Both the position numbers and the translations under genes were made by a program. From Saccharopolyspora phatthalungensis (GTDB taxonomy: Bacteria; Actinomycetota; Actinomycetes; Mycobacteriales; Pseudonocardiaceae): a stretch of 64,000 bases of DNA. Location of the stretch: positions 5,501,501 through 5,565,500 of the forward strand of contig NZ_JACHIW010000001.1 of the NCBI RefSeq assembly GCF_014203395.1, read 5' to 3'. Shown here one piece after another: positions 1 through 64,000 of the stretch. Position 1 is the stretch's first letter. Each line of letters begins with the position of its first letter. The notes under the pieces are model-generated. The model did no database searches. It saw only the letters and a list, made by a program, of their open reading frames with translations, and was not told the DNA's origin.

Positions 1-1
1 T

Positions 2-1672
2 GCCTCGGCGACCTTGGCCGTGTTTGGCCGCCGCAAGGACGGCGCACCTGGACGTAAACCGGTCCTTGCCGGTCCGCGGACACTGACCTGGACGATGGAC
101 CCGCAAGTGCTGGTCGACGCGTTCCGGGACGCGAAGCTGATCGGCAAGGACGAATCGCTACGGCTCGTGGAGCGTGCCGCGCATGATGGCGCGGGCTGGG
201 CCGTCACCGTCGATCTACCCGCAACCCGCAAGGCTGCTGACGTCATCAAGCACCGTGAGGCGCTTGCGTCGGCGTTGGCGGTCGATGAATTGCAGCTCAT
301 CGTCGAAAGGGTGCGCGGACGGAGCGGCCACGCGGGCCGGGTCTTCCTGTGGGTTGCCGATGAGGACCCGTATTCCGGTGCGCCGTTGCGGTTCCCGTTG
401 CAGGATGTGGAGTTCTGGGACGCCTGGCGGTCGATTCCGTTCGGCCGCGACGCGCGCAACCGCCGGATTGACCTGCAACTGGTGTGGACGTCGCTGGTGG
501 TCGGTGCGATCCCCCGGCAGGGCAAGACGTGCGCCACCCGACTACCGGCGGCCGGACTGATCCTCGATCCGTACACGCAGCTGTATGTCTTCGACGGTAA
601 GGGAGGGAAAGACTGGCAGGCCGCCGAAGCCGTGGCGCACCGGTACGTCTGCGGTGACGAGCAGGAACACACCGAAGCTGTCCGGGACTACCTGGTCGAG
701 CTGGTAGCCGAGGTACAAGCGCGGTTCGCTCGGATGTCCACCCTGGACGATGAGATCTGCCCCGAGTCGAAGATCACACCAGCGATCTCTCGTGACCGTG
801 ACCTCGGCATGCCGATCACAGCCGTGATCATCGATGAGGTTCAGGTGTACCTGGAAAACCCGACGCGGCAGGAGATCGAGGGGAAGAAAATTACGCTCGG
901 CGCGTACATCGCGGACCTACTGACCTACCTCGCCCGAAAGGGGCCAGCCGTCGGCATCGTGGTCATCCTCGCCACGCAGCGGCCGGACTCGAACACGATC
1001 CCATCACGGCTGCGGGCCGTGCTTGGGTCACGCTTTGCGCTACGAGTGATGGACTGGCGGGACTCCAACATCGTGCTCGGCGAGCAGATGAACACGCGCG
1101 GCTTCGACGCATCCACGCTGCTGCCCAGCCACAAGGGAGTTGGCATCCTGCGCCCGGACGGTGACACCGACGCAGGGGCCGACACGGTTGCGGTGGCGGT
1201 GCGCACGTTCTACATGGACAACGCTGAATGGCGGTCAATCTGCGAACGGGGACGCACGCTTCGGGAGGCAGCCAGGACGTTGACCGGTCACGCGGCCGGA
1301 GACGACAGTCCGCGCGCGATCGACCAGGCCGCCGTCGTGAAGGCACTCGGCAGCGGCACCCGCGCCGACGACACCTCGCCGGTCGAGTTGCCGGAACCGC
1401 TCGCGGCGGTTGTCGAATACCTCGGTGACGACCTGGACCAGCGCGAGTTTGTGCCGACCGCCGAGCTGACCAACGCGCTGGATGTCGAGCCGAGCGTGTT
1501 CGCGCGGCAGATGGGGCAGCTGGAGTGCAGACCGACCCGGCACCGCGTTCCGGACGAGGACGGCGAGGTCCGTCGGGTGCGCGGCTACTTCACCGCCGAC
1601 ATTCGGGCAGCGATCGACCGGGTATCTGATGAAATCAGCTCAGCTGATCAGTCGGAAGCTGACCAGCCATGA
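2..1672 (+). CDS. FtsK/SpoIIIE-type DNA translocase of an integrative element (5' partial)
   Basis: This is an FtsK/TraB-like ATPase of the kind that moves double-stranded DNA between mycelial cells in actinomycete integrative conjugative elements. A Walker A motif (GAIPRQGKT) is encoded near 503-529 and a Walker B strand ending in IIDE near 820-837. The C-terminal 70 residues look like a small winged-helix domain. The frame is open to the window edge, so the true start is upstream; the first in-window start is a TTG at 14. The stop overlaps the next gene by ATGA, and the element's integrase follows. The family call is firm. The conjugative role is inferred from the family and the neighbouring integrase. 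Confidence 0.85.
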   Translation, partial: ASATLAVFGRRKDGAPGRKPVLAGPRTLTWTMDPQVLVDAFRDAKLIGKDESLRLVERAAHDGAGWAVTVDLPATRKAADVIKHREALASALAVDELQLIVERVRGRSGHAGRVFLWVADEDPYSGAPLRFPLQDVEFWDAWRSIPFGRDARNRRIDLQLVWTSLVVGAIPRQGKTCATRLPAAGLILDPYTQLYVFDGKGGKDWQAAEAVAHRYVCGDEQEHTEAVRDYLVELVAEVQARFARMSTLDDEICPESKITPAISRDRDLGMPITAVIIDEVQVYLENPTRQEIEGKKITLGAYIADLLTYLARKGPAVGIVVILATQRPDSNTIPSRLRAVLGSRFALRVMDWRDSNIVLGEQMNTRGFDASTLLPSHKGVGILRPDGDTDAGADTVAVAVRTFYMDNAEWRSICERGRTLREAARTLTGHAAGDDSPRAIDQAAVVKALGSGTRADDTSPVELPEPLAAVVEYLGDDLDQREFVPTAELTNALDVEPSVFARQMGQLECRPTRHRVPDEDGEVRRVRGYFTADIRAAIDRVSDEISSADQSEADQP

Positions 1673-1833
1673 CGGCCGATGACAGCGACGGGGACCGTGT
1701 CACAGTTCGTCTACCGGACGAATTACCTGTACTAACGAGAGAAGTGAGCCGCATACTGCTTGGCATACTGGTCGAGTTGACCGAGATCGAGGTCCCCGAC
1801 GAACCGCCAAGGAAGGAATCACATGACTGTTGA
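1669..1833 (+). CDS. Small 54-aa protein of the integrative element
   Basis: The start ATG overlaps the translocase stop (ATGA), and the C-terminus overlaps the integrase start by 11 bp, so the three genes are translationally coupled. The product is acidic with a short amphipathic central stretch (residues about 20-38) and no recognisable domain. The position between translocase and recombinase suggests an element-specific accessory such as a recombination directionality or regulatory factor, but nothing in the sequence proves that. Confidence 0.6.
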   Translation: MTADDSDGDRVTVRLPDELPVLTREVSRILLGILVELTEIEVPDEPPRKESHDC

Positions 1834-3586
1834 AATCAGCGGAGATCCGTGGGCGACGCTGGATGACCTGCTCGGAGTCGAGGTGGTCGACAACGTTGAC
1901 TCTGGGATCGGGCCGGTCGCCTTCTACGGCCGCTGCTCCACTGAGGACAACCAAGACCCGGAAACCTCGCACGGCTGGCAGCTCGGCAACGCGACGAAGT
2001 TCGTCGAACCGCTCGGCGGAATCGTCGCCGCCGAGTACTTCGATGTCGGCCAGTCCCGCTCGGTGCCGTGGGAGCGGCGTCGGGAGGCCGAGCAGTTGCT
2101 GACCGCGTTGAAGGACCCGAACCGAGGCTGGGACGCCGTGGTCGTCGGCGAGGGCACGCGTTGCTGGTTCGGTAACCAGTTCTCGCTGATCGCTCCCAAA
2201 TTCGCGGCCTACGGTGTCGATCTGTGGGTGCCCGAGCTCGGCGGCAAGTTCGATGCTCGCAACCCGTCGCACAAGATGCTGATGAGCGTGCTCGGCGGCA
2301 TGAGCGAGTCTGAGCGCCAGCACGTACAGGCTCGCGTGCGGGCCGCGATGGATGCGCAGGTGCTCAACGAGGGCCGCCACCAAGGCGGCCGAGCACCGTA
2401 CGGCTACAACGTCGTTGACGGCGGACCGCACCCTAACCCGCGCAAGGCCGCCGAGGGTTACCGGCTGCGTGTGCTGGCGATCGATGCGGCATCGGCCGAG
2501 GTCGTGCGGCGGATCTTCGTGGAGTACCTGAGCGGTAAGGGAGACAGGGCGATTGCCAACGGGCTGAACCGGGATGGTGTCCCGTGCCCGTCGGCGCGGC
2601 GGCCGGAGCAGAATCGGCACCGGCTTGCCGACGGCTGGCAGGGCAGCACGGTCCGATCGATCCTCGACAACCCCCGCTACACCGGCTACGCGTTCTTCGG
2701 GCGCTGGACCCGACAAGAAACCCTGCTGGACCCTGACGACGTAGCAGCGGGTCACGTGATCCGGTTCCGACGCGCTGGCGCTGACGGCGTGGTGCGCTCG
2801 CGGCGACCCGCCCACCCGGAGATCGTGAGTGTCGAGGACTTCACCCAAGCACAGCTTCTCCGCCGATCCAAGGGAGCGGGCGGACTGCGGACCGCCCGCA
2901 AGGCCGAGCGAAGCGGTCGCCCCACCAAGCGGCCGTACCTGTTCCGTGGCCGGATTCGGTGCGCGGTCTGCACGCGGAAGATGGAGGCCAGCCCGCGAGC
3001 CCACGCCATGTACTACCGCTGCCCGGCCCGCACGCTTGCCCCCGGCTCGGCAGCGTTGGCCGAGCATCCGCCCGCTGTGTACCTCCGTGAGGATCTGATC
3101 CGAGACGCCGCCAACGGGTGGCTCGGTGGGCTGTTCGCACCTGAGAACGTCGATCGGACGGTCGCGGCACTGGTTGCGTCCCAGCAGACTCCCCACGCCA
3201 CATCCCCCACGCTGGAAACAGCCAAGACGCGGCTTGCCGACGCAGAGGCGCGGCTACGCCGCTTCCAAGCGGCGATCGGAGCCGGAGTGGACCCGGCAGC
3301 GCTAACGGAGGCGATCAACGAGGCGCAAGCCGAGCGCGCCGCAGCCCGCGCCGAGCTGGAGAACAGGCCAGCACCCAACGCGCTCACCGATGCTGAGATC
3401 TACGCCATGATTGATTCGCTCGGCGACGTCGGCCCAGCGCTGTCCGGTGCCAAGCCAGACCGGCTTGCGAACCTCTACCAGGCCGTTGACCTGCAAGTAC
3501 GATACGAACCGGCCGAGCGGGCCGCCCAAATAAAAATTCACCCGGCAAGCCGGGTGAATAGTGTGCGTGTCCGAGGGGGGACTTGA
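1823..3586 (+). CDS. Large serine recombinase (integrase) of the element
   Basis: This 587-aa large serine integrase has an N-terminal resolvase domain with the catalytic serine in YGRCSTEDN (about Ser39). It continues with an ESERQ-type motif near residue 165, a recombinase domain (GGRAPYGY, about 190-290), a zinc-ribbon with paired cysteines (CAVC about residue 379, YRC about 399) and a C-terminal coiled coil rich in Ala, Glu and Arg. The start ATG is preceded by AAGGAA. Its stop codon lies inside the T-arm of the oppositely oriented tRNA-Leu gene, so the last residues are encoded by tRNA sequence. This marks the right attachment junction of the element. Confidence 0.92.
   Translation: MTVEISGDPWATLDDLLGVEVVDNVDSGIGPVAFYGRCSTEDNQDPETSHGWQLGNATKFVEPLGGIVAAEYFDVGQSRSVPWERRREAEQLLTALKDPNRGWDAVVVGEGTRCWFGNQFSLIAPKFAAYGVDLWVPELGGKFDARNPSHKMLMSVLGGMSESERQHVQARVRAAMDAQVLNEGRHQGGRAPYGYNVVDGGPHPNPRKAAEGYRLRVLAIDAASAEVVRRIFVEYLSGKGDRAIANGLNRDGVPCPSARRPEQNRHRLADGWQGSTVRSILDNPRYTGYAFFGRWTRQETLLDPDDVAAGHVIRFRRAGADGVVRSRRPAHPEIVSVEDFTQAQLLRRSKGAGGLRTARKAERSGRPTKRPYLFRGRIRCAVCTRKMEASPRAHAMYYRCPARTLAPGSAALAEHPPAVYLREDLIRDAANGWLGGLFAPENVDRTVAALVASQQTPHATSPTLETAKTRLADAEARLRRFQAAIGAGVDPAALTEAINEAQAERAAARAELENRPAPNALTDAEIYAMIDSLGDVGPALSGAKPDRLANLYQAVDLQVRYEPAERAAQIKIHPASRVNSVRVRGGT
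3528..3558 (-). terminator. Intrinsic terminator of tRNA-Leu, inside the integrase coding region
   Basis: A perfect 10-bp stem (TTCACCCGGC at 3537-3546 with GCCGGGTGAA at 3549-3558) is followed on the minus strand by a T-rich tract (3536 down to about 3528). It lies just 3' of the minus-strand tRNA and also within the last codons of the plus-strand integrase gene. Confidence 0.8.
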
Positions 3587-3653
3587 ACCCCCACGCCCAT
3601 TAATAGGGCACTAGCACCTCAAGCTAGCGCGTCTGCCATTCCGCCACTCGGAC
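3568..3653 (-). tRNA. tRNA-Leu (anticodon GAG)
   Basis: Read on the minus strand, the acceptor arms GTCCGAG and CTCGGAC pair and the discriminator base is A. The anticodon loop TTGAGGT gives GAG, which reads CUU/CUC leucine codons. A long variable arm is present and the T-loop is GTTCAAGTC. CCA is not encoded. The length (86 nt) and class II shape fit tRNA-Leu. The 3' half overlaps the end of the serine integrase, which identifies this tRNA as the integration target of the element to its left. Confidence 0.95.
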
Positions 3654-3772
3654 GCCTCAGCGCCGCCCTTTTGATCGGGCGGCCCCGCTGTGTTGTGTGA
3701 ATAGATTAGCCCATGGTCATTCCCGCTCCAACGGCACCCCCCTCCTTGTTCTCCGGGTGATAGAAATGCCTG

Positions 3773-5128
3773 GTGAGCGCACACAACGAGGATATCTCCG
3801 GCACTGATCACCACGCGGGGTTGCAGCGGGCCGAGGACGAGGTCGTCGGCTTGGCCAGTGACCTGATCCGCATCGACACCACCAACACGGGCGACCCCGA
3901 GACCCTTGTCGGGGAGCGTGTCGCCGCCGAGTTCGTAGCGGGCAAGCTCAGTGAGGTCGGGTACGACGTCACCTACGTGGAATCCGGGGACCATCCTGGG
4001 CGCGGCAACGTCGTCGCTCGGCTGCCCGGCGCCGACTCTTCGCGTGGCGGGCTGCTGGTGCATGGGCACCTGGACGTTGTGCCTGCGGACGCCGCCGAGT
4101 GGTCCGTGCACCCGTTCTCCGGTGCCGTGCAGGACGGCTATGTGTGGGGTCGGGGCGCGGTCGACATGAAGGACATGCTGGCCATGAGCCTCGCAGTCGC
4201 CCGGCGGCTCAAGCGGGACGGCCTTACCCCGCCGCGGGATGTCGTCTTCGCGTTCCTGGCCGACGAGGAGGCCGGCGGTTTCCACGGGGCGCAGTGGCTG
4301 GCAGATCACCGGCCCGAGCTTTTCGAGGGCTGCACCGAGGCGATCAGCGAGGTCGGCGGCTTCTCCGTCACCTTCAAGGACGGCGTGCGCGCCTATCTGA
4401 TCCAGTCCGCCGAGAAGGGCATTCGCTGGTTGAAGCTGCGGGTGCGGGCCCGCGCCGGGCACGGCTCGATGGTGCATGACGACAACGCCGTCACCAAGCT
4501 CGCCGAAGCCGTGGCCAAGCTCGGCACGCATCGCTTCCCGCTGGTGCTGACCGACTCCGTTCGCGAGTTCCTCGATGGTGTCACCGAGATCACAGGTTGG
4601 GATTTCCCGGAGAACGACATCGAGGGTGCCGTGGCCAAGCTCGGGAACCTGTCGCGGATCGTCGGCGCCACGCTCCGCGATACCGCCAACCCGACGATGC
4701 TCACCGCCGGGTACAAGCACAACGTGATCCCCTCGGTAGCAGAGGCCGCTGTTGACTGCCGGATTCTGCCGGGTCGGGAGGAGGCCTTCGATCGCGAGCT
4801 GGCCGAGCTGCTCGGTCCTGACGTGGAGCGGGAGTGGGTGGGATTGCCGCCCGTGGAGACCAGGTTCGAGGGGCGCATCGTCGATGCGATGTCCGCCGCC
4901 CTGCTTGCCGAGGATCCCGGTGCCAAGGCACTGCCCTACATGATGTCCGGGGGGACCGACGCGAAGTCGTTCAGCCGATTGGGCATGAACTGCTACGGCT
5001 TCGCGCCGCTGAAGTTGCCTGCCGACCTCGACTTCAGCGCCTTGTTCCACGGCGTTGACGAGCGTGTTCCGGTGGATTCGCTGAAGTTCGGGACTCGCGT
5101 GCTGGACCGGTTCATCCGCAGCAGTTGA
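3773..5128 (+). CDS. M20/M28-type zinc metallopeptidase (dipeptidase/deacylase)
   Basis: This 451-aa M20-family hydrolase should carry a di-zinc centre. HGHLDVVP (about residues 98-104) supplies the first zinc ligand and Asp, WGRGAVDMKD (about 127-134) the bridging Asp, and DEEAGG (about 162-167) the catalytic Glu-Glu. The dimerisation domain follows, and a late His sits in FHGVDERVP near the C-terminus. The family cleaves dipeptides or N-acyl amino acids in the cytosol; the substrate cannot be told from the sequence. The GTG start has a weak ribosome site. It is the first chromosomal gene beside the tRNA-Leu integration site. Confidence 0.88.
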   Translation: MSAHNEDISGTDHHAGLQRAEDEVVGLASDLIRIDTTNTGDPETLVGERVAAEFVAGKLSEVGYDVTYVESGDHPGRGNVVARLPGADSSRGGLLVHGHLDVVPADAAEWSVHPFSGAVQDGYVWGRGAVDMKDMLAMSLAVARRLKRDGLTPPRDVVFAFLADEEAGGFHGAQWLADHRPELFEGCTEAISEVGGFSVTFKDGVRAYLIQSAEKGIRWLKLRVRARAGHGSMVHDDNAVTKLAEAVAKLGTHRFPLVLTDSVREFLDGVTEITGWDFPENDIEGAVAKLGNLSRIVGATLRDTANPTMLTAGYKHNVIPSVAEAAVDCRILPGREEAFDRELAELLGPDVEREWVGLPPVETRFEGRIVDAMSAALLAEDPGAKALPYMMSGGTDAKSFSRLGMNCYGFAPLKLPADLDFSALFHGVDERVPVDSLKFGTRVLDRFIRSS

Positions 5129-5182
5129 GTGTCGGTGCCGTCTGGTTTCATCTACCCGAGTTGATCATCGGGGAGGGGCGGC

Positions 5183-6148
5183 GTGGACCTGGCGCGTTTG
5201 ATCGAGATCTACCTGGAACACCTGCAGGCCAAGAAGCTCGCGGCCAACTCGCTGCGCGCCTACCGCCGCGATTTGGAGTCGGTGGCCGGTGAGCTGGTCG
5301 AGCTCACCGGTCGCGGTGCCGACGGGCTGGCGGTGGACCGGATCACCGCCTCGGTGCTGCGGTCGGCGTTTGCGCGTTTCGCCGCCGCTCGGTCCGCCTC
5401 GTCGGTGACCCGGGCCTGGTCGACCTGGAACGGGTTCTTTGGATTCCTGGTGGTCGAGGGCGCGGTGACCGGCAATCCGATGCAGGTGGTGCCGAAGCCG
5501 CGCAACTCGCCGGCCACGCCGAAGCCGCTGCAAGGCGAGGACACGCCCGAGCGGCTGCTGCGCATGGTGGCCTCCGGGGCCCGGCGGGCGCGGAACCCGT
5601 GGCCGGAGCGCGATCTCGCCGTGCTCTCCACTCTGTTGTGCACCGGTGTGCGGTCGGCGGAGTTGCTGGAGCTGACCATTGCGTCGTTGGCCGGCCGGGC
5701 CGGGGATCGTCGTTTGCACGTGCACGGCAAGGGTGGGAAGAACCGCTCCATCCCGATCGAGGACACCCTGGACGTGTTGATCCAGGGCTACCTGCAGTCG
5801 CGGCGGGCGCGGTTCGGCGAGCGGCTGCCCGGCGGTGAGCCATTGTTCGTCGATCACCACGGCGAGCCGCTGCGCCGGGGTGGCCTGCAATACATGGTGC
5901 GGCAGTCCTTGCGGGCCGCTGGGGTTTCGGACCGGGTACAGCCGGGCGCGATGGTGCACGCCCTGCGGCACACCTTCGCGACGCGGCTCGCGGAGGATGG
6001 GGCGAGCGCCGCCGAGATCGCCAAGCTGCTCGGTCATTCCTCGATCAATTCCAGCCAGACCTACATCGACGTGACCGCCCGGGAGCAGCGGATGTCGGTG
6101 CGGGCGAACCGGACGTTGCAGGTGCTCGGCGAGTTGTCCGGCGGCTAG
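5183..6148 (+). CDS. Xer-type tyrosine recombinase
   Basis: This 321-aa tyrosine recombinase has an N-terminal SAM-like core-binding domain (residues 1-95) and a full catalytic domain: Arg in TGVRSAELLEL, Lys in GKGGKNRSIP, HALRHTFATRL, LGHSS and the nucleophile Tyr in SQTYID. Its length and layout match XerC/XerD chromosome-dimer recombinases. No element genes flank it on the right, so a chromosomal role is likelier than an element integrase, although the serine-integrase element lies only 1.6 kb away. GGGGAGGGG precedes the GTG start. A dif site was not identified in the window. Confidence 0.8.
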   Translation: MDLARLIEIYLEHLQAKKLAANSLRAYRRDLESVAGELVELTGRGADGLAVDRITASVLRSAFARFAAARSASSVTRAWSTWNGFFGFLVVEGAVTGNPMQVVPKPRNSPATPKPLQGEDTPERLLRMVASGARRARNPWPERDLAVLSTLLCTGVRSAELLELTIASLAGRAGDRRLHVHGKGGKNRSIPIEDTLDVLIQGYLQSRRARFGERLPGGEPLFVDHHGEPLRRGGLQYMVRQSLRAAGVSDRVQPGAMVHALRHTFATRLAEDGASAAEIAKLLGHSSINSSQTYIDVTAREQRMSVRANRTLQVLGELSGG

Positions 6149-6358
6149 CTCCACGAGTGGGCGATGGCCACGCGGATCGTCGCCCCCGGTGAGGTCGGGG
6201 CAGCCCCGGCACTCAGCAGCGGGTGCTCGATCGGGTCGATGACGGTGTGGGCGAGTTTCCCGGGCGCTGATCGCGTCGATGTCCGCTACCGCGAACTAGC
6301 ACAGCCAAGCGGCGGGTCGTCGCTCAGCGCGCGATGCGCGCGGTCGGCCTCGGCGAGC

Positions 6359-6712
6359 TCACCTCAGCCGTTCGAGTTCCGCTGCCACGTTGACGACCTG
6401 AACCGCCAGCTTGCGCAGTTCGGTGTGGTCCGCGGCGTCCTCGACAGCGGTGACCACGTCCTCGGCAGCGCATCGCAGCTGGAACAGCCGGTCCTGCAGG
6501 TCGGCGAGTTCGGCGGCCGACAGCACCACCGAGTCTTCCGGGAGGCCGCCGCGCTGCACCGCCGTGCGCCGCTCGTAGGCGCGCTGGCGGCAGGACTGGG
6601 CGCAGTACTGGCGGGGTCGTCCCTGCCGACCCGCCTCCGGGACGCGACGTCCGCACCAGGCGCAGTGCCTGGCTTGGCGCTGGCGGCGGGGCGGCGGTGC
6701 CGAGGTTTCCAC
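6359..6712 (-). CDS. Conserved zinc-finger-like protein (117 aa)
   Basis: The N-terminal half has a four-cysteine module (CAWCGRR, then YCAQSCRQRAYERR) that should bind one zinc. The C-terminal half is a helical segment. The CxxSCRQRAYERR pattern recurs in short actinobacterial proteins of unknown function. It is divergent from the GDPD gene, with about 70 bp between starts. Nucleic-acid binding is a guess from the basic zinc module. Confidence 0.75.
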   Translation of the reverse strand: METSAPPPRRQRQARHCAWCGRRVPEAGRQGRPRQYCAQSCRQRAYERRTAVQRGGLPEDSVVLSAAELADLQDRLFQLRCAAEDVVTAVEDAADHTELRKLAVQVVNVAAELERLR

Positions 6713-6780
6713 GATCGATCACGTTAACCAAGGGCCCCGCCTGCGCGGTGACGGCACGCCGATCAGGCAGAGTTGCACTC

Positions 6781-7569
6781 GTGACGCATCCTTTCCTGCT
6801 CGGGCCCCGGCCCCGCGCGTTCGCTCACCGCGGCTGGCACCTCGGTGAACTGCACGATCTGGAGAACTCGCTGAGCGCGTTCCGGCGCGCGGCCGAGGAG
6901 GGGTATCGCTACATCGAGACCGATGTCTACTCGACCGCCGACGGCGTCGTGGTGGTCAACCACGACCCGACGCTGGACCGAACCACGGACGGCCGCGGCA
7001 CCATCGAGCGCCTGCCGTGGTCGGCCGTCGGTTCGGCGTTGATCGGCGGGCGGGAGCCGATGTGCCGCCTGGACGCGGCGCTGGAGGAGCTACCCGAGAC
7101 GTTCTTCAACGTCGACGTCAAAGCGGACTCGGCGGTGGAGCCGGTGCTGCGGACGCTGCGCGCGCACAACGCCTGGGATCGGGTTTGCCTGGCGTCGTTC
7201 GCCGAGCACCGCGTAGCCGCGCTGCGCCGGGCCGTCGGGCCTCGGCTGTTGACCTCGACCGGACGCCGTTCGGCCGGGTTGCTGTGGCTCGGGTCGCGCT
7301 GGGGCGGCTGGCCGCTGCGGTCCTCGGTCGCTGGCGGCGCGGCCCAGGTTCCGCCGGGGTTCGGGCCGTTGCGCTTGATCGACTCCCGGTTCGTGCGCCA
7401 GGCTCATCGGTGGGGGCTGGAGGTCCACGCCTGGACCGTCGACGAGGCCGAGGAGATGCGGGAGTTGCTGGATCTCGGTGTCGACGGTCTGGTCACCGAC
7501 CGGCCGGACGTGCTGCGTGAGGTGTTGCAGGAGCGGTTCGGCGAGCCGCAGCCGGAAGTCGGCGGGTGA
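6781..7569 (+). CDS. Glycerophosphodiester phosphodiesterase
   Basis: This 262-aa GDPD-family TIM-barrel enzyme hydrolyses glycerophosphodiesters to glycerol-3-phosphate and an alcohol. Family residues are visible: AHRGW with ENSLSAF, ETDVYSTADGV with NHDPTLDRTTDG, and FNVDVKAD for the metal-binding acid. The frame is open further upstream, but the GTG at 6781 begins a normal-length family member. There is no signal peptide, so it is probably cytosolic. Confidence 0.88.
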   Translation: MTHPFLLGPRPRAFAHRGWHLGELHDLENSLSAFRRAAEEGYRYIETDVYSTADGVVVVNHDPTLDRTTDGRGTIERLPWSAVGSALIGGREPMCRLDAALEELPETFFNVDVKADSAVEPVLRTLRAHNAWDRVCLASFAEHRVAALRRAVGPRLLTSTGRRSAGLLWLGSRWGGWPLRSSVAGGAAQVPPGFGPLRLIDSRFVRQAHRWGLEVHAWTVDEAEEMRELLDLGVDGLVTDRPDVLREVLQERFGEPQPEVGG

Positions 7570-7794
7570 GGGAGCAGACTGGGTGGTTTGCATGGTCAAT
7601 TGCGTTCCGACGACGGACAAGTGGCCTCGGCCCGGACAGCGGCGCGAGTGGTCGCCATCGGCGCTGCTCGATGCGACCCGCGCACCGGCTGAGCAGAACT
7701 ACGCATTGTCGCCGCACGGACCTCCCCCGTATTCCCTGAGCCAGTAAGGTCCGGTTACCCCCAATCGAGTGATGTTGGCCGGAGGACCGAACGG

Positions 7795-9204
7795 ATGAGC
7801 GTGATGGACAGCGACCTGGCACCGGATGCCGCGCGGAGGCGGCGTCGGGAGCAGTGGGGTTGGTGCTGGTACGACTGGGCCAACTCGGTGTTCCCGACTT
7901 CGGTGACGACGGTCTTCCTCTCGCTCTACCTGACTTCGGTGGCCACCGAGGCGGCCCGGGCCGATGTGGCGCGCAATGGCGTCAACGCCTGCCCGCAGGG
8001 CAACGCGCTGGTGCAGTGCGACATCTCGGTGTTCGGGCTCGCGTTTCCGGCCGGTTCGTTGTGGGGCTACCTGCTGTCGGCGGCAACCGTCGTGCAGGTG
8101 CTGGTGCTGCCGATCACCGGTGCGATCGCGGACCGGACCCAGAGCAAGCGGCTGATGCTGGCGATCTTCGCCTTTGGCGGCGCGGCGACCACGGGGCTGC
8201 TGGCGCTGGTGGGCGGTCAGGACTGGCAGCTGGGCATGGTGCTGTTCGTCATCGCCAACATCTGCTTCGGCGCCTCGGTGGTGGTCTACTACTCGTTCCT
8301 GCCGGAGATCGCCGACGCCGACGAGCGGGACCAGGTCTCCACCCGCGGCTGGGCAATCGGGTACCTGGGTGGCGGCGTCGCGCTGGCCATGCACCTGGTG
8401 ATCTACCTTGGCCACGGCGCGTTCGGGCTGGACGCGGCCGCAGCGGTGCGGGTGATCTTCCTGTCTTCGGGCCTCTGGTGGGCCGTGTTCACGCTGCTGC
8501 CGCTGACTGCCCTGCGGCGCCACCACGCCCCGGAGGGCACCGAGCGCGGCGCTTCCGCCATCACTGCCGGGTTCAAACAGTTGATCGGCACGTTGCGGCA
8601 GGCAAGGCACTTTCCGCTGACGCTGGCGTTCCTCGCCGCGTACTGGATCTACACCGACGGGATCTCGACGGTGGCCCAGGTCTCGGCGCAGTACGGCAGC
8701 CTGGAGCTCAAGCTACCGCAGGACACGCTGATCATCACGCTGCTCATCGTGCAGTTCATCGCCTTTCTCGGCGGAATGCTGCACGGGATCGTGGCGCGTC
8801 GGATCGGCGCGAAGAAGACGATTTTGATCAGCCTCGCCACCTGGCTGGTGGTGCTCATCGCGGCGTACTTCGTGCAGGCGGGGCAGGACATGCAGTTCTA
8901 TGGGCTCGCGGTGGGCATCGGGCTGGTGCTCGGCGGCACCAACGCGTTGTCGCGGTCGCTGTTCAGCCAGATGGTGCCGCCCGGCCGGGAGGCCGAGTAC
9001 TTCTCGCTGTATGAGGTGGGGGAGCGGTCCACGTCGTGGTTGGGGCCGTTGGTGTTCGCCGGGGTGGGACAGGCAACCGGGTCGTTCCGGCTGGCCATCA
9101 TCTCGCTGGTGGTGTTCTTCGCGGTCGGGCTGGTGCTGGTCACGCTGGTGCCGGTGCGGCGGGCGATCGAGGCCGTCGGCAACCCCGCGCCCAAAGTTCT
9201 GTGA
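7795..9204 (+). CDS. UMF1/Atg22-like MFS transporter
   Basis: This 469-aa membrane protein has about 12 hydrophobic segments. The WYDWANSVFPTSV region near residue 25 is characteristic of the UMF1 (Atg22-like) branch of the major facilitator superfamily. GGAGG sits 8 nt before the ATG. The substrate is unknown; eukaryotic Atg22 relatives export amino acids from vacuoles. It appears monocistronic, followed by about 500 bp without a gene. Confidence 0.82.
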   Translation: MSVMDSDLAPDAARRRRREQWGWCWYDWANSVFPTSVTTVFLSLYLTSVATEAARADVARNGVNACPQGNALVQCDISVFGLAFPAGSLWGYLLSAATVVQVLVLPITGAIADRTQSKRLMLAIFAFGGAATTGLLALVGGQDWQLGMVLFVIANICFGASVVVYYSFLPEIADADERDQVSTRGWAIGYLGGGVALAMHLVIYLGHGAFGLDAAAAVRVIFLSSGLWWAVFTLLPLTALRRHHAPEGTERGASAITAGFKQLIGTLRQARHFPLTLAFLAAYWIYTDGISTVAQVSAQYGSLELKLPQDTLIITLLIVQFIAFLGGMLHGIVARRIGAKKTILISLATWLVVLIAAYFVQAGQDMQFYGLAVGIGLVLGGTNALSRSLFSQMVPPGREAEYFSLYEVGERSTSWLGPLVFAGVGQATGSFRLAIISLVVFFAVGLVLVTLVPVRRAIEAVGNPAPKVL

Positions 9205-9701
9205 GTTACACGTAGTCGACGACGCGTACGCGGTGCGTGATGAACCGCCCCCGTCTCGCCAAGGTCGCAATGTTGCTCCATGCTGGTGACGGGCACCGCC
9301 GGGGTTATCCGCGTGATCGGAATATGCCGGTACACAGCGTTGTGAGAGCAGGTAACTACATGCCGCTACATTCGGTTACGTACTTTCGAGTCAATCCCGC
9401 CGTCCGTGTCGTGATCTCTGTCCCACTCCGACCGCTTTACCGCGGCTTGTCTTGGCCAGAGTGACCCATCATCTGGCACTATCACCCGTTCGAATGCACC
9501 TATAGATTGCCAGTGGGATAACGCGTCACGAACGCCGACCGACTGCATCTCTAGGGAGAGCAGCCGTCGTTGATGGGTGAACAATGTCACCGACGGCAAC
9601 CAGAAGCACTACACCGGGAACAGGCGGCGGGTCCCCCGTCGTTGCACACGGTGAGCACAATCGCCCGGGCTTGGTCCCGGGCCGAAGTGAAAGGAACCGT
9701 C
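9205..9701. other. Intergenic region upstream of rbpA
   Basis: About 500 bp without a credible gene. It contains an imperfect hairpin at 9563-9597 (GCCGTC/GACGGC outer arms, GGTGA/TCACC inner arms) and the sigma-R-like promoter listed separately. Short reading frames here lack ribosome sites and recognisable products. Confidence 0.6.
9617..9643 (+). promoter_or_regulatory. Sigma-R-type promoter of rbpA
   Basis: GGAAC (9617-9621) and GTT (9641-9643) are separated by exactly 19 nt. This fits the GGAAT-N18/19-GTT pattern of thiol-stress sigma-R promoters in actinomycetes. It lies about 60 bp upstream of rbpA, which is known to be sigma-R dependent in Streptomyces. Confidence 0.6.
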
Positions 9702-10046
9702 ATGGCCGACCGCGTTCTGCGTGGCAGCCGGCTCGGAGCCGTGAGCTACGAGACCGACCGTAACCACGACCTCGCACCGCGCCGGACGGTGCGCTACGCC
9801 TGCCCCAAGAGCCACGAGTTCGAGGTGCCGTTCTCCGACGACGCCGAAGTGCCGCCGACCTGGGAGTGCCGTCTGCACGGCGCCGAGTCGAAGATCATCG
9901 ACGGCAGCGAGCCGGAGCAGAAGAAGGCCAAGCCGCCGCGCACCCACTGGGACATGCTGCTGGAGCGGCGCACCATTCCGGAACTTGAGGAGCTGCTCAA
10001 CGAGCGCCTCGACGTGCTGCGAGAGCGGCGCGGGCAGTCCGTCTGA
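9702..10046 (+). CDS. rbpA: RNA polymerase-binding protein RbpA
   Basis: This 114-aa protein matches RbpA along its full length. It has the N-terminal tail, the beta-barrel core with cysteines in RYACPKSHEF and WECRLHG, the basic linker and the C-terminal sigma-interaction helices (THWDMLLERRTIPELEELL). RbpA binds the principal sigma factor and stabilises open complexes in actinobacteria. The ATG at 9702 follows AAGGAA; the longer open frame upstream is not coding. A strong terminator follows at 10065. Confidence 0.97.
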   Translation: MADRVLRGSRLGAVSYETDRNHDLAPRRTVRYACPKSHEFEVPFSDDAEVPPTWECRLHGAESKIIDGSEPEQKKAKPPRTHWDMLLERRTIPELEELLNERLDVLRERRGQSV

Positions 10047-10064
10047 GCACAGCGTTCGACAAGG

Positions 10065-10093
10065 CGCCTGGGTTTTCGCAGCCCAGGCGTTTT
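10065..10093 (+). terminator. Intrinsic terminator of rbpA
   Basis: The perfect stem CGCCTGGG (10065-10072) / CCCAGGCG (10082-10089) has a 9-nt loop and is followed by TTTT. It lies 19 bp after the rbpA stop, between convergent genes. Confidence 0.85.
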
Positions 10094-10214
10094 GGCGTGC
10101 TCGAAACGCCCAGGGCACTCCCGCCCGCCTCGCGGCGAACACTCGCGAGACGGGCAGAGCCTGGGAATCCGCGGTGGCCAATACACAACTGGCACAGCGG
10201 CGCAAAGGCGAGTC

Positions 10215-11000
10215 TTAGCGCTTCAGCGACCGCAGCACGTCTATTGCCTGGTGGGTGCGGCGGCGCAGGCCCCACCTCGTCACCCTGATCAGGGCCTCGC
10301 GCACGACCTCGGCGTCCATCTTCGAGCTGCCGATCTCGCGTTCCACGAACGTGATCGGGACCTCGACGACCACGAAGCCGGCATCGACGGCGCGCCACGC
10401 CAGATCCACCTGAAAGCAGTATCCCTGCGAGGCGACGTTGTGCAGCCGCAGCGTCTGCAGGACCTCCCGGCGGTACACGCGGTAACCGGACGTGATGTCG
10501 TTGATCGACACGCCGAGCGCCAACTTGGAGTACACGTTGGCACCGCGGGACAGCAGCGCCCGGTACCAGGGCCAGTTCACCGTCCGCCCGCCGGGCACGT
10601 AGCGCGACCCCAGCACGACATCGGCGCCCGTACCCTCCGGGCCGAGCATGCCGATCAGCCGGGGCAGGTCCTCGGGCGAATGCGAGCCGTCGGCGTCCAT
10701 CTCGATGATCGCGCGGTAGTCGCGGTCCAGGGCCCACTCGAAACCGGCCACATACGCCGCGCCGAGCCCGGCCTTCTCGGTCCGATGCAGGACGTGCACC
10801 CGTTCGTCGGCCGCGGCGAGCTCATCGGCCACCTTGCCGGTGCCGTCCGGGCTGCCGTCGTCGACCACCAGCGCGTGCGCCGTGGGCAGGGCGGCGAACA
10901 GCCGCCGCACGATCGGCTCCAGGTTGTCCCGCTCGTTGTAGGTGGGGATCACCACCAGGGCCGAGTCGGCACCGCCTTCGTGGGCTTGCCCGTTCGCCAT
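10215..11000 (-). CDS. ppm1: Polyprenol monophosphomannose synthase
   Basis: This 261-aa GT2-family enzyme transfers mannose from GDP-mannose to polyprenol phosphate. The product is the donor for lipoglycans and protein O-mannosylation. [12 protein letters not shown] opens the GT-A fold, [10 protein letters not shown] and [12 protein letters not shown] carry the nucleotide and metal-binding acids, and GSRYVPGG and the late SSK motif fit the DPM1 branch. The ATG at 11000 has AGGAGG 6 nt upstream. It follows lnt on the same strand; in mycobacteria the two activities are adjacent or fused. Confidence 0.9.
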
Positions 11001-11054
11001 CCATGTCCTCCTGGCCGGTCCGGTCGGCCGGCTGTGCACTCGTATCGTTCGGGT

Positions 11055-12629
11055 TCAGGCGGCCGTTGTCCGCCGGGGTCGCCACCAGGACAGGACCACG
11101 GCGCCGACGCCCAGCACCGCTAGTGTCCACATCGGAGCGCTACCTAGCTCGGTGGCGACCGTCTGCGTCGAACGCAGCGGCACGTCGGCGACCAGATTCT
11201 GCGCGGTGAACAGCTCGGTCTGCTGGGTCACGGTGCCGTCCGGCTGGACCACCGCGCTGACGCCGCTGGTGGCCGACACCAGCACCGCCCGCCCGTGCTC
11301 CACCGCGCGCAGGCGGGACATCGCAAGCTGCTGGTAGCTCATTTCAGAGTGGCCGTACCAGGCGTTGTTGGTCGGCACCGCCAGCAGCGTCGCGCCCTTC
11401 TGGGCGGCGCCGGTGAAGACGTCGTCGTAGGCGACGTCGTAGCAGATCCCGACGCCCAGCCGGACGCTTCCGACGTCGAGCACGCCGGGTTTGTCGTCGG
11501 GCACCATGTCCTGGCGGAAGCGGTCCACGAACGGGCTGACCAGCCGCGCCACCGGCCGCATCGGGATGGTCTCGGCGAAGGGAACCAGGTGTTGCTTGAT
11601 GTAGCGGTCGCCGGCGCCAGAGCCCGGGTCCCACCGGACGATCTCGTTGTGCAGGTCGCCGTCGGTGTCCTGGCCGAGCCCGCCGACCACCAGCGGGACG
11701 CCGAGCTGCGCGGCGATGGCGGACAAGTCCGGGTCGTTCTGGCTGGGCCCCCAGCTGCCGACCTGTTCGGGCAGCACGACGAAGTCCGGCTGCGGCATCC
11801 GGCCCGCCTTGACGTCGTCGACCAGCTTCTGCGCGGCGGCGATGTGGTTGGCGTGGATAACGTTGTCCTTGTACAGCAGTCCCAACCCGAGGTTGGGCGC
11901 GTTGCCCTGCACGATCGCGACCCGGGCCGTGCCGGCGTTGGGGTCGGTGCCGATGAAGGGGAGCATGGCCAGGCCCGCCACCACGGGCACGAGCACGGCG
12001 GCCAGCGGCGCGCTCCAACGGCGAGGCGCGCGTGCTCGGTGGACGATCTCGGCCAGGCCGCCGCCGACAAGGGCGACGGCGAAGGACACCAGCGCGGTGC
12101 CGCCGAGCGCGGCCAGCGGCAGGAACGGGCCGGTGTCCTGGGTAAAGGCCAGCCGTCCCCACGGGAACCCGCCGAACGGCACGCTGGAGCGCAGCGTCTC
12201 GGCGGTGACGAACACCGCAGCCATCCACACCGGGGCTCCCGGCAGGCGGCTGACGCGCGCCATCCCGGCGCCGGCGAGCCCGATGAACAGCGCCTGGACG
12301 CCGGCCACCCCGAGCCACGGCCAGGGACCGAAGTCGGCGCCGAGGAAGTCTTGCAGCCAGCCCAGCAGCGGGAGCAGGAACGCGAAGCCGAACAGCAGGC
12401 CGTAGCCGAATCCGGCGCGCGCTTTCCGGTTCTGCACGATCGCCGCGAACACCGCGAACGCGATCGGCGCGACCCACCACAGGTCGCGCGGGGGAGACCC
12501 CGCGTACAGCACGAACCCGGCGAGGACGGCCGCGAGCATGCGCAGCCAGACCGCACCGACCGATCGACCTCCAGTCTTGCTGCGGCCCTGCCGCTTAGCG
12601 CGCTGCGGACGAGCCGTGGGGACAACCAC
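11055..12629 (-). CDS. lnt: Apolipoprotein N-acyltransferase
   Basis: This integral membrane enzyme N-acylates the terminal cysteine of lipoproteins. About six hydrophobic segments (residues 20-210) precede a nitrilase-like domain with the catalytic triad visible: Glu in VVLPEQVG, Lys in IKQHLVPFAE and Cys in GICYDVAYDD. A last transmembrane helix precedes the C-terminus. The frame is open to 12875, but the GTG at 12629 with GAGAAGG 8 nt upstream gives the usual 520-aa length. It is 54 bp upstream of ppm1 and probably co-transcribed. Confidence 0.9.
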   Translation of the reverse strand: MVVPTARPQRAKRQGRSKTGGRSVGAVWLRMLAAVLAGFVLYAGSPPRDLWWVAPIAFAVFAAIVQNRKARAGFGYGLLFGFAFLLPLLGWLQDFLGADFGPWPWLGVAGVQALFIGLAGAGMARVSRLPGAPVWMAAVFVTAETLRSSVPFGGFPWGRLAFTQDTGPFLPLAALGGTALVSFAVALVGGGLAEIVHRARAPRRWSAPLAAVLVPVVAGLAMLPFIGTDPNAGTARVAIVQGNAPNLGLGLLYKDNVIHANHIAAAQKLVDDVKAGRMPQPDFVVLPEQVGSWGPSQNDPDLSAIAAQLGVPLVVGGLGQDTDGDLHNEIVRWDPGSGAGDRYIKQHLVPFAETIPMRPVARLVSPFVDRFRQDMVPDDKPGVLDVGSVRLGVGICYDVAYDDVFTGAAQKGATLLAVPTNNAWYGHSEMSYQQLAMSRLRAVEHGRAVLVSATSGVSAVVQPDGTVTQQTELFTAQNLVADVPLRSTQTVATELGSAPMWTLAVLGVGAVVLSWWRPRRTTAA

Positions 12630-13133
12630 CCGATCAACCTTCTCGGTGCCGCCGTCCCGGCCGGGCCAGGACGGAAACGATCTGTCGTGTTCGTGCGCGG
12701 GCAGCCCGACGCGCACCAAACAAATGTACGCCGGACCCTGTCGCCGGAGCCGCCGTGGGCAAATCGGCGCAAACCAGTCGAAAGGGATGCGTTCGAAGTG
12801 ATCATCGCCACGCACGGCCCGGGCGTGCTCGGTCCAGAGCGACGGCAGATTGTCGGCGCGACAGTTGCCACTCACTGCTGCCGTAGGTGGTGCTGTCGGT
12901 GACGCATGCGGTGCGCAGTGCCGCTTAAGGTGCGCACGTCCTCGGGAGCTGCGTGCGGACGGTGGCCTTGGCGGATTGCCTCGTGACGTGGGCGAAAACC
13001 GGCTTATAGCCGGAGATCCAGGACAGCACGCCGACGGTCAAGGTCATCGGCGGGCAGCGCATCTCAAGGTAGGGCGAAGCCGGGTCGATGTCTTCCAGCG
13101 GACGAAGTATCCACTGTGGCTGGAGAGACGAAG
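12630..13133. other. Intergenic region between lnt and the DUF3574 gene
   Basis: About 500 bp between divergent genes, presumably with both promoters. I see two copies of GTGCGCA(C/G) near 12914-12934 but no convincing gene, RNA or operator. Confidence 0.5.
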
Positions 13134-13583
13134 ATGACCAAACGACGAGTTCGCCTGACCGTTGCGGCGCTGGCCGCCGCATTCATCGGCTTAGGTGCCC
13201 CGGTGGCCTCCGCCGCCTTCGGCGACGACCCGGCGTCGGCTCCGCGAGTCGGCGAGGCGTATGTGGAGACCAGCCTGTTCTTCGGCACCGCGCGCCCCGG
13301 AGGCGGGCAGCCGGTCACCGACGATGAGTTCCGCGCATTCGTCGACGGGTCCGTCACGCCGCAGTTCCCGGCCGGGCTGACGGTTCAGGACGGCTACGGG
13401 CAGTACCGCGACGTCAACGGCATGATCGAGCGGGAACGCTCCTACGAGCTGACCCTGTTCTACCTGGTCGCCGAGTACGCCGCCAACGATCCCAAGATCG
13501 AGCGGATCCGCGCCGAGTACAACGCTCGCTTCGGGCAGGAATCGGTGGCCCGCGTCGACGATCGCACCGCCGTCGACTTCTGA
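13134..13583 (+). CDS. Secreted DUF3574-family protein
   Basis: This 149-aa protein has a classical signal peptide (basic TKRRVR, hydrophobic core, ASA cleavage near residue 28). The mature domain matches the DUF3574 pattern: ETSLFFG near residue 45, then TDDEFRAFVD, VTPQFPAGLTV and a Glu-rich C-terminal half. GGAGAGACGAAG precedes the ATG. Function is unknown; the family is small, exported and single-domain. Confidence 0.75.
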   Translation: MTKRRVRLTVAALAAAFIGLGAPVASAAFGDDPASAPRVGEAYVETSLFFGTARPGGGQPVTDDEFRAFVDGSVTPQFPAGLTVQDGYGQYRDVNGMIERERSYELTLFYLVAEYAANDPKIERIRAEYNARFGQESVARVDDRTAVDF

Positions 13584-13625
13584 GGCACCCGTCGCGATCG
13601 TCGATGCTCTCGGCGATCTTGTGCC

Positions 13626-13664
13626 GTCGATTTCCATGGAAAGTGGGTTTCCATGGAAATCGAC
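13626..13664. terminator. Perfect 17-bp inverted repeat built from two 12-bp palindromes
   Basis: The arms 13626-13642 and 13648-13664 are perfect reverse complements around the 5-nt loop GTGGG. Each arm also contains the self-palindrome TTTCCATGGAAA. The element lies between the stops of convergent genes, so a bidirectional terminator is the simplest reading, although it lacks a T-tract. The nested palindromes would also suit a dimeric DNA-binding protein. Confidence 0.6.
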
Positions 13665-13689
13665 GTGTGTCCCGCCCGGGAGGCGGGAC

Positions 13690-13935
13690 TCAGCGGAGCT
13701 GTTCCGTCCCGGACCCGGTGAGCTCGGCCGCCACCAGGTCACCTGGTCGGCCGGGCTCGGCCGGGCGCATGAAACCGTGGTGCACGAGATGGCGGGCGGT
13801 TTGCTGATCGCAGAAGGCCACGCCGTCGATGTACAGGTCCGGTTCGCAGCTGCAAGTGATCTGAACGCGGCCCGCGGCGACGGCTCGCAGGGTGGCGCGT
13901 TCCCGGTTGTTGAGTTCGAAACGCACGTCGGGCAT
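13690..13935 (-). CDS. Hypothetical protein (81 aa)
   Basis: This compact acidic-to-neutral protein has a central CSC pair, a DLYIDGVAFCDQ stretch and no signal peptide. It is not recognised. Codon use and GC at third positions match neighbouring genes, and it ends convergently at the palindromic terminator. Real but functionally unknown. Confidence 0.6.
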   Translation of the reverse strand: MPDVRFELNNRERATLRAVAAGRVQITCSCEPDLYIDGVAFCDQQTARHLVHHGFMRPAEPGRPGDLVAAELTGSGTEQLR

Positions 13936-14015
13936 CGTCCCCCAACCCCCTCCCGACGTATTCGGCGTCCTGCCAGTGTGCCCACATCGTGGCCGGGCGG
14001 GCAGGGCGGAAAGAC

Positions 14016-14861
14016 CTAACCCGTGACGGTCACCAGCACGGGCAGGTGATCGGATGCCTGCGAGTCGGGCACCTCGGCGCGGATCGCGCGCAGTTTCCCG
14101 GCGGAGGTCACGTAGTCGATCCGGCTCCGCGGCGCCGAAGCGGGGTAGGTCTGACCGCCGTCCGGTCCGTTCGCCGTGGCCCAGCCGTCCCGCATGCGGG
14201 CCAGCAGCGGGGCCAGCTCCGGCGCGCCGGGCTCGGCATTGAAGTCGCCCAGCAGGAGTTGCCGGGAATCGCGCCGGTCCTGGTTCAGGATGCGGATCGT
14301 CTCGTCGACCTGGGTGCGCCTGACGGCCGGGTCGGGGCGGTAGTCGAGGTGGGTCACGTACGCGTGCGTCGGCCCGCCCGGGGTCGCGACGACGATCTCG
14401 GCGAAGCCCGGCGTCGGCTTGGGCGCCGGGTCGGGATCCATCGTGGACAGCCGGGTGATCCGGTGGTTCTCGGAGTAGATGATGGGGAATCTGCTCAGCA
14501 TGGCGACGCCGTACTGGCGGCGTTCGGCGTGCCCGGGTTCGGGATCCAGGTCGTAGATGGGCGCGAAGAACGCGTGCATGCCGGTCATCCGGGACAGCTG
14601 CGCTACTTGGTCGGCGTAGCCGCTGCGCGCCGACCAGTGCACGTCGACCTCCTGCAGGCCGACCAGGTCCGCGCCGGTGCCGCTGATGGCGGCGGCGGTG
14701 CGGGCCAGGTCGAGCCGCCCATCGGCGCCGATGCCGGCGTGGATGTTGAAGTCGAGCACGTCGAGGTCCTTGCCGGGCGCGGCCTGCGCACCGTGCGTCG
14801 GCAGCGCGATCAAGGCCACGACGAGAGCGATCGCGACACGGGCCCGGCGAGAAGCGTTCAC
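14016..14861 (-). CDS. Secreted endonuclease/exonuclease/phosphatase-family protein
   Basis: This 281-aa EEP-superfamily phosphoesterase has a signal peptide (residues about 1-28, ending AQA). DFNIHAGIG near the start supplies the Asn, LVGLQEVD the metal-binding Glu, THLDYRPD, LLGDFNAEP the Asp-Asn pair, and SDHLPV the terminal catalytic His. The family covers DNase I, sphingomyelinase and inositol phosphatase activities; the substrate here is not evident. The GTG at 14861 is chosen because it begins the signal peptide, although the same frame is open much further upstream. Confidence 0.82.
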   Translation of the reverse strand: MNASRRARVAIALVVALIALPTHGAQAAPGKDLDVLDFNIHAGIGADGRLDLARTAAAISGTGADLVGLQEVDVHWSARSGYADQVAQLSRMTGMHAFFAPIYDLDPEPGHAERRQYGVAMLSRFPIIYSENHRITRLSTMDPDPAPKPTPGFAEIVVATPGGPTHAYVTHLDYRPDPAVRRTQVDETIRILNQDRRDSRQLLLGDFNAEPGAPELAPLLARMRDGWATANGPDGGQTYPASAPRSRIDYVTSAGKLRAIRAEVPDSQASDHLPVLVTVTG

Positions 14862-14926
14862 AAGTGCGGCAGCATACGAGCTCCCGATGCCAGAGGGGTG
14901 GATTTCGCCTTGCCGCGACGCCAAGC

Positions 14927-15925
14927 TCAGTGGCGGGTCAGCCGGGCGTCGGCGCGGGTAATGCTGCGCAGGGTTCCCCAGGCGGTCAGGCAGAGCACTA
15001 TCAGGGCTGGCCAGAGGAGAATCTGGGCCGTTTCGGCTATCCAGGCGATACCCGTCGCCGCTGCCGTGGAAAAGCCCGCCGTGCAAGTCATGGATAAGGG
15101 GAACACCGTTGCCCAACGGCGGAGGTCGTAGCGCAGGCGGGGCGCGAGCAGTTCGAACGCTGCCAGGACCAGGTACCAGCCCAGGGTGATCGCCCAAAGC
15201 ACGAGACCGACCGTTTGCACTGCGGTGGCGGCTGTGGCTGGCATGCCCACCGATTGCATCGCCGAATGCAGCTTGCCGGTGGCCACGGTGCTGATCGCGA
15301 GCGCGCCCCCGGCGACCCAGTGATCCCCGGCCCCGCGGACGAGCTGGCGGAAGTCGAATCGGGCGAGCACCGCGACGTACAGCGTCAGGCCGAGGGCGTT
15401 GGCGACGGCACCGGCCAGCAGCACGAACGTCGATCGTGTGTCGGCGGCGAGCTGACCGGCCAGGACCGCCAGCGATTGGGTCGCAACGCAGGTCAGGAAG
15501 CTCGACCCGACGGTCGGGGTGCCCAATTCGCGCAGCACCAAGGGCATCAGGACGATCCATAGCAACGTCGCCAGCCCGAGGAAGGGCCAGGTCGTCGCCC
15601 CCAAGCCGTGCAGGCTTAGGGAGAGACCGAGGACTCCAGTCGCGGCGACGCACGTCAGCGCGCCGGGTCGGCCCGCCTCCGACCGCCACCGTCCCGGGTC
15701 GGACACCAACCGGGCCAGGAACACGATGCCGTGTAGCCCCCAAAGCCCGGCGGCCACGATCAGCAGCGCCCACGAGAGCACGAGATGTCCCGCCAACCGC
15801 CCGGCGACCGACGTCACCCCGACGCTCATCACTATGGAGCCGGACTCGGGCGGTATCCGTTGCCAGGCCACGGGGTCAGAGCCGTTGCCAGCCGCGCGGT
15901 GCTCGGCGGGTGCCAACTCGATCAC
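14927..15925 (-). CDS. TDT/SLAC1-family transporter (tellurite-resistance/C4-dicarboxylate type)
   Basis: This 332-aa protein has about ten hydrophobic segments. The PPESGSIVMSVG stretch at residue 25-36 matches the conserved N-terminal signature of the tellurite-resistance/dicarboxylate transporter (TDT) family. The GTG start lies 50 bp inside the end of narI, so it is the last gene of the nar operon. Anion transport linked to nitrate respiration is suggested by position only. Start at 15829 is a less likely alternative because it would remove the signature. Confidence 0.75.
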   Translation of the reverse strand: MIELAPAEHRAAGNGSDPVAWQRIPPESGSIVMSVGVTSVAGRLAGHLVLSWALLIVAAGLWGLHGIVFLARLVSDPGRWRSEAGRPGALTCVAATGVLGLSLSLHGLGATTWPFLGLATLLWIVLMPLVLRELGTPTVGSSFLTCVATQSLAVLAGQLAADTRSTFVLLAGAVANALGLTLYVAVLARFDFRQLVRGAGDHWVAGGALAISTVATGKLHSAMQSVGMPATAATAVQTVGLVLWAITLGWYLVLAAFELLAPRLRYDLRRWATVFPLSMTCTAGFSTAAATGIAWIAETAQILLWPALIVLCLTAWGTLRSITRADARLTRH

Positions 15926-16607
15926 CGGTGCGACTGCGGTACACGACGTCAGGCCGGAACAGGTAGTGCAGCGGTGCGCTGAAGGCGTGCACGAGCCGGC
16001 CGAACGGCCACAGCGCGAACAGGGTGAGGCCGAGCAATGCGTGCATCTTGTAGTCCAGCGGGGCGTGTGCCATCAGCTCCGGGTGCGGTTGCAGCAGGAA
16101 GATGTCGCGGAACCACGGCCCTATCGTCTCACGGTAGTCGTAGGGGCCGCGGACGCCGTTGTCGATCACGGTGGTCCACAACCCCAGGCAGATCGTGCCC
16201 GTCAGCGCGGTGTAGGTGAACGGGTCGCTGCGGCTGGTCGCCCGGCGCACCGCGTGGGTGCGCAGCCGCCGGTACAGCAGAACCAGCAGCCCGGCCAGCG
16301 CGACGCAGCCCGCGACCGTGCCGAACAGCAGCGACACCACGTGGTAGTTCGACTCCGTGATGCCGAACAACTCGGTGAGGCCCTTCGGCACCACCAGGCC
16401 CAGCACGTGGCCGCCGACCACGAACATCAGTCCGTAGTGGAACATCGGGCTGCCGATCCGCAGCAGCCGGGATTCGTGCAGTTGGCTGGACCGGGTGGTC
16501 AAGCCGAACTTGTCGTACCGGTACCGCCACACCGTGCCGCCGACGAACACGGCGAGCACCACATACGGCAGCACGGCCCACAGCACGACCTCGAACGGGC
16601 TGATCAT
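15876..16607 (-). CDS. narI: Respiratory nitrate reductase gamma subunit (cytochrome b)
   Basis: This 243-aa membrane subunit with five transmembrane helices oxidises menaquinol and passes electrons through two b hemes to NarH. Heme-ligand histidines are visible in the second helix (FHYGLMFVVGGH) and near the fifth helix (KMHALLGL, LVHAFSAPLHYL). The ATG overlaps the narJ stop (ATGA). It is the last structural gene of narGHJI. Confidence 0.93.
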   Translation of the reverse strand: MISPFEVVLWAVLPYVVLAVFVGGTVWRYRYDKFGLTTRSSQLHESRLLRIGSPMFHYGLMFVVGGHVLGLVVPKGLTELFGITESNYHVVSLLFGTVAGCVALAGLLVLLYRRLRTHAVRRATSRSDPFTYTALTGTICLGLWTTVIDNGVRGPYDYRETIGPWFRDIFLLQPHPELMAHAPLDYKMHALLGLTLFALWPFGRLVHAFSAPLHYLFRPDVVYRSRTGDRVGTRRAPRGWQRL

Positions 16608-17227
16608 CGGGTGCTCTCCTGGACGGTTCGCGGATAGGGCTGCAGGCCGACCTGCTCCGTCGGCGCCTGCGCGGGAACAGCGGCGCGCTCGCGCTGGTTT
16701 GGCACCGCGTCGAGCACTGCCCGCACGGCTGCGGCGTAGGGCGTGCCGATCTCGGCCAGCCTGCGGTGCAACACCTCGATCGCCGGCCGGAAACGCCCGA
16801 GCAGCCGCTCGCCTTCGCGCCGCGTCGCCGCAGCGGCGGAGAATTCCAGCAGTGCAGGAAGGTAATCCGGCAGCTCACCGCCCGCGATCCGGTAGCCGTG
16901 CGCGCGGTAGATGCCCGCCAGCTCGGCCAGCGCGCCACCGCGCAACCGGGTGTCGCCGTGCACGTACCAGGTCAGGTACAGGCTGCGGCGCGGGCTGACG
17001 TCGAACACCTCAACGTAGTGCTGCTCGGCCTGCTGCGCGGGTGTCCGCGCGAGGTGGTCCAGCGTGCCGCTCAGGTGTGCCGCCGGGTCGCGCCCGGCGA
17101 GTTCGGCAAGGCTTTCCCGCAGCAGGTCCATCCGCGGCGCCAGTTCGGCATCGGGGTAATGCAGGCACCAGGCGGCGATCTGGCGCACCAGGGCACGCGA
17201 ACGGGAGTCCAGGCGCCGGCGTTTCAC
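16604..17227 (-). CDS. narJ: Nitrate reductase molybdenum-cofactor assembly chaperone
   Basis: This 207-aa all-helical TorD/NarJ-type chaperone supports cofactor insertion into NarG. Family features include LHYPD, the YVEVFDVSPRRSLYLTWY core and LPDYLPALLEF. The GTG start overlaps the narH stop (GTGA). The same frame continues upstream inside narH, but that extension is an artefact. Confidence 0.92.
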   Translation of the reverse strand: MKRRRLDSRSRALVRQIAAWCLHYPDAELAPRMDLLRESLAELAGRDPAAHLSGTLDHLARTPAQQAEQHYVEVFDVSPRRSLYLTWYVHGDTRLRGGALAELAGIYRAHGYRIAGGELPDYLPALLEFSAAAATRREGERLLGRFRPAIEVLHRRLAEIGTPYAAAVRAVLDAVPNQRERAAVPAQAPTEQVGLQPYPRTVQESTR

Positions 17228-18791
17228 GACCGCCCCCCGCGCAGCGTCGGGAACATGCCCTCCGGTCGTCCGCTGCCGTCCCACACGACCAGATCCGTGC
17301 TCCCGGAGCGCAAGCCACCCATGCCGGGACCGCCGTCGGTGTCCAGGCTGCACGTGGTCGCCAGCGACTCCAGCTCGTGCGCGTCGCCGATGCCCGCGGT
17401 CGGGATGACGTAGCGCTCGTCGTACTTGGCGATGGCCAGCAGCCGGTACATCGACGCCAGTTCGTCGGCGTCCAGCCCCACCGCCCGCAGCGGCTCCTCG
17501 TCCGGCGGCTCGTCGAGGTTCACGGACCGCATGTAGGTGCGCATCGCCGCGAGCTTGCGCAACGAATCACGCACCGGGCCGATATCGCCCGCGGTGAACA
17601 ACTCGGCCAGGTACTCGATCGGGATGCGCAGCGCGTCGATCGCGCCGAAGAGGTTACCGGCGTCCTCCCCATCGAACCCGGTCTCGGCGACGGCGTCCAC
17701 CACCGGCGACAGCGGCGGGATGTACCAGACCATCGGCATCGTGCGGTACTCCGGGTGCAGCGGCAGCGCCACGCGGTACCGGCAGATCAGGTCGCGGACC
17801 GGGGAACGCCGGGCGGCCTCGATCCAGTCGTGCGGGATGCCTGCGCGCGCGGCCGCCGCGGCGACGGCGGGGTCGTCCGGGTCGAGGAAGATATCCCGCT
17901 GCGCCGGGTAGAGCTCGCGCTCGTCGCGCACCTTGGCGGCGTCGGTGACCCGGTCGGCGTCGTAGAGCAGTACGCCGATGTAGCGCAGGCGGCCGACGCA
18001 GGTCTCGGAGCAGATCGTCGGCTGGCCCACCTCCACCCTCGGGTAGCAGAACGTGCACTTCTCGGCCTTGCCGGTCTTGTGGTTGAAGTAGACCTTCTTG
18101 TACGGGCAGCCGGAAACGCACATCCGCCAGCCCCGGCAGCGGTCCTGGTCGACGAGCACGATGCCGTCCTCGGCCCGCTTGTACATCGCACCAGACGGGC
18201 AGGACGCCACGCAGGACGGGTTGAGGCAGTGCTCGCAGATCCGCGGCAGGTAGAACAGGAACGACTGCTCGAACTCGAACCGGATCCGGGTGCCCAGCTC
18301 GGTGCGCAGTTTCGCGACCACCGGATCGGCCTCGCCGTGCTCGGGGATGCCGCCGAGGGAGTCCTCCCAGTTCGGTCCCCAGCGAACGCTGGCCGGACGC
18401 CCGGTGATCGCCGAGTTGGGGCGGGCGACCGGGGTGTCGTCCCCGAGCGGCGCTTCGAGCAGGCTGCGGTAGTCGTAGGTCCAGGGCTGGTAGTAGTCGT
18501 CGAGCTCCGGCAGGTCCGGGTTGGCGAACAGCGTCGCGAGCTTGCGCAGCCGGCCGCCGCCGCGCAGCTTCAGCCGCCCGCGGCGGTCGAGCGTCCAGCC
18601 CCCTCGCCACTGCCGCTGGTCCTCGTAGCGTCGCGGATATCCTTGCCCGGGGCGGGCTTCCACGTTGTTGAACCAGACGTACTCGACGCCACCGCGGTTG
18701 GTCCAGGTCTGCTTGCAGGTGACCGAGCAGGTGTGGCAGCCGATGCACTTGTCCAGGTTCATCACCATGGCCAGTTGTGCCATCACGCGCA

Positions 18792-18792
<1 letters not shown>
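17224..18792 (-). CDS. narH: Respiratory nitrate reductase beta subunit (Fe-S)
   Basis: This 522-aa electron-transfer subunit has four cysteine clusters in the NarH order: CIGCHTCSVTC near the N-terminus, CEHCLNPSCVASC, CRGWRMCVSGC (Trp replacing one Cys, as expected for the 3Fe-4S centre) and CTFC with a later CSETC. The ATG at 18792 overlaps the narG stop by one base and has AGGAGGT 9 nt upstream. The much longer open frame reaching 20352 is antisense-phase noise within narG. Confidence 0.95.
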
Positions 18793-22520
<3,728 letters not shown>

Positions 22521-22959
22521 GGTGATTTCTCCCGGTCTCGCGCGGAAAGCAGTGACGCGAATGCGGCGTTGTCCCGTGGCCAAATCTACGGCCGGAAACG
22601 AGGCCGCGCAGCGAGACCAAATATGGGAAAGTTCACACTAAGTTAATATTTGAAACTCTCAGTGACCGGTTTGTGGGGGGTCGCCTCATTGGAATTCATT
22701 TGTCCATTTTGTCGGCGAATGTGGGTAAATAGTGGCGATGAGCTGGGAGTTTATCTCATTGAATCCTTAACTGCATGGTATATACCAAAGTCTTGATAAA
22801 GATATTGGACATATTTGACCAACGGGAGAAGCGGCCCGGTTGGGTGCCGTTCTCCCCTTTTGGCCAGGCGCCCCCGTCCCCGTTATCCGGCCAGGTGCAC
22901 TGCATTCGGCGCGGCTATGCGGACGGGCTGTCAACGGGATGCGGGGGCTGCCGACGACG
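22521..22959. other. AT-rich narG upstream region
   Basis: The stretch from about 22620 to 22820 is far richer in A+T than the surroundings and should contain the minus-strand narG promoter. TTCA and TGAA half-sites flank the TTAATATT core (about 22630-22652). TTGG and CCAA arms enclose 10 nt at about 22804-22821. No single match to a known FNR, CRP or NnaR site is good enough to name. No gene is seen. Confidence 0.5.
22824..22861. terminator. Hairpin terminator between the molybdoenzyme gene and narG
   Basis: The arms GGGAGAA(g)CGGC (22824-22835) and GCCGTTCTCCC (22846-22856) pair with one bulged base and are followed on the plus strand by CTTTT. It sits about 100 bp past the stop of the minus-strand oxidoreductase gene and may insulate narG from read-through. 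The T-run is on the opposite strand, so its direction is uncertain. Confidence 0.6.
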
Positions 22960-24483
22960 TCATGCGGCGCAGGTGAACCGCACGGAATGCCAACCGGTCG
23001 CGCCGTTCGGGATGACCGCGTGGCGCTCCGGCGTCTGCGGCTGCCCGGAGCGGTCGGTGGCTCGGCATTCCACGACGTGGTCGCCGGGCGGGAGGTGCAG
23101 GGTCGTGCGCCACATCCGCCAGGTGTCCCGGCTGACGTCGGTCGCGAGCTCGGCGGGCTGCCACGCGCCGCCATCGGCCCGCACCTCGACCCGGTCGATG
23201 CCGGTGTGCTGCGCCCAGGCGATCCCGGCCACCGTGAACGCCCCGGCGGGCACGGAAGCCCCCGCGCGCGGACGGTCGATGCGAGACTCGGTCTTGATCG
23301 GCGCCTGCCGGGCCCACCCCCGCCGTTCCCAGTAGTGCGCCCGGCCGAACGTGGTGACCTCGGCGTCCACCAGCCACTTGGTCGCCGACACGTAGCCGTA
23401 GAGTCCGGGAACCACCATGCGGACCGGAAACCCGTGTTCGAGGGGCAGGGGCTCGCCGTTCATGCCGACGGCCAGCAGCGCGCCCCGGTCCGGTTCGAGC
23501 AACACGTCGAGCGGAGTGCCGGCGGTGTAGCCGTCGACGCTGGTGGTGAACAGCTGCTGGGCGCCCGGCCGCACCCCAGCCTCCAGCAGCAGGTCCCGCA
23601 CCGGCACACCGACGAACGTGGCCGTGGAGATCAGCGGGCCGCCGACCTCGTTGGAGACGCAGGTGAGCGTGATCGGGCGGGCTTCCAAACGGCGCTGGAG
23701 CAGATCGTCGAAGCTCAGCACCAGTTCGCGCTGCACCATCCCGTGCAGCCGCAGCCGCCAGTCCTCGGCGCGAACCTGCGGCACCACCAGCGCGGTGTCG
23801 ATCCGGTAGAAGTCCCGGTTGGGGGTCAGAAACGTCGGGGTGCCGGAGGCGACGAAGTCGGCGTCGGGCGGGATCGGGGGGGCCGTGACCTTAGGGATTC
23901 GCGCGGCGGCCGCGAGCTGCGACGAGGTCACGCCCGCGCCCCGCTGCAGGAAACCGCCGGCGATGCCGGCGGCTCCCGCGCCGAGGACCACCAGGGTCGA
24001 GGCGACCAGGAACCGCCGCCGATCCGCGTCCACCTCGACCGGAGCCTCGGGAGCCACCGCGGCGACGTGGTGCAACCACCAGAACACCACGACGCCGACC
24101 ACCAACGAGGTCAGCGGCGCGGCCAAGCCGCCCGTCGGCCGGGCTAACGCGGCACCGACGCCGACTAGGCCGAACACGCCGATCACCAGCACCCCAGGCC
24201 ACCAGTGCCGCCGGGACAGCAGCCCGGCCACGGCGGCCAGCAGTGCGATCACGATGGTCATTCCGGTCAGCAGTGCCAGTTTGTCGGCAGTGCCGAACAG
24301 CGCGATGGCGAACTCCTTCACCGGCTCCGGCGTGAGGTCGATCAGCGTGTTGCCCACCACCGCGAACGGCGAGGTCCGGGGGGAAGTGAGGCCCGCGACG
24401 AGGTGTCCCGCGCCGAGCGCGGCGGCAGCGGCGAGCACGCCGACTACGGCGGCGCGCAGCCGCGGGATCGGTAACGAGGTCAT
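22960..24483 (-). CDS. Membrane-anchored sulfite-oxidase-fold molybdopterin oxidoreductase
   Basis: This 507-aa protein has four to five transmembrane helices (residues about 8-135), a twin-arginine-like RRRFL before a further hydrophobic segment, and an oxidoreductase molybdopterin-binding domain. LTCVSNEVGG provides the molybdenum-ligating Cys, and PLEHGFPVR and GLYGYVSATKW fit the fold. A Mo-co dimerisation domain ends the protein (ITCR-type DVSRDTWRMW region). The fold covers sulfite oxidases and methionine-sulfoxide-type reductases; the substrate is unknown. It is divergent from the SDR/glycosyltransferase cluster, a neighbourhood that may be functional. Confidence 0.82.
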   Translation of the reverse strand: MTSLPIPRLRAAVVGVLAAAAALGAGHLVAGLTSPRTSPFAVVGNTLIDLTPEPVKEFAIALFGTADKLALLTGMTIVIALLAAVAGLLSRRHWWPGVLVIGVFGLVGVGAALARPTGGLAAPLTSLVVGVVVFWWLHHVAAVAPEAPVEVDADRRRFLVASTLVVLGAGAAGIAGGFLQRGAGVTSSQLAAAARIPKVTAPPIPPDADFVASGTPTFLTPNRDFYRIDTALVVPQVRAEDWRLRLHGMVQRELVLSFDDLLQRRLEARPITLTCVSNEVGGPLISTATFVGVPVRDLLLEAGVRPGAQQLFTTSVDGYTAGTPLDVLLEPDRGALLAVGMNGEPLPLEHGFPVRMVVPGLYGYVSATKWLVDAEVTTFGRAHYWERRGWARQAPIKTESRIDRPRAGASVPAGAFTVAGIAWAQHTGIDRVEVRADGGAWQPAELATDVSRDTWRMWRTTLHLPPGDHVVECRATDRSGQPQTPERHAVIPNGATGWHSVRFTCAA

Positions 24484-24635
24484 ACCCCTATTCGACGTCG
24501 GCCGGAGCGTCTTGGCCAGTGAAAGCGCCGCGACGGCAAGACCGACGTAAGACCGACGGCCAAGATCTGCCGGGATGATGACGGTGCGGCGCGCTCGACG
24601 GGCCGCCCGATGCCCGTCGCCCTTACCGTCGAGGC

Positions 24636-25700
24636 GTGCGAATTCTGGTTACCGGCGGTGCCGGGTTCATCGGGTCAGCCATCGCCGATGCGTTGGCCGA
24701 CCGAGGCCACTGCGTAGTGCTGCTCGACGCGTTCCTCCCGCAGGCACACGGGACCGTGCCCCGGTCGTGCCACCCGCTGGTGCAGGGCGACGTGCGGGAT
24801 GCCGAGGTCCTGCGCGGACTGCTCGGCGGCGTGGACGTCGTGTGCCACCAGGCCGCGATGGTCGGTCACGGCGTCGATCCGTCGGACATGCCCGACTACG
24901 CCTCGCACAACGACTATGGCACCGCTGTGTTGCTGGCCGCGATGCACGAGTCCGGGGTACGTCGCCTGGTGCTGGCGTCGTCGATGGTCGTCTACGGCGA
25001 GGGCCGCTACCGCTGTTCGCAGCACTCGCTGGTGCGGGCGGCCCCCCGGAGAGCCGACGACCTCGCCGCCGGGCAGTACGAGCCCAGATGCCCAGCCTGC
25101 GGCACGCCGCTCGAACCCGAGGTCGTCCCGGAGGACGCCGCGCCCGACCCTCGCAGCACCTACGCGGCGACCAAGCTCGCCCAAGAACATCTCGCCGCAG
25201 CGTGGGCCCGGCAAACCGGCGGTGGCGTGTGGGCGTTGCGCTACCACAACGTTTACGGGCCGTGGATGCCCAGCGGGACCCCGTATGCGGGGGTGGCGTC
25301 GCTGTTCCGCTCCGCGCTGCATCACGGCGAAGCGCCGATCGTCCTGGAAGACGGCCGCCAACGGCGGGATTTCGTGCACGTCACCGACGTCGCAGCCGCC
25401 AACGTCGCCGCGGTGGAAACCGAGGCTCCGCAAGGAGAACTGGACGCGCTGAACGTCTGTTCGGGCCGACCGCACACGATCGGCGAACTAGCCGCCGAGC
25501 TCGCCCGGGCTTTCGGCGGGCCGACTCCGCGCATCGTGGGCGGTTCGCGGCCCAACGACGTGCGCCACATCGTGGCCGATCCGGCGAAAGCGGCGCGTGT
25601 GCTGGGGTTTCGGGCCGAGGTTGATTTCGGCGCGGGCGTGGCCGCTTTCGCACAAGACCCGCTACGCGAGCCCGCGGCTGTGGTTTCTGATTTTGCCTGA
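24636..25700 (+). CDS. Extended SDR nucleotide-sugar epimerase/dehydratase
   Basis: This 354-aa extended short-chain dehydrogenase has GGAGFIGSA at the N-terminus for NAD binding and SSMVVYGEG and YAATK as the catalytic Ser and Tyr/Lys. Between them is a CPACG insert (about residues 151-155) as seen in some dTDP-rhamnose 4-epimerase-like enzymes. Sugar-nucleotide substrate is expected from the family; the exact reaction is not determined. The GTG start lies 150 bp from the divergent molybdoenzyme, and a GT2, DUF2064 and methyltransferase follow. Confidence 0.82.
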   Translation: MRILVTGGAGFIGSAIADALADRGHCVVLLDAFLPQAHGTVPRSCHPLVQGDVRDAEVLRGLLGGVDVVCHQAAMVGHGVDPSDMPDYASHNDYGTAVLLAAMHESGVRRLVLASSMVVYGEGRYRCSQHSLVRAAPRRADDLAAGQYEPRCPACGTPLEPEVVPEDAAPDPRSTYAATKLAQEHLAAAWARQTGGGVWALRYHNVYGPWMPSGTPYAGVASLFRSALHHGEAPIVLEDGRQRRDFVHVTDVAAANVAAVETEAPQGELDALNVCSGRPHTIGELAAELARAFGGPTPRIVGGSRPNDVRHIVADPAKAARVLGFRAEVDFGAGVAAFAQDPLREPAAVVSDFA

Positions 25701-25926
25701 AATTGGAGAATTTCGGCCGGGCGGCCGGTGCGAGAGGTGTACCGGGGTCGGCAACGGGGTAGCCAGTACTCGAACTACTCGAACAGCGGTGCGTGCCTGT
25801 GCAGCACGGCGGTGGTGAACGCGATCAGATCGGCGCGCCGCCGCTGAGCACCGGCGTGCGGGCGTAAAGATTCCTCAAGCCTGTCACGGGTTTCGGTTCC
25901 GTCCACATTGAGCTTCACTGGCACTC

Positions 25927-26580
25927 ATGCACGATGTGGACGTAGTGTTGCCGTGCTTGGATGAAGCGGCGGCAATACCCGGGGTGCTGGGGGCGATTCC
26001 GCGCGGTTTCCGGCCGCTGGTGGTGGACAACGGGTCCCGGGACGGCTCGGCCGAGATCGCCGCTGCGCACGGCGCGGTGGTGGTCCGCGAGCCCCGCCGT
26101 GGCTATGGGGCGGCCGTGCACGCCGGTTTGATGGCAGTGGAGGGGGAATTCGTCTGCTTCCTGGATTGCGATGGCTCGCTGGACCCGGCCGTGCTGCCGA
26201 CGCTGGTAGGCCTGGTGCGCCAGGGGCAGGCGGATCTGGCGGTCGGAAGGCGGGTTCCGGTGTCGGCCAAGGCGTGGCCTTGGCATGCGCGGGCGGGCAA
26301 CGCCTTGATCGCCCGGCTGCTGCGGCGCCGCGGCCTGCCGGTGCACGACATCGCGCCGATCCGTGCCGCCAGGCGAACAGCCTTGCTACGGTTGGGGATC
26401 GCCGACCGCGCCTTCGGCTATCCGCTCGAACTGCTGTGCAAGGCCGCGGCGGCACAGTGGCGAGTGTGCGAGCTGGATGTCGAATACCGGCCTCGCGCAT
26501 CCGGAACCCGGTCGAAGGTTTCCGGCTCGGTGCTCGGCACGATCCGCGCCGTCCGCGACATGGCGGGGGTGTTGCGATGA
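25927..26580 (+). CDS. Family 2 glycosyltransferase
   Basis: This 217-aa GT-A glycosyltransferase has VVLPCLDEAAAIP at the N-terminus, VVDNGSRDGS for nucleotide binding, and the metal-binding FLDCDGSLDP. It lacks transmembrane helices. It is short, like the GT2 proteins found beside DUF2064 proteins (TIGR04282/TIGR04283-type pairs). The stop overlaps the next start (ATGA). Confidence 0.82.
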   Translation: MHDVDVVLPCLDEAAAIPGVLGAIPRGFRPLVVDNGSRDGSAEIAAAHGAVVVREPRRGYGAAVHAGLMAVEGEFVCFLDCDGSLDPAVLPTLVGLVRQGQADLAVGRRVPVSAKAWPWHARAGNALIARLLRRRGLPVHDIAPIRAARRTALLRLGIADRAFGYPLELLCKAAAAQWRVCELDVEYRPRASGTRSKVSGSVLGTIRAVRDMAGVLR

Positions 26581-27263
26581 GCACGACGGCGCTTCTCGTG
26601 GTGGCGAAAGCCCCTGTTCCCGGCCTGGCCAAGACCAGGTTGTGCCCGCCCGCAACGTATGCCGAAGCGGCTCACATCGCCGCCGCGAGCCTGCTGGACA
26701 CAGTGGACGCGGTTCGGCGCACGCCCAACGTCCGGCCGGTGGTGGCCATGGTCGGGGATCTGGACGCGGCAGCCTGTTCGACAGAGCTGCGCGACGCGCT
26801 GCGCGGCTGGACGGTTCTCGGCCAACGGGGTGATGGTTTCCCCGCGCGGTTGGCCGCGGCCCACGCCGACACCGCCGACGCACATCCCGGCCTCCCGATC
26901 ATGCAAATCGGGATGGATACCCCGCAGGTGACACCCGGGCTGCTAGCCGAGGCGTGCGAAGCGCTCGGCACCGCGGACGCGGCGCTCGGCTTGGCCGGGG
27001 ACGGCGGCTGGTGGGCGGCCGGTTTCCGGTCGGTCGCCCATGCCCGGCTGCTGCGCGGAATCCCCACGTCTCGCGCCGATACCGGCGAGCGAACCTTGGC
27101 GGCCTTGCATGCCGCCGGCCTGCGCGTCGCCACATTGCCCATACTGTCCGATGTGGACACCATGGAAGACGCGTGGCGCGTTGCGGATCTGTTGCCGCAT
27201 TCCCGTTTCGTGGCGAGCCTGCCGTCCCGGTGCGATAGTGCGGGTGCGGTCGATGAGCGGTGA
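26577..27263 (+). CDS. DUF2064/TIGR04282-type nucleotidyl- or glycosyltransferase
   Basis: This 228-aa protein of the DUF2064 group opens with LLVVAKAPVPGLAKTRLCP, the diagnostic P-loop-like start, and continues with MQIGMDTPQV and the LGLAGDGGWWAAGF motif. Members are related to CofC-type nucleotidyltransferases and are commonly paired with a short GT2, as here. The ATG at 26577 overlaps the GT2 stop. The longer open frame from 26166 lies inside the GT2 gene in another phase. Confidence 0.82.
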   Translation: MSTTALLVVAKAPVPGLAKTRLCPPATYAEAAHIAAASLLDTVDAVRRTPNVRPVVAMVGDLDAAACSTELRDALRGWTVLGQRGDGFPARLAAAHADTADAHPGLPIMQIGMDTPQVTPGLLAEACEALGTADAALGLAGDGGWWAAGFRSVAHARLLRGIPTSRADTGERTLAALHAAGLRVATLPILSDVDTMEDAWRVADLLPHSRFVASLPSRCDSAGAVDER

Positions 27264-27930
27264 GTTCGATGTCGCGCTGCACGGTGCCGTTTGCACCCTG
27301 CTGACCAGCGACGGCAACGTGCGGACGTTGCCGGGGCGGCGCTGGTCCGCCGCACCCGACGCCGCCGACCGGCACCTGCTGCGCACCTGCCGAGGCCCGA
27401 CGCTCGATATCGGCTGCGGGCCCGGTCGGCTCACGGCGGCGCTCACCGGCAGGGGCGTGGTGGCGCTCGGCATCGATACCTCCCAGCTCGCGGTGCGCCT
27501 TACGATCAGCCGGCGTGGCGTGGCGCTGTGCCGCGACGTGTTCCGCCCGGTTCCCGGTGCGGGCAATTGGCGCGAGGCGCTGCTCGTCGACGGAAACATC
27601 GGTATCGGCGGTGATCCGCGAGCGCTGTTGCGCCGGGTCTACCAGCTGCTGCGGTCCGGCGGACGTGCCTGGGTGGAAGTCGAACCGCCGGGTACCGGGC
27701 TGTGGCGGGGCACCGGCCGGGTCGCGCACGCTCAGGGGCGCGGCGCCGCGTTCCGCTGGGCGGTCGTCGGCGCGGATGCGATCGCTGCGCTGGCCGCGGT
27801 AAGCGGTTTCGGCCTGAGCCAGCTCGCCGAACATCACGGGCGGTGGCTCGCGGCGCTGGACTCGAACCCGGCGTCGTGGGAGTCCCTGGCCGGGAGCGCC
27901 AGCCCGGCGATGTGTCCGGGGCAACGTTGA
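27253..27930 (+). CDS. Class I SAM-dependent methyltransferase
   Basis: This 225-aa Rossmann methyltransferase has TLDIGCGPGRL (motif I, about residues 51-61) followed by ALGIDTS. It overlaps the DUF2064 gene by 11 bp, making SDR (after a gap), GT2, DUF2064 and methyltransferase one transcription unit. The methyl acceptor is presumably the product of the upstream transferases. Confidence 0.78.
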   Translation: MSGEFDVALHGAVCTLLTSDGNVRTLPGRRWSAAPDAADRHLLRTCRGPTLDIGCGPGRLTAALTGRGVVALGIDTSQLAVRLTISRRGVALCRDVFRPVPGAGNWREALLVDGNIGIGGDPRALLRRVYQLLRSGGRAWVEVEPPGTGLWRGTGRVAHAQGRGAAFRWAVVGADAIAALAAVSGFGLSQLAEHHGRWLAALDSNPASWESLAGSASPAMCPGQR

Positions 27931-28256
27931 CGCCACCCCGTGCGGGCATCGATGATCCCCCGGTGCGATTGGCTTGGATGTCCTTTGTGGACTCTTGGGG
28001 AGACTCGGAATGGTACCCGATGGTGGAATCACGTCGTTGCGGATGATCCGGCCGTTTGGTACGAATTTCCCTCGCTTGCCCGGATGCTTGCTCCAACGGG
28101 CACTCCTCGGTTGCCGGGCCGCGATTGGTCCGAACAGTCCCGTTGGCAAGCGATGTCATATCGGATACTGCATGCGAAATGCTGGCGAGCGATGGTAGTC
28201 GCGCCGGAACGGGCCGCACGCCCTGTCCCGTGGCTGCGCACGAATGTGAGGTGTCG
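27931..28256 (+). other. Leader region of the TerC gene
   Basis: About 325 bp without a coding gene. It begins with a CTTGGGGAGACTC stretch (27994-28006) resembling the start of the yybP-ykoY manganese riboswitch, which often precedes TerC-family genes in bacteria. Paired GC-rich stretches follow (for example around 28095-28125), but I could not assemble the full consensus. TTGGCA and GATACT near 28143-28169 are a weak promoter alternative. Confidence 0.3.
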
Positions 28257-29279
28257 ATGAACTTCCCGGTGTGGGTGTGGATCGCGACCCTGGCGGCGCT
28301 GGCCGCCCTGATCGTGGGCGACCTGGTGTTCGTCGGCCGCCGACCGCATGCGGTCGGAGTCCGGGAAGCGAGTCTCTGGGTCGCCTGCTACGTCGCCTTG
28401 GCCGCCCTGTTCGGCGGGATCCTGCTGGTCTTCGCCGGGCCCACCAGTGGCGCCGAGTTCTTCGCCGGCTACGTGACCGAATATAGCCTCTCGGTCGACA
28501 ACCTGTTCGTGTTCGTCATCATCATGTCGCGGTTCGCCGTGCCGAAGGAGCACCAGCACCGGGTGCTGTTCATCGGCATCGTGCTCTCGCTGGTGTTGCG
28601 CGGGGTATGCATCGCGGCCGGGGTTGCCGCCCTGAACGCCTTCAACTGGATCTTCTACATCTTCGGCGCGTTCCTGATCTACACGGCGCTCAAAGTCGCC
28701 AAGGACGGCGCCGGCGACGAACCCGAAGAGCCGGACAACGCGATCATCCGCACTTTGCAGCGTGTGCTGCCCACCTCCGGCTCGTACGACGGCGGCAAGA
28801 TGACCACCCGGGTCGACGGGCGGCGGCTGTTCACCCCGATGGTCGTGGTCGTCGCCGCGCTCGGGCTGGCCAACGTCGTCTTCGCGCTGGACTCGATGCC
28901 CGCGATCTTCGGCCTCACCAAGGACGGCTTCATCATCTTCACCGCGAACGCCTTCGCGCTGCTGGGCCTGCGGCAGCTGTACTTCGTCATCGGCGGCCTG
29001 CTGGACCGCCTGGTGTACCTCAGCTACGGCCTGTCCGTGGTCCTCGGCTTCATCGGCCTGAAGCTGATCATCGAGGCGCTGCACGGCTCGCACATCGACG
29101 AGATCCGTTTCGCGATCCCGGACATCGGCATCGCCGCCTCCCTGGGCTTCATCGTGCTCACCCTCGCCGTGACGACGGTGGCGAGCCTGCTCCGTTCCCG
29201 CTCGGCAGCGAAGGCCGCCGACCGGGACGCGCCGACCGAGGCACGCCAACCCGCGCACAGCGGCGAGCGCACCGCCTGA
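28257..29279 (+). CDS. TerC-family integral membrane protein
   Basis: This 340-aa protein has about nine transmembrane segments. The signature acids appear in VTEYSLSVDNLFVFVII and in NVVFALDSMPAIFGLTKD, both part of the TerC metal-translocation core. The family includes manganese exporters that metallate secreted proteins and the tellurium-resistance protein TerC. The ATG follows GAGGTG. No ter genes are nearby, so manganese homeostasis is likelier than tellurite resistance. Confidence 0.88.
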   Translation: MNFPVWVWIATLAALAALIVGDLVFVGRRPHAVGVREASLWVACYVALAALFGGILLVFAGPTSGAEFFAGYVTEYSLSVDNLFVFVIIMSRFAVPKEHQHRVLFIGIVLSLVLRGVCIAAGVAALNAFNWIFYIFGAFLIYTALKVAKDGAGDEPEEPDNAIIRTLQRVLPTSGSYDGGKMTTRVDGRRLFTPMVVVVAALGLANVVFALDSMPAIFGLTKDGFIIFTANAFALLGLRQLYFVIGGLLDRLVYLSYGLSVVLGFIGLKLIIEALHGSHIDEIRFAIPDIGIAASLGFIVLTLAVTTVASLLRSRSAAKAADRDAPTEARQPAHSGERTA

Positions 29280-29316
29280 CGACAGGATCCGATGTGGACG
29301 TGCCAGCGCACGAGGC

Positions 29317-29745
29317 ATGAGCAGGCGGAATACCAGGCGGGGCGGCGGCGTTCCTCTCGTTATGAGAAAGCGGACGCCGCAGGACGCGCCGTCCCCGCCC
29401 GAGCCGCGGACGGCACGGGAGTTAGTGGCCGAGGAGCGGGCGAGCGCGATGGCCCGGATCGAGTCGCTGGAACGCCATCTGGCCTCGATCCGCGAGGTCT
29501 CGACGTGGACGGGCACCGACGATGAGCACGACCCCGAGGGCGCCACCATCGCCTACGAGCGCGCCCAGGTGCAGAGCCTGCTCGCGGACGCCCGGCGGGA
29601 GCTCGATGCGCTGGAACGGGCCACCTCCCGCCTGGACGATGGCACCTACGGCGTGTGCGAACGGTGCGGAAAGCCCATCGGACCGGAGCGCCTGGAAGCG
29701 TTGCCGGCCGCGACGACCTGCATCGCCTGCGCCACCCGCCGCTGA
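29317..29745 (+). CDS. TraR/DksA-type zinc-finger protein
   Basis: This protein of up to 142 aa has a coiled-coil N-terminal half (residues about 40-105) and a C-terminal four-cysteine zinc finger (CERCGKP ... CIAC) typical of the DksA/TraR family. That family binds the RNA polymerase secondary channel. ATG at 29362 is an alternative start giving 127 aa. It follows terC by 37 bp on the same strand. Confidence 0.82.
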   Translation: MSRRNTRRGGGVPLVMRKRTPQDAPSPPEPRTARELVAEERASAMARIESLERHLASIREVSTWTGTDDEHDPEGATIAYERAQVQSLLADARRELDALERATSRLDDGTYGVCERCGKPIGPERLEALPAATTCIACATRR

Positions 29746-29753
29746 GCGTTCCT

Positions 29754-30530
29754 TCACCGCCTTGCCAGGTCCACGATCGCGCCGATCACCTCCGGCCCGT
29801 CGAGCAGCCGCAGGTCGTTGTGGCCCGCCCCCGGAACCTCGATGCGGCGGGTGCCGGGCAGGACCCCGGCCACGGCGCGGCTCTGCTCGGGCGGCACGAT
29901 CGTGTCAGCGGTGCCGTGCACGACGGTGACCGGGCACCGCACCTCGGCGAGGTGCGAGACCAGCGGGTAGCGGTCCCGAAGCAGCAGTTCCACCGGTAAG
30001 AACGGGTAGTGCAGCCGTCCGAGCGAGGTCAGGTCGGTGAACGGCGAACGCAACACCAGACCAGCGGGCGGTTCCTGCGCCGCAAGCTCGGTGACCACCG
30101 CGGCACCGAGGCTTTCCCCGAAGTAGATCAACCGGCCAGCGGGCATCCCGGCCTCGTCGACGAGGAAGCTGCGCGCGGCCCGGACGTCCCGGGCGAGCCC
30201 GTCTTGACCGGGATGACCCGGATTGCCGCCGTAACCTCGGTAATCGAACAGCAGTACCGCGAGGCCCTGGTCGGTGAGCGCATCCGCCAGGGGTGCCCGC
30301 AGCGATCGGTCGCCGCCATTGCCGTTGGCGACGAGCACGGCGAAGTTTCGCTTGAACCCGCGTGCGGGCACGTACCAGGCCCCGAGCTCCAACCCGTCGC
30401 TGGTGCGCAGCGACTTCTCCTGCGCTCCCGCGATGACTGCCGCGGCCGGGGGCAGTGGCCCGCGGGACGGGAAGTAGATCAGCTTTCGCTGAAACGCCAA
30501 GGTCAACGCCATCACCACGACAACTGTCAA
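29754..30530 (-). CDS. Membrane-anchored alpha/beta hydrolase
   Basis: This protein of about 258 aa has an N-terminal transmembrane helix followed by FQRKLIYFPSRG, an arrangement typical of ABHD13-like hydrolases. The nucleophile elbow is GESLGAA, the acid lies in HGTADTIVP and the catalytic His in GAGHNDL. The start is uncertain: TTG at 30530 keeps the anchor, and ATG at 30512 shortens it. The frame is open to 30767 inside the upstream glxA-like gene. The substrate is unknown. Confidence 0.75.
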   Translation of the reverse strand: MTVVVVMALTLAFQRKLIYFPSRGPLPPAAAVIAGAQEKSLRTSDGLELGAWYVPARGFKRNFAVLVANGNGGDRSLRAPLADALTDQGLAVLLFDYRGYGGNPGHPGQDGLARDVRAARSFLVDEAGMPAGRLIYFGESLGAAVVTELAAQEPPAGLVLRSPFTDLTSLGRLHYPFLPVELLLRDRYPLVSHLAEVRCPVTVVHGTADTIVPPEQSRAVAGVLPGTRRIEVPGAGHNDLRLLDGPEVIGAIVDLARR

Positions 30531-30576
30531 TACCGCGACAAGGACCCCGTCGCCACACCTGCCCAGTCTGCACCGC

Positions 30577-31545
30577 TCAGTCGGCGCCCGCGGCGGCCGG
30601 ACGGGAGAAGGTGCGCCGGTAGTCGCGCGGCGTGACCCCGACGATGCGCCGGAAGTGGTGGCGCAGTAGCGCGGCCGTGCCGAACCCGCATTCGCGCGCG
30701 ATCTGGTCGATGCCCAGTGGGGAGTCTTCGAGCAGCCGCCGGGCATGTAGCACGCGCTGGGTGACAAGCCACTGGTTCGGGGTGGTCCCCGTTTCGGCGA
30801 CGAAGCGCCGCGCGAAGGTGCGCTGAGACATCTGGGCCCGCCCGGCGAGGCTGGCGACGGTGTGCTCGGTGTCCAGCGTCTCGTGCATCCAGCTCAGCAA
30901 CGGTTCGAGGCTGTCCCCGGAGTGCTCCGGGACCGGCAGGTCGATGAACTGCCGCTGCCCGCCGTCGCGTTGTGGCGGAATCACCATCCGCCGGGCGATC
31001 TTCATCGCCGCCGTGGCGCCGAGTTCTCGGCGGATCAAGTGCAGGCAGGCGTCGATGCCGGCGGCGGTGCCCGCGCTGGTCACCACGTTGCCGTCGTCGA
31101 CGTAGAGCACGTCCGGATCGAGCTGCGTGGTCGGGAACCGGCGGCGGAATTCGGCCGCGTGGTACCAGTGCGTCGTGCATCGCCGACCGTCGAGAATCCC
31201 GGCGGCACCGAGCACGAACGCCCCGGTGCACACCGAGAGCACGGTGGCCCCGCGAGCCTCGGCCGCCCGCAGTCCGGCAAGCACTCCCGGCGGGTAGGCG
31301 TCCCGGATCCGGCATGCCGGGACCGCGACGACATCGGCCCCGTCCAGGCCATCGAGACCGTGCTCGGGGACGAGACTCATTCCCACGGACGTGCGCAGCG
31401 GAGCCCCGGGGCGTTCGCCGCACACCCGGAACTCGATCGGCGGCACGCCGTCGGCGGTGCGGTCGAGGCCGAACACCTCGCACAGCACGCCGAGTTCGAA
31501 CGGCGCGGCGGCGTCCAGAACAACCGCCGCGACGGTGCTCAGCAT
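30577..31545 (-). CDS. GlxA-type AraC regulator with DJ-1/PfpI domain
   Basis: This 322-aa transcription factor has an N-terminal class-I glutamine-amidotransferase-like (DJ-1/PfpI) sensor domain. VLSVCTGAFVLGAAG with its Cys is near residue 105. The C-terminal AraC double helix-turn-helix runs from about residue 218 (MSQRTFARRF, IARECGFGTAALLRHHFRR). The ATG at 31545 begins MLSTVAAVVLD. It is upstream of the hydrolase on the same strand and divergent from a small gene; palindromes in the 125-bp gap may be its operator. Confidence 0.85.
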   Translation of the reverse strand: MLSTVAAVVLDAAAPFELGVLCEVFGLDRTADGVPPIEFRVCGERPGAPLRTSVGMSLVPEHGLDGLDGADVVAVPACRIRDAYPPGVLAGLRAAEARGATVLSVCTGAFVLGAAGILDGRRCTTHWYHAAEFRRRFPTTQLDPDVLYVDDGNVVTSAGTAAGIDACLHLIRRELGATAAMKIARRMVIPPQRDGGQRQFIDLPVPEHSGDSLEPLLSWMHETLDTEHTVASLAGRAQMSQRTFARRFVAETGTTPNQWLVTQRVLHARRLLEDSPLGIDQIARECGFGTAALLRHHFRRIVGVTPRDYRRTFSRPAAAGAD

Positions 31546-31590
31546 GCCGTCAACGGTAGCTGGCAGGATTTTATGGCACAACGGCATGAC

Positions 31591-31604
31591 TGCCACTGTT
31601 GGCA
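31591..31604. promoter_or_regulatory. Candidate operator of the GlxA-type regulator
   Basis: TGCCA and TGGCA arms flank CTGT, 46 bp upstream of the regulator start. Two direct GGCAGGA copies (31562-31568 and 31601-31607) surround it, an arrangement common for AraC-type sites. Confidence 0.35.
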
Positions 31605-31670
31605 GGAAATGGTGCATCGGACACTTGGTGCCAGTAAGGCACCCATCGACCTCCCCAGGGATGACGCGCC

Positions 31671-31868
31671 ATGCACACGCCCCTGCAAGACAAGCCGTCG
31701 CGCAACCGATTCGCCCGGATCAGGAGGTACTTCGCGATCCAGAACTCGTTGTGGTCCCGCCAACTCGCAGCGCTCCAGCCGTGGGACCAGGACGCGGAGC
31801 TGCACTGGGTCCGCAATCCGGTCACCCGCCGCTGGGAACTGCGCGGCGGAGTGCTCCCCGAGTCATGA
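31671..31868 (+). CDS. Hypothetical protein (65 aa)
   Basis: A short basic protein rich in Trp and Arg (SLWSRQL, ELHWVRNPVTRRWEL). It is divergent from the GlxA-type regulator and ends overlapping the convergent desaturase stop by 6 bp. The ribosome site is weak. No domain is recognised; a real but unknown gene is somewhat more likely than chance. Confidence 0.45.
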   Translation: MHTPLQDKPSRNRFARIRRYFAIQNSLWSRQLAALQPWDQDAELHWVRNPVTRRWELRGGVLPES

Positions 31869-32789
31869 CGCGGACAGGCGGGCCAGCCGCCGGGGCGTAG
31901 GCCACCGGACGTGGCTGGCCCAGCCGCATTTCTCGAAGATCCAGATGAGGCGGGCCGAGATGTCGATCTGCCCGGGCCGCACGCCGTGCCGGGCGCAGGT
32001 CGGGTCGGCGTGGTGCAGGTTGTGCCACGACTCGCCCATGCTCAGCAACGCGAGCGGCCAGAAGTTCGCCGCCTTGTCCCGGGTGTGGAACGGTCGGTCG
32101 CCGATGAGGTGGCAGATCGAGTTCACCGACCAGGCCACGTGGTGCAGGGCCGCCACGCGGACGAGACCGGCCCAGAAGAAGGCCGTCGCCGCGCCCCACC
32201 AGGTGCCGGTGATCAGCCAGCCGGTGAGCGCGGGCAGCGCGAAGGTGAGCACGGTCAGCGGGCCGAAGAGCCGGTGGATCAGCCGGATATCCCGGTCCGC
32301 CAGCAGATCCGGCACGAATCGCTGCTGATTGGTCAGATCGCGTTCGAAGATCCACCCCAGGTGCGCGTGCCAGAAGCCGCGCGCCACGGCAGCGGGTGAG
32401 GTGCCGAACGCCCACGGCGAATGCGGATCCCCGTCGCGGTCGGCGAAGGCATGGTGCCGGCGGTGATCGGCCACCCAGTGCAGGATTGGGCCCTGCACGG
32501 CCATGCTCCCGGCGACCGCGAGAGTGATGCGCAACCAACGCTTCGCGCGGAACGAACCGTGGGTGAAGTAGCGGTGGTAGCCGACTGTCACGCCGAGGAT
32601 GGTCAGCGCGTACCAGCCGATCGCCAGCAGCGCGTCCCACCAGTGCAGCCCCCACCCCCACGCGATCGGGACGGCGGAGATCAAGCCGAGGAATGGCCCG
32701 ACGATGAACAGATAGACCGACAGGTGCGGGGCCAGCGGACGCCGCCCGGCCAGCAAGGGCTTGGGGCTCGCCGTCTGAGTGGCGTGCAT
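31863..32789 (-). CDS. Acyl-CoA/acyl-lipid desaturase
   Basis: This 308-aa membrane fatty-acid desaturase carries the three histidine boxes of the stearoyl-CoA desaturase type: HRYFTH (near residue 70), HRRHH (near 108) and HNLHH (near 243). Hydrophobic segments lie between them. The ATG at 32789 removes a non-conserved extension. It would introduce a double bond (probably delta-9) using di-iron and O2; no electron-transfer partner is adjacent. Confidence 0.88.
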   Translation of the reverse strand: MHATQTASPKPLLAGRRPLAPHLSVYLFIVGPFLGLISAVPIAWGWGLHWWDALLAIGWYALTILGVTVGYHRYFTHGSFRAKRWLRITLAVAGSMAVQGPILHWVADHRRHHAFADRDGDPHSPWAFGTSPAAVARGFWHAHLGWIFERDLTNQQRFVPDLLADRDIRLIHRLFGPLTVLTFALPALTGWLITGTWWGAATAFFWAGLVRVAALHHVAWSVNSICHLIGDRPFHTRDKAANFWPLALLSMGESWHNLHHADPTCARHGVRPGQIDISARLIWIFEKCGWASHVRWPTPRRLARLSAS

Positions 32790-33035
32790 GGCAGCGGAAC
32801 CTCGAATCGGTAGGCAGGAACGCCGGCTATCGTCGCCGACCACCACGAAACCCGCAACGCCACCGTAGGGCAAGGAACTACGGGTGAACTACTCGCGGCT
32901 GGTGGGAGTCCTTGGCACGCTCGAACTGTCCTCAGTGGACTTCGTCTCCCGTGGCTCGGGCAGGTGCTCTCGGCTGGCGGGGCCCCGGCGCCCCTGACCT
33001 TCCCGACCCGATCGGTCGGGAATGCCCCGAGTGGG

Positions 33036-33060
33036 GTTTTTCCGAAACGTCCCCGGGTGG
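33036..33060 (+). promoter_or_regulatory. Stress-sigma-type promoter of the CBS gene
   Basis: GTTT (33036-33039) and GGGT (33055-33058) are spaced by 15 nt, close to the GTTT-N14/16-GGGTA pattern of SigB/SigF-family promoters. It is 55 bp before the CBS-domain gene start. The -10 lacks the final TA, so the match is partial. Confidence 0.35.
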
Positions 33061-33114
33061 CTACCCTGTTGGTCAGCGGGAGGGCCCGGAAACTCCACGA
33101 CGGAGGTGTCTGCC

Positions 33115-33546
33115 ATGCGGATCGCCGACATTCTGCGGAACAAGGGGTCGGAAGTGGCGACCATCTCGGCCACGAGATCGGTGTTCGACCTGATGGCCGC
33201 GCTGGCCGACTACAACATCGGCGCCATGGTGGTGACCGATGCTTCCGGCGGGATCGTCGGGATCGTCTCGGAGCGCGACGTCGTTCGCGGTCTCAACGAC
33301 CACGGACCCGACGTTCTGCGGGACTCGGTGTCTCGGATCATGACTAGCGACGTGGTCACCTGCGGCCCCGAAGACTCGGTCGAGAGTCTGACGGTGGTGA
33401 TGACCGAGCGCCGGATTCGGCACATTCCCGTTGTCTCCGAAGGCAGCATGGTCGGCATCGTGAGCATCGGCGACATGGTGAAGAGCCGGATCAGGCAGCT
33501 CGAAGAAGAGCAGGAGCAGCTTGAGGCTTACATCACCAACGGCTGA
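33115..33546 (+). CDS. Tandem CBS-domain protein
   Basis: This 143-aa protein consists of one Bateman pair: two CBS motifs (residues about 8-60 and 75-125, with GIVSERDVV and GIVSIGDMV) and a short acidic helical tail. Such stand-alone proteins bind adenosine nucleotides and act as energy or stress sensors. GGAGGTG lies 7 nt before the ATG. Confidence 0.88.
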   Translation: MRIADILRNKGSEVATISATRSVFDLMAALADYNIGAMVVTDASGGIVGIVSERDVVRGLNDHGPDVLRDSVSRIMTSDVVTCGPEDSVESLTVVMTERRIRHIPVVSEGSMVGIVSIGDMVKSRIRQLEEEQEQLEAYITNG

Positions 33547-33555
33547 CCCGGCCCC

Positions 33556-33599
33556 GCGCCCCGGAACCTGCCCAAGCCCTCGGTACAAGGCCGGGGCGC
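33556..33599. terminator. GC-rich inverted repeat between convergent genes
   Basis: GCGCCCCGG (33556-33564) pairs perfectly with CCGGGGCGC (33591-33599) across a 26-nt loop. It lies between the CBS gene stop and the convergent DUF1015 gene stop. There is no T-tract. Confidence 0.45.
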
Positions 33600-33612
33600 T
33601 GCTCGAACCGGG

Positions 33613-34635
33613 TCAGGTGAGGGCACGCCGGAAGAGGTCCGGGATCGGTTTCGGGTCGAACCAGGTCGACTTCGGCGGCATCGACCGGCCCTCGTCCGAG
33701 GTGGCCAGCACCTGCTCGATCGTGGGGGGATGGGGGATCAGGCGCAGGGCGTTCTGATCACTGCACCAGCATGCCTCCAGGGCGTGGTGCCGGTTCGGCG
33801 GAGTCTCGATCTGGTGGTCGGTCAGGTCGTGCAGTTTCGGAAGCAGGTCTTGCTCGATCACGAACGCGTCGATTCCGCCGGGTTCCAGTGCGGTGCGCAG
33901 CCACAGCCGGTACCAGTGCTCGCCGAGGCCGACCGCCACCACGCCGGGTTTCGTCGGCGCCGAGGACTCTTCGATCCGCGCGATCGAAGGATCTCCGGCG
34001 AGGCGGTCCAGCACGTCTTGGGCGGATGTTCCCGGGGTCAGGGCGAAGCAACGGTGGTAGCCGAGGATCCGCATTTCGTCGCTCGGGAACACCGCGGCGA
34101 GCGTGAAGGCGCTGGGGTGGTCGGGCCCTAGCCGGCCGCGTCGGGCGCCATAGCGCTCGGCGGCCAGCATCCGGTGGTGGCCATCGGCGATGTAAAGGTT
34201 TCTCATGCCGCCGATCTCGTCGCCCAGGGCGCGCGCGAGGTCCGCGTCGTGCCGGACCCACACCGTATGGATGACGCCGTTGCTGGTCAGCCGGACGGCG
34301 GGGGTCTCGGCGGTGATCTCGTCCAGCCGCGTGCGCAAGTGTCCTCTGTGGACCAGCATCACGGGCATCCGCTCGATCCCGGTGGCCTCGGTCTGCTCGT
34401 CGAGCTGGCGTACGCGGGCCGGTTGGGTGGCTTCGTGGCCGCGGATCCGCCCATTGCGGTAGTCGTCGATGGAGACCTCGATCACGAGTCCGGTCTGCCG
34501 GTGCCGGCCGCTCTCCAACCGGTACACCACCACCGACGGTTCGATCAGCGCGCGGCCGGTCTCGCCCAGCAGCATGCGCGGTGGCCGCGCCGTGATCCCC
34601 GTGCCGTCGGGTGCGTCCTGCCGGATGGCGCTCAT
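33613..34635 (-). CDS. DUF1015-family protein, possible serine kinase-like enzyme
   Basis: This 340-aa DUF1015-family protein has the signature NLYIADGHHRMLAA (about residue 145), shared with ParB/sulfiredoxin-fold free-serine kinases (SerK, SbnI), and a C-terminal HPPTIEQVL stretch. The start overlaps the stop of the 3-phosphoglycerate-dehydrogenase-like gene (ATGA), so the two are co-translated. The pairing suggests serine/phosphoserine metabolism, but kinase activity is an inference from the motif and context. Confidence 0.78.
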   Translation of the reverse strand: MSAIRQDAPDGTGITARPPRMLLGETGRALIEPSVVVYRLESGRHRQTGLVIEVSIDDYRNGRIRGHEATQPARVRQLDEQTEATGIERMPVMLVHRGHLRTRLDEITAETPAVRLTSNGVIHTVWVRHDADLARALGDEIGGMRNLYIADGHHRMLAAERYGARRGRLGPDHPSAFTLAAVFPSDEMRILGYHRCFALTPGTSAQDVLDRLAGDPSIARIEESSAPTKPGVVAVGLGEHWYRLWLRTALEPGGIDAFVIEQDLLPKLHDLTDHQIETPPNRHHALEACWCSDQNALRLIPHPPTIEQVLATSDEGRSMPPKSTWFDPKPIPDLFRRALT

Positions 34636-35642
34636 GAGAAGTCGCCGGAAGGCGTTGCGGGCTGCGGAGCACGCACCTCGTCGAGGTTCACGCAGTGCAG
34701 CACGGTGCCGGACTGGAACTCGTCCACCATCCGCACCACCTCGGCGGCGATCGCCTGCTGGGCCTGCTCGGTGGAGGCCCCGATGTGGTGGGTGCCGTAG
34801 ACGTTCGGGTGCCTGAGCAGCCGGGACTCGATGCGCCCCGCGCCCGTTGCCGGCTCGTCGGCGAACACGTCCAGGCCGGCTCGAATGTCCTTGTCCTCCA
34901 TCGCTTCGACGAGCGCGTCCTCGTCGACGAGCTCGCCGCGCGAGGTGTTCAGGATGATCGTGCCCGGCTGCATGCGGGCGAGCAGGTCGGCGTTGATCAG
35001 GTGCCGCGTCGCGTCGGTCGCCGGCACGTGCAGGGACAGGACATCGCAGATCCCCGCGAGTTCGTCCAAGTCGTTGACGAAGTGCACGCCGATCGCCCGG
35101 GCGCGCGCCAGCGTCTCCGGCGCACGCCCCGGCTTGGCGACCGCGTACACCGCCATGCCGAATGCCGTGGCGCGCTCGGCGAACGCGAGCCCGACGTGGC
35201 CCAGCCCGATGACACCGACCCGGCGGCCGAGGACTCCCCGCGCCCGTGAGTAGCGCTTCTTGTCCCAGCGTCCGGCACGCAGATCGGCGACGTTGTCGCA
35301 GATGTTGCGATCCAGCGCGAGCAACAAGGCGAAGGCGAGTTCGGCGACCGCTACCGCATTGCGCCCGGGCACGTTGCAGACGCGGATGCCACGCTTGGAC
35401 GCGGCTTCGCAGTCGATCGTGTTGGTTCCGGATCCGGCCCGCACGACCAGGCGCAGCTCATCAGCGCCGGCGAGGGCCTCGGCTGGGACGCGGGTGCTGC
35501 GGACGATTAGAACCTCGCACCCGGCGAGCCGGTCGGCGAGCTGATCGGTGGTGGTGTCCGGTTGGTAGGTGCAGTCGTGGCCGTGTTCGGCCAGTTCCGC
35601 CAGGCGTGCGGCCGGGAACGCGTCGGCGAGCAGGACCCTCAT
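34632..35642 (-). CDS. D-3-phosphoglycerate dehydrogenase-like 2-hydroxyacid dehydrogenase
   Basis: This 336-aa D-2-hydroxyacid dehydrogenase has VGVIGLGHVGLAFAE for NAD binding, NTSRGELVDE with the catalytic Arg, FADEPATG with the Glu and THHIGAST with the His. It resembles the short, ACT-less form of SerA. The ATG at 35642 has GGGAG 6 nt upstream. It overlaps the DUF1015 gene by four bases. A second, longer serA may exist elsewhere, so housekeeping serine synthesis is not certain. Confidence 0.82.
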   Translation of the reverse strand: MRVLLADAFPAARLAELAEHGHDCTYQPDTTTDQLADRLAGCEVLIVRSTRVPAEALAGADELRLVVRAGSGTNTIDCEAASKRGIRVCNVPGRNAVAVAELAFALLLALDRNICDNVADLRAGRWDKKRYSRARGVLGRRVGVIGLGHVGLAFAERATAFGMAVYAVAKPGRAPETLARARAIGVHFVNDLDELAGICDVLSLHVPATDATRHLINADLLARMQPGTIILNTSRGELVDEDALVEAMEDKDIRAGLDVFADEPATGAGRIESRLLRHPNVYGTHHIGASTEQAQQAIAAEVVRMVDEFQSGTVLHCVNLDEVRAPQPATPSGDFS

Positions 35643-36083
35643 CAGCAACTCCCTACCTGGATGCCGGCGGCTTCCCGGGGCCCGGCCGCGGGCGCGCCGC
35701 GACCGTCAAAGCTGTTGCTCTATGCGCACCAGTCTGCGCATGGCGCAATGGTGGCTGCCGGGCTGGAGCCGCGTCAACACCCGATCCGTGGTCGATGGCG
35801 CTCATCGGCACGTGTCACGAAGATCCCGCCACGCAACCTCGTACCCGGCGCCGTGGGGGTTCGAACACACACTTTCGCGCAGCCGATGCACGCCGCTGCG
35901 GCCAGCTTGCGCTACGAGTGTCCGGCACCAGGTGGGTAGGGTGATCGGTCGTGAGTGCTGAGCGTTGCGTACGCCGCATACGTCGAGCGCGGTAGTGCAA
36001 CTGTCGCTCGCCGACCGACGACATCGACGCCCGCCGGACCGAAGCTGGAGCGGTAAGTGGACGCAGCTTCGGAGGTAGCAGTG
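35643..36083. other. Intergenic region upstream of the serA-like gene and the SHOCT gene
   Basis: About 440 bp between divergent genes. It contains the perfect operator-like repeat listed at 35722 and a T-arm-like GGTTCGAA at about 35871 with no matching acceptor stem. No credible gene is seen. Confidence 0.55.
35722..35741. promoter_or_regulatory. Perfect inverted repeat ATGCGCA-N6-TGCGCAT
   Basis: Seven-bp arms (35722-35728, 35735-35741) lie 80 bp upstream of the serA-like start. The half-site TGCGCA is repeated once more nearby as GGCGCA. Likely a dimeric regulator site for the serA/DUF1015 unit; the regulator is unknown. Confidence 0.45.
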
Positions 36084-36341
36084 ATGTTGACCGAGTTCTT
36101 GACGCAGTGGGGCCCGAATCCCGGCTGGCACGGACCGCCCTGGGGACCGGGCTGGCCGATCGGATTGTTCTTCGTGCTGGTGGTAGTCGCGTTGGTCGCC
36201 ACGGTGATCTGGCTGGCCGTGCGCGGCCGGCCGCGGCAGCCCTCCGCCGTGGAGCGGGCGAGGGAAATCCTGGCTGAGCGCTTCGCCCGGGGCGAGCTCA
36301 GCCCCGACGAGTACCGAGAGCGGCTCCACGAGCTGGGCTGA
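36084..36341 (+). CDS. Small membrane protein with SHOCT domain
   Basis: This 85-aa protein has a Trp/Gly/Pro-rich N-terminus, one transmembrane helix (residues about 27-48) and a C-terminal SHOCT motif (AREILAERFARGELSPDEYRERL), a short module found in many actinobacterial membrane proteins. The ATG at 36084 has GGAGGT 8 nt upstream; the GTG at 36057 is less likely. Confidence 0.82.
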   Translation: MLTEFLTQWGPNPGWHGPPWGPGWPIGLFFVLVVVALVATVIWLAVRGRPRQPSAVERAREILAERFARGELSPDEYRERLHELG

Positions 36342-36478
36342 TTCGGGTGGCCGCCGAAGCTGGTTTTCGCCGGCCACGCTCTTGGCTCGGTGACGCGCGC
36401 TCGGCGCAGGGCGAAGGCACTTGCCCGAATTCCGTTGGCAGCGCGGATATGGTGACGTTGACCGTCGCAAGTGGACGA

Positions 36479-36509
36479 AAGCGGGAGCGGGCGCGAGCCG
36501 CTCCCGCTT
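36479..36509. terminator. 12-bp perfect hairpin between convergent genes
   Basis: AAGCGGGAGCGG (36479-36490) pairs with CCGCTCCCGCTT (36498-36509) around a 7-nt loop, 7 bp from the flavoprotein stop. It is probably a bidirectional terminator; it lacks a T-tract, as often in actinomycetes. Confidence 0.7.
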
Positions 36510-36515
36510 CGGCGG

Positions 36516-37709
36516 TCAGGACTCCAGGCCGAGGAAGCTCCACCGCGCGTCCGGGGCCAGGCCGCTGAGCCACTTGCCGCAGTTCTGCAGCACGCCGGGG
36601 CCGGAGGTGATGTGCTGGGTGCCCGCGTGCAGGTCCCGGAAGAACCGCTGGATCACCCCGCGCCGCAGCGCCGAAGTGCCCGCCCACTTGTAGGCCAGTC
36701 GGCCAACCTCGTGAGCGGAGGAGGTCGCGTTGTTCAGCGTCAGCCGGGCCAGGGTTTCCTGCTCGGTGTCGAGCGGTTCGCCGCGTTCCAGCGTCGCCTC
36801 GATGGCGCCCCAGACTTCTAGCGCCCAAGCCTGCGCGGAACGCAGCTTGCTCTCCGCGTTCGCGTAGTCGGCGAAGAACTGCTGGGTGTCGATCGAGGCG
36901 TTCGGGCTTCCGGTCTTCTTGGCGGCCAGTGCCTTGAGCTCGTCCAGCAGCCGGCGGCCGACCCCGATCGCCCAGCCGGTGTGCGAGATCCCAGACATAT
37001 TCGCCAAACCGATGCGGTAGAGCGCGCCGCCATGGTGCGCCCGCATGGTGGCGGCCTCGAAGACGTGCGTGTCGGGGATGAACACGTCGTCGCAGGTGTA
37101 ATCGATGCTGGCGGTGGACCGCAGCCCCAGCACATCCCAGTTGTCGATCAGCGTCGCCTGCTCCCTGGGGAAGGTGCAGATCAGTGCCTGCCCGGTTTCC
37201 TCGCACCAGGCCGCCGAATGGAGGTGGCTGGCCAGCGCGATGCCGGAGGCGAACTGCCAATGGCCGCTGAGCCGGTAACCGCCGTCCACCCGTATCGCGG
37301 TGCCGGGTTTGGTGCCCTGCCCGGCAATCACCGCAAACCGGTCGCCGGCGACATCGGGGAACAGGTCCCGCACGGAGGTACCGCCCAGGTACGCGGCGGT
37401 CGTGCCGGTGACCATCTGCAGCACCATGCAAACCCACGCCGCAGAGGCATCGAGGTAGGACAGCTGGGTGATCGTCTCGATCTGCTGGCGGGGCGAGAAC
37501 TCGTAGCCGCCCAGTTCGCGCGGAATGCCGATCTTGAGCACACCGGATTCGCGCAGGGCCTGTATGACTTTTTCGGGCAACTGCCCGGTTTCGTCGCTTC
37601 TGTCGGCGTTCTCGGCCAGCAGTGGGCCGAGGTCGGCCAATCGTTGCAGCAACGGGGAAAACTCGTCGCTGATGTGAAGCCCGGACGTTGCGGTGATCCC
37701 GATGGTCAT
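36516..37709 (-). CDS. Acyl-CoA dehydrogenase-fold flavoprotein (monooxygenase-like)
   Basis: This 397-aa protein has the three-part acyl-CoA dehydrogenase fold: an N-terminal helical domain with IGIPRELGGYEFSP, a beta domain with LSGHWQFASG, and a helical C-terminal domain with RDLHAGTQH. The AWVCMVLQ and RDLHAGTQHI features and lack of the usual catalytic Glu context favour the HsaA/DszC-type flavin-dependent hydroxylase branch over true acyl-CoA dehydrogenases. No flavin reductase partner is adjacent. The substrate is unknown. Confidence 0.78.
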   Translation of the reverse strand: MTIGITATSGLHISDEFSPLLQRLADLGPLLAENADRSDETGQLPEKVIQALRESGVLKIGIPRELGGYEFSPRQQIETITQLSYLDASAAWVCMVLQMVTGTTAAYLGGTSVRDLFPDVAGDRFAVIAGQGTKPGTAIRVDGGYRLSGHWQFASGIALASHLHSAAWCEETGQALICTFPREQATLIDNWDVLGLRSTASIDYTCDDVFIPDTHVFEAATMRAHHGGALYRIGLANMSGISHTGWAIGVGRRLLDELKALAAKKTGSPNASIDTQQFFADYANAESKLRSAQAWALEVWGAIEATLERGEPLDTEQETLARLTLNNATSSAHEVGRLAYKWAGTSALRRGVIQRFFRDLHAGTQHITSGPGVLQNCGKWLSGLAPDARWSFLGLES

Positions 37710-38027
37710 GCTCGTGACTCCCTGTTGAGCTGCCTGTGATGGTTAAAAGCCTCGGCAGACTATTCGGCACGACCGGCCTCGTTGCTGAGGGCACACCGCG
37801 CGTCTGTTCGATTGATCTCACAAAAAACGGAAAATTTCCAACGTTGCCCGTGTGGGTGAGGGTAATCATTGGCGTTGGGAGTTACTGTTGTGTCACGTGC
37901 GCACGAAAGAGCCGATCGGCTGGCTTCCTCGACTCGGTTCGAGGGATCAAATAATGGGGGCGAGAGGTCGGGGACACGCCACATCGCGAGTCGCCGGTCG
38001 CTCGATTGACCACGGGAGTGGTCTGGA
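37710..38027. other. Divergent promoter region, AT-rich
   Basis: About 320 bp between the flavoprotein and the 73-aa gene. It holds the odd palindrome GGAAA-A-TTTCC near 37827-37837 in an A-rich stretch, likely the flavoprotein promoter or operator. A short inverted repeat (GACCAC 38008-38013, GTGGTC 38018-38023) encloses GGGA just before the next start. No gene is seen. Confidence 0.5.
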
Positions 38028-38249
38028 ATGGATCTGATCACGAGGTGCAGTGACCTCCCGTATGAGCAATTGTGCGAGGAGATTCACATTGCCGGGCGGG
38101 CGCGCAAAGAGGCCCTGGGGAGGGGCGCGACCGCCGACGTAGAGGTGGCGGAGTCGGTGCTGAACTGGTTCTTGGACGAACTGGCGGACCGCCTTCGGCA
38201 GGGGCCCCACCGCGAGGCAAGGCCGAGGGGGGAGGCCGTTCCACAGTGA
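38028..38249 (+). CDS. Hypothetical protein (73 aa)
   Basis: A small acidic, helical protein with a hydrophobic patch (VLNWFLDEL) and no domain I recognise. It ends 4 bp before the convergent nitroreductase stop. GGGAG upstream sits in the loop of a small inverted repeat, so translation might be modulated. Confidence 0.5.
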   Translation: MDLITRCSDLPYEQLCEEIHIAGRARKEALGRGATADVEVAESVLNWFLDELADRLRQGPHREARPRGEAVPQ

Positions 38250-38253
38250 TGAT

Positions 38254-39168
38254 TCACGAATGGTCGTTGGTCGGGACCGCGTCGATGAGCAGTTCGGCGG
38301 GGTCCCGCCGCGGCGCCGAAGGGGACGGCGCGCCGTAACCGATCCGCAGCAACGCCTGGGGGTGGGCCTCGTCGCCGAGCAGTCGACTAAGGCCGTCGCG
38401 GATCCCCGGTGCTGCCACGATTTCCGGCAGCGTCGCGGCGACCAGTCCGCGCGCGGTGGCGGTCAGCCACACGCGTTGCCACGCCTGCCCGGCCTGCAGG
38501 TCGTTCTTCGGGCTGTTGCCCGCCGTGCACAACACGGCCAAAAGCGGGTCGGGTTCGAACTCGGTCGCCGGCACCGGTTCGTCGTCAAAGGCGGCGCGCG
38601 CGGTAAGTGCGGTGGAATCGGCGCGGAATCGGCACACCGCCAGTTCGAGGTGGGCGAGGTGCGCCAGACCTTCCAAGGTGCCGCGCTCGCTCGGCTGGAC
38701 GAGATGCAGCCAGGCGTTCTCGGTCCGCGCCGCGCGCATCAGGTCCTGCTGTTGCGCGAACGGAACCGATGCCGAGCAGAACTGCCGCCGATGCGTGCGG
38801 CGATTCGGAATGGCCTCGTACAGCGCGACTTGTTCGGCGTCGGGTCGTTGGTGTCCACCGCTGCGGACCTCCGCCAGCAGCGTCGGGGGCGACAGGCGCG
38901 GCAACAACGTCACCACCGGCCGCACACCGGCATGCGCCAACGCGAGCCGGAGGTTGAGCAGCGCCGCGCCGCAGGCCAGGCGCAGTTCGCGGTCATTGGG
39001 GCCGGTCGGCGACCGCCGGGCCGGGTCCGCGTGCACCTCGATGACGTGCGGCAGCACCCGGAACCGCCACGGCTGGCTGTTGTGCGCCGACGGGGCCAGT
39101 CCGGCCAACCGGATGACCTGCGCCACCTGGTCGGGTACGAGATCGAAAACCGGAGGAAATCGTCGCAT
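38254..39168 (-). CDS. Acg-like nitroreductase-family protein
   Basis: This 304-aa protein of the Acg/Rv2032 branch of the FMN nitroreductase fold begins with LAGLAPSAHNSQPWRFRV, contains PNRRTHRRQF in the middle and ends with ALLRIGYGAPSPSAPRRD. Mycobacterial relatives belong to dormancy regulons and may sequester FMN rather than reduce nitro compounds. The ATG at 39168 has GAGGAG upstream. The CBS gene at 33115 belongs to another family often co-regulated in dormancy, but it is 5 kb away. Confidence 0.82.
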   Translation of the reverse strand: MRRFPPVFDLVPDQVAQVIRLAGLAPSAHNSQPWRFRVLPHVIEVHADPARRSPTGPNDRELRLACGAALLNLRLALAHAGVRPVVTLLPRLSPPTLLAEVRSGGHQRPDAEQVALYEAIPNRRTHRRQFCSASVPFAQQQDLMRAARTENAWLHLVQPSERGTLEGLAHLAHLELAVCRFRADSTALTARAAFDDEPVPATEFEPDPLLAVLCTAGNSPKNDLQAGQAWQRVWLTATARGLVAATLPEIVAAPGIRDGLSRLLGDEAHPQALLRIGYGAPSPSAPRRDPAELLIDAVPTNDHS

Positions 39169-39294
39169 GCCCACTCCTCGCCAGCCCACGCACGGGGTGC
39201 GCAACCGTCACGGTGCCAGCAGCCGCCGGACGCGGGCAGAGTCAAATGACCTGTGCCGAAGCTCTTGGCGGGTAAGCGTTTCAGAACGCGGCGT

Positions 39295-39651
39295 TCAGCC
39301 GGTATGGCGGGAGTTGAGACGGGAACCAGGAGCGGCCAGCCCGCTGTGGGCGGTGACCAGGGCGGTGCGGGCGTCTTCGCGGTCGCCCTGGGCAAGGCAG
39401 TCGGCTGCGGTGCGTACTGCGCTCGCCGTCTCGGCGGAGATCTCGATGTGCGGGTGCTGGTCGAGGAGGCCGACCGCACGGGTCAGCTCCTGGTGGGCGC
39501 GGTCGGCGGGACGGTGCTGCGCGGTGAGCAAGTCGATCAGTGCTGTGTCCACCGCGTCTCGCAGGGCTGCCTCGGTCGAGGTGTGCGGTACTGCAGTCAC
39601 GGGGCGGAAGTCTAAGCGCTGCAACGGATGTTCATCGTCCCCGAACATCAC
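39295..39651 (-). CDS. Hypothetical protein (118 aa)
   Basis: A helical, acidic protein with Ala/Asp-rich amphipathic segments and no recognised domain. The start is unsure: ATG at 39651 or GTG at 39600 (101 aa). Third-position GC fits coding sequence. Confidence 0.5.
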   Translation of the reverse strand: MMFGDDEHPLQRLDFRPVTAVPHTSTEAALRDAVDTALIDLLTAQHRPADRAHQELTRAVGLLDQHPHIEISAETASAVRTAADCLAQGDREDARTALVTAHSGLAAPGSRLNSRHTG

Positions 39652-39860
39652 TCACACGGGTAGTCCTTGGTCGGGGCGGGAGCGCCGTGAACAGCGGCGT
39701 TCTGGATCTTCCCGGTCCGGGGAATGGTCAACGACGCGGCGGAGCGAGAAGGGTCACGGGGGCAATCGCCGGGCCGCTGGGACTTTGGTCTCTTCAGCTG
39801 TCCCGCTGCGGTGGTATGCCAAAACAAAGGTCCCATTGACGCAGGCGGGGAGCCGCTGCC

Positions 39861-40166
39861 ATGGACGGTGTCGTGAAGAACTCGCTAGGTCCGGGGTTGG
39901 CCGACTCGAACGCGCGTCGGCTGATCCAGATCGCGAATCACCCTTGGGTGCGGGATGAAGTGCGCGCCGAGCAGCAAGCCCGGACCCGCCGAACCGCGGC
40001 GAACCTGGCGCTGTTGCGGGCCCCGCTCGACGGCGTGGACCTGGACAGCCGGGACCACGCTACGTTGACCTGGCTCGCCGATCACGATGCCGACATCGTG
40101 GCCGGCGTGCAAAGCCTGCTGAACCGTGCCCGGGCTGCCGAGCCGAGGCGGGAGTCGGGGCCCTGA
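39861..40166 (+). CDS. Hypothetical protein (101 aa)
   Basis: A soluble helical protein with an Arg-rich middle (QQARTRRTAANLALL) followed by LTWLADHDADIV. No known domain is recognised. It is the last chromosome-type gene before the accessory island. Confidence 0.5.
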   Translation: MDGVVKNSLGPGLADSNARRLIQIANHPWVRDEVRAEQQARTRRTAANLALLRAPLDGVDLDSRDHATLTWLADHDADIVAGVQSLLNRARAAEPRRESGP

Positions 40167-40366
40167 TCCCGTTGACATCGGGGACCTCGCGTGAAACCTC
40201 GCTCCCCGAGGCGTGTTCGCGGACCGGACCTGCAACGTGGACTCCCAACCAGAATTAGTCCCCGCCGCGCCGCCTGAATGTCCATTGCGGACAGTGTCTG
40301 TCCGGCGCCGCGGGTCCGTGGCGATTTCGCGCGTTAATGAACACGCGGCGCGGTGACTAGGTGAAA

Positions 40367-40405
40367 TGCTGCTCGTAGCGCCCTCACCAGGCGTTACGAG
40401 CAGCA
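40367..40405. repeat. 16-bp hairpin with one G-U pair
   Basis: Arms 40367-40382 and 40390-40405 (TGCTGCTCGTA... and its complement) pair throughout with a single G-T position, around a 7-nt loop. It lacks a T-tract. It may be a terminator for the 101-aa gene 200 bp upstream or a structured boundary element. Confidence 0.5.
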
Positions 40406-40759
40406 CTAGCCTATCACTGGCGTTCACTGACACCCCCCTTACCGGCCAGCTCACGCACCCCTATACCCACACCTGCACACACACCCGCAGGCTCCCGGCG
40501 GCGGTCGTGCCAGGGTGCAGGTGCAGCACCGGTGGGAAGTGTCGACCCGTCGCTCGCCGCCGCCCGGATGGTCGCCACGCAGGCGCAGTGTGGGCTCGTT
40601 GCATCGCGGCCAGTGTCCGAGCTTCTCAGGGCCACACGTTGACTGAGAGGCCCTCACGCGATGCGGTAGGCGCTCACTCGTCCTGTTCGGCGAGTCCGCT
40701 CGACCTCCGGGCGGGGCTAGGTAGGATCACTGCCGGGTCGGCCGAACCCGTGCATAAGG

Positions 40760-40806
40760 AAGCGCCCGCACCCCGGTACTAGGCTTATCGGGGTACGGCG
40801 CTTTTT
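40760..40806 (+). terminator. Strong intrinsic terminator
   Basis: AAGCGCC (40760-40766) pairs with GGCGCTT (40797-40803), continued by ACCCCG/CGGGGT with one mismatch and one bulge, then TTTTT (40802-40806). It is 8 bp past the minus-strand DUF397 stop, so it may stop that operon as well as plus-strand read-through. Confidence 0.65.
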
Positions 40807-40975
40807 CGTGCAGTCAGCCCTGCGGGGTGTCGAACCGGTCGGCCTTGACTCCGCTCAGGAAGTGGCCCCACGCGGTCATGTCGAACACCAACGTGCCGCT
40901 AGCCCGGTCCTTGGTGTCCCGAACGCCCGCGAAACCAGGCGCCCCGCCGATCTCTACGCAATTTTCCTTTTCACT

Positions 40976-40989
40976 TGAGGTGATCTCAG
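40976..40989. repeat. Left terminal inverted repeat of the IS
   Basis: TGAGGTGATCTCAG, perfect complement of the right end. The flanking CT at 40974-40975 is the target duplication. Confidence 0.85.
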
Positions 40990-41825
40990 TGGATTTTGCC
41001 GTGTTCGTGGCGGGTGAGGGTGAGCGCGGCTTGGACGATGGTGGTGATCTTGCGGGGGCTGGCGGTGATGTGTTGGAGGGTGCGCCAGCGTTGGGTGAGC
41101 AGGGCGAAGCCGCGTTCGCAGAGTGCGCGTAGGCCTCTGAGCAGGGCGTTGTAGGTTTTGTTGTCGATATCCAGTGGGCAGCCCTTGGGGGCGCTTTTGC
41201 TGTGTTTGATCGGGGTGAACACCCCGATGCCGGAGCCCTGGAATCCGCCGTCGCCCAGGGTCGGTAGGTCGAGTTCGGAATAGGCCCAGTACAGGGCGCC
41301 CAGGACGTGCTCTTGGGCGCTGGTGCTGTCGTGGACGCTGCCGGGTTCCACCGGTGAGGTCCACAGTGGGAATCCGGTGGGGTCGGTGATCATCAGGACG
41401 TTGCCGCCCTGGGTGTGGTGTTTGCCGGAAAACCACCGGTCGATGAGGATGCCGTTTTTGTTCTCGGTGGTTTCGCCGAGGCGGTCGGTGCTGAACAGTT
41501 TGCCGTCCACCATGACGTAGGCCGCCCCCTGCCCGGCGGCGTCTTCGAGTGCTTCGTGCAGATCAGGGGCCTGATCAGCGAGGACGTCGATGACCTCGTC
41601 GATATAGCGGTACCCGGTGGCGCGGCCGATGTTGTTGTCCCTGGCCAGTTTCGGGATCGGGGTGCGGTCGAGGAACCACCGCAGCCCCAGAACCGCCTGT
41701 TTGAACGGGGTCAACGCCCGTCGCCCGCGCGGGGTGAGGCGCCGGCGGCGTTCGGCGGCCAGCAGCCGCGACAGGTAGTGGGTGAGTTCGTCGTCGACAT
41801 CGAGCGTGGCAGTATAGGTAATCAC
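40986..41825 (-). CDS. IS5-family DDE transposase
   Basis: This 279-aa transposase of the DDE_4 type has an N-terminal helix-turn-helix-like region (IPKLARDNNIGRATGYRYI, residues 57-75). The catalytic acids are Asp107 in VMVDGKL, Asp192 in LGDGGFQG and Glu237 in LCERGFALL. GKHHTQGGNVL is typical of the group. Length is complete and no frameshift is seen, so the element may be active. Confidence 0.92.
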   Translation of the reverse strand: MITYTATLDVDDELTHYLSRLLAAERRRRLTPRGRRALTPFKQAVLGLRWFLDRTPIPKLARDNNIGRATGYRYIDEVIDVLADQAPDLHEALEDAAGQGAAYVMVDGKLFSTDRLGETTENKNGILIDRWFSGKHHTQGGNVLMITDPTGFPLWTSPVEPGSVHDSTSAQEHVLGALYWAYSELDLPTLGDGGFQGSGIGVFTPIKHSKSAPKGCPLDIDNKTYNALLRGLRALCERGFALLTQRWRTLQHITASPRKITTIVQAALTLTRHEHGKIH

Positions 41826-41940
41826 GTGGGGTCCTTGGTAACGAAGACGATCTTGTAGCGAGACCTTCTTCTACCAGGACCCCACGTCCTGTCTCCACAA
41901 CCCCCTGCTCACAAGCCTCCCGCACCCCGCCCCCATTTCT

Positions 41941-41954
41941 CTGAGATCACCTCA
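41941..41954. repeat. Right terminal inverted repeat of the IS
   Basis: CTGAGATCACCTCA, perfect complement of the left end, followed by the duplicated CT at 41955-41956. Confidence 0.85.
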
Positions 41955-41990
41955 CTGCGCGAACTCTTTCGCCAGTTGTCGAACTGCATT

Positions 41991-42833
41991 TCACTCCTGA
42001 CTCTCATGCTTGGCCACATAGGACTCAATGACCTCAAGCGAGTCGTCTTGATTTAAGGCGACCTCGTCGAGTATTTCGATCGCGTCAAGAAATGGTTGTA
42101 CGTCCTCCTTTTCGGAGAGGAATGCGCCCGAGTGGCGCTGTTCTACATGTGCGACCGGCGAGTCTCGGATGAACTCGATCACCGAGAACCCGCCCGACAT
42201 CACCGTATGTGCACCAGCCGAGAACGGGATCACGCGAGGCGTGATGTTCGCCCGCTCTGCTGCTGACGCGAGGTGTCGCAACTGCTCGGCCATGACCGAC
42301 GGGCCGCCGACGCTTCGCGCGAACGCAGCCTCGTCGAAGTACGCGATCAGCTCGACCGGGTCCGACTGAGTCAGGATGCCCTGCCGAACCTGACGCACGT
42401 TGACGTACCGCTCAATCTGGTAGGCTTGCACGCCGAGTTTCGGCAGCAATGCGCGCGTGTAGCCCCGCGTTTGCAGCAGCCCCGGAACGAGCATCGTTGT
42501 CGCATTGGTGATCCGCCGGGCTCGTTGCTCCGCGTCAATGAGCGCGGTGTTCTGCGTGGTCAGTTCTAGTCCAACTTCCCACCATGCAGGCTGGTCGATA
42601 TCGCGAGCGAGCTTGAGAAGCCGTTCGCGATCTTCGCCTATGACGCCAACGATCGCCAGTATTGCCGAAAGGTCCGCTTCGTTAGGCGTGAATTTGGCCA
42701 ACTCGCAGCGGCTCACCTTGTTTTCGGATTAACCGAGCTTTTCGCCGACTTGGCGCATCGATAGCTGCGCAGCCTTGCGGGCGGCGCGCAGTTCTTTCGC
42801 TAGCGCACGTGCGCGGGGCGTCGCGGTCGTCAT
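41991..42833 (-). pseudogene. WhiJ-type HTH/DUF5753 regulator with an in-frame stop
   Basis: The 280-codon frame begins at ATG 42833 with an Arg/Ala-rich HTH (RARALAKELRAARKAAQLS). It has a TAA at 42729-42731 (codon 35) where relatives have a Trp-Ser in the recognition helix, then continues uninterrupted with ENKVSRCE and the DUF5753 domain (WWEVGLELT, MLVPGLLQTRGY, GGPSVMAEQLRHL). A GTG at 42716 would give only the ligand domain. Both it and the downstream DUF397 partner are broken, so the pair looks defunct unless the stop is a sequencing error. Confidence 0.82.
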
Positions 42834-43027
42834 GTGGCCACCTTAGAGCTAGATCAGCCGCAGCCAGTGCACGGCCCGCGAGGGCTCGTCACCTGATAGT
42901 ACCAATGGTGCCGTCTTGCGAGTCTCACACATGCTTTGAGAGTCTCTCACTGGTTGTAAGAGCAGCACCCAACGTAGCCCCTGAGCCACAGGCCGTAAAC
43001 GGCGGGGAGGGCGGCGACACCGAGGGG

Positions 43028-43561
43028 ATGGGGCCGCTCGCGCTGGTCGCGGTCGCCTGCGCGGCCGGCTCAATCGCCCCGCGGCGGCACGGGTCGGTCG
43101 CTGAACACCTGTCCGACTGGTGGGTGATCGCGCGCGGCCTCGCCAACGGACGACGGAACCGGCTGCACAAGCCTGTGCACCGAGGCGGTGCTCGCTGTGG
43201 CCGCGCCGACCGTGCCGCCGACGCAGCCGAGCCTGCGCCCGACCTGCCCGACGAGCTCGCGGCGAAGCTGCCGCCCGTCGGTGCCCCACAACGGGAGCCC
43301 CCAGCAGCCGAGTCCGGCCGCGCGTACTCCTACGGCCTCGCGATGATCGGCGACGAGGCTTCGCACCTGGTCGAGCCGGACGCGATCCGCAGCACGCTCG
43401 ACGGTCGCAGCGTGGCTCAAACGCTGTGCTGTCACCTCGCGTGGGGTCCGCTGAGCGATCCCGTGGGCGGGTTCCCAGTCTGCGGCGAGTGCTTCGAAAT
43501 TGCCCTCGGCATCTCTGAGAAGAAACTTCGAGCTCTGCTCATTCGGAAAGGAATCATTTAG
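43028..43561 (+). CDS. Hypothetical protein with C-terminal Cys motifs (177 aa)
   Basis: The Arg/Ala-rich N-terminal half is followed by a conserved-looking C-terminal domain with LCCHLAWG and CGECFEIALGISEKKLRALL, which could form a zinc site. The start is uncertain; the frame is open from 42809. It overlaps the next start by one base. No function is recognised. It is the first of four tightly packed small genes leading to the radical-SAM gene. Confidence 0.55.
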   Translation: MGPLALVAVACAAGSIAPRRHGSVAEHLSDWWVIARGLANGRRNRLHKPVHRGGARCGRADRAADAAEPAPDLPDELAAKLPPVGAPQREPPAAESGRAYSYGLAMIGDEASHLVEPDAIRSTLDGRSVAQTLCCHLAWGPLSDPVGGFPVCGECFEIALGISEKKLRALLIRKGII

Positions 43562-43746
43562 TGCCGCGTTTGATCTCGGGCGAGACTCGTGACCGCGTAG
43601 TTCGCTTGTACGACAACGGAAAAGACCCGTCGATCCGGGAGCTGGCCCGCAAGTTTCACGTGTCCTACTCGACGATGCGCACCGCGCTTGTTGAGGCGGG
43701 CGTGACGATGCGCCCCTCGGGGAGCCCGAGCAAAACGGCGAGCTGA
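43561..43746 (+). CDS. Small helix-turn-helix protein (61 aa)
   Basis: The product is essentially one resolvase/Hin-type HTH (IRELARKFHVSYSTMRTALVEAGV, residues about 25-48). The GTG overlaps the upstream stop. It probably binds DNA and could regulate this locus. Confidence 0.68.
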   Translation: MPRLISGETRDRVVRLYDNGKDPSIRELARKFHVSYSTMRTALVEAGVTMRPSGSPSKTAS

Positions 43747-43889
43747 TGCCGAGCCCGTTACCGCGGCCGGAACCGCCAACCGACCTCGTACTGCAGTGGC
43801 GAACGTTCGAACCACCGGGCGGCTGGGTGCCCGCCGAACCAGCTCAGCGACCACGAGAAGCGCGATCGCACGGAGGGAAATCGCAGTGA
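43746..43889 (+). CDS. Very small protein (47 aa)
   Basis: The ATG overlaps the HTH-gene stop (TGATG), and the stop overlaps the next ATG, so it fits the coupled chain. Pro-rich with LQWRTFEPPGGWVP. No homology is recognised; a real small gene is plausible. Confidence 0.45.
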   Translation: MPSPLPRPEPPTDLVLQWRTFEPPGGWVPAEPAQRPREARSHGGKSQ

Positions 43890-44143
43890 TGACAGGGAAA
43901 CATCGTCGCGGGTTCGTTGGCGCCGGGTTCAAGGTGACATTGTCGGGCGATCTGTTCGAGGAACCCTGCCGCAACTGGTTCACCCCTGTCGTGCCCGCTG
44001 AGCCCAGCCCGACCACTCCGTCACTGGCGGATGAGAAAGCGCTCGATGCCGAACGCCGCGCCGCGAGCGCGGTCGCGTTCACCCGTACTGCGAGGTCCCG
44101 CGAGGTTCTTCGCGCTGCGCTCGATGGCTTGTCCCGAATCTGA
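43889..44143 (+). CDS. Hypothetical protein (84 aa)
   Basis: GGAGGG lies upstream and the start overlaps the preceding 47-aa gene. The basic N-terminus is followed by FKVTLSGDLFEEPCRNWFTP and a helical Ala/Arg-rich C-terminus. No domain is recognised. It ends 39 bp before the radical-SAM gene, so it may belong to the same operon. Confidence 0.5.
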   Translation: MTGKHRRGFVGAGFKVTLSGDLFEEPCRNWFTPVVPAEPSPTTPSLADEKALDAERRAASAVAFTRTARSREVLRAALDGLSRI

Positions 44144-44182
44144 GGGAAGGCCCGCGGTGGAGACACGATAGGGAGGAACAGC

Positions 44183-45288
44183 GTGCACGAACTGATCGCA
44201 TCCCCGTTTCTTGATCATCACCTGCTGTTGCGGCCGGGAAGACAGCAGGGGCTCAAGATTCCGACGAGCAAGTACCGGGAACTGCAGCAGACCCGCGTCG
44301 ACCAGCCGTGCCCCTCGTGGCTGGTCGACGCCGCCCACCGGGCGTGGGCGCTCGACCTGAACGAGCGCCGGACGGGCGAGACGGTGCTCGTCCGGCAGCC
44401 CTCGCCCTACGGCTACGCCCGCGCGTCCTACGAGTTGAACCTCGGGTGCAACTACGATTGCCCGTTCTGCTACCTCGCAAGAAGCGGTTCGAGGGGCTCG
44501 GATGGCAGGACCGGGCGCGGCTGCTCCGCATCATGCGTGACGCCGGGGTCTTGTGGCTGCAGCTCACCGGCGGCGAACCGCTGATCGACCCGCTGTTCCT
44601 TGAGGTCTACGCCTTGGCCTACGAGCTCGGGATGATGCTCACGATCAGCACGAACGGCTCGCGCCTGCACAACTCGACGATTCTCGACCTGCTCACGCGC
44701 TACCTGCCCTACCGGGTCGTCGTGAGCATCTACGGCGCCACGGAAGCCACTTACGACGGCGTGACGCAGCGCCGCGGAACGTTCAAGCTGTTCCGGCGTG
44801 GCCTCGCCGCCGCCCGCGAAGCGGGTTTGCCGTTGCGGTTCAACGTGATCGTGGTCGAGGACAACAAGCACGAGGAAGCCGAAATGCGGGCGCTCGCCGA
44901 CGGGTTCGGCGACGACCACCACGTCTACAGCAACATCTCGCCGACAATCCACAGCGGGCCGGAGAGCCTGACGTCGCAGTCAACCGAGCACCTGCGCGCC
45001 CGCACGCCCTTCACCGGGTGCAACGCCGGGGTAACCCACTTCCACGCCGACCCGTTCGGCCGGGCGTCGATCTGCAAAGTCGGCCGAGACGAGCAGGTCG
45101 ACCTGATCGCCGAAGGAATCGAGGGGCTCTCACAGCTCCCGCCGATTGCGGACAAGTTGATGCTTCGCACCGGCGGGTGTTCGGGGTGTGCCCTGCAGGG
45201 CTCGTGTGGGGTCTGCAGGCCGCTCGCGAAGCGCTACCAAGAGGCAAACGCGCCCTTGGCTAGCTACTGCCAGCAGGGAGGGAGGTGA
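44183..45288 (+). pseudogene. Radical-SAM/SPASM peptide-modifying enzyme, frameshifted
   Basis: The GTG start has GGGAGGAAC upstream. The frame reaches the radical-SAM cysteines CNYDCPFC (C89, C93, C96) and then breaks. One base is missing at about 44477-44478, and the alternative frame continues from KKRFEGLGW through LTGGEPLID and a Cys-rich SPASM-like C-terminus (GGCSGCALQGSCGVC) to 45288. Corrected length is about 368 aa. Such enzymes install thioether or other crosslinks in ribosomal peptides, and a candidate precursor follows 5 bp later. Sequencing error or true decay cannot be separated here. Confidence 0.82.
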
Positions 45289-45293
45289 ACCCT

Positions 45294-45425
45294 ATGCCCG
45301 CCGTCCTGGTGACGCTCGAACCTCCGTCAAAGGAGCCGGAAGAGATCGAGTTCGTCCCGAATCTGGACGTGCTTTCTGAGTCGAACAGGTGCTCGTGCAC
45401 CTCAAGTGATGACAATCCGTACTGA
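45294..45425 (+). CDS. Candidate RiPP precursor peptide (43 aa)
   Basis: A short gene with an excellent ribosome site (GGGAGGGAGGTGAA) lies 5 bp after the radical-SAM stop. The leader-like first 28 residues are acidic and contain FVPNLDVLSE. The tail has RCSCTSSDDNPY with two Cys, a Thr and Ser that could be crosslinked. The NLDV stretch recalls leaders of FxLD-type lanthipeptides, although no lanthipeptide synthetase is present. A 16-bp terminator follows immediately, so the peptide can be made in excess over the downstream kinase. Identification rests on size, position and composition. Confidence 0.62.
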   Translation: MPAVLVTLEPPSKEPEEIEFVPNLDVLSESNRCSCTSSDDNPY

Positions 45426-45441
45426 TCGACAACGCCGCCAC

Positions 45442-45483
45442 CCGAACGGGTCTGCACGCCGCGCCGTGTGCAGGCCCGTTCGG
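45442..45483 (+). terminator. Terminator/attenuator after the precursor gene
   Basis: The 16-bp stem CCGAACGGGTCTGCAC (45442-45457) with its complement (45468-45483) has one G-T pair and a 10-nt loop. It lies 16 bp after the peptide stop and about 58 bp before the kinase start. Confidence 0.7.
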
Positions 45484-45540
45484 TCGTCTCGTTAGCCTCT
45501 CCGCCGACGGGCAACCACAGAAGCAAGGGAACAGAACGCA

Positions 45541-46370
45541 TGGCGCTAGCTCGCGTCGACTGGCAAGACGTGTCCCCGCACGTTCGCGAGGTCATCGAAT
45601 CGCGGACCGGCCCGGTGCGGTCGGCGCGGACGGTGTCGGCCGGGAAGCATTCGGCGGTCGCGCTGCTGCTGGACAGCTCCGGGGGACGGGTGTTCGTCAA
45701 GGGGCTCCGTACCGATCACGTAGGCATCATGACGCAGGCGCGCGAAGCGGTCATCGCGCCGTTCGTGGGGGCGGTGTCGCCGCGCCTGCTGTGGTGGGTC
45801 GAGGCTGACGGGTGGGATCTGCTCGGCTTCGAGTGGATTGAGGGGCGCCACGCCGACTACCGTCCCGGTTCGCCTGATCTTCCGGCCGTCGTCGAGATGA
45901 TGCAGCGGCTCGGCACCATCACCTGCCCGGACCTGCCGGAGGTCAAGCGGCCGGAGAAGCGGTGGCGCAAGTACGTCGACGACCCGGCCGAGCTTGAGAT
46001 GCTCACCGGCTCGACGCTGCTGCACACCGACTACAACCCGGCGAACGTGCTGATCGACAGCTCGGGGACGGCGCACCTGATCGACTGGGCGTGGCCCACA
46101 CGAGGCGCCGCGTTCATCGACCCGTGCGTGCTGGTGTACCGGCTGATCGCCGACGGGCACACGCCCGCCACCGCCGAGGCGTGGGTGCGCGACACCCCGG
46201 CGTGGGCAACCGCGTTGGCCGAGGCGATCGACGTATTCGCCCGCGCCAACGCCCGCGTGTGGGATGAGCTCGCCGCCGAGGCGCCCGAGGACCGGTGGAA
46301 ACGGAAGATGTCCGAGGTCACCCGCGAGTGGGCGGAGAGCCGCCGAGGCACCGCGCGAACGTCGAGGTAG
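45541..46370 (+). CDS. APH-type phosphotransferase
   Basis: This 276-aa aminoglycoside-phosphotransferase-fold kinase has VFVKG (Lys54), the catalytic loop LLHTDYNPANVL (Asp164, Asn169) and LIDWAW (Asp182). It lacks signals for a known antibiotic substrate. Following a radical-SAM enzyme and short peptide gene, it may phosphorylate the peptide, act in self-protection or be unrelated. The terminator upstream suggests reduced expression by read-through. Confidence 0.82.
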
Positions 46371-46456
46371 CGGTTCCGCAGGTGCGTACCGGCGGGTGTC
46401 GGGGGTGACGGGCATGATCGGCGCTCGTCACTGTCCGCCCGTTCGAGGGGGCGCCG

Positions 46457-47221
46457 TTGGCATCCGCAGTGGAACAGCTCGGCCAGGCGATCGCGACCGC
46501 GGTGAGCAAGATCAAGGCGGCGGCCGGTGCCCTCACCGAAGCGATCGAGCGGTGCGAAGAGGGAAACGAGCACCTCGCGACGGCGCTGCAGGGCGCGGCC
46601 GACGACGAGGTGCTCGCCGCCGCGCAAGCCCAGCAGGCCGTGCCGCAGGAACTCGCGACGGTGCGTCAACAGGTGCAGGCGATCGAGGCGCAGCTCGACG
46701 CCTACCGGGAACGAAACGGGATTCCCTCGGGCGCCCCGCCGAGCGCCACGGCGGCCCCCGCTTCGCCCGCGACCAGCTCGGCGGCATCCGGCTCGGCGCC
46801 GTCGGCCCCGGCCCGCTCGGACCTACCGTGCCCGCCGCAGCCGGGTAAGACGCACGGCCGGTGGATCAACAGCGACGGCGACACGGTGAAGCTGGAAAGC
46901 GGCAAGGGCGGCGAGTACTACGAGGCCACTCGGCAGCTCGCCGTCGAGCACGGGCTCACGCGCGGCCACGTCAACGCGGAACCGGCGATTGCCCGCCACG
47001 TCGAGACGCAGTTCGTCGCCCGGATGATCGACCAGAACATCACCGAGGCCGAGATCGAGATCAATCGCCCGGTGTGCGGCACGACCCCGAAAGATCAGCA
47101 GTGGCCGAACACCTGCGACCAGTGGCTTTCGAGGTTCCTGCCGGAAGGGTGGAAACTGACAGTGAAGGACGGATCGAGCCCGGACGGGCGCCGCTACGTC
47201 GGGCGGAAGGTGAAGGAATGA
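46457..47221 (+). CDS. DddA-type (SCP1.201-like) deaminase toxin candidate
   Basis: The 254-aa product has an N-terminal coiled-coil/helical region (residues about 1-85), a Pro/Ala/Ser linker (90-122) and a C-terminal deaminase domain. HVE (His181, Glu183) supplies the zinc and catalytic residues, and PVC (Cys207) with TC (Cys220) plus FLPEGWKLTV fit the SCP1.201-like/DddA family, whose founder deaminates cytosine in double-stranded DNA. The TTG start follows GAGGGGG. The stop overlaps an Imm1-like gene. The helical N-terminus resembles that of polymorphic toxins exported by type VII-like routes; the export route here is unknown. Confidence 0.78.
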   Translation: MASAVEQLGQAIATAVSKIKAAAGALTEAIERCEEGNEHLATALQGAADDEVLAAAQAQQAVPQELATVRQQVQAIEAQLDAYRERNGIPSGAPPSATAAPASPATSSAASGSAPSAPARSDLPCPPQPGKTHGRWINSDGDTVKLESGKGGEYYEATRQLAVEHGLTRGHVNAEPAIARHVETQFVARMIDQNITEAEIEINRPVCGTTPKDQQWPNTCDQWLSRFLPEGWKLTVKDGSSPDGRRYVGRKVKE

Positions 47222-47652
47222 GCATCACGGCAGGTTGGGCAGTGATCGGCCTCGACGGCTCGTATCAAGGTCTGAACGCGACCCTGAACACCCCGGACGA
47301 AGTCGCCGGGTTCGTCAAGCAGCTCGCCGACCCACAAGCGGACTCGGCCCGGCTGGTGCACAACGGCCGCCCGCTGTGGGACGCGGAAACGAACTTTCCC
47401 GATCACGACGTGTTCGCCGCCATCGTCGACGGGTTCGGCTACCTCTCCTACCAAGACGCCACCCGCGGCAAGGCATACCCCGAGGGCGATCCCGCCTCGG
47501 AAGGCTGCGAGTTCGACGACGATGACTTTCCGCCCGGTTCCGGCCTGCCTGTCGAGCGGTTCGCCGAGGTGCTCGTCGAGTTCCTCCGCACTGCCGACCG
47601 GCCCGCCTCGGTGACGTGGCGCGACCTGTACCCCGAGGCCACGGGCGAATGA
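47218..47652 (+). CDS. Imm1-like immunity protein for the deaminase
   Basis: This 144-aa acidic cytosolic protein has the Imm1-like pattern: LVHNGRPLW, FPDHDVFAAIVDGFGYLSYQD and a C-terminal VTWRDLYPE. The ATG overlaps the deaminase stop (ATGA), the normal order for toxin-immunity pairs. A strong terminator follows, closing the unit. The assignment comes from overlap, composition and family resemblance, not from a search. Confidence 0.7.
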   Translation: MSITAGWAVIGLDGSYQGLNATLNTPDEVAGFVKQLADPQADSARLVHNGRPLWDAETNFPDHDVFAAIVDGFGYLSYQDATRGKAYPEGDPASEGCEFDDDDFPPGSGLPVERFAEVLVEFLRTADRPASVTWRDLYPEATGE

Positions 47653-47739
47653 GCCGCTCGACGCCGGTCACGTTCCGCGCTGGCCGGCGCGAGCGCAGCG
47701 TGACGAGCTGCAGGTCGACGACCTGCCCGTGAACATGAC

Positions 47740-47801
47740 GAAACGCCCCCGCCCGCGTCCGGTTGCGGGCACACAACCGGGAGTGCAGGCGGGGGCGTTT
47801 C
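47740..47801. terminator. Bidirectional terminator
   Basis: The 14-bp outer arms GAAACGCCCCCGCC (47740-47753) and its perfect complement (47788-47801) enclose a second stem CCGGTTG/CAACCGG. It lies between the deaminase/immunity pair and the convergent lysis genes. Confidence 0.85.
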
Positions 47802-47837
47802 GGTGCCCGGCGGTAGCGAACCGGGCCATTCAGGGGG

Positions 47838-48122
47838 CTACTCGCCGGGCCGGGTCGGTGGCGCGGCGGGCACGAGCGGGGTGCCGTCGGTGGCACGGGG
47901 CCGGGCGAGGCTGGTCACCTTCCGGCGCGTCCACCAGGTCAACGCGACCGAGGCCAGCACACCCACGACGGACACGATCGAGGCGAGGGTCGCGTCGTCG
48001 AGGGCGAGCCACCCGGCGCCGACGAGGGCGACCAAGATGACGCGCACCACCTCGGCGATCGCGGCCGGTTCGGTCTGCGTCGGCAAGCCCGCCGGTTGGG
48101 CTCGGTGTGCGGGTTCGCTCAC
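47838..48122 (-). CDS. Phage-type holin
   Basis: This 94-aa protein has two hydrophobic helices (residues about 25-42 and 48-64) separated by a short polar turn and a C-terminal tail with TRRKVTSLARP, as in many actinophage holins. The start overlaps the endolysin stop (ATGA). It would form membrane pores for lysis. Confidence 0.7.
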   Translation of the reverse strand: MSEPAHRAQPAGLPTQTEPAAIAEVVRVILVALVGAGWLALDDATLASIVSVVGVLASVALTWWTRRKVTSLARPRATDGTPLVPAAPPTRPGE

Positions 48123-49276
48123 GACGCCCCCTCGGTCGGCATCTGGTCGCGGACCTCACCGACAACGACCGCCCCGGCGTCGGCGTTGGCCGGGTCGGCG
48201 GGAGTTCGCCCGTGCACCTCGACGGTGACGGTGTTCTGCTGCAGGGCGGTCGCGACGGCGTCGTGCACCGCGGCCTTGATCCCCTCGGGGTCGAGGTCGT
48301 GGTCGGTGGCCAGGAGTTCGGCGAGCTTGTTCGCGGTCGCGTCAAGCGCGGCGAGGCGCTGCTCGATTGAGCCGAGTTTGCCCTCGTTGCGGAACGTTGC
48401 GGCGTTGCCGTCGGCGAGCAGGTCGATCGGCCACACGTCGTGATCCACACCCGGCGGCCGTCGGGCGGGCTGCCAGGTGTTGAACATCTCCACGAGCATG
48501 GCGACGACGGTTCGGCGGCCGAGGGCGGTCGGCCATCCCTGAATCTGTCCTTGCGGTCCGCGGGGGCCGAGCAGCTCGTTCTGAATGCTGAACAGCGCGG
48601 CGCGTTCATCGGGTTGCAAGTCGTCTACCTCCTGTGCTGCGAACGTGGGCGACCCGCCGCCGAGTAGCGCGGCGAGTTCGTCTCTGGAACCGCGGAATGC
48701 GTTGCAGTCCACGGGCGAACGCCCGGCGACCCGTCCCTCGTCGCTGTACTGCAGGACCGCGACCGGTAGCCCGCCGTAGCCGCCCCACAAGCCGTCGAGC
48801 CATCCGCGGTTGCGGGCGTAGACGTCGGCGGGGGCTCCGGCCCGACTGTTCGGATAGCGGCTGTACCAAAGGGGCGGCAGTCCACGCAGGTCCGGGCGGC
48901 CGATCTGCCGCCGATACCACTCGGGCAGGTACAGCAACGGAGTTCGCCACCCGGCCGCGTTGAGCCGGTGCGTGATATCGCGGGCGAGCGCGGCGTTCCC
49001 ACCGCCGGCCTCGACATCGAGGATCACCCCGACCTCACGGGGCACCGTGCGCATGATGTGCTCGGCCTGCGCTGCGGCGCCGATGTCACCCTCTTGGTAG
49101 TGGTAGACGGCGTGCAGCAGGCCAGCGGCGCGCGCCTGGTCGAGGTGGCGGCGAAATTGCGGATCGACGCGCGTGCCTTGACTGGCCTTGATGATCGCGA
49201 AGTCGATGCCCTCGCGCTTGGCGCGGTGCAAGTCGATTCCGGCCTGATACCGGGGAATGTCGATACCCCAGATCAC
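48119..49276 (-). CDS. GH25-type phage endolysin
   Basis: This 385-aa protein has an N-terminal lysozyme-like GH25 domain (residues about 1-190): GIDIPRYQ, FAIIKASQGT, GVILDVEAGG with the catalytic acids, and SPVDCNAF. A variable C-terminal region with short helices (IQNELLGP, RLAALDATANKL) follows. Actinophage endolysins of this type cleave peptidoglycan. The GTG start overlaps the upstream membrane-protein stop (GTGA). It is coupled to the holin. Confidence 0.82.
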   Translation of the reverse strand: MIWGIDIPRYQAGIDLHRAKREGIDFAIIKASQGTRVDPQFRRHLDQARAAGLLHAVYHYQEGDIGAAAQAEHIMRTVPREVGVILDVEAGGGNAALARDITHRLNAAGWRTPLLYLPEWYRRQIGRPDLRGLPPLWYSRYPNSRAGAPADVYARNRGWLDGLWGGYGGLPVAVLQYSDEGRVAGRSPVDCNAFRGSRDELAALLGGGSPTFAAQEVDDLQPDERAALFSIQNELLGPRGPQGQIQGWPTALGRRTVVAMLVEMFNTWQPARRPPGVDHDVWPIDLLADGNAATFRNEGKLGSIEQRLAALDATANKLAELLATDHDLDPEGIKAAVHDAVATALQQNTVTVEVHGRTPADPANADAGAVVVGEVRDQMPTEGAS

Positions 49277-49656
49277 GGGCCCCCTCGGGTGTCGGGATCA
49301 GACCGGGCGCGTCGCTCGGCCTGGTCGTGGGTCTGGTTGTGGTGGTGGGCGTGGGTTCCTCGCGGACGCAGGCGAGGCCGTCGTAGGTGGCGCCGTCGGG
49401 GCCGGGCCGGGGTGGGGTCGGGTTGGCGTTGTACCTCGACGGCCTTGCGGCACGCATCGCCGACTCGGGCCGCGATGCTCGGGTCGGTGGCGCAGAGTTC
49501 CGCGAGCGGGTCGGCGACCTGCCGGGCGTCCTCGGCGTTGTCGACGGCTTGCTGCTCGGCCAGCGTCGCGCGCCCGGCTTGCTCGGCGGCGTCGTGCTGC
49601 CGTGCGGCGAGCTGCCACGTCAACCACGCCACCCACACGACGACGAGCACGATCAC
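49273..49656 (-). CDS. Small membrane-anchored phage protein, possibly frameshifted
   Basis: This 127-aa protein has an N-terminal hydrophobic helix (residues 2-18), a helical Ala/Gln-rich stalk and an unusually Arg/His-rich tail. From about 49420 downward another frame reads a more natural Pro/Thr-rich segment (GPDGATYDGLACVREEPTP), so a frameshift is possible. The same frame upstream, past a TGA, runs into the integrase fragment. Position before the endolysin suggests a lysis accessory. Confidence 0.45.
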   Translation of the reverse strand: MIVLVVVWVAWLTWQLAARQHDAAEQAGRATLAEQQAVDNAEDARQVADPLAELCATDPSIAARVGDACRKAVEVQRQPDPTPARPRRRHLRRPRLRPRGTHAHHHNQTHDQAERRARSDPDTRGGP

Positions 49657-49668
49657 CCCGGCGCGGAT

Positions 49669-50262
49669 TCACGACCACGTCATGTCGTGCCCTCGCTCGT
49701 CGAGCTTCTCGACGACCTGCAGGATCTCGTCGAGCGTGACGATCCGGGCCCGGTGCCGCACCTCGGCGGGCCGTTCCACACCCTGCGTGGGGTCGTCGCT
49801 GCGCAGCCCCTCGACGATCGCCGCCTGCATGAGCTTGTTCAGCACCACCAGCCGGACCCGGATCGTGCCGTCGGATCGGCCCCGCCGCTTGAGGTCGGCT
49901 TTCATCGCCCGCACGTCCGCCGCTGTGATCGCGGCGACCGGGGTCTCTTCTCCGAAGTGCTTGATCAGGGCGCGGACGTTGCTGCGGTACGACTTGTTCG
50001 TGTTCTCCGAGTAGGCGAGATCATCGGCCCACGCTGTGGCGAACGGGCCGAACTTGCAGGATCGCACCCGAGCCTCGCCGCGGAAGTACGCGGCGTTCTC
50101 GCGCTCCATGTCCTGCCACCAGCGGTTGCCCTCGCGCAGGGTGGCGAACGTCTTGGTGCCGCCGATCTTGCGCTTGCCGGGCTTGCTGAAGAAGTCGTAC
50201 CACTCAGCGCGGTAAGGCTTGGCCGCGTTCTCGCGGCCCTTCATCAGGTAGCACGTGCCCAT
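49669..50262 (-). pseudogene. Tyrosine integrase fragment lacking the catalytic domain
   Basis: The 197-aa product contains the AP2-like arm and SAM-like core-binding domain of a phage/element integrase (KTFATLREGNRWWQDME, NKSYRSNVRALIKHFG, AADVRAMKADL) and stops just after TLDEILQVV. The Arg-Lys-His-Arg-Tyr catalytic domain is absent. The stop codon is in frame with the neighbouring small membrane gene, as if a deletion fused the two. It marks this island as a degraded prophage or element. Confidence 0.75.
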
Positions 50263-50792
50263 GCTCGTCCGGTCCCTCTCGACTCAGACGCGCACACGTG
50301 GGCACTAACGGCGACCGTAGACGGACGGCGGCGGGCTATCGAGCACCGGTGTTGATCTTGTGGGTATTTATCGCACCCACACCCACACCGTATGGCCAGA
50401 GTGGACGGTGCCCACACTGCCCGTGACCTGCCGAAACAGGACTACCCGACCCCACCGCCGCCACCGGCTACAGTTACTCGCGAAATCGGCGGTCCCGGTG
50501 CGGAGCTGGGGCAAAAATAAGTCGGGGATCCCGGAGCCCAGGCGGCGTCTGAGGTTTTGCCACCCGCACCGCGACGCTAACCACTTGTGAAACGGTCTCT
50601 GACGCGACGGTGCAGGCCTCGCGTTATTGAGCGGCCGCAAGGTTGCGAATCGTCGTCCTTCCCGTGGCGCACAAGCTGAATCGTTCCCGCGGCGGAGAAC
50701 TTCGCGAAGGGTTTACAGGGCGTCGATCCGTCGGCTACCTTCTCTCGCCAAGACCAGAGGTCAGACCTCAGGTCGCAACGAGGAGGTTTGCC
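50263..50792. other. Intergenic region between the integrase fragment and the sulfonate operon
   Basis: About 530 bp without a gene. TGTGGGT (50359-50365) pairs with ACCCACA (50375-50381) around 9 nt, and a FadR-like operator lies at 50757. No tRNA or repeat matching the left side of the island was found, so the attachment site is undefined. Confidence 0.55.
50757..50769. promoter_or_regulatory. GntR/FadR-type operator of the sulfonate operon
   Basis: GAGGTC-A-GACCTC is a perfect odd palindrome with the GGTC-N-GACC core of FadR-family sites. It is 23 bp before the first gene and related to the palindrome before the GntR gene at 58884. Confidence 0.5.
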
Positions 50793-51113
50793 ATGAGCAA
50801 GGGTGGGGCGGCCGCCGGGCCGCCGCAGTTCCTGCTGCACGACGAGGGCGACTCGGTGGCCGTCGCCGTGCAGGACCTGCAGCCGGGCGCGGTGCAGGGC
50901 GCGGTGCTGGCCAACGGCCGCCGATGCGAGTTCGTGATCAAGGACGAGGTGCCGCTGGGGCACAAGTTCGCCGTCGTCGAACTGGCCGAGGGCGCCGACC
51001 TGGTCAAGTACGGCATTCGGGTCGGGACGACCACCAAGCAGATCGCCGTGGGCGACTACGTCCACGTCCACAACGTGAGGAGTGCTCGATGGGCCACCAG
51101 TCGCGCGGTCTGA
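50793..51113 (+). CDS. suyA: SuyA-like sulfolactate sulfo-lyase small subunit (SAF domain)
   Basis: This 106-aa stand-alone SAF domain corresponds to the N-terminal part of UxaA-family dehydratases. It has [38 protein letters not shown] and [14 protein letters not shown]. In SuyAB the small and large subunits are separate and cleave (R)-sulfolactate to pyruvate and sulfite. The ATG has AGGAGG 7 nt upstream. The alternative is an altronate/galactarate-type dehydratase. The sulfonate call rests on the flanking SlcC- and ComC-like genes. Confidence 0.68.
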
Positions 51114-52252
51114 CCGGCTTCCGCCGCCCGAACGGGGCGGTCGGGATCCGCAACCACGTCGTGATCCTGCCGGTTGACGACCTGTCCAACGCCGCCGCCG
51201 AAGCAGTCGCGCACGTCGTACCGGGCACGCTCCCGCTGCCGCATGCCTTCGGCCGCCTACAGTTCGGCGAGGACCTGGAACTGACCTTCCGGACCCTGAT
51301 CGGCACCGGCCGCAACCCCAATGTCGCGGCGGTCGTGGTGATCGGCATCGAGCCGAACTGGACCAACCGCGTCGTCGAGGGCATCGCCGCGACCGGCAAA
51401 CCGGTGGTGGGCTTCGCCATCGAGCGCAGCGGCGACCTACGCACCATCGAGAAGGCCGCGCGGGAGGCGCAGCGGATGCTGCAGGACGCCACGGAGATCC
51501 ACCGCGAGCCGGTGCAGCGGCACGAAGTGATGATGTCGATCAAGTGCGGCGAATCGGACACCACCAGCGGACTGGGCTCCTGCCCGACCACGTCGGAGGC
51601 CGTGGACCGGTGGGTGGCCGCTGGTGGCACCGTGCTGTTCGGCGAGACCAGCGAGCTCACCGGGGGCGAGCACCTGATCGCCGAGCGCTGCGTGGACGAC
51701 GAGGTGCGCAAGAAGTTCCAGTCGATTTACGACGACTACATCGCCACCATCGAGGCCACCGGGGCGAACCTGCTGGGCTCGCAGCCGACCCAGGGCAACA
51801 TCACCGGCGGCCTGTCGACGATCGAGGAGAAGGCGATGGGCAACATCGCCAAGACCGGTTCGGTGCCGGTGGTCGACGCGATCCGGGAGGCCGAGGCGCC
51901 CACCAAACCCGGCCTGACCTTCATGAACACCTCATCGGCGGCGGCCGAGTGCGTGACCCTGATGGCGGCGGGCGGGGCCGCGGTGCACCTGTTCCCCACC
52001 GGGCAGGGCAACGTCATCGGCAACCCGATCGAGCCGGTCATCAAGATCAGCGCGAACCCGACGACGGTCGCCACCATGGGCGAGCACATCGACGTCGACG
52101 TCAGCGGGCTGTTGCGCCTGGAGTACGGCCTGTCGGAGGCCGGTGACCGGCTGATGGAGTGTATCGACCGCACCGTCAACGGCCGCCTGACCTGCGCCGA
52201 ATCCCTGGGCCACCGCGAGTTCACCTTCACCAAGCTCTACCCGAGCGCTTAA
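51089..52252 (+). CDS. suyB: SuyB-like sulfolactate sulfo-lyase large subunit
   Basis: This 387-aa UxaA/GarD C-terminal-domain protein overlaps the small subunit by 25 bp. It begins with [18 protein letters not shown] and contains [26 protein letters not shown] and [19 protein letters not shown], followed by [14 protein letters not shown]. These are the cofactor-binding and catalytic stretches of the family. GAGGAG precedes the ATG. With suyA it would form the desulfonating enzyme; dehydration of an aldarate is the alternative. Confidence 0.7.
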
Positions 52253-52318
52253 CCGGACAGGTGCCGACCGGCCACGGCACGCGCGTGGCCGGTCCACCCG
52301 ACTTCGAGGAGAGGCCCT

Positions 52319-53749
52319 GTGGCCGAACAATCCACCACCTACGTCGCGGGCCGGTGGCACGACCCGGACCGCCGTGTCGACGTGCGGAACCCGGCCGACG
52401 GATCCGTCGTCGGCAGCATCGGTTACGGCGGTGCGCCGGAAGCGACCGCTGCCGCCGACGCGGCGGCCGACGCCTTCGCCGACTGGGCCGGCAAACCCGG
52501 GCGCTACCGGGCGGACCTGCTGCGCGCCGCCGGCGAACTGCTCGCCGAGCGAGCCGAGGACATCGGCCTGCTGCTGGCCCGCGAGTCCGGCAAGCGACTG
52601 CCCGAAGCGGTCGGCGAGATCCGGTTCTCCGCCGAGTATTTCCGGTGGTTCGCCGAGCAGGCCCGGCGCCCGGAAGGCCAGGTGTTCCCGCACGAGCAGG
52701 ACGACCGGCGGCACCTGACGTTCCGGCGACCGGCCGGGGTCGCGGTCTCGCTGACGCCGTGGAACTTCCCGGTGTCCATCCAGGCGCGCAAGCTCGCCCC
52801 GGCGTTGGCGGCGGGTTGCACCGTGGTCGCCCGCGCCTCCGAGAAGGCGCCGCTGGCGGCGGTCGAGCTCGTCCGTTGCCTGGCCGATGCGGGGCTGCCC
52901 GCCGGGGTGCTGAACATGGTGCACGGCAAGGCCTCCGAGCTGACTCCGGCGCTGCTCGCGCACCCTGCGGTGCGGGTCGTCAGCTTCACCGGTTCCACCG
53001 AGGTCGGCCGCCGGATCATGGCCGCCGCCAGTGACCGGATCGTGCGACCGTTGCTGGAATTGGGCGGCGACGCGCCGTTCCTGGTCTTCGACGACGCCGA
53101 CCTGGACGCCGCGGTCGACGGCGCGATGGTCGCCAAATTCCGCAACAACGGCCAGTCCTGCATCGGGGCGAACCGGTTCCTGGTCCAGGACGGCGTGCAC
53201 GACGAGTTCGTCTCCCGGTTGGCCGAGCGCGTCGACGCGATGACGGTCGGCGCCGGCACCGCCGATCCGCTGCCGGACCTGTCCGCGCTGATCGACGACG
53301 CGCGGGTCAAGGCGGTCAACGCCGTGGTCGAGGAAGCGATCGCGGCCGGTGCGACCCGCGTGACGCGGGAGTTCGGCCTGCCGGGCACCGGCAGTTTCGC
53401 CGCGCCGGCCCTGCTCACCGACGTCCCGGCGCACGTCTCGCTGGCCCGCGAAGAGGTTTTCGGTCCGGCTGCGGGCATCTTCCGGTTCTCCACAATGGAC
53501 GATGCGATCCGGCTGGCCAACGCGACCGAGATGGGCCTGGCCGGTTATGCCTACACCCGGGACGCCGCGCGGCTGTTCCGGCTCGGGGAGCGCCTGGACG
53601 TCGGCATCGTCGGCTTCAACAGCGCGCTGCCCTCGGTGGCGTTCGCGCCGATGGGCGGCACCAAGCAGAGCGGCCTGGGCCGGGAAGGCGCCGAGATCGG
53701 CATGGAGGAATTCACCGAGACCCGGTACGTGGCTGTGGGTGGTGTGTGA
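52319..53749 (+). CDS. NAD(P)-dependent aldehyde dehydrogenase (sulfolactaldehyde dehydrogenase candidate)
   Basis: This 476-aa aldehyde dehydrogenase superfamily member has the catalytic Cys281 in NGQSCIGANR and Glu247 in LELGGDAPF, with WNFPVSIQARK for cofactor binding. It resembles succinate-semialdehyde-type enzymes. In this operon it could oxidise 3-sulfolactaldehyde to sulfolactate, as SlaB does in Pseudomonas. The GTG start follows GAGGAGAGG. The stop overlaps the next gene. Confidence 0.75.
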   Translation: MAEQSTTYVAGRWHDPDRRVDVRNPADGSVVGSIGYGGAPEATAAADAAADAFADWAGKPGRYRADLLRAAGELLAERAEDIGLLLARESGKRLPEAVGEIRFSAEYFRWFAEQARRPEGQVFPHEQDDRRHLTFRRPAGVAVSLTPWNFPVSIQARKLAPALAAGCTVVARASEKAPLAAVELVRCLADAGLPAGVLNMVHGKASELTPALLAHPAVRVVSFTGSTEVGRRIMAAASDRIVRPLLELGGDAPFLVFDDADLDAAVDGAMVAKFRNNGQSCIGANRFLVQDGVHDEFVSRLAERVDAMTVGAGTADPLPDLSALIDDARVKAVNAVVEEAIAAGATRVTREFGLPGTGSFAAPALLTDVPAHVSLAREEVFGPAAGIFRFSTMDDAIRLANATEMGLAGYAYTRDAARLFRLGERLDVGIVGFNSALPSVAFAPMGGTKQSGLGREGAEIGMEEFTETRYVAVGGV

Positions 53750-54717
53750 TGGGTGATCGCATCGTGGTGGTCGAGGACGTCTGGGGTGCGGCGCTGAGCG
53801 ACCTCGCGCGCACCCACGAGGTCCGGCGGCACCCGGACGCCTGGATCGACCCGGACATGCTGCGGGACGCCGTCTCCGAAGCCACCGCCGTCGTGGTGCG
53901 CAACCGGGCGCAGGTCACCGAGGAACTGCTGTCCGCCGCCCCGGATCTGAAGATCGTCGCGCGCGCCGGGGTCGGCCTGGACAACATCGACGTCGCCGCC
54001 GCCGACCGTGCGGGCGTGGTGGTCTCGGCCGCGCTCGGCGCCAACGCGGTCAGCGTCGCCGAGCACACCCTGTTGCTCGCGTTGGGAGTTCTGCGGGAGG
54101 TCGTCGCACACGACCGCGACGTGCGGGCCGGTGGCTGGGAGCGCAGGGCCGGCGTGGAGCTCTCCGGCAAGACCTGGGGGCTGCTGGGCCTGGGCGCGAC
54201 CGGGCTGGCCGTGGCGAATCTGCTGCGCGGATTCGGGATGCGCATCATCGGCCACGACCCGTACGTGGACCCGAAGGATCCGCGACTCGGCCGGGTCGAG
54301 GCCGTCGGTCTCGACGAGGTGCTGGCCCGCGCCGACGTGCTCAGCGTCCACCTGCCCGCGACGGCCGAGACCAAGAACCTTCTCGACGCCGCCCTGCTCG
54401 GCCGCATGAAACCCGGTGCGGTGCTGGTCAACGTCGGACGCGGCGAGGTCGTCGACGAAGCCGGGCTGGCGGCGGCGCTGCGTTCCGGACACCTCGCCGG
54501 TGCCGGGTTGGACGTGCGCGGCACCGAGCCGCCCGGCCCCAGCCCCTTGGACGAGGTCGGGTCGGTGATCTACACGCCGCACATCGCGGGGATCACGGTC
54601 GACAGCCAGGAACGGATCGTGGCGCGGCTGGTGGACGACATCCGCGCGGTGCTCTCCGGTGCCGATGCGAGGTGTTCGGTCGGCAAGCTCGCCGGGGTGC
54701 GGCGAGGTGCGGCGTGA
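53749..54717 (+). CDS. slcC: SlcC-like D-2-hydroxyacid dehydrogenase
   Basis: This 322-aa NAD-dependent 2-hydroxyacid dehydrogenase has GLLGLGATGLAV, VNVGRGEVVDE (catalytic Arg), GTEPPGPSPL (Glu) and YTPHIAGIT (His). It is the fold of (S)-sulfolactate dehydrogenase SlcC. Next to a ComC-like enzyme and SuyAB it fits sulfolactate racemisation. A phosphoglycerate-dehydrogenase-type role is possible. The start overlaps the aldehyde dehydrogenase stop (TGATG) and the stop overlaps the next start (GTGA). Confidence 0.68.
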   Translation: MGDRIVVVEDVWGAALSDLARTHEVRRHPDAWIDPDMLRDAVSEATAVVVRNRAQVTEELLSAAPDLKIVARAGVGLDNIDVAAADRAGVVVSAALGANAVSVAEHTLLLALGVLREVVAHDRDVRAGGWERRAGVELSGKTWGLLGLGATGLAVANLLRGFGMRIIGHDPYVDPKDPRLGRVEAVGLDEVLARADVLSVHLPATAETKNLLDAALLGRMKPGAVLVNVGRGEVVDEAGLAAALRSGHLAGAGLDVRGTEPPGPSPLDEVGSVIYTPHIAGITVDSQERIVARLVDDIRAVLSGADARCSVGKLAGVRRGAA

Positions 54718-55721
54718 GCACCGTGGGCGAACTGCGGCGCCAGGCCGCGGATCTGCTCATCGGCAGCGGCATGCAGCCCGAGCACGCCGAGCGTTGCGCA
54801 CAGCTGCTGGTGCTGGCCGAGGCGTGGGGCATTGCATCGCACGGGTTGCTGCGGCTGCCGTATTACCTGGAACGGATGGCCGCCGGGGGATGCCGCCCCG
54901 ACGCCGAGCTCAAACAGATTTCCGACCAGGGCGCCGTGGTGGTCTACGACGGCGACACCGGGCTCGGGCACTGGCAGCTCTGGGAGGCCGCGGTCACCGC
55001 GAAAACGCGTTGCGGCCACACCGGAATCGCCGCGGTCGCGGTGCGCAATTCATCGCACTGCGGTGCGCTGGGCGCATACGTCTACCCGGCGGTCGAGGCC
55101 GGCATGGTGTCGCTGGTGTTCAGCAATGGCCCGGCCGTGATGCCGCCGTGGGGTGGGCACACGCCGGTGTTGTCCACCAGCCCGCTGGCCGCCGGTGTGC
55201 CGAGCCGGCCGCACCCGCTCGTGCTGGACCTGGCCACCAGCGCCGTGGCGCGCGGCAAGATCGCCGCACGGGCGCGCGGCGGCGAGCCGCTGGAGGAAGG
55301 CTGGGCGTTCGACGCCGACGGCCGTCCCACCACCGACGCGCAGGCGGCGCTGCACGGAATGCTCGCCCCGCTGGGCGGCGCGAAGGGCTACGGCCTGGCG
55401 CTGCTGGTGGAAATGCTCACGGCCGGTCTGGTCGGGCCGACACCGGCGGCCGACATGCCGGACATGTTCACCCACGGGCACCACGCCCGCCCCCAGGGCA
55501 TCGGGCACCTGGTGGTGACGATGACTCCGGAGTTCTTCGACTCCGAAGGCGCAGACCGGTTCGATCGGCTCGCGCGGCGGATCGCCGACGCGGGGGGCCG
55601 GCTGCCGGGGCGGCAGCGCGTCGCGCCGTCCGATCTCGACGATGCATTCGTCCTGGACGTGGCTCCGGCTACGCTCCAGGAACTCGACGGCTGGGCGCAT
55701 CGCCTCAGCAACCAGGCCTGA
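54714..55721 (+). CDS. comC: ComC-like malate/sulfolactate dehydrogenase (Ldh2 family)
   Basis: This 335-aa Ldh2-family oxidoreductase has AWGIASHGLLRLPYY, SSHCGALGAYVYPAVEAGM (catalytic His), SNGPAVMPPWGG and GGAKGYGLALLVEML. The family includes malate, ureidoglycolate and (R)-sulfolactate dehydrogenases. ComC reduces sulfopyruvate to (R)-sulfolactate, the SuyAB substrate. The GTG start overlaps the upstream stop. Confidence 0.7.
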   Translation: MSTVGELRRQAADLLIGSGMQPEHAERCAQLLVLAEAWGIASHGLLRLPYYLERMAAGGCRPDAELKQISDQGAVVVYDGDTGLGHWQLWEAAVTAKTRCGHTGIAAVAVRNSSHCGALGAYVYPAVEAGMVSLVFSNGPAVMPPWGGHTPVLSTSPLAAGVPSRPHPLVLDLATSAVARGKIAARARGGEPLEEGWAFDADGRPTTDAQAALHGMLAPLGGAKGYGLALLVEMLTAGLVGPTPAADMPDMFTHGHHARPQGIGHLVVTMTPEFFDSEGADRFDRLARRIADAGGRLPGRQRVAPSDLDDAFVLDVAPATLQELDGWAHRLSNQA

Positions 55722-55766
55722 TCGCTTAGCCGATCGGGAAAGCGGCCGTGAGCCAAGGAGGTCTCG

Positions 55767-57210
55767 GTGGCCGGACAAACCCATGTGATCAGAACCCCCG
55801 CCGATGTCGTGGAGCTGGTGAACTCCGGACGGGTCAAGGGCGGCAATTCGCTGGCGATCGTCATCATCGCGCTCGGCGGCGTGTTCATCGATGCCTACGA
55901 TTTCACCAGCCTGTCGTTCGGAATCTCATATGTGAAGGAGGAGTTCGGGTTCGGCTCGCTGACCGAGGCCGTGGTCACCGGCTCGATCATGGTCGGGGCC
56001 CTGCTGGGCGCGCTGTTCGGCGGCTACTACACCGACAAGATCGGCCGCTACAAGATGTTCATGGCCGACATGATCTTCTTCGTGGTGGCCGCGATCGGCT
56101 GCGCGGTGGCGCCCAACCTTGCGGTGCTGATCTTTTTCCGGTTCCTGATGGGACTGGGCATCGGCCTGGATTTCCCGGTGGCGCTGAGCTTCATCGCCGA
56201 GTACACCGCCACGCGCGGCAAGGGCCGGTCGGTGAACCTGTGGCAGGTGGTGTGGTTCATCGCCATCGGCGCGAGCTTCGCCGTGCTGCTGCCGTTCTAC
56301 TTCCTGATCCCGGCGGAGTCGCACACCTGGCTGTGGCGGATCGCGGTCGGTTTCGGCGCGGTGCCGGCTTTGCTGGTGATGCTGGTGCGGCACAAGTACA
56401 TGCAGGAGAGCCCGTCGTGGGCGGCCGGTCGTGGGGACCTGCACGCAGCGGCGGAGATCCTGCGCAAGTCCTACGGCATCGACGTCCAGGTGGCGCCGGA
56501 CGCGCCGCCGGTGCAGGTCGCCGAGACCACGGCGAGCCCGCGCAACTTCCTGGTGCTGTTCAACCGGAAATTACCGCAAGCGGACGATCCTGGCGGCGTT
56601 CGTGGCGATGATGCAGAGCGTGCAGTATTTCGCGGTCGGGTTCTACCTCAGCGCGATCACCGCGACATTGTTCGGCAAGTCCACCCTGCTGCAGATCGTT
56701 GGCCCGTTGGGGTTCAACTTCATCTTCGGCGTCGGGGGAGCGTTGCTCGGTTCGGCCCTGACGCAGAAGTGGGGTTCCCGCAAGCTCGCGATGCGCGGCT
56801 TCTTCTGCAGTGCGGTGCTGCTGGTGGTCATCGGGGTCAGCGGCCCGTCGCTGCAAGGCGGTTTCGCCCTCGTGGGCGGACTCCTGGTGGGCCTGTTCAT
56901 CTTCACGCATGCGGGCGGACCGGCGGCGCAAGGGATGACGCTGGCGACGTTGTCGTATCCGACGCACCTGCGCGGCGCGGGAACCGGGATGGCGCAGGCG
57001 GTGTTGCGGATCGGTTCCATCGGCGGCCTCACCTTCTTCCCGATCATGACCGAGTCATTCGGGCTGAGCGCGCTGATCTTCCTGGCCGCGGCCCCGGTGA
57101 TCGGCTTGCTCACGACACTGCTCATCAACTGGGAGCCGGTCGGCCGGGACATCGACGCTGAAGAGCTCGCTGCGGCGCGACCCGGGCTGGCAGCAAAGAA
57201 AGGGATATGA
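55767..57210 (+). pseudogene. MFS transporter, frameshifted
   Basis: The GTG start has AAGGAGG upstream. The first six helices read normally (FIDAYDFTSLSFGI, GRYKMFMADM, FRFLMGLGIGLDFPVALSFIAEY). An extra base at about 56568-56571 shifts the frame, and helices seven to twelve continue in the other phase (RKRTILAAFVAMMQSVQYF) to 57210, giving about 480 aa when corrected. The family is metabolite:H+ symporter, expected to import the substrate of this operon. Real mutation or sequencing error. Confidence 0.78.
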
Positions 57211-57213
57211 CGA

Positions 57214-58095
57214 GTGAGCGACGGCAAGCAGTATTCGATCGGATTCGTCGGCGTCGGCCGGATGGGGGGCGCGATGGCGCGGAACCTGCGGGCGGCCGGG
57301 CACCGGGTGACCGTGTTCGACCCGAACCCACGCGCGGTCGAGCAGTGCACGAAGGCCGGGACGGCGGCGGCGCAGTCGGCGGCGGATGCGGTGGCGGACA
57401 AGGAGATCGTGTTCACCAGCGTGCCGATGCCGCACCACCTGCTCGACCTCTACAGCGGGGCGCGGTCGGTGACCGCGAAGCTCGCTGCCGGCGCGGTCTG
57501 CGTCGACGTGTCCACAATAGATCCGACGACGGCCCGCGCGGTCGCCGACGAGTTGGCCGGGCACGGGATCGAGTTCGTCGCCTGCCCGGTCGGAAAGGGT
57601 CCGGCCCAGGCCGAGGCCGGCACCATCCCGCTGTTCACCGGCGGACCGCGAGCGGTGGTGGACCGGCTGCGACCCGTCCTCGCCGCGATCGGCGAACCGG
57701 TGCACTACCTCGGTGCGGTCGAGGCCGCGACCATGTTCAAGCTGATCTCCAACCTGGTGGGGATGGCCAACCTTGCCGCGCTGGCCGAAGGCTTCCAGCT
57801 CGCGCAGCGGGCGGGAATCCCCGCCGATGCATTCGATGCGGCGTTGCGCGATACCGGCGCGCATTCGGCCCAGGTCGATATGCGGCTGGGCTTCCTGGCT
57901 GCCGACGACCACAGCAACCGCTTCGCGGTGGACCTGGCGGCCAAGGACCTGCGACTGGCGGTGGACGCGGCCGCCAGGTGGTCGCAGCCGATCCCGGTGA
58001 CCTCGCAGGCATTGCAGCAATTGGTCGCCGCTTCGGCGGCAGGCTGGGGCGGCGAGGACGTGACCGCCCTGGTCAAGGCCATCCGGCCGAAGTGA
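57214..58095 (+). CDS. HIBADH-family reductase, YihU-like (sulfolactaldehyde reductase candidate)
   Basis: This 293-aa beta-hydroxyacid dehydrogenase has GFVGVGRMGGAMARNL for NAD(P) binding, VDVSTIDPTT, the substrate loop CPVGKGPAQAEAGT, and KLISNLVGMANLAALAEG with the catalytic Lys. The loop has PVGK where YihU has PVSR, leaving a positive charge that could bind a sulfonate. It may interconvert sulfolactaldehyde and dihydroxypropanesulfonate; tartronate-semialdehyde reduction is the alternative. Last gene of the operon, followed by a terminator. Confidence 0.7.
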   Translation: MSDGKQYSIGFVGVGRMGGAMARNLRAAGHRVTVFDPNPRAVEQCTKAGTAAAQSAADAVADKEIVFTSVPMPHHLLDLYSGARSVTAKLAAGAVCVDVSTIDPTTARAVADELAGHGIEFVACPVGKGPAQAEAGTIPLFTGGPRAVVDRLRPVLAAIGEPVHYLGAVEAATMFKLISNLVGMANLAALAEGFQLAQRAGIPADAFDAALRDTGAHSAQVDMRLGFLAADDHSNRFAVDLAAKDLRLAVDAAARWSQPIPVTSQALQQLVAASAAGWGGEDVTALVKAIRPK

Positions 58096-58104
58096 CGGCG
58101 TCCC

Positions 58105-58138
58105 GGCCGGGCGGCTTGCACTGCGGAGCCGCCCGGCC
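58105..58138. terminator. Terminator closing the sulfonate operon
   Basis: GGCCGGGCGGCT (58105-58116) pairs perfectly with AGCCGCCCGGCC (58127-58138) around 10 nt, between convergent stops. Confidence 0.8.
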
Positions 58139-58144
58139 AGCGGG

Positions 58145-58861
58145 TCAGGACTGGCTTCCGGCGCGTTCTTCGAGCCGTTGCAGGGCGGTGGCGCGGGCCG
58201 CGTGCACGTGGCTCAGGGCGGCTTGCCTGGCCGCGTCGGGGTCGCCGGCGAGCAGGGCGTCGAGGATCCGCTGGTGGTCCTCGCGGGACTTTTCCACCCG
58301 GCCCGGCACCATCAACGTGGTCTGCATGCCTTCGTTCAGGATTCGCTGCAGGACGCCGAGCGTCTGCTGGAGGAACTTGTTGCCGGCGGCCTCCACGATC
58401 GCCAGGTGGAAGGCGGCGTCGAGCTCCTGGAGCCGGTCGAAGTCGCGCGGCACCTGATCGGCGACCTCCTTCATGGTCTTGAGCACGTCGGCGACTCGTT
58501 GCAGCGCCTCGGCATCCTGCCGTTCGGCGGCCCAGCCCGCCGCGGGGACCTCAAGCACCTCGCGCATCGCGAACAGCTCGCTGATCGAGTGGTGCCGGGT
58601 GGCCAGCGCCTCGCGGAGTTCGCGTGTGGTCTCGGGTTCGGCGATGAACACGCCGCGACCGTGCACCACCCGCACGACGCCACGGGCCTTGAGCGCGCCG
58701 ATCGCCTCGCGCACCGTCGGCCTGCTCACCCCGAGCAGTTCGGCGAACTCGCGCTCCGGTGGCAGCCGGTCGCCGGGGGAGAGGCGGCCCGAGTCGATGG
58801 CCTGCATGATCTGCTGCTCGACCCGGTTCGCGACCGAACCCGGCGACAACCGCTCCCACAT
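58145..58861 (-). CDS. FadR-subfamily GntR regulator
   Basis: This 238-aa repressor-type protein has an N-terminal winged helix (LPPEREFAELLGVSRPTVREAIGAL) and a C-terminal FCD ligand domain. Metal-binding residues lie in the helical core (Asp in LDAAFHLAIVEAAGN, His in HQRIL and HVHAA). It probably senses an organic or sulfonic acid. Palindromes with the GGTC/GACC core lie before its own gene and before suyA, arguing for control of the operon and itself. Confidence 0.88.
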   Translation of the reverse strand: MWERLSPGSVANRVEQQIMQAIDSGRLSPGDRLPPEREFAELLGVSRPTVREAIGALKARGVVRVVHGRGVFIAEPETTRELREALATRHHSISELFAMREVLEVPAAGWAAERQDAEALQRVADVLKTMKEVADQVPRDFDRLQELDAAFHLAIVEAAGNKFLQQTLGVLQRILNEGMQTTLMVPGRVEKSREDHQRILDALLAGDPDAARQAALSHVHAARATALQRLEERAGSQS

Positions 58862-58883
58862 TCTGCATCAACCTCCGAGACAA

Positions 58884-58904
58884 GTGGTCAGGTCTCCTGA
58901 CCAC
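58884..58904. promoter_or_regulatory. GntR autoregulatory operator
   Basis: GTGGTCAGG (58884-58892) and CCTGACCAC (58896-58904) are perfect arms around TCT, 23 bp upstream of the GntR start. The TGGTC/GACCA halves match FadR-type sites. Confidence 0.65.
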
Positions 58905-58913
58905 ACGCGGAGT

Positions 58914-59732
58914 CTACGCCGTTCCCTGTTTCCGCGGTTGGGCCCCTGCCGGGATTTGGCTCACGACCAGCCGGGTTTCGGCCGCGGTCAGCCGTTCGGC
59001 CACGGCGGTCGGCGGCTGTCGATCCGTGATCAACGCGTCGAGCCGGTCCAGCGAGCAAAGCAGAACCGGTGCCGACATCGCGAACTTGGTCTCGTCGACG
59101 AGCAGGACCACCTGGTCGGCGATGTCCATCAGGGCCAGTTTGGTGGGGCGTTCGATGTCGGAGGCGACGTAGACGCCGCGGTCGTCGACGGCAGCCGCGC
59201 CGAGAAAGAACGTGCGTACCCGCAGCCGGGCGGCGGCATCCACCGTCATCGGGCCGACGAATGCCTCGCTGACCGGGTAGAGATCGCCGCCGAGGCCCAC
59301 GACCCGAGTGCCGCCTTGCGCGAGAAAGTGCTGGATGACCGGGATCGAGTGGGTCACGACCGAGCCGGTGAACGACGCGGGCAGCGTCTCGGTGAGCGCG
59401 CAAACGGTGGTGCCGGCGTCCAGCGCGATGGTGTCCTGCGGGCCGATGAGGTCCGTTGCGGCCGTCGCGATGCGCTGCTTGGCCAGGGCGTTGGCCTGCG
59501 CGCGGCCGGAGAAGCCGACGGTGTCCTCGGGCGGCAGGTGTACGCCGCCGCGTACCACCGAGACCTCGCCCCTGTCCTCCAGTTTGCGCAGGTCGCGGCG
59601 GATCGTCATGTCCGAGACGCCGAGTCTTCCGGCCAGGTCGGCGATGGAGACGAATCGCTGTTCGCGCAGGGTCTCGACGATCCACCGGCGTCGGGCGGGC
59701 GCGGTGTCGTAGCGGAAGACGTCGTCGGTCAC
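58914..59732 (-). CDS. DeoR-family regulator
   Basis: This 272-aa regulator has an N-terminal HTH (VSIADLAGRLGVSDMTIRRDLRKLEDRG) and a DeoR effector domain with DAGTTVCALTE and VDETKF, which bind a phosphorylated sugar-like ligand. It is divergent from the isomerase-fold gene, with a 7-bp inverted repeat between them. Confidence 0.88.
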   Translation of the reverse strand: MTDDVFRYDTAPARRRWIVETLREQRFVSIADLAGRLGVSDMTIRRDLRKLEDRGEVSVVRGGVHLPPEDTVGFSGRAQANALAKQRIATAATDLIGPQDTIALDAGTTVCALTETLPASFTGSVVTHSIPVIQHFLAQGGTRVVGLGGDLYPVSEAFVGPMTVDAAARLRVRTFFLGAAAVDDRGVYVASDIERPTKLALMDIADQVVLLVDETKFAMSAPVLLCSLDRLDALITDRQPPTAVAERLTAAETRLVVSQIPAGAQPRKQGTA

Positions 59733-59752
59733 CTGTCTGATTTTACACAGAT

Positions 59753-59774
59753 AGATGTTGACTTTCGAACATCT
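59753..59774. promoter_or_regulatory. Putative DeoR operator
   Basis: AGATGTT (59753-59759) and AACATCT (59768-59774) are perfect arms with 8 nt between, in an AT-rich divergent promoter region. A further ATCTGTTGAC copy lies nearby. Confidence 0.5.
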
Positions 59775-59898
59775 GTCGTTTACATTTCCTCGCCATCTGT
59801 TGACCCGATCACGGGAGTTCCGATGTCACGCAATCCGTGCCACGCCTGCGAGGTCTGGCCGCGACGGTCGGCCGCGCGATGAGTGCGAGGTAGGGGCG

Positions 59899-61311
59899 AT
59901 GGCGACGAGGCCCCGGGTGGCGGTCATCCCCACCGCACGCGCGACCTTCGCCACCGACGCCGCCCGGGAACGGACGCACGCGGCCCGCGAACTGCTCGCC
60001 GAGCTGGGCGCGGATGTCGTCGGGCCGACCGAGCTGGTGCTGACACCGCAGGACGCCGAATCCGCAGCGGCGCACCTGGATCCCGCGCCCGATGTCGTGA
60101 TCAACGTGTGCGCGAGCTTTTCGGATGCCGGGCCAGCCCAGCGCCTGTACGGCGAGCTGGATCGGCCCGTGCTGCTGTGGGCGTTCCGCGAGCCCGGCCC
60201 GGTCGGCGACCGGTTGTGGCTGAATTCGCTGTGCGCCGCGAATCTTTTCGGCCACGCACTGGTCCGCGCCGGTGGGCGTGCGCGCTTGCTCTACGGCGAC
60301 CCCGATGAACAGGGCGTCCGCGAGGCGCTGGCCGGGGTGCTCGCGGGTTCGCCGCCGGACGCGCCGGAATTGCCTTCGGCGCAACGGGAACGCGCCGACC
60401 GGAACCAGGCGCGGCAGGCGCTGGCGACGCTGCGCGGCAGGCGGATCGGGCTGATCGGTGACGCTCCGCCCGGCTTCACCCCCTGCGAATACGACCAGGA
60501 GTTGGTCCGGCGGTTGTTCGGCATCGAGGTGGTGCAGCTGACCATCGACGAGGCGCTGACTGTCGCCAGGGCGGTCACCGAGGCTGAGCGCGACGAGGAG
60601 CTACGGACGGCCATCGCGGATCGGCCGACGCTTCGGCGGCTCGACCCGGCGCACGTCGAGCTCGCCGCGGCGGTGACCTCAGCCCTGCGGGCGTGGACCG
60701 CGCGGGAGGCTCTGGCCGGACTGGCCGTGCGCTGCTGGCCGGAGTTCCCGACCGAGTTGGGCGTGTGTCCCTGCTCGTCGCTGTCCCGGCTCGCCGATGC
60801 GGGAATCCCGACCGCGTGCGAGCGCGACGTCTACGGCGCGATCACCATGCTGCTGCTGGAGGCGCTTGGATCGGGAACGACCTACCTCGTCGACACCGTC
60901 GATCTCGACACCGAGCAGAACCTGGTGCGCGCCTGGCACTGCGGGTCCGCGGCGACCAGCCTCGCCGCCGATCCGCGGCGGGCCACCCAAAGCGTGCACT
61001 GCAACCGCAAGATCGGCGTAGTCGGCGACTTCCCGCTCAAGACCGGGCCGGTGATGCTGGCCCGGCTGGCCGAACAGCCGGGCGCACCGGGCGGGTTGCG
61101 GTTGCTGATCGCCTCCGGCGAATCGGTGCCCGAGCCGAACCGTTTCCAGGGCAACACCGCCGCGATCCGGCTCGACGCCGACGCCGAAACCTTCATGCAC
61201 GGGCTGGTGGCCGGCGGTTTTCCGCACCACACCGTGCTCGCCTGGACCGATGTCCGGCCGCGGCTGCGCACCGCCGCGGACCTGCTCGGGATTCCCGTAG
61301 TGGAGTGGTGA
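59899..61311 (+). CDS. L-fucose/L-arabinose-isomerase-fold protein
   Basis: This 470-aa protein has the fucose/arabinose isomerase layout: an N-terminal domain with VIPTARATFATDAAR, a middle domain, and a C-terminal domain with metal-ligand context CERDVYGAITMLLLEAL and DTVDLDTEQN. It probably isomerises an aldose/ketose or a modified sugar. Beside a DeoR regulator and a likely sulfonate operon, a sulfosugar isomerase can be proposed but not shown. AGGTAGGGG precedes the ATG. Confidence 0.68.
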   Translation: MATRPRVAVIPTARATFATDAARERTHAARELLAELGADVVGPTELVLTPQDAESAAAHLDPAPDVVINVCASFSDAGPAQRLYGELDRPVLLWAFREPGPVGDRLWLNSLCAANLFGHALVRAGGRARLLYGDPDEQGVREALAGVLAGSPPDAPELPSAQRERADRNQARQALATLRGRRIGLIGDAPPGFTPCEYDQELVRRLFGIEVVQLTIDEALTVARAVTEAERDEELRTAIADRPTLRRLDPAHVELAAAVTSALRAWTAREALAGLAVRCWPEFPTELGVCPCSSLSRLADAGIPTACERDVYGAITMLLLEALGSGTTYLVDTVDLDTEQNLVRAWHCGSAATSLAADPRRATQSVHCNRKIGVVGDFPLKTGPVMLARLAEQPGAPGGLRLLIASGESVPEPNRFQGNTAAIRLDADAETFMHGLVAGGFPHHTVLAWTDVRPRLRTAADLLGIPVVEW

Positions 61312-61547
61312 CCGGCGCAGCGCCCATCGCAGCAGCGCCCATCGCAAAGGGGCAACAATGGCGTAGGTGCGGGGATTCGCGGTACCTGCATTCTCACCAT
61401 GGCCTGCGTCGTCCTGGCCGGTCGGAAGTCCCGCGAAGGGCAGGTGACGACGATCTCGGCCTCGCGCGAGCGCGTTAAGTAGCTCTACTCAGGATCGGTG
61501 CGCGCGGTGCGTTATACGGTCGCTCGGGTTTAGGGAGGACCGACGAC

Positions 61548-62546
61548 ATGAACGCGCACTTGGCCGGAGTTGCCGTGCATCTGCCGGAACGGGAGGTCAG
61601 CACGACGGAGGTCGAACGGCGGATCGCGACGGAGAGCGCTGCGTTCCGGCCGCCCGCCGGGATCATCCAGCGACTGACCGGCATCGAGTCCCGGCACGTG
61701 CTCGGCGACGAGGAGCAGGCATCGGACCTGGCCGTGGCGGCGGCGCGCAAGCTGCTGGCCGAGACCGGCACCTCGGCCGAGGAGGTCGAGCTGTTGCTGT
61801 TCGCCTCGGCCAGCCAGGACATGGTCGAGCCCGCGACCGCGCACATCGTGGCCGCCAAGCTGGGACTGCGCTGTCCGGTGATGGATGTCAAGAACGCCTG
61901 CAACAGCGTGCTCAACGGCATCGAGGTCGCCGATGCGCTGATCACGGCCGGTCGGTACGGGCGGGTACTGCTGGTCAGCGGGGAGTTGCCGTCGCGGGCC
62001 ATCCGGTGGAACGTGCCTGACATCGGGGCGTTCCTGCGCTCGTTTCCCGGATACACGCTTTCCGACGCGGGTGCCGCGCTGCTGCTGACGGCGGGGCGAG
62101 CCGGGGTGCTCGGCAGCGGGTTCAGCGCCGACTCCTCCCAGTGGGACGTGGGCACCCTGCCGTGCGGGGGTTCGGCGCATCCACGTGATCCCGAGTACAG
62201 CTACTTCGCGATGGACGGCGGGCGGCTGAAGTCGGCCTTCCTGCGGTTGGGTACCGGCGTGCTGGACGAGACGCTGGACCGTCTCGGGCTCGGTTGGCAC
62301 GACTTCGCCGCCGTGTGCGTGCACCAGGTTTCGCTGCCGTACCTCCATGTTTTCGCCGAGCGGGCCGGGGTTCCGGCCGACAAGCTCGTGGTGACGATCC
62401 GGGAGCAAGGCAACGTGGCGTCGGCGAGCCTGCCGTTGCAGCTGGCCGTCGCGCAGCAGCTGGGGCGTTGCGGGCCGGGGGATCTGGTGGCGTTGGTGGG
62501 CTTGGCCGGCGGGGTCAGCCTCGGGATCGTGGTCATCCGGCTCTGA
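61548..62546 (+). CDS. Beta-ketoacyl synthase III-like enzyme
   Basis: This 332-aa thiolase-fold protein has KNACNSVLNGI (active-site Cys), CVHQVSLPYL (His) and EQGNVASASLPL (Asn), the KAS III triad. It begins with a FabH-like domain (RLTGIESRHVL). No partner fatty-acid genes adjoin, so it is likely a specialised condensing or acyltransferase enzyme. GGGAGG precedes the ATG. Confidence 0.82.
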   Translation: MNAHLAGVAVHLPEREVSTTEVERRIATESAAFRPPAGIIQRLTGIESRHVLGDEEQASDLAVAAARKLLAETGTSAEEVELLLFASASQDMVEPATAHIVAAKLGLRCPVMDVKNACNSVLNGIEVADALITAGRYGRVLLVSGELPSRAIRWNVPDIGAFLRSFPGYTLSDAGAALLLTAGRAGVLGSGFSADSSQWDVGTLPCGGSAHPRDPEYSYFAMDGGRLKSAFLRLGTGVLDETLDRLGLGWHDFAAVCVHQVSLPYLHVFAERAGVPADKLVVTIREQGNVASASLPLQLAVAQQLGRCGPGDLVALVGLAGGVSLGIVVIRL

Positions 62547-62853
62547 CCCGGCCGCAGGCGGTGGTGCCCGCCGACCGGCATCGCCGCGACGATGGAAGTG
62601 CTTGCCGCGCAACGGTTTTCAGGTTTCGGCCTGGTCGTCGTCGATCGAGGTGCCGCCGACTCCGCCCGGATCCAGCGCTGGCCGGCTCGACCACGGCAAC
62701 CACGCCAAACGACTGCGCAACCCGGGCGCTGCCGTGTTTTCGCTGTTCAGCGAGTTCCGGGGGCACGTGATCAAGCCAACGGCTCAACTGGCCGGAAGCC
62801 GCGTACCCTGGACCGGCAGCACCTGAGGTCAGAACGGGAAGCAGGGGAGTGCG
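62547..62853. other. Intergenic region, no clear gene
   Basis: About 300 bp. A 74-codon plus-strand frame (62602-62826) has no ribosome site or recognisable product; I do not call it. Confidence 0.5.
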
Positions 62854-63126
62854 GTGTTCTTAACAATCCTCGGTTGGATCGTGTTCGGCCTGATCGCCGG
62901 ATTCATTGCCCGAGCCATCGTCCCGGGCAAGGACGACATCGGCCTGATCAGGACGATCCTGCTCGGCATCGCGGGTTCGGTGGTGGGCGGATTCCTGTTC
63001 GGTCTGTTCACGGTCGGCATCCGGACCTTCCAGCCGGCGGGCTGGATCGGCTCGATCATCGGCGCGGTGATCGTCCTGGTCGTCTACAACCAGATCACCG
63101 GCCGCAAGCGGCGCCTGCGCCGCTGA
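62854..63126 (+). CDS. GlsB/YeaQ/YmgE-family small membrane protein
   Basis: This 90-aa protein has three hydrophobic helices and the family motifs GWIVFGLIAGFIARAIVPGKD and LLGIAGSVVGGFLFG, plus a basic tail. Transglycosylase-associated/stress-response membrane protein by family. The GTG has GGGGAG 4-5 nt upstream. Confidence 0.85.
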   Translation: MFLTILGWIVFGLIAGFIARAIVPGKDDIGLIRTILLGIAGSVVGGFLFGLFTVGIRTFQPAGWIGSIIGAVIVLVVYNQITGRKRRLRR

Positions 63127-63222
63127 CCACGGCCGTGAGCCCGCGGTTGTGCGCGGGGCCGTGAGTCATTTGGGCAGCCGTAGCTGCTCAAGAGACTCGC
63201 GGCCCCGTTCGCGTCTAGAGCA

Positions 63223-64000
63223 TCAGGGCTTGCGGCCGACCCCGGCCATGCCGGTGAACCTCTCGGGGTGCTCGCCGACATCGGTCGCGGCGGCGGGCCG
63301 CCACTGCGGAAGGTGCACGACACCCGGCTCCACCAGTTCGAATCCCTCGAAGAAGGACTTGATCGCGGCGCGAGGGCGCATGGTCAGCGGGGTGGACGTG
63401 CGCTCCCGGTAGAGGTTGGCGTGCGACGGTGCCACATCGGGCCGGCCCTCGTCAGTGGCGTGCGAGAGGATCAGGAAGCTGCCCGATGCGAGCGCGTCCC
63501 GGTACCGGCAGACGATCTTGTACGGCTGGGCCTCGTCGCCGACGAAGTGCAGTACCGCGACCATCATCAGGGCCACCGGCTGGCTGAGGTCTAGCAGCTC
63601 CGCGACCTCCGGGGCACCGAGCACCTGGTCCGGGTCCCGCAGGTCGGCGCGGACAATGGTGGCGTCCGGGTTGACCCGTAACAGGTTCTTGCTGTAGGCG
63701 ACCGCGACCGGGTCGGTGTCCACGTAGACCACGCGAGTGCCCGGCGCTTCCTGCTGGGCGACCTCGTGCACGTTGCCGACCGTGGGGATGCCCGAGCCGA
63801 GGTCGAGGAACTGGCGAATGCCCTGGCCGACGCAGTACTGCACGGCCCGGCGCAGGAAGCCCCGGTTGGCCTGCATGATCAGCGGCAGCTCCGGCCACAT
63901 CCGGATTGCGTCTTCGGCCATCTGCCGGTCGATCGCGAAGTTGTGGTCGCCGCCGAGATAATAGTCGTAGACCCGGGCCGCGTTGGGCTTGTCCAGGTCG
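63223..64000 (-). CDS. PF04672-type SAM-dependent methyltransferase (5' partial)
   Basis: The frame enters from the right edge with DKPNAARVYDYYLGGDHNF, the hallmark of the large actinomycete PF04672 methyltransferase family. It continues with FLDLGSGIPTVGNVHEVAQ (SAM binding) and VVYVDTDPVAVAY. The true start is beyond the window. These genes are multi-copy in actinomycetes and their substrates are mostly unknown. Confidence 0.85.
   Translation of the reverse strand, partial: DLDKPNAARVYDYYLGGDHNFAIDRQMAEDAIRMWPELPLIMQANRGFLRRAVQYCVGQGIRQFLDLGSGIPTVGNVHEVAQQEAPGTRVVYVDTDPVAVAYSKNLLRVNPDATIVRADLRDPDQVLGAPEVAELLDLSQPVALMMVAVLHFVGDEAQPYKIVCRYRDALASGSFLILSHATDEGRPDVAPSHANLYRERTSTPLTMRPRAAIKSFFEGFELVEPGVVHLPQWRPAAATDVGEHPERFTGMAGVGRKP

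Follow-up and report, generated by a model that had tools for sequence, protein, structure and literature searches.

A gene for a radical SAM (rSAM)/SPASM maturase (44183..45288), a gene for a putative 43 amino acid precursor peptide (45294..45425), a GC-rich hairpin (45442..45483) and a gene for an APH-fold kinase (45540..46370) follow one another on the forward strand of the window, the whole 64,000-nucleotide stretch of the Saccharopolyspora phatthalungensis genome (8.54 Mb in 6 contigs) that was analysed here. The maturase frame is broken near 44484, just 3′ of the sequence encoding the CxxxCxxC motif, and the gene is represented by two open reading frames, 44183–44584 (GTG start at 44183) and 44308–45288 (TGA at 45288). 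The peptide ATG at 45294 lies five bases past the maturase stop, and its frame, the stop codon of which ends at 45425, encodes an acidic, variable leader and a conserved core, NRCSCTSSDDNPY, the peptide ending in RCSCTSSDDNPY. The kinase gene runs from an ATG at 45540 (with an alternative, longer GTG start at 45468) to 46370 and encodes a 276 amino acid protein with the catalytic residues K54, D164, N169 and D182.

The open reading frame list and the sequence agree with the initial annotation on the layout and limits of this region, namely an rSAM gene followed after 5 bp by a Cys-containing peptide gene and then a kinase-fold gene, 44183..46370. That annotation also placed a terminator after the peptide gene. 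The GC-rich inverted repeat is indeed present at 45442–45483 (limits set by eye) but has no run of T, so the name is only partly apt; the hairpin is probably a terminator or an attenuator.

Downstream of the kinase gene, the product of 46457–47652 combines a coiled N-terminus with a DddA-like deaminase domain (Pfam E 7e-17), and an Imm1 immunity gene comes next. Relatives of the deaminase also follow three other kinase copies in the same genome. The deaminase was considered as a part of the cassette described below and rejected, its profile matching at 5 of 210 loci, all of them of the window's locus type or in the window's genome. On the other side, 41991–42833 encodes an XRE-type regulator with a DUF5753 domain, the HTH start of which, judged by eye, is likely to lie in another frame; its alignment with the S. 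kobensis counterpart contains a two-base insertion. The N-terminal part only of a tyrosine recombinase (49669–50262) adjoins a GH25 gene and is a possible mobile-element edge.

A recurrent cassette in actinomycetes

The gene order seen in the window is conserved in actinomycete relatives: an rSAM/SPASM gene, a small peptide gene, a hairpin and then a gene for an APH-fold kinase, a GNAT acetyltransferase or both. The initial annotation had named lack of conservation of the peptide beside homologous rSAM genes as the result that would speak against a RiPP locus, and the reverse was found. In a first set of 102 maturase loci (the best 80 of 197 in named genomes, plus 22 found by searching the class), a core-like peptide ORF lies directly after the maturase gene in 99, with the maturase stop and peptide start overlapping by four bases in 60 of these. 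The three misses have no ORF (L070), are cut by the end of the sequence (L104) or have a broken maturase frame (L111). A core-like end occurs in one unrelated ORF among 9281 of 30–95 amino acids at the same 102 loci, and the contrast between these two frequencies rules out a chance small ORF. In an enlarged set of 210 loci, which includes some places reached twice (176 are distinct), the peptide is present in 208 once pattern misses are read by eye, L070 and L104 remaining without. The hairpin recurs too: the 90 nt that follow the peptide stop fold with z below −2 in 145 of the 172 loci compared, as does one of 120 control segments taken from within rSAM genes; z is −3.1 in the window and only −0.9 in a second copy on contig 3 of the same genome (L185).

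Cassettes of this type are found in Saccharopolyspora, Streptomyces, Amycolatopsis, Lentzea, Actinomadura, Frankia and other genera. Because each genome search scored the best few candidates only (5–13 per genome), all tallies from these searches are lower bounds. Within the genus, a peptide search was positive in 4 of 22 genomes (one of them weakly, E 0.003). Hits were obtained in at least 5 of 298 genomes of the order and in at least 17 of 394 of the class; by family, the tallies are 6 of 35 genomes (family of G132), at least 25 of 250 (G253), at least 15 of 150 (G682) and at least 77 of 394 (G203). Full-length relatives lie on six records of a plasmid collection, one of which is 11.9 Mb long, and 12 full-length maturase relatives are found on IMG/VR contigs (L230–L241), all accompanied by a peptide and by a kinase or GNAT. 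The latter are possibly cargo of prophages or integrative elements.

As far as can be judged by sequence comparison, the locus appears to be a compact cassette of a widespread and apparently undescribed family of rSAM-modified RiPPs. This supports the proposal in the initial annotation of a candidate undescribed RiPP locus. That annotation could name no precursor family for the peptide with confidence, and NCBIfam returns 0 families for four peptides at E values up to 10. The string AGDDNPY occurred in none of the papers searched, and the papers matched by short core strings have unrelated titles and abstracts; nor was the cassette described in titles or abstract starts among the matches listed, which leave most subscription journals and the published rSAM atlases outside. 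As it covers these matches only, the silence of the literature is weak evidence of novelty.

The maturase

The C-terminal piece of the window's maturase is 97% identical to the intact 368 amino acid protein of S. kobensis (P0008). Compared with the S. kobensis gene (L009), the window is one base short just after CxxxCxxC, and a 3.1-kb alignment of the window with L090, a locus in another genome of the genus (G012), likewise contains a single gap. The CxxxCxxC and SPASM cysteines are thus encoded across two frames, and the copy in the window is, on account of the missing base, probably silent, unless the loss is a sequencing error. A programmed frameshift was thought unlikely, as intact relatives read the maturase in one frame. 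Among 11 other damaged maturase copies inspected, one in another genome (L408, about 2019–2081) has a frameshift only a few codons away from that of the window; it is degraded upstream also, and the shared position just after CxxxCxxC may reflect chance or a mutation-prone spot. Recoding of in-frame TGA codons, raised by search flags of one TGA, was rejected: in three of the five stop-holding translations the stop is the end of the gene, and only in L067 and L185 does it lie inside.

Across 67 maturases, C89, C93 and C96 and seven further cysteines (C280, C298, C333, C336, C342, C345 and C363) are invariant, and the Pfam Radical_SAM domain is found on P0008 and on the other members of this alignment. 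None of the best 25 of 51 NCBIfam models reaches its cut-off against the rSAM protein; the scores of P0008 with the sactipeptide models StsB (53.3 of 625), SkfB (31.3 of 300) and AlbA (32.7 of 850) all fall far below. In the predicted structure, residues 4–67 form three strands followed by three helices, and the alignments with SkfB and SuiB extend to residues 2–3; the Pfam matches of the 67 maturases include no RRE or PqqD family. A reading of the enzyme as a viperin-like defence protein was also considered. Viperin proper lacks the SPASM cysteines and a precursor peptide gene, and the full SPASM set and the peptide gene rule this out, the PADLOC pVip match covering residues 83–233 only.

Against S. 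kobensis (L009), dN/dS comes to 0.09 and 0.18 in the two parts of the window's rSAM gene, 0.11 in the peptide gene and 0.37 in the kinase gene. Peptide and maturase therefore look to be under purifying selection and the kinase less so, with the ratios resting on few changes.

The core peptide and its partner enzymes

The core is conserved throughout the family, reading roughly C-S-C-x-A-G-D-D-N-P-[Y/H/F], and the leaders, which share a loose V-x-D-L-D motif, vary in both sequence and length. A constant CSC tail behind varied leaders had been named in the initial annotation as evidence in favour, and C-x-C is present in 129 of 169 distinct peptides, the other 40 having a single Cys. Asp occupies the two positions preceding N/Q-P in 158 and 159 of these peptides, and Pro precedes the last aromatic position in 168; this last position is Tyr in 116, His in 39, Phe in 13 and Asn in one.

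Neighbour clustering covered 74 of 81 loci, the other seven being omitted as gene calling had missed their maturase. It placed a GNAT family downstream in 40 loci and the kinase family in 30, the kinase being a recurrent partner that alternates or coexists with the GNAT; the mostly upstream clusters, named by eye, comprise an HTH regulator-like protein (32 loci) and a Nudix-like protein (21 loci). A Pfam acetyltransferase domain was detected in three GNAT members. K54, N169 and D182 are present in all 30 family kinases aligned and D164 in most, the exception being a Glu in L083 (one of 30 rows). The structure model of the window's kinase (pLDDT 95.4) is closest to antibiotic and small-molecule kinases, the corramycin phosphotransferase sharing first place with others. 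Against the Pfam APH model the window's kinase scores below the cut-off (19.9 of 23.2) and that of L010 above it (28.7). A distant member of the kinase family (L371, 6110–7953, minus strand) adjoins a different, divergent rSAM gene, possibly another rSAM–kinase pairing.

In raw counts, the kinase and the last core residue are strictly linked. All 114 distinct loci with the kinase have Tyr as the last core aromatic (107 of 107 with the kinase only and 7 of 7 with kinase and GNAT), as against 4 of the 62 that lack it. Loci with the GNAT only end in Tyr in 3 of 60 cases, the rest having His (44), Phe (12) or Asn (1); the two loci with neither enzyme have one Tyr and one Phe. An ORF upstream of the Phe core of L178 was tried as a GNAT and dropped for want of a Pfam match, leaving that locus with neither partner. 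Two loci added later (L170 and L343) have the kinase and Tyr.

A naive Fisher test, which ignores shared descent, gives p = 3e-42. Much of the raw count does reflect shared descent, since a single Streptomyces clade contains the majority of the GNAT-only loci. The tree, built from 152 maturases, shows six kinase changes and six Tyr changes; three to four independent pairs agree, none disagrees and two to three are uninformative (p 0.125–0.25; 0.25–0.5 with 109 rows). Informative pairs always number below six, too few for significance after phylogenetic correction. The rule is thus consistent with the tree and falls short of statistical proof. That the kinase has so far been seen only with Tyr-ending cores is what would be expected if it disarms or finishes the product at this residue.

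The exceptions are four of 118 distinct Tyr loci that lack the family kinase: two in Glycomyces (L024 and L034), one on a viral contig (L233) and one in Rhizohabitans (L069). No strong family kinase was found elsewhere in the two Glycomyces genomes or the Rhizohabitans genome searched (best score 65.6 bits). At L069 an unrelated APH gene and an unrelated GNAT gene lie within about 1.1 kb on the opposite strand, and may or may not stand in for the family kinase.

Against a reading of the kinase and GNAT as unrelated passengers behind an rSAM–peptide pair, one or both lie within 4 kb downstream in 174 of the 176 distinct loci, and the core residue is Tyr at every one of the 114 with the kinase. 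In favour of it, kinases of the same family do occur elsewhere; even so, we consider this very improbable.

The peptide might alternatively be a scaffold for a cellular cofactor or signal of the PQQ or mycofactocin kind rather than an antimicrobial. Among the NCBIfam models listed, the mycofactocin maturase (MftC) gives P0008 its top score, 65.6 bits, although this is far below the cut-off of 265. The core is more constant than would be expected of a weapon, and no exporter or protease was recognised by eye among the recurrent neighbours. Against this, the sporadic occurrence of the cassette and its presence on plasmid-collection records and viral contigs suit an accessory trait, and the family peptides often have residues after the Tyr, in which they differ from MftA. 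A cofactor role appears improbable on this evidence.

Kinases without an intact maturase

To see how far the kinase is tied to the pathway, we turn to a census of 394 genomes from the family of G203 (Streptomyces-rich by inference), searched for kinase and maturase. Strong kinases (at least 300 bits) number at least 77, of which 47 lie by a full maturase match, 8 by a partial one and 22 by none. Two of the eight partial maturases can be aligned over their full length, apart from internal deletions; the others are truncated or frameshifted. When the 22 lone kinases were rechecked on their own DNA, 4 retained a piece of maturase or peptide and 18 had no cassette remnant. One genome (G962) has a lone kinase of 415 bits and a cassette of its own that is GNAT-only with a His core.

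The window's genome presents a similar picture. Four such kinase genes are open there: the window's own, next to its broken maturase; a contig 3 copy, next to a maturase interrupted by an in-frame TGA; a third next to a maturase fragment; and a fourth with only a peptide tail beside it. A fifth kinase (310 bits), on contig 2, is alone, as are weaker ones. The copies and remnants L185, L186 and L187, on contigs 1 and 3, are all kinase-bearing, with the maturase damaged or missing and the kinase open.

Survival of the kinase without its maturase is the pattern of immunity genes, although the score cut-off and the lone kinases without remnants weaken the point. It bears also on the main alternative, that kinase and GNAT are tailoring enzymes and the phosphate or acetyl group belongs to the final bioactive product; some lasso peptides have been reported with such groups in the final product. 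A tailoring enzyme ought to accompany its pathway, and 30 of the 77 or more strong kinases have no full maturase nearby, a proportion biased to survivors as the 300-bit cut-off hides decayed kinases. The rarity of Tyr-type rSAM–peptide pairs without the family kinase (four of 118) also counts against tailoring. On the other hand, the enzymes share a cassette with the peptide, the Tyr–kinase match is predicted equally by either reading, and a hairpin placed ahead of the kinase gene would be apt for any enzyme needed in smaller amounts. We regard tailoring as rather unlikely, if the strongest of the alternatives. Part of the kinase family may act otherwise still, given the 18 remnant-free lone kinases and the occurrence of weaker homologues in other contexts.

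A possible role in self-protection

The reading that we favour, with middling confidence, is that this is an rSAM-RiPP cassette whose kinase and GNAT most likely disarm the product inside the producer. An RRE-like domain at the N-terminus of the rSAM enzyme would bind the acidic leader, and the enzyme would crosslink a core Cys with the D/N-rich stretch behind it, the favoured bond being a thioether of the sactipeptide or ranthipeptide kind; cores with two Cys mostly place C-x3-D. Host proteases, invoked for lack of a recognised protease or exporter among the recurrent neighbours, would release the core. The kinase would phosphorylate the core Tyr hydroxyl and the GNAT would acetylate an amino group, both modifications most likely serving to disarm the product as the capreomycin and corramycin kinases do. 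His and Phe cores offer no hydroxyl at this position and travel with the GNAT alone. In the window's genome, a broken maturase and three more kinases by damaged or missing maturases look as if immunity had outlived production.

Self-protection by phosphorylation of a hydroxyl would fit somewhat better than tailoring, and is ranked first on account of the capreomycin and ComG parallels. The apparent lack of an exporter would be odd for a secreted antibiotic and counts against self-protection. More tentatively, immunity could be a swappable drug-modifying enzyme set by one core residue, with a Tyr hydroxyl calling for the kinase and His or Phe for the acetyltransferase alone, and with the kinase outliving the pathway as a free resistance gene in neighbours.

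The family is sizeable and easily recognised, its tiny cassettes comprise three or four genes, and its near-fixed core is suited to synthesis and enzyme assays. If the proposed role of the kinase is correct, the family would offer a natural test of how resistance enzymes of the APH and GNAT types originate in a producer's protection from its own ribosomal peptide, and some of the lone kinases in other genomes would be resistance genes parted from their antibiotic. Confirmation of the rSAM step would make the core a new motif for rSAM chemistry.

Comparison with known systems

With the sactipeptide and ranthipeptide maturases SkfB, CteB and PapB the family shares the rSAM core, the SPASM Cys set and a short Cys-containing precursor encoded beside the maturase. 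SkfB aligns with the family rSAM from the N-terminal, RRE-like region on, CteB only from model residue 76. The family differs from these systems in its core, a single short C-S-C…DDNPY element, and in its kinase or GNAT partner. Maturases of the SuiB/streptide type are 17% identical to the family maturase; in streptide a Lys–Trp pair is crosslinked, and this pair is not in the family core motif. The Cys–Asp thioethers of freyrasin (PMC11002830) join residues that likewise occur as Cys then Asp in the family core.

Capreomycin is a nonribosomal peptide antibiotic. Its kinase Cph acts on a hydroxyl that is absent from some congeners, the proposed target of its acetyltransferase Cac is an amino group common to all four congeners (PMC9403184), and ComG is an APH-fold kinase able to inactivate the peptide antibiotic corramycin (PMC10996006). 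The family shares with these the APH fold and, on the reading favoured here, a kinase linked to a hydroxyl and an acetyltransferase with an amino group as its proposed target, each directed at a peptide antibiotic of the producer; ComG, Cph and Cac act on nonribosomal antibiotics, whereas the putative substrate in the family is ribosomal and the kinase site would be a Tyr. The lanthipeptide-like Streptomyces spr cluster is likewise a RiPP cluster with an APH-fold protein (sprPT, PF01636), one that is assigned to dehydration and cyclisation with a HopA1-like partner (PMC7794033), whereas in the family rSAM, kinase and GNAT recur. No HopA1-like or other class V lanthipeptide partner was recognised by eye in the 40 commonest neighbour clusters of the 74 loci. 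Set beside all of these, a partner enzyme that tracks the last aromatic residue of the core, as it appears to do across the loci compared, is the new point here.
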